Shown here one piece after another: positions 1 through 27,313 of a DNA stretch of 27,313 bases. Under the pieces are notes generated by a model. It was not told where the DNA came from, did not search any database, and worked only from the letters and a program-made list of their open reading frames with translations. Source of the DNA: a virus. Location: positions 1 through 27,313 of IMG/VR virus record IMGVR_UViG_3300022926_000094. One strand, given 5' to 3'. Made by a program: the position numbers and the translations under genes. Position 1 is the stretch's first letter. Every line of letters starts with the position of its first letter.

Positions 1-113
1 TCAACAAGATAATTACGATTACGCCATATTATAGCTTCGTTAATTATTTTATTTAAGTTGAAAGACTCTTTTAGAGGCCAACAACCTACCCATAGTGTAT
101 AGTACTCCTTCAT
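1..113 (-). CDS. Hypothetical protein, partial (runs off left edge)
   Basis: This is the 5' part of a minus-strand gene that starts at the ATG at 113-111 and stays open for 37 codons to the window edge. The visible product begins MKEYYTLWVGCWPLKESF and is rich in aromatic residues and Asn/Ile; I do not recognise it. Its ATG shares one base with the TAA stop of the cysteine protein upstream (TAATG arrangement), so it is probably translated by coupling. The upstream codons include GGGGAGAG, which could serve as a ribosome binding site. The junction supports a real gene, but the function is unknown. Confidence 0.5.
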   Translation of the reverse strand, partial: MKEYYTLWVGCWPLKESFNLNKIINEAIIWRNRNYLV

Positions 114-313
114 TACATCTCTCCCCATCCTGCTGATGTTAACCAAGGCTGATCATCTTTATATTGATTCTCACGCTGCTTTCTAGTGTGCTCACAGTTA
201 TCGCATAGCAATAGCTGACCACGGATACCAGTAGAACCACAATCGGATTCGACTGGACGATAGTCATACCCTGATGGTACGTACTGGGTTACTTTGTTTG
301 TGCATCTAGACAT
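113..313 (-). CDS. Small four-cysteine protein, possible zinc ribbon
   Basis: The product is a 66-aa hydrophilic protein. I chose the ATG at 313-311 over the upstream TTG at 319 because a GAGGA ribosome binding site lies seven bases before the ATG. Four cysteines (C4, C25, C37 and the CDNC motif ending at C40) are spaced so that a single zinc site is plausible; this is inferred from spacing only. The motif YVPSGYDYRPVESDCGSTG is followed by a hydrophobic strand and CDNC, as in small zinc-finger-like proteins of marine phages. The C-terminal third is charged, then Trp-rich. The gene overlaps the end of the 162-aa gene by eight bases and is coupled to the partial gene downstream. The role is unknown. 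Confidence 0.6.
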   Translation of the reverse strand: MSRCTNKVTQYVPSGYDYRPVESDCGSTGIRGQLLLCDNCEHTRKQRENQYKDDQPWLTSAGWGEM

Positions 314-794
314 ATTCAAATCCTCTTTTAACTTTATTTAGATCATTTTCTGATCGCTTAATACTTGATAATCCACGTTTAAGAGAATCATAGCATTCAC
401 TCTCTATAAACTCTTTAGCTTTCTTATATTGATCTTTAGTAGGTTCTCTTCTAAAGTCATCTTTATACTTTAAAGGATTCTCATATCTATCTATAATATT
501 ACGAGAATCATTTTCTTCTGTTTCAACTTTCCATTTAAGTTTATTATGATTAATTTGTTTAACATCTATCGTATCTAACAGGTAATCTTCGAAGCTATCA
601 TAAACTTCTTTAGTTGATATAGATAAATCATATGCTTCATAAAGACCTTCTTTAGCATACTTATCGCTATCAACATCTTTATAATACTTTAAAGCTTTTT
701 CAGCTTCTTTACGAGTGCTAAACTGATGTATTACATAGCAGTTAGCTATATGATCTGTGTAATCTGTTTCGATTAATTGATATATGACTTGCAT
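306..794 (-). CDS. Hypothetical protein, 162 aa, charged
   Basis: The product is a 162-aa, highly charged soluble protein rich in Lys, Glu, Asp and Tyr, with no signal peptide or membrane segment. The N-terminal 60 residues (beginning MQVIYQLIETDYTDH, then a Lys/Glu helix at about 28-40) could form a small alpha/beta domain. The C-terminal half looks helical and basic. The start at 794 has a clear AGGAGA site five bases upstream. The stop overlaps the next gene by eight bases, so the two are in one leftward operon. I recognise no family or catalytic motif. Confidence 0.6.
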   Translation of the reverse strand: MQVIYQLIETDYTDHIANCYVIHQFSTRKEAEKALKYYKDVDSDKYAKEGLYEAYDLSISTKEVYDSFEDYLLDTIDVKQINHNKLKWKVETEENDSRNIIDRYENPLKYKDDFRREPTKDQYKKAKEFIESECYDSLKRGLSSIKRSENDLNKVKRGFEYV

Positions 795-893
795 GATATT
801 CTCCTGTCATTTTGTTTGTCCCCGGAAGACCCTACAAAGACCCTCCAGATTACCCACGCCTCGCATAGGTAGCCTTGCAAGATCCTCTAAATG

Positions 894-939
894 GCCTCAG
901 AATGTACTCTGAGTGCTCCTCTGTGGCACACTCTGAGGC
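894..939. repeat. Inverted repeat in a GC-rich spacer
   Basis: Perfect 8-base arms GCCTCAGA (894-901) and TCTGAGGC (932-939) bracket 30 bases. The left arm can alternatively form a local hairpin, CTCAGA with TCTGAG (898-903 with 908-913 approximately). The element lies just downstream of the 67-aa minus-strand gene. It has no U-tract on the minus strand, so it is not a clear terminator for that gene. On the plus strand CTCTTTTA follows the second arm, but no plus-strand gene precedes it. It may be a structured or processed RNA segment. Confidence 0.4.
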
Positions 940-953
940 TCTTTTAGGGTTAT

Positions 954-1157
954 TTATAGGCTATTTAACACACGCAGAGTAAACCCGTAAGGATTTGACT
1001 GATACGCTTGGTAATCTTTTAAAGACACCTCTTTCATAGACACACCATCTTGTATGACTTCATCAATATACGCATGAATCTCGTCATTAGACATTTCAGG
1101 CTTCTCTTTTGTCTGCTCTTTCACAAGCATTACCATTGTTGCTGTTAAGCTTTCCAT
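954..1157 (-). CDS. Hypothetical protein, 67 aa
   Basis: The product is a 67-aa soluble protein with an N-terminal hydrophobic stretch (TATMVMLV), an acidic helical middle (EKPEMSNDEIHAYIDEVIQD) and a C-terminus ending in TLRVLNSL. The start at 1157 is supported by an AGGAGA ribosome binding site six bases upstream. The gene follows the second tiny membrane-peptide ORF by only 13 bases, so it is probably co-transcribed with it. The function is unrecognised. Confidence 0.55.
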   Translation of the reverse strand: MESLTATMVMLVKEQTKEKPEMSNDEIHAYIDEVIQDGVSMKEVSLKDYQAYQSNPYGFTLRVLNSL

Positions 1158-1170
1158 GATTCTCTCCTGT

Positions 1171-1236
1171 TTAGCTTACAATAAAGGCTAATAGACACAT
1201 TGCTAGTATTATAACAATTTCTTTATAAGTGAACAT
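1171..1236 (-). CDS. Tiny hydrophobic peptide, 21 aa (putative membrane peptide)
   Basis: The ATG at 1236-1234 opens a 21-codon frame ending in TAA at 1173-1171. After MFTYKE come about 15 hydrophobic residues (IVIILAMCLLAFIVS), enough for one membrane helix. The ATG overlaps the TAA of the 20-aa ORF upstream by one base, and an AAGGA sequence lies six bases before it. The next gene starts 13 bases downstream. Overlap, ribosome site and hydrophobicity together support real translation despite the length. Function is unknown; a chance ORF in AT-rich DNA is the alternative. Confidence 0.45.
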   Translation of the reverse strand: MFTYKEIVIILAMCLLAFIVS

Positions 1237-1298
1237 TAGCTGTCCTTAGATGCATAAAAGAATATTGCTATGATTGCTATAGGAATTAAAATTTCCAT
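1236..1298 (-). CDS. Tiny hydrophobic peptide, 20 aa (putative membrane peptide)
   Basis: The ATG at 1298-1296 opens a 20-codon frame with product MEILIPIAIIAIFFYASKDS: a 14-residue hydrophobic helix followed by a short polar tail, the layout of a single-pass membrane micropeptide. It has a strong AAGGAG site seven bases upstream. That leader is nearly identical to the one before the 114-aa gene at 1714. Its stop overlaps the start of the next tiny ORF. A canonical ribosome site directly before such a short hydrophobic frame is the best evidence that it is expressed. Function is unknown. Confidence 0.5.
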   Translation of the reverse strand: MEILIPIAIIAIFFYASKDS

Positions 1299-1317
1299 AA
1301 TGTTTCTCCTTTGGTTT
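1296..1317 (-). promoter_or_regulatory. Duplicated translation-initiation leader, copy 1
   Basis: These 22 bases, carrying AAAGGAGAAACATTATG on the minus strand, match 1712-1733 with a single mismatch. They hold the ribosome binding site and start codon of the 20-aa membrane peptide. Such conservation of a non-coding leader suggests duplication of a gene-start cassette or selection on initiation strength. Confidence 0.6.
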
Positions 1318-1330
1318 CAGTCTAAATGAC

Positions 1331-1368
1331 TGACATAGGACACCCCGAAGGATGCCCTATAGCTGTCA
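1331..1368 (-). ncRNA. Hairpin with UUCG tetraloop in minus-strand transcript
   Basis: On the minus strand an 11-bp stem (two G-U pairs; arms 1335-1345 and 1350-1360) is capped by C(UUCG)G, an unusually stable tetraloop. An outer TGAC/GTCA pairing (1331-1334 with 1365-1368) extends it past a four-base bulge. It sits directly after the stop of the 114-aa gene and about 30 bases before the 20-aa ORF. No U-tract follows, so a transcript-processing or stabilising hairpin is more likely than a classical terminator. The UUCG reads correctly only on the minus strand, which fits the gene direction. Confidence 0.55.
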
Positions 1369-1369
1369 C

Positions 1370-1714
1370 TTAAGCCATAGTAGCTTGATCATCAAATGCT
1401 TGCTTTAAAGCTCTATCTAAGTCTGACTCTTCATGATATTCAAATGAACCGAACCAACGATTAGGATCAAATCCACCAAATGCTTCAAAGACAACAGGAA
1501 ATTTACCCTTCATGCCACGAAGAAGCTCATCACAAAAAGCTAAACGTTCCTCATTATTAGAACCATAGCGATAAAGATGACACATACGAACTCTACCATC
1601 TGAACATGTAGCAAAGATAGTATGTCCACGATCATGCTTTACTGATTTAAGTTCTTCAATAAAGACTACTTCAGACTTACGTGAAGCCATACCTGCGTTC
1701 TTAACGTTAAACAT
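1370..1714 (-). CDS. Hypothetical protein, 114 aa
   Basis: The product is a 114-aa soluble protein with an apparent small alpha/beta fold: strands around VVFIEEL and TIFATCSDGRVRMCHLYRYG (residues about 16-52), a helix (EERLAFCDELLRGM), then FPVVFEAFGGFDPNRWFGSFEYH and a terminal helix. It has no membrane segment. The start at 1714 has an AAAGGAG site with near-ideal spacing. Hairpins flank the gene on both sides. I do not recognise the family. Confidence 0.6.
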   Translation of the reverse strand: MFNVKNAGMASRKSEVVFIEELKSVKHDRGHTIFATCSDGRVRMCHLYRYGSNNEERLAFCDELLRGMKGKFPVVFEAFGGFDPNRWFGSFEYHEESDLDRALKQAFDDQATMA

Positions 1715-1733
1715 AATGTTTCTCCTTTAGTTT
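1712..1733 (-). promoter_or_regulatory. Duplicated translation-initiation leader, copy 2
   Basis: This is the second copy of the 22-base leader described at 1296-1317, with one mismatch. It carries the AAAGGAG site and ATG of the 114-aa gene. The sequence further upstream differs between copies, but both are preceded by GC-rich hairpin-forming segments. Confidence 0.6.
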
Positions 1734-1756
1734 ACGTTAGTGACCTATCTCATCAG

Positions 1757-1823
1757 TGTATGGAGGTCATCCCATACAGACACCGGAGACGGGTTAGCTA
1801 GACCCTGAGGGAATGTCCCCGGT
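1757..1823 (-). ncRNA. Pair of hairpins in minus-strand spacer
   Basis: Two potential stem-loops lie side by side. TGTATGG (1757-1763) pairs with CCATACA (1772-1778) around an 8-base loop. ACCGGAGAC (1782-1790) pairs with GTCCCCGGT (1815-1823) through 9 bp including one wobble pair, and its interior can form a smaller stem (GGGT with ACCC) or CCC-TGA-GGG. They lie between the 57-aa membrane gene and the 114-aa gene. No U-run follows on the minus strand, so the role may be RNA stability or attenuation rather than termination. Confidence 0.45.
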
Positions 1824-1833
1824 ATGTTTCGAA

Positions 1834-2007
1834 TTAAAGAGTAAACAATGATATCATGCAGCACAAAGCACCAAAGGTTAGTGCCATAGATGCCCCAAAG
1901 ATTTCATTAGCGTCACGTTGCCAAGAACCAATTATAAGCCAAGGTAAACCTATTACAACGAAAGAAAAGACTCCAATAGTCGAAAACAAAGTAAAGAAAA
2001 AATTCAT
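1834..2007 (-). CDS. Small two-helix membrane protein, 57 aa
   Basis: The ATG at 2007-2005 is preceded by a near-perfect Shine-Dalgarno site (TAGGAGGTGT, at 2011-2020), the strongest in this arm. The 57-aa product has two hydrophobic helices, about residues 4-28 (from FFTLFSTIGVFSFVVIGLPW) and 41-57, joined by a short polar loop (GSWQRDANEIFG). It ends MISLFTL and has a CC pair at 49-50. It is the first gene of the leftward arm. A plus-strand frame over the same bases is basic, low in complexity and lacks a good ribosome site, so this minus frame is the real gene. Small phage inner-membrane proteins can act in superinfection exclusion, lysis or host takeover; nothing here decides which. Confidence 0.7.
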   Translation of the reverse strand: MNFFFTLFSTIGVFSFVVIGLPWLIIGSWQRDANEIFGASMALTFGALCCMISLFTL

Positions 2008-2187
2008 AATACACCTCCTAAGTGTTATTAATGAATGGGGGGTTCAAAACAGAAGTAGGGGGAAGTAGGAACGTAGGATTCATTTTTAAACACACACAGA
2101 GGAGTCCCCAAAATTTTCCAAGGGGGCCACCAAAATAAAAATCACAATATTTTAAAACTCTTTATTTTTCAATAACTTATTAGAAGC
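2008..2187. promoter_or_regulatory. Divergent intergenic region before terminase
   Basis: These 180 bases separate the leftward arm from the rightward packaging and structural genes and should hold promoters for both. A weak sigma70-like pair can be read on the minus strand: TTGAAA (2172-2167), a 17-base spacer and TATTGT (2149-2144). The region also holds iterated AAGTAGG motifs at 2053-2059 and 2063-2069 with ACGTAGG at 2071-2077, and CCCC (2106-2109) facing GGGGG (2122-2126) across AAAATTTT. No long ORF crosses it on either strand. Its place beside terL makes it a candidate for packaging or regulatory sites. The promoter assignment is tentative. Confidence 0.4.
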
Positions 2188-3873
2188 ATGGTTAAGGAAA
2201 AACCCAGCGATATCAAGAAGTTAGCAGAGGGCTGCATGGGATTAAACAATCGACAAAAACTTGAATTACTTAAAGAAAAGAAAAGACGAGAGAAACAAGA
2301 ATATTACAAAGATAATTTCGAAGACTTTGCTAAAGAGCATATTAAGATTATTACAAAAGAGTCTTCTAAAGGATTTGTACCTTTTGAGTTTAATGATGCT
2401 CAGAAGGTTATTAATGAACAACTAGAGCAACAACTAAAGGATACAGGAAAGGTAAGAGCTATTATTCTTAAGGCTCGACAACAAGGTATTTCTACTTATT
2501 GTGCTGCTAGAGTATTTTGGAAAACGTATTATAATGCTTACACTAGATCAGTCGTTATGGCTCACGATAGCCCTACTTCGGATGCTTTGTTTGCTATGTC
2601 TAAGAACCTTATTCAATATATGGATGATGATATTAGACCTTCCTATAGTAGGTCGAATGCTAAAGAAATCCAGTTTGAACATAACAATGCAGGTTATAGA
2701 TTATATACTGCTGGCTCACCCGAGGCAGGTAGGGGAACTACGCCTACAATTGCTCACTTATCAGAAGTTGCATTTTGGCAACATGATGAAAAGATTCTTG
2801 CGGGTTTATTCCAAGGGATATCCCAAGCTGATAACACAGAGGTTATCCTTGAATCAACTGCAAACGGAGCTTCTGGGGAATTCTATAGGCTCTGGAAAGG
2901 AGCAGTAGAAGGAAAGAATGGTTATATCCCTGTATTTGTTCCTTGGTTTCTTACTGAAGAATATAGATTAACTCCTCCCGGTGAACTAGAATACACTGAG
3001 GAAGAAAAGAAGTTAATTGAGAAATATAACTTAGATGATGCTCAATTATACTGGAGACGATTTAAGATTGAAGAATCGGGGGCTAGGAAATTCCAACAAG
3101 AATATCCTGCAGAACCTGATGAAGCCTTTATTGTATCTGGATCTAATGTCTTTAGTACTGAAATAGTTAATGATATGCTTCCTAAAGCACCCCGTAAACG
3201 TTTAAGATTTAATGATGAATTTGGATCTTGGGACGATAATAGGGAAGGGGAGTTACAAGTATGGATACCCCCTACGTTTGATGCTAAATATGTTATAGGG
3301 GCTGATGTATCTTTAGGTACTAATCAAGATTATTCTATAGCTACTGTATTTAATCCTGAGCGTAAACTATGTGCTATGTATCGAACTAATATTATGGACC
3401 CAGGTACATTTGGGGATATTTTATTTTATTTAGGTAGATACTACAATAATGCTCTATTAGCTGTAGAAAGTAATAGTATAGGTAATACAACATTAGATCG
3501 TCTAATGCAAATGTCTTATCTTAATTTATATTATGAAACTAAAGTAGCATCTATGAGAACTAAAGATACTACTCGATTAGGGTTCCGTACTACTGCTGCT
3601 AGTAAGCCTAGGATTATAGGATATTTAAAAAGGTTGGTAGAAGATCTAGATATAGATGTTCCATCAGAAATTATTATCCAAGAATTAAAAGATTATATTG
3701 CTAATGATAATGGTAAGACTGAAGCCCTATCGGGTTCTCATGATGATACCATTATGGCTATAGCAATTGCTATGGAAGTATTAAGAACCCATAGTGATAG
3801 ATTAACGTCTGATACTGTTTCTTGGCGAGATAAAACCAATAGTTATATGGAGGATTCTACAATATGGCTGTAG
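2188..3873 (+). CDS. terL: Terminase large subunit (packaging ATPase and nuclease)
   Basis: This is the DNA-packaging motor and genome-cutting enzyme, which docks on the portal, at 561 aa, a usual length. The ATPase domain has a Walker A-like KARQQGIST at residues 95-103, a Walker B region TIAHLSEVAF at 187-196 with E193 as the likely catalytic base, and a coupling motif LESTANG at 221-227. The RNase H-like nuclease domain shows its acidic residues in GADVSLG (D373), AVESNS (E427) and SHDDT (D519/D520). The first ATG (2188) has a poor ribosome site; Met17 at 2236 is an alternative, and the Lys/Glu-rich N-terminus is not needed for the core fold. The 3' end overlaps the next gene by 10 bases. 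All catalytic motifs are intact. Confidence 0.93.
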   Translation: MVKEKPSDIKKLAEGCMGLNNRQKLELLKEKKRREKQEYYKDNFEDFAKEHIKIITKESSKGFVPFEFNDAQKVINEQLEQQLKDTGKVRAIILKARQQGISTYCAARVFWKTYYNAYTRSVVMAHDSPTSDALFAMSKNLIQYMDDDIRPSYSRSNAKEIQFEHNNAGYRLYTAGSPEAGRGTTPTIAHLSEVAFWQHDEKILAGLFQGISQADNTEVILESTANGASGEFYRLWKGAVEGKNGYIPVFVPWFLTEEYRLTPPGELEYTEEEKKLIEKYNLDDAQLYWRRFKIEESGARKFQQEYPAEPDEAFIVSGSNVFSTEIVNDMLPKAPRKRLRFNDEFGSWDDNREGELQVWIPPTFDAKYVIGADVSLGTNQDYSIATVFNPERKLCAMYRTNIMDPGTFGDILFYLGRYYNNALLAVESNSIGNTTLDRLMQMSYLNLYYETKVASMRTKDTTRLGFRTTAASKPRIIGYLKRLVEDLDIDVPSEIIIQELKDYIANDNGKTEALSGSHDDTIMAIAIAMEVLRTHSDRLTSDTVSWRDKTNSYMEDSTIWL

Positions 3874-4307
3874 ATAATGCCAAGATTGATGCGGCTAAAG
3901 AAAGACTAAAAGATCATCCGGGTGGTGATAACCTTAAGATGATTACTGATAGTAACAAAGCTAAAGAATATCAAAGGAGGTCTGTTGAAGCACGTAAGAG
4001 GAATAAAGAGCGTATTATAGGACTGAAAGCCTTCTGGAAAGACTTCGATAAAGCGGGTCTAGAAATTGGCGGAGATGATATTAAAGGTCTTGATGTCCTT
4101 AAATTTCTCATGAAGAAAGCTATTCATGATGAAGACTTTGAGTTGGCAGGGCAGTATGCTGAAAAAATTGCCCAGTATGAAACTCCAAAGCTAGCTTCTC
4201 AACAAGTTACACAAACTAATATTGATCTCAAAGATCTGTCTGATGAAGAATTCCAGGCAGAATTGAAGAGGCTAGAACAAGAAAACTCCAAGAATAATTC
4301 GGAGTAA
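3864..4307 (+). CDS. Possible terminase small subunit or packaging accessory protein
   Basis: The product is a 147-aa, charged, mostly helical protein. Residues 35-60 are strongly basic (NKAKEYQRRSVEARKRNKER). The C-terminal third contains LAGQYAEKIAQYETPKLASQQ, then a short strand and DLKDLSDEEFQAELKRLEQ. A helical oligomerisation region ending in an LSDEE-type helix resembles the C-termini of some phage small terminases, and the gene abuts terL. Against this, small terminases usually precede terL, and I cannot see a clear helix-turn-helix. It starts inside the last codons of terL (10-base overlap), so translation is probably coupled. Packaging accessory is the safest reading. Confidence 0.45.
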   Translation: MAVDNAKIDAAKERLKDHPGGDNLKMITDSNKAKEYQRRSVEARKRNKERIIGLKAFWKDFDKAGLEIGGDDIKGLDVLKFLMKKAIHDEDFELAGQYAEKIAQYETPKLASQQVTQTNIDLKDLSDEEFQAELKRLEQENSKNNSE

Positions 4308-4334
4308 CAAGATTTCTACTATGTCCTCACCTGC

Positions 4335-4359
4335 GTCCGGCAGGGGTAGAGAACCGGAC
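4335..4359 (+). other. Short GC-rich hairpin in intergenic gap
   Basis: GTCCGG (4335-4340) can pair with CCGGAC (4354-4359) around a 13-base loop. The downstream sequence AACTTTAAATAG is only weakly T-rich. It may attenuate transcription between the packaging genes and the portal, or be a processing site. It is too short to call a terminator. Confidence 0.3.
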
Positions 4360-4368
4360 AACTTTAAA

Positions 4369-4387
4369 TAGATAGATAGGTAGATAG
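4369..4387 (+). repeat. TAGA tetranucleotide repeat
   Basis: About five tandem units of TAGA/TAGG (TAGA-TAGA-TAGG-TAGA-TAG) lie directly before the ATG at 4389. The run occupies the place of the ribosome binding site; the AGG in the third unit is the only Shine-Dalgarno-like sequence. Slippage here could alter spacing and expression of the small gene downstream. Confidence 0.5.
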
Positions 4388-4388
4388 T

Positions 4389-4550
4389 ATGTCTCGATTT
4401 AAACAAATTACACCATTAGGTACTTCAAAACCTGCTGATCCTCAAAAACCTCCGCCAAAGCCAACTATGCCAAAGCCAGGTACTTATACTGTAGAGGATT
4501 TAGGTAGATCAGGAATAAGAAGAGTGCCTACTAAAGGAGGTTATAAATAG
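4389..4550 (+). CDS. Small proline-rich protein, 53 aa
   Basis: The ATG at 4389 opens a 53-codon frame ending in TAG at 4550. The product begins MSRFKQITPLGTSKPADP, has a Pro/Lys-rich middle (QKPPPKPTMPKPG) and ends VEDLGRSGIRRVPTKGGYK. It looks intrinsically disordered and basic. The stop shares a base with the GTG start of the portal gene (TAGTG), and the last codons supply the portal's AAGGAGG ribosome site, so translation of this ORF probably controls portal initiation. Similar small disordered proteins occur before portal genes in marine podoviruses, as far as I recall. Function is unknown. Confidence 0.6.
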   Translation: MSRFKQITPLGTSKPADPQKPPPKPTMPKPGTYTVEDLGRSGIRRVPTKGGYK

Positions 4551-6691
4551 TGGCCTCTTATTATGGTTATAAACAAAAAGTTACTGATGACCAGTTAGTT
4601 AATCTAATTGAATCAGGAGTACAAAATTCTATTGGTGATTGGCTAAACTCTTCAGATTTAACATATGAACGACTCAAGTCTACATATGAATATGCTGGAG
4701 TTTCAGCGGGTCACTTAGCACCTCAAGGTGTATCTAGTATTGTAGATACATCTACTACCGAGACAGTAGAAGCGTATGCCGCTATTCTATCTGATTTATT
4801 TTTAAACAACCAACGTTTAGCTAGATTTGTACCTTACAATGATACTCCGGGTGCTTTTAAAACAGCCAAGGATGCTTCTTTACTAGTTAACTATTGTTTG
4901 TTTAAGCAGAACAGTGGATGGGAAATTCTTGAAGCATGGATGAAATGTGCATTGCTTTGGAAGAATGGTATTATCCGTTGGGATTATGTCGAAGACTATG
5001 AATATGTTTTCGAAGAGTATGAAAAAATTACTCAAACAAAATTAGACGAATTATTGTCTGAAGATAATATTGAAATTGTTGGTGAACTTAATTTTGAAAA
5101 TGAAATTTCCTTAGAAGGAAATACAGAGTTTGTCTATGTAGATGTACGTCTACGCCGTAAGGTAAACAAATCAAAAGTTAAGTTAGATCTTATTCCACCA
5201 GAAAACTTTCGTATTTCTCGTGATGCTACTGCTATTGATCATGCAGAATTTGTAGGCATCCAAACTTCGTTTACTCGAAGTGAAGTACGTAAGATGTGGC
5301 CAGAAATGTCTGAGAATCTTTCAGAAGATGACTGGAATGAGATTGGTACTAATCAGTATTGGAGTGGTAACACACGTTATAGTGAAGATGTTGCTGCTCG
5401 AAAGCTTGTTACAGGTCAAGAGTATTGGCAGGGTTCTGCCTCTCATGACGTGACACCACTTGAGGCGAACCGTGAAGTTACGGTAACCGAGTGTTGGATG
5501 AAAGTCGATAGAGACGGGGATGGTATTGCTGAGCTGAAGCGATTTATTCTAGCAGGAACTCATATCCTGTTAGAAGAAGATGTTGATATGATACCGCTTG
5601 CTTCATTGTCTCCCATCAATATTCCGTTCGAGTTTTACGGCTTATCCATCGCTGACTTTACGCGTTCGTCCACCCTAGCCTCTACTGCAATTCTGCGGGG
5701 ATTTGTTGAGAATACTTATTTAACTAACTATTCTCCAAAGCTTGCAGATCCAAATGTAGTAGACTTTAGTGCGCTTCAAAATATGAAGCCTAAGCAGATT
5801 ATCCCTACTAATGGTAATCCTGCTGCTGCTGTATCAGCTATGGTCCCAGAGGCTATTAGTCAAAGTACAGTTCCTTTGTTACAACACTTACAAATAATTA
5901 AAGAACAAGCTACAGGTATGTCTAAGGCTGCTCAAGGTCTTAACGATACGTTATATGTTTCTGGTAATTCAGAACAGAAGTTAGCGGCTGTACAGTCGGC
6001 TTCACAAAAGCGTATTCAACAGATTGCCCGTAGATTTGCTGAGACTGGATTTAAACGTCTATGTCTTGGTATTTATCAAACGATGCGTAAGTGTATGACT
6101 CAAAGAGTAAGTTGTAATGTTGCAGGTAAGTTTGCAGATATTAATCCGTCAGATTTACCCTATCATCTTGAATGTGAAATCTTTGTAGATATCGGTGAAA
6201 ACTCTAATCTTAATAAGATTCAAAAACTTAAATCAGTTGGTATGGAAGTAATTCCAGGTTTACAACAGCAGGGCGCAGGTATGCTAGTCAAGCCTGAAAG
6301 TGCTGCTGTAGTTGCTAATCACTTGGTAGAAGCTATGGGTCTTGACTCAAATGATTTCTTCCAAGATTATACTACTGATGAGTTTAAACAAAAAGCTGCT
6401 GAAGAAATGCAAAAGAAAGCTCAAGAAGCTGAACAAGCTAAACAACTTGAACTTGCTAAAGCACAAGCAGATGTACAACTACAGCAAGCAAATGTTGGCT
6501 ACACTCAAGCACAAGCTAAAAATACGATGGATGATAACAGTAGACAAATGGCTATTGCTATTGACCGACATTATCAAGAATGGGCTGATATGGCTATTAA
6601 AGCGGTTAAGGAAGGAGCAGAAATTCCACCTCATCCAGACTTCAATGAAGTTATAGCTATGACAGAACAGATTATGAATCAAGGACAATAA
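4550..6691 (+). CDS. Portal protein (P22/SU10-like)
   Basis: This is the head-to-tail connector that forms the dodecameric ring at the packaging vertex through which terminase pumps DNA. It is 713 aa, in the range of P22-type portals. Diagnostic features are the DRDGDGIAEL segment (residues 321-330; acidic spacing D320, D322, D324, E328), followed by LSPINIPFEFYGLSIADF and a long helical stretch through TGMSKAAQGL and NSEQKLAAVQSASQKRIQQIARRF, typical of the P22-like portal wing and stem. Residues about 605-665 are a Gln/Ala/Lys coiled coil, consistent with a C-terminal barrel. The start is GTG at 4550, nine bases after AAGGAGG and overlapping the upstream stop. The stop overlaps the next ATG (TAATG). 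Confidence 0.88.
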   Translation: MASYYGYKQKVTDDQLVNLIESGVQNSIGDWLNSSDLTYERLKSTYEYAGVSAGHLAPQGVSSIVDTSTTETVEAYAAILSDLFLNNQRLARFVPYNDTPGAFKTAKDASLLVNYCLFKQNSGWEILEAWMKCALLWKNGIIRWDYVEDYEYVFEEYEKITQTKLDELLSEDNIEIVGELNFENEISLEGNTEFVYVDVRLRRKVNKSKVKLDLIPPENFRISRDATAIDHAEFVGIQTSFTRSEVRKMWPEMSENLSEDDWNEIGTNQYWSGNTRYSEDVAARKLVTGQEYWQGSASHDVTPLEANREVTVTECWMKVDRDGDGIAELKRFILAGTHILLEEDVDMIPLASLSPINIPFEFYGLSIADFTRSSTLASTAILRGFVENTYLTNYSPKLADPNVVDFSALQNMKPKQIIPTNGNPAAAVSAMVPEAISQSTVPLLQHLQIIKEQATGMSKAAQGLNDTLYVSGNSEQKLAAVQSASQKRIQQIARRFAETGFKRLCLGIYQTMRKCMTQRVSCNVAGKFADINPSDLPYHLECEIFVDIGENSNLNKIQKLKSVGMEVIPGLQQQGAGMLVKPESAAVVANHLVEAMGLDSNDFFQDYTTDEFKQKAAEEMQKKAQEAEQAKQLELAKAQADVQLQQANVGYTQAQAKNTMDDNSRQMAIAIDRHYQEWADMAIKAVKEGAEIPPHPDFNEVIAMTEQIMNQGQ

Positions 6692-6996
6692 TGGAAAAAT
6701 ACCGAAAGGCAGGCGAGAAGAGTCTGGGTAATAAAGTTCATCCCGATATGATTGCAAAAGAAGCTCTTGTTAAATCAGAGTTTGCCTCTAGAGAAAGGCA
6801 AGAGTTTTTTGACGATGCATATGGAGAACTACTAGTAACATATTTTATGCACTGGCTTAAAACTGATCCACATGAATCTAAGACTAGAGAATTTATTTAT
6901 AACTCAGCTTTAGCTTTAGGGGATGTACGGACTAAGTTAGTAGAATATGAAATGCTAGGTAAAAATATCAAGTTTATGGAGGACAACAATGCGTGA
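6691..6996 (+). CDS. Conserved-type hypothetical protein, 101 aa
   Basis: The product is a 101-aa soluble, predominantly helical protein. It has a basic N-terminus (MEKYRKAGEKSLGNKVHP), a central aromatic helix (FFDDAYGELLVTYFMHWLKTDP) and a second helical pair (TREFIYNSALALGDVRTKLVEYEML). It sits between portal and scaffold and is coupled to both neighbours: its ATG overlaps the portal stop, and its stop lies eight bases into the next gene. AAGGA precedes the start. This position suggests a head-assembly accessory role, but no family is recognised. Confidence 0.6.
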   Translation: MEKYRKAGEKSLGNKVHPDMIAKEALVKSEFASRERQEFFDDAYGELLVTYFMHWLKTDPHESKTREFIYNSALALGDVRTKLVEYEMLGKNIKFMEDNNA

Positions 6997-7225
6997 CATT
7001 GATTATAAAAAATTATCAGAAAATTTAGATACAATGATTAATCTCTTGGAATACGATGCAATGCGTAGTCCAGGAAAAGCAAAAGTAAATGCAGATACTT
7101 TAGTAAATTTATTTTCACTAAAGGATCGGTATGCTGAAGCAATTAAACCACCAGTACCTAAGGCGGCTCCTGTAGAAGAAGCACCTAAGAAGACTGTTGG
7201 TCGCCCAGCAAAATCAAATAACTGA
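6989..7225 (+). CDS. Small helical protein with basic C-terminus, 78 aa
   Basis: The product is a 78-aa protein with two amphipathic helices (YKKLSENLDTMINLLEYDAM and NADTLVNLFSLKDRYAEAI), a Pro/Ala/Glu-rich linker (about 50-67) and a terminal KKTVGRPAKSNN. The GRP core resembles an AT-hook, but one copy is weak evidence for DNA binding. The start at 6989 overlaps the preceding gene by eight bases and has GGAGG upstream. It lies between portal and scaffold; a head-morphogenesis helper is possible. Confidence 0.55.
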   Translation: MRDIDYKKLSENLDTMINLLEYDAMRSPGKAKVNADTLVNLFSLKDRYAEAIKPPVPKAAPVEEAPKKTVGRPAKSNN

Positions 7226-7237
7226 GGACAATAAATT

Positions 7238-8323
7238 ATGGCTACTGCAAACGAATCTCTACCCACGGATGACATTCCTGCTGAAGCAAACAATGGCCCA
7301 ACAGAACAAGAACTCTTGGATGCCGTTCTTCAACAATCACAATTTATTGAAGAATCGCTACCCGATGAAGAGATCCCTGAAGTTGGCCCGTCTGAATCAG
7401 ATGAAGAAGACCCAGAAGAATCTGATGAAGTCGTTAATGGAGATGAAGAAGAAGCTGAATACGAAGATGAAGAAACAGAAGATGAGGATGCTACGGCTAC
7501 CCAAGACGCTACTGTTTATGATTTAGAAGATTTAGACTTAGATGCACAGGTTATCGTCAAAATTGACGGGGAAGAAGTACCTGTATCTTTTAGTGATCTT
7601 ATTAAAGGTTACTCTACTGAAAAATCTCTTTCTAACAAGGGTCGTGAGTTAGGTGAAGCACGTAAGGAACTAGAAGCAGAACGAGAAACACAATTAGCTG
7701 AGATTAATAAAATTGGTCAAGCTAGTGCAGCAGTTCTACTTTCTGAAGAACAACAATTCGCTAAACAGTATCATGATATCGAGACTAAAATTCAAGAAGC
7801 TCGTAATAATGGTGATACATACGAATTGTCTGAACTTAAAGATCAGCGTGAACAAGCTCAATCTAATTATTGGAATGCACGTAAGAAACGTGAAGGTATT
7901 ATTTCTCAAATGGAAGAGCAACAGGGTGCTGTTTATGAACAACAGTGGAATGAAGCTTTAGAATTTTTTAATACCAGTATTAACGATTATGTACCAGGAT
8001 TTAACGAAGAAGTAGCTGGAGAGATTCGTCAGTTTGCACTAGACGAAGGAATTCCAGAAGAGTTTATTGACACAGTTGTCGATCCTGTTATGGTTAAATT
8101 TGTTAATGATTATCGTATTCTTAAACAAGGTTTAAGCAAAGGACAAGCAAAACGCAAGTCTACGCCTGCTAAACAAATTCCAGTAAAGAAAGAAAAGAGT
8201 TCTGTTAAAAAGAAAGCTGATCAAGACGCTATGATTAAGGCAAGAGCATTTAAAGAAGATGCAAATTCTGATGATCAAATGGCGTTCCTTAAACAACTTG
8301 CTTCCCGATCTTTAGGTAATTAA
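7238..8323 (+). CDS. Scaffolding protein (capsid assembly)
   Basis: The product is a 361-aa protein directly before the capsid gene, the standard place for a scaffold. The N-terminal 90 residues are extremely acidic (Asp/Glu runs around 47-90). Then comes a short folded segment (VYDLEDLDLDAQVIVKIDGE, then VPVSFSDLIKGYSTE), a long helical region at about 140-230 rich in Glu, Gln and Lys, and a basic C-terminal tail (KRKSTPAKQIPVKKEKSSVKKK at about 305-325). Acidic plus coiled-coil plus basic tail matches scaffolds that bind capsid protein through the C-terminus. GAGGA precedes the ATG. No protease motif is seen, so it is probably not a protease fusion. Confidence 0.8.
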   Translation: MATANESLPTDDIPAEANNGPTEQELLDAVLQQSQFIEESLPDEEIPEVGPSESDEEDPEESDEVVNGDEEEAEYEDEETEDEDATATQDATVYDLEDLDLDAQVIVKIDGEEVPVSFSDLIKGYSTEKSLSNKGRELGEARKELEAERETQLAEINKIGQASAAVLLSEEQQFAKQYHDIETKIQEARNNGDTYELSELKDQREQAQSNYWNARKKREGIISQMEEQQGAVYEQQWNEALEFFNTSINDYVPGFNEEVAGEIRQFALDEGIPEEFIDTVVDPVMVKFVNDYRILKQGLSKGQAKRKSTPAKQIPVKKEKSSVKKKADQDAMIKARAFKEDANSDDQMAFLKQLASRSLGN

Positions 8324-8353
8324 TAATATTTCTTATATCGGAGAATAATAAAA

Positions 8354-9466
8354 ATGGCAATTGTTGCAGGTCGTGGTGTATCCACAGGTCGCGCTCAGGC
8401 GGACGTAACATCAGGTCGTAATAACGCAGACGTATCTCAGCGTGAAGACTTGGCAAACTTCATCACGATGATTACTCGTGAAGAAACACCTTTCACAGCC
8501 TCTATTGGCAAAACTAAAGCTACAGCTATCTACCATGAATGGCAAACAGATGAGCTTGCTGCTCCAGGAAACTCTCGCCTTGCAGAAGGTACAGATTTCG
8601 ATTCAGCAAGTGTAACTGTTGGTCCTCATCGTACTCGTCTGGGTAACTACACTCAGATTAACGGTAAGCAACTTGCAGTCTCTGGCACTCGTCGTGCAGT
8701 AGATCAAGCAGGTGTTGCTGACGAATATGCGTATCAGCTCAAAAAGCGTGGTACTGAACTTCGTCGTGATGTTGAGTTTGATGTTGTACATGGTTACAAT
8801 GCTGCTTCTGCTTCTGGTACTCGTACTATGGGTGGTTATCAAGCGTTTATTAACGCTGCAGACACTGTTAACTACGTAGGTCAATTTGAAGCACCTTCAG
8901 CCGGTACTACAGGTGCTGGTACAGATAACGCAGGTTCTGCAGTTCCTCGTTCATCTATCAATGGTTCAACAACAGCTCCTACTCGTGCTGCTCTTGCGCT
9001 GTCAGATATCGATGCTGTTATGCAGAAGATCTATGAAGAAGGTGGTAAGGCAACACGTATTATGTTGTCACCAAAACTTCGTCGTGACTTCTCTGACTTG
9101 ATTCAAGCAGAGTCTAACGTTCGTCGTAACGTAGATGAGTCTGGAAAGCTTCGTCAGTCTGTTGATGTTTACATGTCAGACTTTGGTGATCTCATGGTTC
9201 TTCCTAACTACATCATGGGTCTTTCAAATAATGTTGCATTTACTGGTGACGACAATGTTGCTCACTCAGGTGCTGGTGTAACAGACGTAGCTGACTTTGC
9301 TGCATTGATCTATGATCCAATGTGGTTCAACATCGCTACTCTTCGTCCACTTACAGAAGTAGACGTAGGACAAAAAGGTGATTCAACTGTCGGTATGATG
9401 ATTGAAGAAACTACTCTAGAAGTACGTAACCCTAAGGGTTGTGGTGCTATCTACGGCCTATCATAA
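8354..9466 (+). CDS. Major capsid protein (HK97 fold, SU10/DUF5309 type)
   Basis: This is the main head protein, 370 aa. The N-terminal block (FITMITREETPFTASIGKTK, residues 36-55), the region around HEWQTDELAAPG (61-72), the long central helix and the C-terminal block DFGDLMVLPNYIM (276-288) followed by AALIYDPMWFNIATLRPL match the SU10-like capsid family formerly called DUF5309. Residues about 178-210 form a Gly/Ser/Thr-rich insertion, probably a surface loop. Codon use differs from the neighbours: Arg is almost always CGT, and Asn AAC and Phe TTC are frequent, as expected for the most expressed gene. CGGAGA precedes the ATG. A strong terminator follows. Confidence 0.88.
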   Translation: MAIVAGRGVSTGRAQADVTSGRNNADVSQREDLANFITMITREETPFTASIGKTKATAIYHEWQTDELAAPGNSRLAEGTDFDSASVTVGPHRTRLGNYTQINGKQLAVSGTRRAVDQAGVADEYAYQLKKRGTELRRDVEFDVVHGYNAASASGTRTMGGYQAFINAADTVNYVGQFEAPSAGTTGAGTDNAGSAVPRSSINGSTTAPTRAALALSDIDAVMQKIYEEGGKATRIMLSPKLRRDFSDLIQAESNVRRNVDESGKLRQSVDVYMSDFGDLMVLPNYIMGLSNNVAFTGDDNVAHSGAGVTDVADFAALIYDPMWFNIATLRPLTEVDVGQKGDSTVGMMIEETTLEVRNPKGCGAIYGLS

Positions 9467-9474
9467 GGCATAAT

Positions 9475-9505
9475 GGAGGGGGTGTAAAAGCCCCCTTCTT
9501 TTATT
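9475..9505 (+). terminator. Rho-independent terminator after capsid gene
   Basis: An 8-bp stem GGAGGGGG (9475-9482) with CCCCCTTC (9491-9498), including one G-U pair, encloses the 8-base loop TGTAAAAG and is followed by TTTTATTATTA. It begins eight bases after the capsid stop codon. It should reduce readthrough into the neck and tail genes, giving a high capsid-to-tail transcript ratio. Confidence 0.85.
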
Positions 9506-9532
9506 ATTAAATTATTTGGGAGTAATAATTTT

Positions 9533-9733
9533 ATGTTAGTAATTAAAAGTAATTCTACAGGTGTAATTTACCCTGCAGATAATTGTTCATGGAAAGAAGC
9601 TGCTTCAGGCTCTGGCTATGGTTATACAATTAACACAGCAAATTTTTATGGTACAGGAGCAGCAGTAACTATTGCAAACCCTGTATTAGGTTTTATTGGC
9701 AAGTCAGGTCGATTTGTTAAGGTTTCAGATTAA
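9533..9733 (+). CDS. Hypothetical small protein, 66 aa
   Basis: The product is a 66-aa, Gly/Ala/Tyr-rich protein that looks all-beta (LVIKSNSTGVIYPADNCSW, then YGYTINTANFYGTGAAVTIA and a basic GKSGRFVKVSD end). It has no membrane segment. GGGAG lies about ten bases before the ATG. It is the first gene after the capsid terminator and stands where head-decoration or head-completion proteins are often found; that assignment is positional only. Confidence 0.5.
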   Translation: MLVIKSNSTGVIYPADNCSWKEAASGSGYGYTINTANFYGTGAAVTIANPVLGFIGKSGRFVKVSD

Positions 9734-9741
9734 GGATTGAA

Positions 9742-10074
9742 ATGGCTAAGTGGAACGTAGGGGATAAGATGAATCCCGGATCACTACAAGGTACTTTTGA
9801 ATATGAATCAGGTTCAGCTACAGGCGAATCTGTTTGGAAAGTTCAACAAGATGAAAAACCTTTTATTGAACAAGCTAAACGTGATAGAGATTTAGGTAAT
9901 AACTCTAAAGCAGGTTACAAAAAGTTTGCTACAATTCCAGATATTGTAGCCATTGATATTCTTAATAAATATGGTATTGATATTCACGATCCTGCTACAA
10001 TGCAAGATCAAACTAAAATGAATAAATTTAAACAAATTATTAAAAGTGAATATAAATATCTATTATCTTATTAA
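9742..10074 (+). CDS. Conserved phage protein, 110 aa, unknown role
   Basis: The product is a 110-aa soluble protein. The central motif KVQQDEKPFIEQAKRDRD, then NNSKAGYKKFATIPDIVAID and YGIDIHDP, recalls a protein I have seen in several marine phage structural clusters, of unknown function. It is strongly charged and helical in the second half. AAGGATTG precedes the ATG. It lies between the capsid and the adaptor, so it may act in head completion or be a small virion protein. Confidence 0.6.
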   Translation: MAKWNVGDKMNPGSLQGTFEYESGSATGESVWKVQQDEKPFIEQAKRDRDLGNNSKAGYKKFATIPDIVAIDILNKYGIDIHDPATMQDQTKMNKFKQIIKSEYKYLLSY

Positions 10075-10083
10075 GAGGCTTAT

Positions 10084-11040
10084 ATGCGAACTTATAATGA
10101 AATGATTAATTTAGTTCGGAATTGGGCTAATAGAGATAAAGAAGTAATTAAAGATGCTATTATCGGAGACTGTTTAAATTATGCAGCAGATAAAGCTTAT
10201 CGGAAATTACGTGTACCTCCGTTAGAACAAATTGTTACATATAGTTCTTCAGACTTACTTGCCAATACTAGTGATGCTAATAATGGTACTAGCACTATAA
10301 CAAAGTTAGAAATCCCAAGTAATTTGATTGAGTTTATTCAAATTAGAGCATTAGACTCTGATGGAAAAACTACAAGGGTCTTTAATGAAAAAGCAGATAT
10401 TAGAACATTTTATGATCAATTTTCAGAAAAATATAGTTCAATAGCTTATTGGTCTAGGCAAGGTAATAATATTTTATTATCCCCTGGATTTCAAAATGGA
10501 TATGTTGGAAGTCAAGAAGATTCTATAGAGTTATATTTTTATGGAAGGCTTTTTGCTTTAGACGCAAGATATGAAGTAACTGCTGTTAACGCAAATATTA
10601 GTGAAAGTTATATTTCTGAAGTAACTGTTAATAACCCAATTCCTACAAATTTAAGAACAGGTCAACAAGTTGAATCTGCTAGTTTGAAAAAAGCAGTTTA
10701 TACTTTAGACTCTAATAGCTCTGTTGTTTCAACAACATATTATGAATCAACAGTAGATGATGCAGATATTACTGCTGCCCCTTCTGGTCAAACCAGAACT
10801 ATTACTACTAATACATATTATGGTGTAGAAGTAGATAACTGGTTAAGAGATCAAAACGAAAGAATTATTTTGAATGGAGCTTTAGCAGAAACATTTATTT
10901 ATTTAAATGAACCTGAAACTGCTCAACAATATGCAAATATTTTTGTATCTGAAATTCAAGAAATGAACCAAGAAGAAACTAAACGTAAATCTTCTGGAGG
11001 AAATGTTCAATTTAATTTCAATGGTAATGGTTTAATTTAA
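10084..11040 (+). CDS. Head-tail adaptor protein (SU10/P22 gp4-like)
   Basis: The product is a 318-aa protein placed where the ring that extends the portal is encoded. The N-terminal helices (NEMINLVRNWANRDKEVIKD, then CLNYAADKAYRKLRVP) and the C-terminal helical pair (NWLRDQNERIILNGALAETF, then YLNEPETAQQYANIFVSEIQEM; about 255-300) fit the helical-bundle adaptor family of SU10-like podoviruses. Between them lies a beta-rich domain with a Ser/Thr-rich section at about 160-245, larger than in the smallest adaptors. It joins the portal below and the nozzle protein (21736-25233) above. AAGAGG lies upstream of the ATG. Confidence 0.65.
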   Translation: MRTYNEMINLVRNWANRDKEVIKDAIIGDCLNYAADKAYRKLRVPPLEQIVTYSSSDLLANTSDANNGTSTITKLEIPSNLIEFIQIRALDSDGKTTRVFNEKADIRTFYDQFSEKYSSIAYWSRQGNNILLSPGFQNGYVGSQEDSIELYFYGRLFALDARYEVTAVNANISESYISEVTVNNPIPTNLRTGQQVESASLKKAVYTLDSNSSVVSTTYYESTVDDADITAAPSGQTRTITTNTYYGVEVDNWLRDQNERIILNGALAETFIYLNEPETAQQYANIFVSEIQEMNQEETKRKSSGGNVQFNFNGNGLI

Positions 11041-11052
11041 GGAGAAAGAGCT

Positions 11053-11484
11053 ATGACACAAGCTACTGTATCTGGAGGAAGAACTCCGGGTAGCTCTTTT
11101 TCAGGAACAACCAGTAGTAACCTAATAACTACAGAAAATTTAAATGCTATTTCTTCAGCTTCAAATCAAGTAACTATTACAGGTAATGGTACAGCAGGAA
11201 GTTCTTTTGCTAATACAGCTAATATAAGAGCTTCTTCAGATATTGATAAAACATTAGAAGAAATATCAAATCAAAAAGTAGCAGTAGAAGAACTATATGA
11301 TGATACTGTTATCGCAAAAAATGAAGCTGTTGCAGCTAAAAACACAGCACAAAATTTATTATCAGGTTTAACAGATATCCCTTTTAATTTAGGAAACGCA
11401 ACTGCAGGTGACTTGTTGTATTATAATGGAACAAGCATTTCCCCTTTAGAACAAATTGAAGTTACAGATGGAGGTAACTTTTAA
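11053..11484 (+). CDS. Short fibre-associated protein, 143 aa
   Basis: The N-terminal half is Ser/Thr/Gly/Asn-rich with repeated motifs (SGGRTPGSSFSGT and TGNGTAGSSFANT). Residues about 65-110 form a trimer-like coiled coil (DKTLEEISNQKVAVEELYDD, then KNEAVAAKNTAQNLLSGL). The C-terminus (ATAGDLLYYNGTSISPLEQI, ending VTDGGNF) is similar in style to the end of the next gene (IDGGTF). This suggests a fibre tip, hinge or adaptor subunit. AAGGAG precedes the start, and the stop overlaps the next ATG, so the two are coupled. Confidence 0.55.
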   Translation: MTQATVSGGRTPGSSFSGTTSSNLITTENLNAISSASNQVTITGNGTAGSSFANTANIRASSDIDKTLEEISNQKVAVEELYDDTVIAKNEAVAAKNTAQNLLSGLTDIPFNLGNATAGDLLYYNGTSISPLEQIEVTDGGNF

Positions 11485-12731
11485 TGGCTAATACGCTAAG
11501 AATAAAAAGACGAGCCGCCTCCGGTAATGCAGGTGCGCCCTCTACCTTAAAAAATGCTGAGTTAGCATATAACGAAAACGATAATATTCTTTATTACGGT
11601 TTTGGTGACACTGGTGATGGCACTGCTACTAGTATTAAAAATATTGGTGGTGAAGGTCATTATGCAACATTATCAACAAACCAAACAATTAGTGGTAATA
11701 AAACTTTTACAGGAACTGTAAATCTTTCCGGAGCTACACTTTCTGGTGATACTACATTTAGTAATAACCTTACAGTTACAGGTGATTTAACAGTAGAGGG
11801 AACAACAACCACTGTTAATAGCACAACAGTTTCTGTTGATGATAAAAATATTGAGTTAGGTTCTACTGCTTCCCCTTCGGATGCTGCAGCAGATGGCGGT
11901 GGTATTACTCTTAAAGGTACTACAGATAAAACCTTTAATTGGGTAGATGCAACTAATAGCTGGACATCTAGTGAAGATTTAGATCTTTCAACAGGTAAGC
12001 ATTTTAGTATTGATGGAACTACTGTCCTTGATGCTACTACTTTAGGGACAGGGATTACTAGTTCCTCTTTAACTTCTGTAGGAACAATTACAACAGGAAC
12101 TTGGTCTGCTACAGATATTGCTATTGCCCATGGTGGTACAGGTTCTTCTACTGCTGCAGGAGCTAGAACTAATTTAGGTTTAGGTACTCTTGCTACACTT
12201 AATTCTGTTGGGGCTGCTCAAATTACAGATAATTCTGTTGGGGCTGCTGAGTTAAATGTTTCTGGTAATGGAAGCAATACTCAGTTTTTACGTTCTGATG
12301 GTGATGGATCTTTCTCATGGGTTGTTCCAACTGACACTCAACCTAATAATGCTACTATTACTATTAGTGCAGGAACAGGTCTATCAGGTGGAGCTAATTT
12401 TACAACAAACCAATCCAGTAATGAAACTATTAATTTAGCATTAGATTTTTCTGAATTAACAGATATGACTGGAGATATTTCTGGTTCAACTGAATTTATA
12501 TTACAAAATGGATCAGTAGAATCTAGAAAAGCAGCTTCAGAAATTAAAATTAGTAACTTTAATAATGATGCTGGATATTTAACAAGTGTTAGTACTGGAA
12601 ATATTGTTAACGGTACTATAACAGAAGCTGATCTTAACATTACAAATACTCCTACAGCAGGAGCTATTCTTACATCTAACGGTAGTACTCAATTTACTTG
12701 GGTAGCAGAAATTGATGGTGGAACCTTCTAA
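11484..12731 (+). CDS. Tail fibre / receptor-binding protein with Mtd-type N-terminus
   Basis: The product is 415 aa. Residues 1-55 (MANTLRIKRRAASG, then LKNAELAYNENDNILYYGFG) match the tail-attachment domain of the major tropism determinant (Mtd) type. The shaft has short repeats: SGNKTFTGTVNLSG, GDLTVEGTTTTVNSTTVSVD, then IAHGGTGSSTAAGARTNLGL at about 213-233, all common in phage fibres, plus a duplicated SVGAAQITDN/SVGAAELNVS. The C-terminus NTPTAGAILTSNGSTQFTWV ends GGTF. It is probably a trimeric fibre or a connector to which longer fibres attach. A GGAGGT site in the upstream gene drives its ATG. Confidence 0.75.
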   Translation: MANTLRIKRRAASGNAGAPSTLKNAELAYNENDNILYYGFGDTGDGTATSIKNIGGEGHYATLSTNQTISGNKTFTGTVNLSGATLSGDTTFSNNLTVTGDLTVEGTTTTVNSTTVSVDDKNIELGSTASPSDAAADGGGITLKGTTDKTFNWVDATNSWTSSEDLDLSTGKHFSIDGTTVLDATTLGTGITSSSLTSVGTITTGTWSATDIAIAHGGTGSSTAAGARTNLGLGTLATLNSVGAAQITDNSVGAAELNVSGNGSNTQFLRSDGDGSFSWVVPTDTQPNNATITISAGTGLSGGANFTTNQSSNETINLALDFSELTDMTGDISGSTEFILQNGSVESRKAASEIKISNFNNDAGYLTSVSTGNIVNGTITEADLNITNTPTAGAILTSNGSTQFTWVAEIDGGTF

Positions 12732-12742
12732 GGAGATTAATT

Positions 12743-15061
12743 GTGGCAAATACAATTAAGTTAAAACGCTCTAGTACAACTGGAGACACTCCTACTACAG
12801 GTCAAATGGAATTAGGTGAAATTGCTGTTAATACTTTTGACGGTAAATTATTTATTCGTGGTAATAACGGTAGCGATTTTGTTAATGAAATTTCATCTAT
12901 TACTCAAGGCGGTGGCAGTAATGCTGACACCTTAGATAATTTAGATAGTAGTCAATTTCTTAGAAGTGATGCTAATGATACTGCTACTGGTAATATTGAT
13001 TTTACTGGTGATTTAACTAAAGACAGCAATACTGTTTGGCATAATGGTAATCAACCTTTTTATATTGCTACTAATACTAATACTGTAGCAGGAGTATGGA
13101 AAGCTTCTATATCAGAAGTTACAGCTTATGAAGATGGGCAGTTAATTGCTTTTTATCCAAATAAAATTGATGGTTCTGGTTCAGGAACAACTTTTGAAAT
13201 AAACAGTCTTGGTGCTAAAACAGTTACTCGCCCAGATTATTCAACAAGTGCAATAACTACTCATTATGACGGAACTAATTTAATATTTTTACGTTATGTT
13301 GGTGATGATGATTATTTTATTGTACACGCTGATTACAATTCAACAGATGATTATCGTGTTCGTTGGAACAGTTATGTTACTGTAAATAATAGTTCAGGAT
13401 CAGGAGTAGCTGTTTATGGTTATCAGTTACTTATGGAAGGCGCAGACGGTAAGTTTTACCCGGTCACTGAAGGCGGCTCTACAGGTAATACCAACGCTGT
13501 CTCTACTGCTGAATTGCGGGTTGGCGGAACAATTCTTTATTATGAAAGTAGTACTGATAGAAATGCAAATACAACTGCTCCTTGGGGTGTTTTGTATGAA
13601 AGCATTGCTTCAGGAAATATGGAATACTGGAATAATAGGGATTCTGGTTGGGCTACTACATATCGGCCAATTTATTTAGTTGCAACTATTAACTCTAACG
13701 GTAATTTTGTTCTTGACAACACTTCATATACTAGCTTCCTGACACAAGACTTGCCTACATCTGATGATAATAAATATTATATTCGTATTGGATGGATGCA
13801 AGATAACTATGACGATTGGCGACTAGAGATTAATCATCCAATCTATGTGTATAAAGACGGCATGGTACGTGAATGGGGTGGTTATGCTAGTAACTCTGAT
13901 AAGCTTGATAATCAAACAGGTAGTTATTATTTAGATTACAATAATTTTTCTAATACACCTACTGCTTCAGAAATACTAACAGATATTAAAACTGTTGATG
14001 GTTCTGGATCAGGATTAGATGCTGATACAGTAGATAGTTTACATGCTTCTTCGTTTTTAAGGTCTGATGCTGCAGATACTGCAACGGGACAAATTGTTTT
14101 TAATGATGGTAATGCTAATCCAATTGAATTACAAAGAAACTCTCAAGTTGGTATAGAATTTAATGATACTAGCACTGGAAGTCGTTATCTAGGTGTTAAT
14201 AGTGGAACTTTATATTATGGTGGTAATTTAAATCATGGTATAAATAATAAAGTATGGCACGAAGGCAATGATGGTTCAGGTTCAGGATTAGATGCTGATA
14301 CCGTCGATGGGTTGCAGGCCACTGCGTTTGCGACAGCAGCACAAGGTACAACAGCCGACAACGCACTACCGAAAGCTGGCGGCACGATGACTGGCGATTT
14401 GACAATCGAGGATTCTATTCTTGAGGTCGGCAATAAGTCAGGAGACAACTACTTAGAGATTCAGCATAGCGAAAGCGATACAGCAGGGTTTACTTCTCAA
14501 TTTAACAATATGAGTAGATTTTCGAATCTACAAGGAACAACAAATCAATACGTCGTACTAGCTGACACAGGCACCGGTAATTCAAACACATTATTTGGGG
14601 TTTCTATTTCTAGTGATGGCGGGAGTAATTTTAGTAAAAAATTAAATCTTACTGGTGAAGGCGACTTATATATCGGGACAGCAGGAACTTCAAAAGTTTT
14701 AACGACTGCTGACGAAGGCACTGGAAATGGCCTAGACGCCGATACTCTTGATGGTATTCAAGCTTCTGCGTTTGTTCAAAATTTATCTGATTTAAGTATT
14801 ACATCAACAGCATCAGAATTAAATATATTAGATGTATCTACACAATCCCCTACAGATGGACAAGCATTAACTTATAGTACTGCTAATGGTTTAGAATGGG
14901 GATCTGTTGCTAGTGATAGTCCTTTTGTAGAAAATGATCAAACTATTACAACAAGTTACACAGTAGCATCTGGAAAAAATGCACAAGGGATTGGACCTAT
15001 TACTATTAGTAATGGAGCCATAATTACTGTTTCAACAGGAAGTAAATTGGTAATCACATAA
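12743..15061 (+). CDS. Long tail fibre with Mtd-type N-terminus and LDxLD repeats
   Basis: The product is 772 aa, with a GTG start after AAGGAG. Residues 1-50 are a second Mtd-type attachment domain, close to that of the preceding gene. Shaft repeats of the form DADTxDxLxASxF occur at about 62-76, 426-442, 517-532 and 665-679, often followed by a TGxIxFxxG strand. Residues 105-240 are a beta-sandwich domain (IAFYPNKIDGSGSGTTFEIN) seen in other fibres, and 365-400 carry VYKDGMVREWGGY and SYYLDYNNF. The last 45 residues (QTITTSYTVASGKNAQGIGP, ending GSKLVIT) are a common marine-phage fibre end. Base composition jumps inside the gene around 14285-14450. Confidence 0.78.
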   Translation: MANTIKLKRSSTTGDTPTTGQMELGEIAVNTFDGKLFIRGNNGSDFVNEISSITQGGGSNADTLDNLDSSQFLRSDANDTATGNIDFTGDLTKDSNTVWHNGNQPFYIATNTNTVAGVWKASISEVTAYEDGQLIAFYPNKIDGSGSGTTFEINSLGAKTVTRPDYSTSAITTHYDGTNLIFLRYVGDDDYFIVHADYNSTDDYRVRWNSYVTVNNSSGSGVAVYGYQLLMEGADGKFYPVTEGGSTGNTNAVSTAELRVGGTILYYESSTDRNANTTAPWGVLYESIASGNMEYWNNRDSGWATTYRPIYLVATINSNGNFVLDNTSYTSFLTQDLPTSDDNKYYIRIGWMQDNYDDWRLEINHPIYVYKDGMVREWGGYASNSDKLDNQTGSYYLDYNNFSNTPTASEILTDIKTVDGSGSGLDADTVDSLHASSFLRSDAADTATGQIVFNDGNANPIELQRNSQVGIEFNDTSTGSRYLGVNSGTLYYGGNLNHGINNKVWHEGNDGSGSGLDADTVDGLQATAFATAAQGTTADNALPKAGGTMTGDLTIEDSILEVGNKSGDNYLEIQHSESDTAGFTSQFNNMSRFSNLQGTTNQYVVLADTGTGNSNTLFGVSISSDGGSNFSKKLNLTGEGDLYIGTAGTSKVLTTADEGTGNGLDADTLDGIQASAFVQNLSDLSITSTASELNILDVSTQSPTDGQALTYSTANGLEWGSVASDSPFVENDQTITTSYTVASGKNAQGIGPITISNGAIITVSTGSKLVIT
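13997..14035 (+). repeat. Direct repeat in fibre gene, copy 1
   Basis: These 39 bases encode DGSGSGLDADTVD and recur with a few mismatches at 14270-14308. A more diverged third copy lies near 14719. They are DNA-level repeats within one gene and could mediate deletion, duplication or exchange of the segment between them. Confidence 0.7.
14270..14308 (+). repeat. Direct repeat in fibre gene, copy 2
   Basis: This is the second copy of the 39-base repeat at 13997-14035, encoding the same DGSGSGLDADTVD residues. The change to higher GC begins at this copy, which makes it a likely recombination joint. Confidence 0.7.
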
Positions 15062-15076
15062 AGAGAGTTAGAAAGA

Positions 15077-15496
15077 ATGAGTGTTACAATTAACGGTACA
15101 ACAGGTATTACAACCGTTGACCTAACTGCTTCAGGAGATGTTTCTGTTACAGGAACTATTACAGCATCCGGAGATATAGATGTGTCTGGAGCTGCAACAG
15201 GTACTATTACAACAGATAATGATTTATCTTTTGATATGTCAGCAGGAAATAATTTTAAGTGTACTCCAACTGCTAATGGTACTCTTACATTTACTAATAT
15301 TACTTCAGGACAATCTGGAAATATTTGGTTAGATAATAGTAGTGGTTATACAATTAGTGCATCTAGTGCTGTTTATATGTCAGCAAGTGATGTAACTACT
15401 ATAAGCACTGCAGGTATTTATTTTATGAGTTATTATTCAGATGGAACTAATATAGCAGTAGCAGTTACACCTGCTATTACTTCAGGGGGCGTATAG
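15077..15496 (+). CDS. Small fibre-like protein, 139 aa, paralogue of the protein at 25411-25845
   Basis: The product is a 139-aa all-beta protein. The N-terminal part has short shaft repeats (VTINGTTGITTVDLTASGDV, then SVTGTITASGDIDVSG). Residues about 50-130 form a domain (MSAGNNFKCTPTANGTLTF, TNITSGQSGNIWLDNSSG, YTISASS) that recurs in the product of 25411-25845. The type is familiar from phage fibre caps and from small proteins following fibres. AGAGAG lies before the ATG. The stop shares a base with the GTG of the next gene, so expression is coupled to the large LamG protein. Confidence 0.65.
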   Translation: MSVTINGTTGITTVDLTASGDVSVTGTITASGDIDVSGAATGTITTDNDLSFDMSAGNNFKCTPTANGTLTFTNITSGQSGNIWLDNSSGYTISASSAVYMSASDVTTISTAGIYFMSYYSDGTNIAVAVTPAITSGGV

Positions 15497-18400
15497 TGGC
15501 ATTAATACAAGGAACAGCACATAAAGGTTCAGTCAGTGGCTTCTACCCGAAGACCATTGAAGGATCGCTACGGTTTAACGATGATGACACTGCGTCCCTG
15601 AATTGGACTCCTGACAGTGCAGGTGATCGTACAACGTGGACATGGAGTGGTTGGGTTAAGCGTGGGACTGTGGGAACAAACGCCAAACTGTTTCACTCTT
15701 TTGGCCCCGGAGGTTTTGGTATTGAGGGAGGCATAGCGTTTGATACTTCAAATAGAATAGATTTTTTATTTGACTATAACGGCGGTTCGAGACTCCGATT
15801 AGTTACAACTGCGGTCTTTCGTGACGTATCATCGTGGTATCATATACAAGTTGTTGCTGACACTTCTAATGGAACCACAACGGATCGACTACGGCTGTAT
15901 GTGAATGGTCAGCGAGTAACTAACTTTTCTACTTCAAACTATCCATCTACATCTTCTTATCAAGGCACTTTAAACCAAGCCTACGCTCACGGAATAGGTG
16001 CAACCGCAACACCGTCTGCACACTTTGACGGCTACCTAGCCGAAGTTCACTTCACAGACGGTACAGCCTACGATGCTGATGCGTTCGGTGAGTTTAAGAA
16101 CGGTGTGTGGGTGGCTAAGACTCCAGATGTCACCTACGGTACGAATGGGTTCTACCTTCCCTTAACAGACGATACAGAGGTTGAGGCGTTCAATACTGTT
16201 TTGTATCGAGGTGATGGCTCTGGAAATCAAAGCATTACCGGCATGGGAATGAATGCCGATCTTTACTGGATTAAACGTAGAGATGCGGCAGGTGGTTGGA
16301 ACTGTGTTGACGCTATTCGTGGAACAAGTAAACGGTTAGAATTACATGGTACTGGTGGCGATTATAACCAAACTGTTTTGCAATCTTTTGATTCTGATGG
16401 CTTTACAACAGGTGTTACAGGCGTAGGCGAATCAGGCGGGTCTTATGTAGCCTTTGGATGGGACGCAGGAGCTAACAACACTGTCACTAATCATTCGTCT
16501 GTGATGTACACTGGCACCGGAGCTACACAGCCAATCACTGGCATGGGTTTTCAGCCTGATTTGGTGTGGGTAAAGTCAAGAACAACCGCTTCACACGGGG
16601 CTTTGTTTGATTCCGTGCGGGGTTCAACTAGTATTTTAATAACAAGTTTGACTAACGCTCAAGGAGTTCAAACAGATGGATCAATCCAATCATTTGATGC
16701 GGATGGGTTCACATTAAATCTTGACGTAAACACTGGTAGTTCAAACTTCTCTGGAAGGAACTACGTTGCTTGGGGGTGGAAAGCAGGAGACTCCAACGTA
16801 TCCAATACTGATGGCACGATAACCTCCACAGTACGGGCTAATGATACCTATGGCTTCTCGATTGTTTCTTATACTGGTAACGGTACAGCAGGAGCTACTG
16901 TGGGGCATGGCTTAAGTTCTGCTCCAGATTTTGTAATTACTAAACGCATAGATTCAACTGGAAACTGGTTTGCTACACATTCTTCATTAAGCGCAGATGG
17001 TAAAGTAATTTATTTAAACTTAACCAATGGAGAAGCTACTTCCACAGCTATATGGAACGACACAGCACCAGACGCTTCAACATTTACGCTAGGAGATGGT
17101 AATAGTAATAATTCTGGAGGCACTTTTATTTCCTACTGTTGGCACGATGTCACTGGCAAGCAAAAGTTTGGCTCTTATACTGGTGGAACAGACGGTCAAA
17201 AGATAACAACGGGATTCCGCCCCGGATTTGTGTTAATTAAACGCACAAGTTCTTCCGGCGACTCTTGGGCAATTTTTGATAGCTCTCGCTCGCCAATTAA
17301 CGATGGAAGCACTGAATACTTGTTTGCTAATACAAATGCCGCAGAAGCATCCGCCAGTAATCGGGGCGTTAATTTTGTTAGCGACGGTTTTGAGCTTGTA
17401 GGAACTGACGGTTTTATCAATCAATCTGGCACATACATCTACGCCGCATTTGCAGGAAGCTACTCAGACTACATCACTGACTACAACACAGATGGTACTG
17501 TTGACAGCCGTGTGAAAGCTGATGATACCACTGGGTTTAGTGTTGTTTCATGGCAAGGGGACGGTACAACAAACGGTACATTCGGTCATGGCCTGTCGTC
17601 TGCCCCAGACTTTATTGTTGCCAAAGACAGGGATTCTAACTCAGTTAATAACAACTGGCATATTTGGCATACAAGCCTTAGTTCTACGACTCATAACCTT
17701 AACTTTACAACGGGTGCTGAGTCTAATGTAGCAACAGCCACATCTTATGGTGGTATAGGCGATCCTTCAGCAACAACAATTAAGGCTGTGTCTGGCACCG
17801 TAGATAGTCGAACAATGAATGAATCTGGTGACAGATATATCGCCTACTGTTGGACAGAAACTTCCGGTGTATCAAAGTTTGGTTCTTACGCAGGTAATGC
17901 AACTTCAGTAGACCTTGGGTTTAATCCTGCATTTATATTGATTAAACGTATTACAGGTACGGCTAAAGATTGGTGGGTGTTTGATAACACAAGAGAAGTT
18001 GATGGTCAGTTTGGAAATTATTTATCACCAAACCAATCTTACAGCGAACAAACAGTAGCATCTGCCATATCTGTCAGCGGTAACACAATTACATTCCCAA
18101 ATAATTGGGACAGTTCGCACGATGGATCATCCTCAAGCACATACATCTATGCCGCCTTTGCAGACACACGAGAAGCAGCCTTCTGGTTAGATCAGTCTGG
18201 TGAGGACAACGATTGGCAACCAGTCAACCTAGACCATAACGATACGGTGTTGGATAGTCCGACGGATAACTTTGCGACGTTAAATCCGCTTGTTGCAGGA
18301 AATGTCACTTTGTCTGATGGAAACCTAAAGTATCAACACACAGGTAGTTGGACAACAACAGAAGCGTACTCAACAATTGCAATACCGGAAGGTTTAAAGT

Positions 18401-18774
18401 TTTACTTTGAGGTTTTTCAAAATAGTGTGGGTGGGGCCGGCACTTATTGCGGGGTTGGTATCACCTCTAATACAACTACTTCAACAACCCCCTATAACGG
18501 AGTTGGTGGTTGGGTTTATTTAAATACTGGAGCCATAAATCACGATTCAACCACGTTATCTACTGAATCATCTTACACCACTGGAGATACTATTGGTGTG
18601 GCTGTGGACAGAGAAAATGGAACCGTTAAGTTTTACAAAAACAACACGTTGGAATACACCGTTTCAGATTCGGACATATCTACTGGAAATCTATTTTTTA
18701 CAGTATTTGCGTACACGGGAACAATGACGACAAACTTCGGTCAACAACCATTCAAATACAATCCACCGGAATAA
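15496..18774 (+). CDS. Large receptor-binding-type protein: LamG-like, six repeats, SPRY-like
   Basis: The product is 1092 aa with a GTG start overlapping the upstream stop. Residues about 24-225 form a LamG/concanavalin-like sandwich (TWSGWVKRG, then WYHIQVVADT, LYVNGQ and FDGYLAEVHF). Six tandem repeats follow at roughly 235-325, 335-430, 453-553, 557-655, 680-788 and 793-890. Each has a YTGNG/YxGD start, a PDxVxxKR strand and a YVAWGW or YIYAAF end, a unit I recall as DUF7483 in marine phages. A linker (SPTDNFATLNPL, about 921-932) leads to a SPRY-like domain at 933-1085 (FYFEVFQ, CGVGIT, VKFYKNN). It probably binds a host surface glycan or protein; this is inferred from the folds. The gene is richer in C and G than its neighbours from about base 15530. 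Confidence 0.75.
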   Translation: MALIQGTAHKGSVSGFYPKTIEGSLRFNDDDTASLNWTPDSAGDRTTWTWSGWVKRGTVGTNAKLFHSFGPGGFGIEGGIAFDTSNRIDFLFDYNGGSRLRLVTTAVFRDVSSWYHIQVVADTSNGTTTDRLRLYVNGQRVTNFSTSNYPSTSSYQGTLNQAYAHGIGATATPSAHFDGYLAEVHFTDGTAYDADAFGEFKNGVWVAKTPDVTYGTNGFYLPLTDDTEVEAFNTVLYRGDGSGNQSITGMGMNADLYWIKRRDAAGGWNCVDAIRGTSKRLELHGTGGDYNQTVLQSFDSDGFTTGVTGVGESGGSYVAFGWDAGANNTVTNHSSVMYTGTGATQPITGMGFQPDLVWVKSRTTASHGALFDSVRGSTSILITSLTNAQGVQTDGSIQSFDADGFTLNLDVNTGSSNFSGRNYVAWGWKAGDSNVSNTDGTITSTVRANDTYGFSIVSYTGNGTAGATVGHGLSSAPDFVITKRIDSTGNWFATHSSLSADGKVIYLNLTNGEATSTAIWNDTAPDASTFTLGDGNSNNSGGTFISYCWHDVTGKQKFGSYTGGTDGQKITTGFRPGFVLIKRTSSSGDSWAIFDSSRSPINDGSTEYLFANTNAAEASASNRGVNFVSDGFELVGTDGFINQSGTYIYAAFAGSYSDYITDYNTDGTVDSRVKADDTTGFSVVSWQGDGTTNGTFGHGLSSAPDFIVAKDRDSNSVNNNWHIWHTSLSSTTHNLNFTTGAESNVATATSYGGIGDPSATTIKAVSGTVDSRTMNESGDRYIAYCWTETSGVSKFGSYAGNATSVDLGFNPAFILIKRITGTAKDWWVFDNTREVDGQFGNYLSPNQSYSEQTVASAISVSGNTITFPNNWDSSHDGSSSSTYIYAAFADTREAAFWLDQSGEDNDWQPVNLDHNDTVLDSPTDNFATLNPLVAGNVTLSDGNLKYQHTGSWTTTEAYSTIAIPEGLKFYFEVFQNSVGGAGTYCGVGITSNTTTSTTPYNGVGGWVYLNTGAINHDSTTLSTESSYTTGDTIGVAVDRENGTVKFYKNNTLEYTVSDSDISTGNLFFTVFAYTGTMTTNFGQQPFKYNPPE
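18253..18281 (+). repeat. Shared 29-base linker, copy 1
   Basis: These 29 bases, encoding part of SPTDNFATLN, match 19698-19726 with only two mismatches although the surrounding genes are diverged. The copy immediately precedes the SPRY-like domain in both genes, marking a conserved module joint. Confidence 0.75.
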
Positions 18775-18785
18775 GGAGATAACAT

Positions 18786-21197
18786 ATGGCTTATAATAAA
18801 CTAAGCACAGCCAACCTACCCGATCCTGCGATTGATCCTGCACAGAACAAACTCCCTGCAAAGTATTTCGACACCTTCCCCTATACAGGTAATGGTAGTG
18901 GATTACAGGTAGGGGATGTGATTAAGAAACCTGCTGATACGATTGATATCAGTAACTCGATAATCGTTGAAAGCGGTGATTCTTTAGATTTCACTCATTC
19001 TGCTGCAACTGATGATGAAAGAAGAACTTGGATATACTCAACTTGGGTAAAAAGAAGTAAATCTGACAACCTAACTATGCTTCTTTATCAAATGGTTGAT
19101 GATTTTACTGGCTCTGATGGAGTTTATTTTAATATTCAGTTCCAACTAGATAATACAGTCAGATGTTCAGTTAGACCAAGCTCAGGTAATGATTTCTGGT
19201 GGGCAACCGCTAGAAAGATCACCGATTCGAACTGGCATCATATTGTTGTAAAGTTTGATTCAACGCAAGCGAGTCGTGAAGATGGGTGCCAAATTTGGAT
19301 TGACGGCGTTCTTGAAAATCTTACCTTTACTGGTACGTATACTCAAAACATGCTTTCACCTCTTGGTGCTACAACTGGCGGTGACCAAACAACTCAGCAA
19401 AGCTATAACATAATGACTATGAATCGGCAATATTGGCTTGGATCTTGGATATATAATACAGGAAGATATTATCTTGCTGAAACACATCTTGTTATGGGAA
19501 CAGCTCTTGACGCAAACACGTTCGGAACATTCGACGCTAACGGCATTTGGATTCCACAGACTCCATCAGTAACTTATGGAACTAACGGTTTCCATCTAGA
19601 CTTCTCTGACAACACAAGCACAACTACGCTTGGTGAAGATCAGGCAGGTTCTAACGACTGGACGCTGAACAACCTTGCGACAACAGATCAGGTGGATGAT
19701 AGTCCGACTGATAACTTTGCTACGTTGAATTCTGTGGACTCTTACCCTAGCGCACATACATTTTCTGAGGGCAATCTTAGATGCACCCACAATTCTGGAA
19801 CGTGGCGTAATGCAAGAACAGGAGTACGAGTTACCAGTGGGCAATGGTATTGGGAAACTGTTTATGAGTCTGTGTCTGGTGCGGGTGGTTTTGCTTATGG
19901 TGTTGGTAATGAACTTTTAACTAACTCTGATAATCCTTTTACCAATTATGCGGTTGTCTACAATGGAATAACTTCCGGAACAATTGTACAAGACGGCACA
20001 ACGGTAAATACAGGAACATCTTGGACTGCCGGTGACGTAATGGGCTTGGCTCTTGATATTGATGCAAGGACTGTTAAGTTCTACAAAGAAGGTACGTTGG
20101 TGTACACAGCTACTTCAATCACTGGAACAGAGTTTTATCCAATTGTTTCAGCAAGTGCGACAGGTGCAACTCATTCAGTAGTCAACTTCGGTCAACGAGC
20201 CTTTGAGGAAACACCACCAACAGGCTACCTAGCCCTCTCCGAAAACAACATTACAGTCGATGAGACAAACATGGAGTCGCCTGACTTTGTGTGGATTAAG
20301 AACCGTGAACAAGCAGACCAACATCACCTGTACGACAGTGTTCGTGGTGTGCAGAAGGCGTTGTACTCAAACGTAACCACAGCAGAAACAAACGAGCCAA
20401 ACGGATTACTAGATTTTAATGCGAATGGATTTACTGTCGGCTCTGAGGTTGAAGTCAACACATTAAATGAAGACTACGTTGCATGGACATGGAAGGCTGG
20501 TGGCACAGCAGTCGAAAACACAGATGGCTCTATCACTTCACAGGTAAGTGCGAATACGGAGTCTGGGTTTAGTATTGTGAGTTATACGGGTGCGGGCGGT
20601 GTATCCACAATAGGTCACGGACTCGACGTAGCACCTGAAGTATTTTTTGTCAAAAACAGAAGCCAAGCTAGTGATTGGGAAGGGTACTTTGCGGCATTAG
20701 GAAATACATCACGTATTGTTCTTAATTTAACCGCCGCCGCATCAACTGGAATTAACGGGTGGAACAGCACTTCTCCGACAGCTACCGTTTTTACATTAAA
20801 CGGCGGTGTAGCGGGTAATACAAACGGTAATGACCATATCGCCTACTGCTTTCACAGTGTCGATGGATTTTCAAAGTTTGGCTCATACACCGGCAACGGT
20901 AGTACAGATGGCCCATTTGTGTACACAGGGTTTAAACCTGCTTTTGTGATGGTTAAAGCAACTTCTGGTTCAGAAAGTTGGAACATTGTTGATACAAATA
21001 GAAATACTTATAACGGTGCTAAAACGCTTTTGTACGCTAATTTAAGTAACGCTGAAGCAAATGCGACAAATGGTGTAGATTTACTATCTAATGGTTTTAA
21101 ACCTAGAGATAACATTGGCAATTACAACTCTAGTGGAGTCACGTACATCTACATGGCCTTTGCCGAAAACCCATTTAAATACTCAAACGCTCGATAG
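18786..21197 (+). CDS. Receptor-binding-type protein: LamG-like, SPRY-like, three repeats
   Basis: The product is 803 aa with AAGGAG before the ATG. Residues 1-55 (AYNKLSTANLPDPAIDPAQN, then FDTFPYTGNGSGLQVGDVI) are probably the virion-attachment part. A LamG-like domain spans about 58-275 (TWIYSTWVKRS, then WHHIVVKFDS, QIWIDG). The linker SPTDNFATLN (306-315) leads to a SPRY-like domain at 316-470 (WYWETVYE, VKFYKEG, VNFGQRAF). Three repeats follow at about 495-570, 594-692 and 696-795, ending AFAENPFKYSNAR. It uses the same module set as the 1092-aa protein, but with SPRY before the repeats. Both are probably host-binding tail proteins, possibly alternative or layered. Confidence 0.75.
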   Translation: MAYNKLSTANLPDPAIDPAQNKLPAKYFDTFPYTGNGSGLQVGDVIKKPADTIDISNSIIVESGDSLDFTHSAATDDERRTWIYSTWVKRSKSDNLTMLLYQMVDDFTGSDGVYFNIQFQLDNTVRCSVRPSSGNDFWWATARKITDSNWHHIVVKFDSTQASREDGCQIWIDGVLENLTFTGTYTQNMLSPLGATTGGDQTTQQSYNIMTMNRQYWLGSWIYNTGRYYLAETHLVMGTALDANTFGTFDANGIWIPQTPSVTYGTNGFHLDFSDNTSTTTLGEDQAGSNDWTLNNLATTDQVDDSPTDNFATLNSVDSYPSAHTFSEGNLRCTHNSGTWRNARTGVRVTSGQWYWETVYESVSGAGGFAYGVGNELLTNSDNPFTNYAVVYNGITSGTIVQDGTTVNTGTSWTAGDVMGLALDIDARTVKFYKEGTLVYTATSITGTEFYPIVSASATGATHSVVNFGQRAFEETPPTGYLALSENNITVDETNMESPDFVWIKNREQADQHHLYDSVRGVQKALYSNVTTAETNEPNGLLDFNANGFTVGSEVEVNTLNEDYVAWTWKAGGTAVENTDGSITSQVSANTESGFSIVSYTGAGGVSTIGHGLDVAPEVFFVKNRSQASDWEGYFAALGNTSRIVLNLTAAASTGINGWNSTSPTATVFTLNGGVAGNTNGNDHIAYCFHSVDGFSKFGSYTGNGSTDGPFVYTGFKPAFVMVKATSGSESWNIVDTNRNTYNGAKTLLYANLSNAEANATNGVDLLSNGFKPRDNIGNYNSSGVTYIYMAFAENPFKYSNAR
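19698..19726 (+). repeat. Shared 29-base linker, copy 2
   Basis: This is the second copy of the linker at 18253-18281, with two mismatches. It lies between the LamG-like and SPRY-like modules of the 803-aa protein. Confidence 0.75.
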
Positions 21198-21210
21198 GAG
21201 ATAACGAACA

Positions 21211-21720
21211 ATGTGGACTTACACAGGTCTAAGAATTAGAGAAGGCACTAGCTGGAAAAATAATGAAGGAATTACTCATCCAGCTCAATGGTCCTCTAAA
21301 TGGACTCTAGAAGAAAAAACATCTGCAGGATTAGTCTGGGTAGACGATCCTGTCCAGCACGATTCACGCTTCTATACTGGTGATGGTACTCCGAAGGCAC
21401 TTGATGATACAGGCAGTGGTGAAACACTTGTCAAGGGACTCAAGAGTGTCGCAATTGATATTGTCAAGGCACAGGCATCAGGATTCTTACAGCCAACAGA
21501 CTGGATGGTCATCAAGGCAGCTGAGGTTGCGGACTACACTGTCCCTTCCGAAGTGACAACCTACCGTGCGGCAGTCAGAACAGCCTCTAACACGATTGAG
21601 ACAGCGATCAATGGTGCGGCAGACCATGATGCATTTATAGCATTATATAATACGCCAGTAGATGCTGAAGGTATGCCGACAGGTAACGCACCTATTAATG
21701 ATTGGCCTAATCAAATTTAA
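21211..21720 (+). CDS. Putative tail-fibre chaperone or fibre-associated protein, 169 aa
   Basis: The product is 169 aa with AGGAG before the ATG. The N-terminal half is beta-rich (YTGLRIREGTSWKNNEGITH, then PAQWSSKWTLEEKTSAGLVW). Residues about 105-140 (SGFLQPTDWMVIKAAEVADY, then VPSEVTTYRAAVRTASNTIE) have the pattern of phage tail assembly chaperones: 'L..TDW', a gap, then 'YR..vR' in a helix. It follows the fibre genes, as such chaperones often do. The first and last 100 bases are AT-rich like the rest of the genome, while the middle is GC-richer like the preceding fibre genes. It could instead be a small virion protein. Confidence 0.55.
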   Translation: MWTYTGLRIREGTSWKNNEGITHPAQWSSKWTLEEKTSAGLVWVDDPVQHDSRFYTGDGTPKALDDTGSGETLVKGLKSVAIDIVKAQASGFLQPTDWMVIKAAEVADYTVPSEVTTYRAAVRTASNTIETAINGAADHDAFIALYNTPVDAEGMPTGNAPINDWPNQI

Positions 21721-21735
21721 TTTAAGGAGTCAGAT

Positions 21736-24700
21736 GTGGCAGATCAAGTACTACCTATTAATCAGTTAGATCAAGCCGGTGTTATTTTAGATACGCCACC
21801 CGTTGCTCTACCCCCTAATTCTTTTTCTAATGTACGTAATATTAGATTTAAAGATGGGGCAATTAAAAAAATGGAAGGGGAAGTTAATATCTTCCCTAAC
21901 ATTTTTGATGATTCTAATAATCTTATTAACAGTGTATCTGCTAATTTTGATGGTTCAATTATTAAATATTTTCTTTGGTGGGATAATCCTAATTTAGCAA
22001 ATGTTAATAAAGGATATTATTTAATTATCGCAGAAGAAGAAAGATTAGTTTCTGATAATTCTATTCCTCCTCAAGGAAATACAAATCCAACACACCAAAA
22101 AGATATTGCTTATCTTGTAAATGTAAATGGATCTACTAAAGTACAAAAAGGAATATTTCAACCAACTGAGATTGGTAATTGGCAACATACTTTTTTCCAA
22201 GGTGGTTTTTGTTTAATTATTAATAACGGTTTAGACAAACCTAATTATATATTAGATGATAACAACAATACAAATATTAATAATATTCCAAACTTTGCAG
22301 AGCTTCCCGGATGGGATTCTTATAAAGTAAATCAAATATACCTACAAGATACATTTAATTCTAACACAGATTCTTTTATTTTTGATTTAGGAAAGAAAGT
22401 AAACTTTGCTTTAGAATATATCGAAATAGTAGACTATGATAGTCAAACTGAATCATATACAACATTTACTGCTGCTGGTGTAGATGGTGATGGTGATGCA
22501 GCTAATAGTGTAAACTATGATGCTCCCGATTACAGTACCTTTACAGGTGATCCTACAGTAGGATTTTTAACTAATGATCAATATGAAATTTATTTTGACT
22601 CAACAACAAACAGTCACATTGTATTCTTACCTTCTAATTTAGATCATGGTTCTCACACAGATAAACTAACTATTAGTATTCGTTCTCGTGATGAAGTATT
22701 TGTACGTTGTGGTGTTATTAGATCATTTGGAGATTTTTTAGTAGCAGGTAATCTTGTTGAAAGAGACGGAGAAGATTTAGCAACTAGTTTAATTGTACGA
22801 AATCTTAATGGTGTTGTTAGAACATCAGATGCAGCTGCTCCCGGTGCTGTACCTAATAACTGGAATCCTTTTGCTGCTGGGGTATCTACTGCTGATGAAT
22901 TTGTATTAGCAGAAACTGGTATTATTCAAGATATGAAAGAAATGCAAGGTAACTTGTATATTTATTCTAATAGTTCTATCAGTGTAATGAGGTTAACTGG
23001 AAATACTTCTGTACCTTTATCTGTTTCTCCTGTTAGTAGATCTTATGGTTGTCAAACTACTGATGCAGTAATTTCTTATGATGGTCGTCATTTTGTTGTA
23101 GGCTCTCAAGATATTTATGTATTTGAAGGACATCCGGGTTCTATCAAATCTGTTAGTGATAAAAGAGTAAGAAGATACTTTTTTGATAATTTAAATCCCT
23201 TACATGCTACTAATTTATTTTGTGTTAAATACACTCAAAGAGATGAAATATGGATTTGTTATCCTACAGTAGACTCTACTACAGGTGAATGTAATGAAGC
23301 TTTAATCTGGAATTATCGCTCTAACACTTGGACTATAAGAGATTTAAGAGGAGTAATTTCAGGAAGTATTGGACCTGTTCCGGGCGGTGGTTTACCAAAC
23401 ACTCAAATTGATGTAGATAATATATCAGGTGATAATGGTGTTATTCAGTTAGGTACTGTTGAAATAAGAACAATAGGTATTGATAATACTCAATCTATTA
23501 ATCCAGATATTGAATTTTATACTGGTGGATTAAGTGATTTTATTTATGGAACTGGACGTAACGGTAATACATCTAGAGTAGAAGTAAATAACGATAGGCC
23601 AATGTATGAAGTTAGAGTTTACCCTACTTTAACTCTAACTGGTCCAGAAAATATTTCTGAATCTTTTACTATAACTAATCCTAATGCAGATATTAATACA
23701 GATGAAGTTACAGCAGAACAAATTTTTACTCAGTTAGTAACTAAAATTTCTGAACAAACAGGTTGGGGGACAAACTTACCCTCTGAGTATACTCAATTAG
23801 TTGATACAAGTACTAATCGTATTATTGCAGCTGAAGATGATACAAACATTAGTAAATATAGAGCTGTAGATAATTCTGCATTTAATATAAGTTTAGATAT
23901 TTCTAATAGTAATATTCCAAATATCAGCTCTTTAGATTTAGATTTTCAAGATAGCATAAACACTTCAAGTGTACATGGTATTATAAAAGATAGTTCTAAT
24001 GATTACCGTGGTCAAGAAGTTTTAAAAGCTACTCCTACTTATTTAGGTTTAGAAATTAGAGATTTTAATTCTCCGGGAAATACTCAATTAATTATACTAC
24101 AAGCAGGTGATACTGGAACATATGATTTTTCAGACCATACAGGAATTAATGGAGAAACATTAACAGCAGAAGAAGCCGCTACTAAATGGATTTCTGAATT
24201 AAATATTGCTACCCCTAATTTAAAAATTGTAGATAGAGGTACAGCAGGAGAGTTTGATATTCAACCTGCTAACTTTTCAGATTTTGCAGATTTTGTTATT
24301 GATGTTCGTGTTAATAATAATCAAGAAAATGCAGATTGGATTTGGGAAAAATATCAAGATGCTATATCAGGAACAATAGGTTTAAATAGTAATAGCGCAA
24401 CGTTATTTATAAACGATGGAGACACTTCCCTAAGAGTTGCTTCTAACTCTCCTACTGTTGCAGGTACTTTAGATGATCAAATAAACATTGATCCTTTAAG
24501 AGCTCCTAGTAGAACAGAAACAGAAACTACAGCTACAATGTCTATTACTAAAACAGAAAATAATGTTTTTGATTTAGATAGGCCTTGGGCAACAGACGAA
24601 GTTAACCCTAACTTAGAGTTTCCTCTTTTTGCATCTAAAGCTTTTGTAGTAGATAGTAATGGTCTTAATCAATATAATATGAATAAAATTGTTGCAGCCG

Positions 24701-25233
24701 ATATAGGTTGGTCTATTCCTGCATTCAATTATATTCCTAGAACAGAAACAGAAAATTCAGTTCAATTTAAAAATATTATTACTAATAACGATGAGCCTGT
24801 TCCTTATGAATCTTTCTTTGAAAGAAAACAATTAGCTGTTTCTCCAGAGTTTGATACAGAAACAATTAGAAAAATTGCTTTATGGGCAGATGGTCAATAT
24901 ATTCCTTACGTTAATTCTCCAAACAATTTTAATAGATTACAAATTAGAATGTTAGGAACAGATAATCCTGGAAAAAATGTTGACTTAACTACTTTAACAA
25001 ATACTAATACTAAGTATAACAATTTCTTTGTAAGTGAAGATTATAAAGTAGACATTAAAGCTAATGGAAGATTTTTAAATTATCGTATTTCAGATGTTAT
25101 ATTAGATGAAAATAATAATGAATTAGAATTAACTTCTAATGTAGATAGTGATAATTCTGTAATTTATAATCAAATAAGTGAATGGCGTATTAGTGGTATG
25201 CAACCAGAAATTTCTAAAGGAGGTGCTAGATAA
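21736..25233 (+). CDS. Tail nozzle protein (P22 gp10 / tubular B-like)
   Basis: The product is 1165 aa with a GTG start six bases after AAGGAG; an out-of-frame ATG overlaps it. The N-terminus (LPINQLDQAGVILDTPPVAL, then SFSNVRNIRFKDGAIKKMEG) is characteristic of nozzle or 'stabilisation' proteins of SU10/P22-like podoviruses, which close the short tail below the adaptor. The segments FVRCGVIRSFGDFLVAGNLV, DMKEMQGNLYIYSNSSISVM, YDGRHFVVGSQDIYVFEG and EIWICYP/ALIWNYRSNTWTIRD (about 330-540) look like propeller blades. Residues about 560-960 are a long, Asn/Asp/Thr-rich, beta-type region with two similar EITNP/TAEEAATKW-style units, larger than I expect for the family. The C-terminal part (about 1000-1165) returns to a propeller-like pattern. 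Confidence 0.8.
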   Translation: MADQVLPINQLDQAGVILDTPPVALPPNSFSNVRNIRFKDGAIKKMEGEVNIFPNIFDDSNNLINSVSANFDGSIIKYFLWWDNPNLANVNKGYYLIIAEEERLVSDNSIPPQGNTNPTHQKDIAYLVNVNGSTKVQKGIFQPTEIGNWQHTFFQGGFCLIINNGLDKPNYILDDNNNTNINNIPNFAELPGWDSYKVNQIYLQDTFNSNTDSFIFDLGKKVNFALEYIEIVDYDSQTESYTTFTAAGVDGDGDAANSVNYDAPDYSTFTGDPTVGFLTNDQYEIYFDSTTNSHIVFLPSNLDHGSHTDKLTISIRSRDEVFVRCGVIRSFGDFLVAGNLVERDGEDLATSLIVRNLNGVVRTSDAAAPGAVPNNWNPFAAGVSTADEFVLAETGIIQDMKEMQGNLYIYSNSSISVMRLTGNTSVPLSVSPVSRSYGCQTTDAVISYDGRHFVVGSQDIYVFEGHPGSIKSVSDKRVRRYFFDNLNPLHATNLFCVKYTQRDEIWICYPTVDSTTGECNEALIWNYRSNTWTIRDLRGVISGSIGPVPGGGLPNTQIDVDNISGDNGVIQLGTVEIRTIGIDNTQSINPDIEFYTGGLSDFIYGTGRNGNTSRVEVNNDRPMYEVRVYPTLTLTGPENISESFTITNPNADINTDEVTAEQIFTQLVTKISEQTGWGTNLPSEYTQLVDTSTNRIIAAEDDTNISKYRAVDNSAFNISLDISNSNIPNISSLDLDFQDSINTSSVHGIIKDSSNDYRGQEVLKATPTYLGLEIRDFNSPGNTQLIILQAGDTGTYDFSDHTGINGETLTAEEAATKWISELNIATPNLKIVDRGTAGEFDIQPANFSDFADFVIDVRVNNNQENADWIWEKYQDAISGTIGLNSNSATLFINDGDTSLRVASNSPTVAGTLDDQINIDPLRAPSRTETETTATMSITKTENNVFDLDRPWATDEVNPNLEFPLFASKAFVVDSNGLNQYNMNKIVAADIGWSIPAFNYIPRTETENSVQFKNIITNNDEPVPYESFFERKQLAVSPEFDTETIRKIALWADGQYIPYVNSPNNFNRLQIRMLGTDNPGKNVDLTTLTNTNTKYNNFFVSEDYKVDIKANGRFLNYRISDVILDENNNELELTSNVDSDNSVIYNQISEWRISGMQPEISKGGAR

Positions 25234-25400
25234 TGCCTATTAATCAACCTCCGATTACAGATAATCCTGTAGATGCAACTTGGAATTTAGAAGTAACTCA
25301 AACAATAAATTCTTTAGAAGAGCGTATTCGTACGCTTCTTAACGCTATTAATGATTCTATAGATTTAGATGATTTAAAAACAAAAATAGAAAGGATATAG
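25233..25400 (+). CDS. Small helical protein, 55 aa
   Basis: The ATG at 25233 overlaps the nozzle stop (TAATG), with AAAGGAGG about eight bases upstream. The frame runs 55 codons to TAG at 25400. The product starts MPINQPPITDNPVDATWNLE and continues as a coiled-coil-like helix (VTQTINSLEERIRTLLNAIN, then DSIDLDDLKTKIERI). The size and helical character suit a small trimeric virion part, for example a tail plug or fibre anchor; that is a guess. The ribosome site and overlap make it a confident gene. Confidence 0.7.
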   Translation: MPINQPPITDNPVDATWNLEVTQTINSLEERIRTLLNAINDSIDLDDLKTKIERI

Positions 25401-25410
25401 GAGATCTTAG

Positions 25411-25845
25411 ATGTCTATTAATTCTAAATCTAAAGCAACTGTTGATGGGCTACTTACTAATTCAGATACCACAGAATCTAATTTTAAAGAAGGATTAGAA
25501 GATGTAACTACTGAAGTTAATTCTTTAAATGAATTTACACAAGGTCCATTTTCTAGTTCTTTAGCCTCAGAAGATTTATCAATAGATTTAAGTACAGGAA
25601 ATAATTTTTCATTATCTATTAGTAGTAATGGTGATTTAACTTTTTCTAATATTACTGCTGGTCAATCTGGAAATATTTATTTAAATAATACTAACGGTTC
25701 TACAATTAGTAAAGGCACAGGTATTAAAGCAAATGATGCTGATTTTACAACTATAACTAATCAAGGGGAATATTGGCTATCTTATTTTGCTTATGATAGT
25801 AGTAATGTTTTAGTTATATCTAGTGCTGTTTTAACAGGGACTTAG
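25411..25845 (+). CDS. Small fibre-like protein, 144 aa, paralogue of the protein at 15077-15496
   Basis: The product is 144 aa. The N-terminal 50 residues are helical (KATVDGLLTNSDTTESNFKE, then GLEDVTTEVNSLNEFTQGPF). Residues about 55-140 form the same beta domain as in the 139-aa protein (STGNNFSLSISSNGDLTFSN, ITAGQSGNIYLNNTNG, STISKGT, then EYWLSYFAYDSSNVLVISSA). So one C-terminal module carries two different N-terminal attachments. AGGAGATCTT precedes the ATG. It probably decorates or caps part of the tail near the nozzle. Confidence 0.65.
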   Translation: MSINSKSKATVDGLLTNSDTTESNFKEGLEDVTTEVNSLNEFTQGPFSSSLASEDLSIDLSTGNNFSLSISSNGDLTFSNITAGQSGNIYLNNTNGSTISKGTGIKANDADFTTITNQGEYWLSYFAYDSSNVLVISSAVLTGT

Positions 25846-25846
25846 A

Positions 25847-26038
25847 GTGAAAGAGATGGCAACAGAAGGTACAAAAACTTTAATAGACGGCATAAGTATG
25901 GTAACCGTCATTGGTACAATAGGTGAAGTGTTGCCTCCTTTAGCAGCACTCTTCACAGTTATTTGGACCGTTATTAGAATTTATGAAACCAAAACAGTAC
26001 AGAGGATTCTAAAAAGGAAACCTCCTAATGATCTTTGA
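25847..26038 (+). CDS. Putative class II-like holin, 63 aa
   Basis: The product is 63 aa, with one long hydrophobic segment (about 16-45, VTVIGTIGEVLPPLAALFTV, then IWTVIRIY) possibly forming a hairpin around the LPP, then a basic tail (KTVQRILKRKP). This matches small holins of marine podoviruses, which accumulate in the inner membrane and trigger lysis. GTG (25847) and ATG (25856) are both possible starts; AGGGA precedes the GTG and AAAGAG the ATG. The first version begins MKEM, with one extra Lys and one extra Glu. The gene follows the fibre paralogue by one base and overlaps the next gene by 11 bases. Confidence 0.65.
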   Translation: MKEMATEGTKTLIDGISMVTVIGTIGEVLPPLAALFTVIWTVIRIYETKTVQRILKRKPPNDL

Positions 26039-26477
26039 AGCAATTGCTGCAATTAAAATCGCTAATGAAGCTATCGGTGCTATTAAAGAGTTTGCTGGTC
26101 ACATTCAATCTGTCGGAGAGATGGGACCACAACTCACTAAATTAGCAGATGCTAAAGAAGAATTAGAAAAGAAAGCCAAAGATGGCGACATGGAATGCTT
26201 CTTTGAATTAGAAAAGATTCGTAATAAAGAAGCTGAAATTAAACAAATGTTTATTTACCAAGGACGAGCAGGTCTCTGGGATGATTACTGTAAATTTATA
26301 GCTAATAGGAAACAATTAAAAGAGAATGAACGAAAACGAATTGCCGATAAGAAAGCCCGTAGAGCTAAACAAATTAAAGACTGGAGTATTGGTATCGCTG
26401 TTACCGTGGCCACCCTTTCTGCTATTGGCATATGCGGTTATTTCCTTTATTGGCTCATAAGTGTAAAAGGAAAATAG
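26028..26477 (+). CDS. Membrane-anchored helical protein, 149 aa
   Basis: The product has an amphipathic N-terminus (MIFEAIAAIKIANEAIGAIK), coiled-coil-like charged helices at about 35-70 and 90-117 (the latter very basic, NERKRIADKKARRAKQIKD), and one C-terminal membrane helix at about 121-144 followed by KGK. The domain therefore likely faces the cytoplasm with a C-terminal anchor. It overlaps the holin-like gene by 11 bases and has AAGGAAA upstream. Its place in the membrane cassette suggests a role with lysis, but it lacks the N-terminal anchor expected of an inner-membrane spanin. Small virion or internal core protein is an alternative. Confidence 0.6.
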   Translation: MIFEAIAAIKIANEAIGAIKEFAGHIQSVGEMGPQLTKLADAKEELEKKAKDGDMECFFELEKIRNKEAEIKQMFIYQGRAGLWDDYCKFIANRKQLKENERKRIADKKARRAKQIKDWSIGIAVTVATLSAIGICGYFLYWLISVKGK

Positions 26478-26478
26478 T

Positions 26479-26661
26479 ATGTGGCTACTTTTCGCAATAC
26501 TAATTCAAAGCGATGGGTACGCTGTTTATCCTCAAGGTCCATTTATGACAATGGATGAATGCTTTGAAGCTCGTGAATACTTTTTAGCAACAGCACCAGA
26601 GCCTAAGATTAATTATGAAGCAGTATGTATACAAACTGATGTTACAGGAAATAAAACGTGA
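26479..26661 (+). CDS. Small protein with hydrophobic N-terminus and two cysteines, 60 aa
   Basis: The product starts MWLLFAILIQSDGYAVYPQG, a short hydrophobic start that could be a weak export signal. It has two cysteines (C28 in MTMDECFEAREYF and C50 in YEAVCIQTD) that could form a disulfide if exported. The stop overlaps the GTG of the next gene. AAAAGGAAAA lies about eight bases before the ATG. I do not recognise the family with confidence; short proteins with the DECFEARE-type motif appear in marine phage lysis regions, as I recall. Confidence 0.55.
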   Translation: MWLLFAILIQSDGYAVYPQGPFMTMDECFEAREYFLATAPEPKINYEAVCIQTDVTGNKT

Positions 26662-26972
26662 CAGACATAGAAGCATATGACCTTAACGGTGATGGAAAGA
26701 TTGATCAAGAAGAGCGTAATATTATGCTTGAAGATCGTAGGCGTAAAATGGAAGATGCTGACGCTCAACGTGACAGCATTAGGAAGATGGCTTGGTTCGC
26801 ACTCTTTGGTCTTCTTTTGTATCCTTTTGGGATATTCCTTGCTGATCTTTTTGGTATGGATACAGCAGCTCAGTTAATTGCTGACATCGCTCCTACGTAC
26901 TTCGCATCAATTGCAGTCCTCGTGTCTGCCTTCTTCGGCGCCTCAGCATTGCAGGGTAAGAAAGATGCTTAA
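26658..26972 (+). CDS. EF-hand protein with two membrane helices, 104 aa
   Basis: The GTG start lies in the stop of the 60-aa gene; the upstream AGGAAATAAAAC gives a usable ribosome site. Residues 8-19, DLNGDGKIDQEE, form a complete EF-hand loop (D8, N10, D12, backbone of 14, D16, E19), so calcium binding is likely. A highly charged helix follows (ERNIMLEDRRRKMEDADAQR, about 19-38), then two hydrophobic helices at about 44-64 and 76-98. The C-terminal end is GKKDA. The layout suggests a membrane protein with a calcium-responsive cytoplasmic or periplasmic N-terminus. Its end overlaps the next gene by eight bases. Calcium dependence is inferred from the motif alone. Confidence 0.7.
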   Translation: MTDIEAYDLNGDGKIDQEERNIMLEDRRRKMEDADAQRDSIRKMAWFALFGLLLYPFGIFLADLFGMDTAAQLIADIAPTYFASIAVLVSAFFGASALQGKKDA

Positions 26973-27313
26973 CTTATTAATTGGTCCAGCGATGGATCTT
27001 GCTAAAGACTTTATTAAAGGTAAGGCAGACGAAAAGAAAGCTATTCAAGAGCGTAAGATAAGTGCTATTCAAAATGATGCTGACTGGGAAGCTAAGATGG
27101 CTGACGCCACTAAGGATTCTTGGAAGGATGAGTTTTGGAGTATTGTACTAGCATTACCTATTGTAGCTATTGCTTATAGTGTAGCCATAGATGATGTATC
27201 TATTATTGATCGTGTTAAACAAGGATTTGAAGTTTTAAATACTTTACCTGAATGGTATCAGTATTTATTATTCATTGCAGTATCAGCTAGTTTTGGACTT
27301 AAATCCGCAGATA
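26965..27313 (+). CDS. Three-helix holin-like protein, partial (runs off right edge)
   Basis: The ATG at 26965 lies within the last codons of the EF-hand gene. The visible 116 residues begin MLNLLIGPAMDLAKDFIKGK, followed by a charged helix (about 20-52, ERKISAIQNDADWEAKMADA), a hydrophobic helix at 55-73 (DEFWSIVLALPIVAIAYSVA), a loop (IDDVSIIDRVKQGFEVLNTL) and a second helix at about 98-112 (YQYLLFIAVSASFGLKSAD). This pattern matches the '3TM' holin family known from gene-transfer-agent release and many marine phages. The end of the protein is outside the window. It would be the second holin candidate in the cassette. Confidence 0.7.
   Translation, partial: MLNLLIGPAMDLAKDFIKGKADEKKAIQERKISAIQNDADWEAKMADATKDSWKDEFWSIVLALPIVAIAYSVAIDDVSIIDRVKQGFEVLNTLPEWYQYLLFIAVSASFGLKSAD

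Follow-up and report, generated by a model that had tools for sequence, protein, structure and literature searches.

Within a 27.3-kb virus record, the whole of which (27,313 nucleotides) is referred to here as the window, we identified two overlapping minus-strand ORFs, termed micro-gene A (mA) and micro-gene B (mB), that specify hydrophobic peptides of only 20 and 21 amino acids. The reading that we favor, with moderate confidence, is that these are co-translated micro-genes forming a mobile accessory cassette of a marine phage related to CRP-7, and that their products act on a host inner-membrane protein. The window terminase (2188–3873, plus strand) and its counterpart in Roseobacter phage CRP-7 share 60% identity. 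The pair belongs to a divergent operon that occupies the minus strand to the left of the window terminase; the features of this operon are as follows, in operon order.

1834–2007, minus strand: first gene of the divergent operon, encoding a 57-aa protein with two predicted transmembrane (TM) helices.
1370–1714, minus strand: gene for a 114-aa protein, the conserved neighbor on the 5′ side of the pair.
1322–1371, minus strand: RNA hairpin of the intergenic space that separates the 114-aa gene from the ribosome-binding site (RBS) of mA, with compensatory changes at 6 of 21 pairs.
1306–1312, minus strand: Shine-Dalgarno (SD) sequence of mA, AAAGGAG, seven nucleotides before the ATG.
1236–1298, minus strand: mA, 20 aa, MEILIPIAIIAIFFYASKDS, recognized by ORF call, hydropathy, and a diverged homologue.
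1243–1247, minus strand: SD of mB, AAGGA, within the mA codons for the tail residues K-D, with a 6-nt spacer to the ATG.
1234–1238, minus strand: TAATG stop/start junction (GCTAATG), at which mA and mB overlap by 1 nt.
1171–1236, minus strand: mB, 21 aa, MFTYKEIVIILAMCLLAFIVS, recognized by ORF call, hydropathy, and a diverged homologue.
954–1157, minus strand: gene for a 67-aa protein, the 3′ neighbor of the pair.
306–794, minus strand: gene for a 162-aa protein.
After the 162-aa gene, minus strand: gene for a 66–68-aa protein with a weak HNH-like match.

The mA peptide consists of an N-terminal ME, one hydrophobic helix, and a short polar tail, SKDS, and mB has a polar N terminus, MFTYKE, followed by a hydrophobic helix that reaches the C terminus. 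Nearly all residues of the two peptides are hydrophobic, and their best 15-residue Kyte–Doolittle means are 2.54 (mA) and 3.19 (mB). These features bear out the original prediction of two tandem minus-strand micro-ORFs (1298–1236 and 1236–1171) that share a TAATG junction and each contain one membrane-helix-like stretch. That prediction credited an SD to the first ORF only; the AAAGGAG before mA is indeed present, but mB also has an SD of its own, AAGGA. The mA SD is part of a repeated RBS block, AAAGGAGAAACATTATG, that also starts the 114-aa gene. As had further been proposed, the pair shares its operon with a 57-aa two-helix protein (2007–1834), from whose gene it is separated by the 114-aa gene.

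In the related contigs L019 and L024, which have longer arms, the operon runs on into a gene for a gp2.5-like ssDNA-binding protein (phrog_112). Because this gene follows there, the divergent operon is probably an early, replication-side operon, with early expression being read from gene content. The pair lies near the operon start in the relatives, except in L019, where a different pair is found about 4.5 kb down. The 114-aa protein yielded no Pfam or PHROG match. Two relatives, L011 and L015, have an open frame of 126–155 aa (SAVSGSLRSVPSAPVSVLSV...) in GC-rich DNA upstream of the 57-aa gene toward the terminase; its similarity to the 114-aa protein is weak, at 31% over 87 aa, and it is overlapped by long frames on other strands.

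ORFs as short as these might arise by chance or might represent a translated leader that only spaces the 67-aa gene, and such an origin would be in keeping with the lack of the pair in relatives L002 and L004 and with its recovery in one diverged copy only. However, dinucleotide shuffling of the 212-nt slot gave no pair in 4000 trials (any SD-preceded hydrophobic micro-ORF appeared in 0.3% of them), and neither 1500 shuffled versions of the complete 2.2-kb arm nor the shuffles that accompany the terminase-upstream scan described below contained one. Moreover, the copy present in L008 has 63% nucleotide identity to the window pair with both frames open, and the pN/pS values between the two are 0.34 for mA (first 17 codons) and 0.49 for mB. 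A pooled Fisher test on rounded counts gave a P value of about 0.0005, and when the same substitutions were placed at random, the observed number of retained amino acids was matched in 0.3% of trials for mA and in 2.9% for mB; this selection test comprises 38 codons in one comparison, with the single diverged version of the exact pair. L008 also keeps the SD, the hydrophobicity, and the junction (TAA and ATG abut rather than overlap), and no frame-broken copy of the pair was seen in the relatives examined. Whereas the original prediction looked to frame breaks or start codon loss as evidence against it, this diverged relative retains frame and start and exhibits synonymous bias. A spacing role is further opposed by the 67-aa gene, which carries its own SD with or without the cassette. 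We judge a chance or leader origin to be highly improbable, and mA and mB are very probably genuine protein-coding genes.

Relatives were collected by using the 114-aa gene, the 67-aa gene, and the terminase, and the mA–mB site was found in four states. L001 and L012 carry the same pair within a 1.4-kb stretch that is identical to the window save near its two ends; because it shows no difference from the window, this copy does not constitute independent evidence. In L008 and L011, both peptides have diverged, with MEMLIPLGILAFFFMMSIKEKEK (A) followed by MFTKKEVIAILIACLFAYMFS (B) and with TAA and ATG abutting. In L015, the slot holds one micro-ORF, MEISAIVMLCVIVFYAIATKND, and no mB. Finally, in the close relatives L002 and L004, the cassette is absent, and the 67-aa gene directly follows the hairpin of the 114-aa gene. 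Note that L003 was left out of the slot scoring, since its contig ends exactly at the ATG. The 67-aa gene adjoins the pair in the window and in L008 and follows the single micro-ORF in L015.

The edges of the cassette carry repeats. In L008 and L015, the cassette is flanked at both ends by near-identical RBS-ATG-GAA-A sequences (GGAGAAAYAYTATGGAAA-like), a single copy of which starts the 67-aa gene in L002 and L004; in the window, the second copy has diverged. Recombination between these edge repeats would explain the gain and loss of the cassette. Because the pair retains only 63% identity between the window and L008 against 98.5% DNA identity for the neighboring 67-aa gene, the cassette, or a segment that includes it, has probably been exchanged rather than slowly diverged. 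Fusion of mA to mB by frameshifting or readthrough was considered and rejected, as mB is in the −1 frame in the window whereas L008 has both ORFs in one frame, separated by a stop; the arrangement is therefore not conserved.

Tandem micro-ORFs recur beside related terminases. We scanned up to 5 kb upstream of 58 such terminases (164 kb in total) for SD-preceded hydrophobic ORFs of 15–50 aa. The operon (antisense) strand yielded 47 of them, against an average of 2.0 in shuffles, and the opposite strand 4; the strand bias itself is expected because genes there are antisense, and the informative contrast is that with the shuffles. Tandem pairs were present at nine loci (the window, L012, L011, L019, L020, L023, L024, L026, and L049) and in none of 60 shuffled sets of terminase-upstream DNA. 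L022 and L028 also carry a pair that was missed by the SD rule, which brings the number of contigs to eleven. Nine of these have the exact 1-nt TAATG overlap, the stop and start abut in L011, and a 10-nt gap is present in L049.

The pairs represent about five lineages: the window type, L019, L020/L023, L022/L024/L026/L028, and L049. Clear homology links the A peptides of L020/L023 to those of L022/L024/L026/L028, and there are weak hints of similarity between window-type A peptides and those of distant relatives (best P of 0.002, with L020, uncorrected for many comparisons). The B peptides show no sequence similarity between lineages, and a shared function for them is assumed from architecture alone. 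Families with two or more versions have pN/pS values mostly between 0 and 0.4, the exception being L039/L044 with a value of 1.0 on five differences.

Other small ORFs were also encountered. Additional families of single-helix ORFs of 25–34 aa occur in the terminase-proximal operon of L036, L055, L066, L078, L082, L087, L039, L041, L044, L042, L045, L052, L053, and L071, and several exhibit strong synonymous bias. CRP-7 itself (L126, 422–571) has an unannotated 49-aa single-TM ORF with an SD between gp01 and gp02. Several candidates were set aside. A 17-aa ORF (MALALGG...) in L011 and L015 was left out of the counts because it represents the end of the 57-aa gene, and 25-aa ORFs (MFTEKE...) in L090 and L108 that might have belonged to an mB family lie out of frame within a portal-like gene of 516–524 aa. 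The 35-aa ORFs (MEILIPLAIIAV...) recovered with the mA pattern resemble it mostly at the searched positions and differ in length and tail. Likewise, the similarity of the 67-aa protein to the soluble protein of 42–59 aa encoded before the pair in L020, L022, and L024, considered as a sign of homology, was not significant.

In 10 of the 11 contigs with a pair, the codons for the polar tail of A double as the SD of B. The codons involved are AAG GAC in the window, AAG GAG in L008, GAG GAT in L019, AGG AGA in L020, L023, L022, and L028, and AGG AAT in L024 and L026; the non-overlapping pair of L049 has no embedded SD. The use of an SD in the search partly conditions this count, but the junctions in L022 and L028 came to light independently of the SD. 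The charged tails of A are alike (SKDS, KEKEK, NEDD, DIRRF, and NDIRNY), but because they encode the SD of B, their likeness may reflect RNA as much as protein, and they should be read with caution as topology signals. Translational coupling is an established behavior of TAATG and ATGA junctions. The combination of SD and overlap suggests that mA and mB are translationally coupled and that comparable amounts of both peptides would be produced.

We considered what this arrangement may mean for how the two peptides work. One possibility, which we advance tentatively, is an exchangeable bicistronic module of CRP-7-related phages whose coupled single-helix peptides of 20–47 aa would form an obligate heteromer on an inner-membrane target. 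Alternatively, each peptide alone might be an adaptor for a different host membrane protein, with the tandem resulting from moron accumulation in a compact operon. The lone micro-ORF without mB in the L015 slot and the single unpaired micro-TM ORFs in the same operon of several relatives are consistent with lone adaptors. Yet the tight TAATG coupling seen in most contigs with the pair and the usual adjacency of two micro-TM genes when a lineage has both argue against independent roles, and we regard this alternative as unlikely.

The hairpin that precedes the slot is kept in all six genomes examined. Because it lacks a U-run, and thus is not a standard terminator, and no terminator-like site was found, it may be an RNA-processing or stabilizing element. 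A separate observation concerns 29 nt at the mB start (1210–1238, minus strand), which match positions 25015–25043 at 93%, a score reached in 0 of 1000 shuffles of the pair DNA. The matched site is antisense of a late gene for a 1165-aa tail-like protein, and mB mRNA could pair with the mRNA of that gene; the match is absent from the diverged mB of L008.

Database searches with the peptides were largely negative. No Pfam match to mA or mB exceeded the cut-off, and the sole PHROG match (phrog_35948, E value of 0.0022) covers the hydrophobic stretch, belongs to a family without an assigned function, and is missed by the homologous L008 peptide. We found no profile or sequence match of known function for the pair, no credible relatives of the peptides in annotated phages, and no credible relatives of the neighboring genes in bacterial genomes. 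A search of the relatives' full contigs with mB gave no match, a negative that is uninformative for a 21-aa query. At 20–21 aa, the two genes are at or below usual length limits and in this resemble other small phage genes missed by gene finders, a class that Fremin et al. reportedly surveyed in 2022 (Cell Rep. 39:110984, cited in PMC11364881). Tiny unannotated phage membrane proteins are a known kind, of which coupled tandems that recur and carry an embedded SD form a variant; no description of such a tandem was found in the open-licence papers searched.

The original prediction had included lysis control among the possible roles of the pair. Holin/antiholin and pinholin pairs are small membrane proteins, sometimes with overlapping or adjacent starts, that are encoded in late lysis cassettes. 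Two co-made single-helix peptides would fit an effector and its inhibitor in a lysis-timing device, similar to a tiny holin/antiholin or pinholin system, and membrane-active micropeptides can depolarize cells. However, the known pairs are much longer than mA and mB and occupy a different position, and to our knowledge, characterized phage holins are all far longer than twenty residues. The position of mA and mB in a divergent, probably early operon near replication genes (ssDNA-binding protein), with no adjacent endolysin, and the existence of a small TM protein cluster in the late operon (25847–27312) disfavor lysis control, as does the lack of the cassette in close relatives, which would be unusual for an essential lysis function. 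We therefore consider a lysis role improbable. The late cluster (plus strand) encodes proteins of 63 and 149 aa along with a 104-aa protein that is EF-hand-like and has TM helices; another of its products matches phrog_2524 (E value of 1.5e-32), a family without assigned function. None of its small TM proteins is named a holin by Pfam or PHROGs, and the cluster is a candidate for the lysis genes of the window phage.

In size, the peptides also resemble type I toxins such as IbsC (19 aa, which works with 15 residues), ShoB (26 aa), and TisB (29 aa) (PMC8309996), each of which has one hydrophobic helix. If mA and mB were membrane toxins of this kind, they would depolarize the host or cause its arrest, whether or not an antisense RNA is involved, and their length and hydrophobicity match this expectation. 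In contrast, type I toxins are single and repressed by antisense RNA, whereas mA and mB are two non-identical, coupled peptides whose operon is normally translated and has strong SDs, and no antisense gene is evident. Promoter-like sites on the opposite strand number 6 versus 9.2 in shuffles, and no terminator was found, although an RNA acting in trans would still be compatible with these data. A toxin function is, in our estimation, doubtful at best, and this reading, like that of lysis, is less likely than action on a host membrane protein.

Among known systems, the nearest in function is PfsE of Pf filamentous phages, a 30-aa protein that binds inner-membrane PilC to bring about superinfection exclusion and that has a conserved aromatic motif, YXWGW (PMC8764522). 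PfsE is a tiny phage inner-membrane peptide, as mA and mB are predicted to be, and exerts its effect through a host membrane protein, which is plausible for mA and mB as well. However, PfsE is the product of a single gene of a temperate filamentous phage, whereas mA and mB come as a coupled pair from a tailed phage. Because neither mA nor mB nor the L008 and L015 peptides contain the YXWGW motif, mA and mB are not members of the PfsE family.

Most likely, the cassette is an accessory early module directed at a host inner-membrane protein, and the superinfection block and host inhibition put forward in the original prediction are both plausible. In the mechanism that we propose, the early operon would first be transcribed, and the ribosome would begin at mA by way of the standard operon RBS. 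Initiation at mB would then follow from the TAATG overlap together with the SD in the mA tail, such that both peptides are made together. Each would insert into the host inner membrane as a single helix, and the pair, either as a heteromer or as two adaptors, would bind and modify a host membrane protein to the benefit of the phage, with host takeover or a PfsE-like superinfection exclusion as the outcome.

If the obligate-heteromer reading is true, a two-peptide membrane effector has been missed, both of its genes being below annotation length limits. More broadly, our preferred reading would mean that a group of marine phages keeps and swaps pairs of 20–47-aa membrane peptides that are invisible to standard annotation. 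SD-preceded hydrophobic micro-ORFs are about 20 times commoner in terminase-upstream DNA than in shuffled sequence, and a TAATG junction combined with an SD in the A tail provides a simple signature for finding pairs elsewhere. The mA–mB pair thus offers a concrete module for probing host-membrane takeover or superinfection exclusion.
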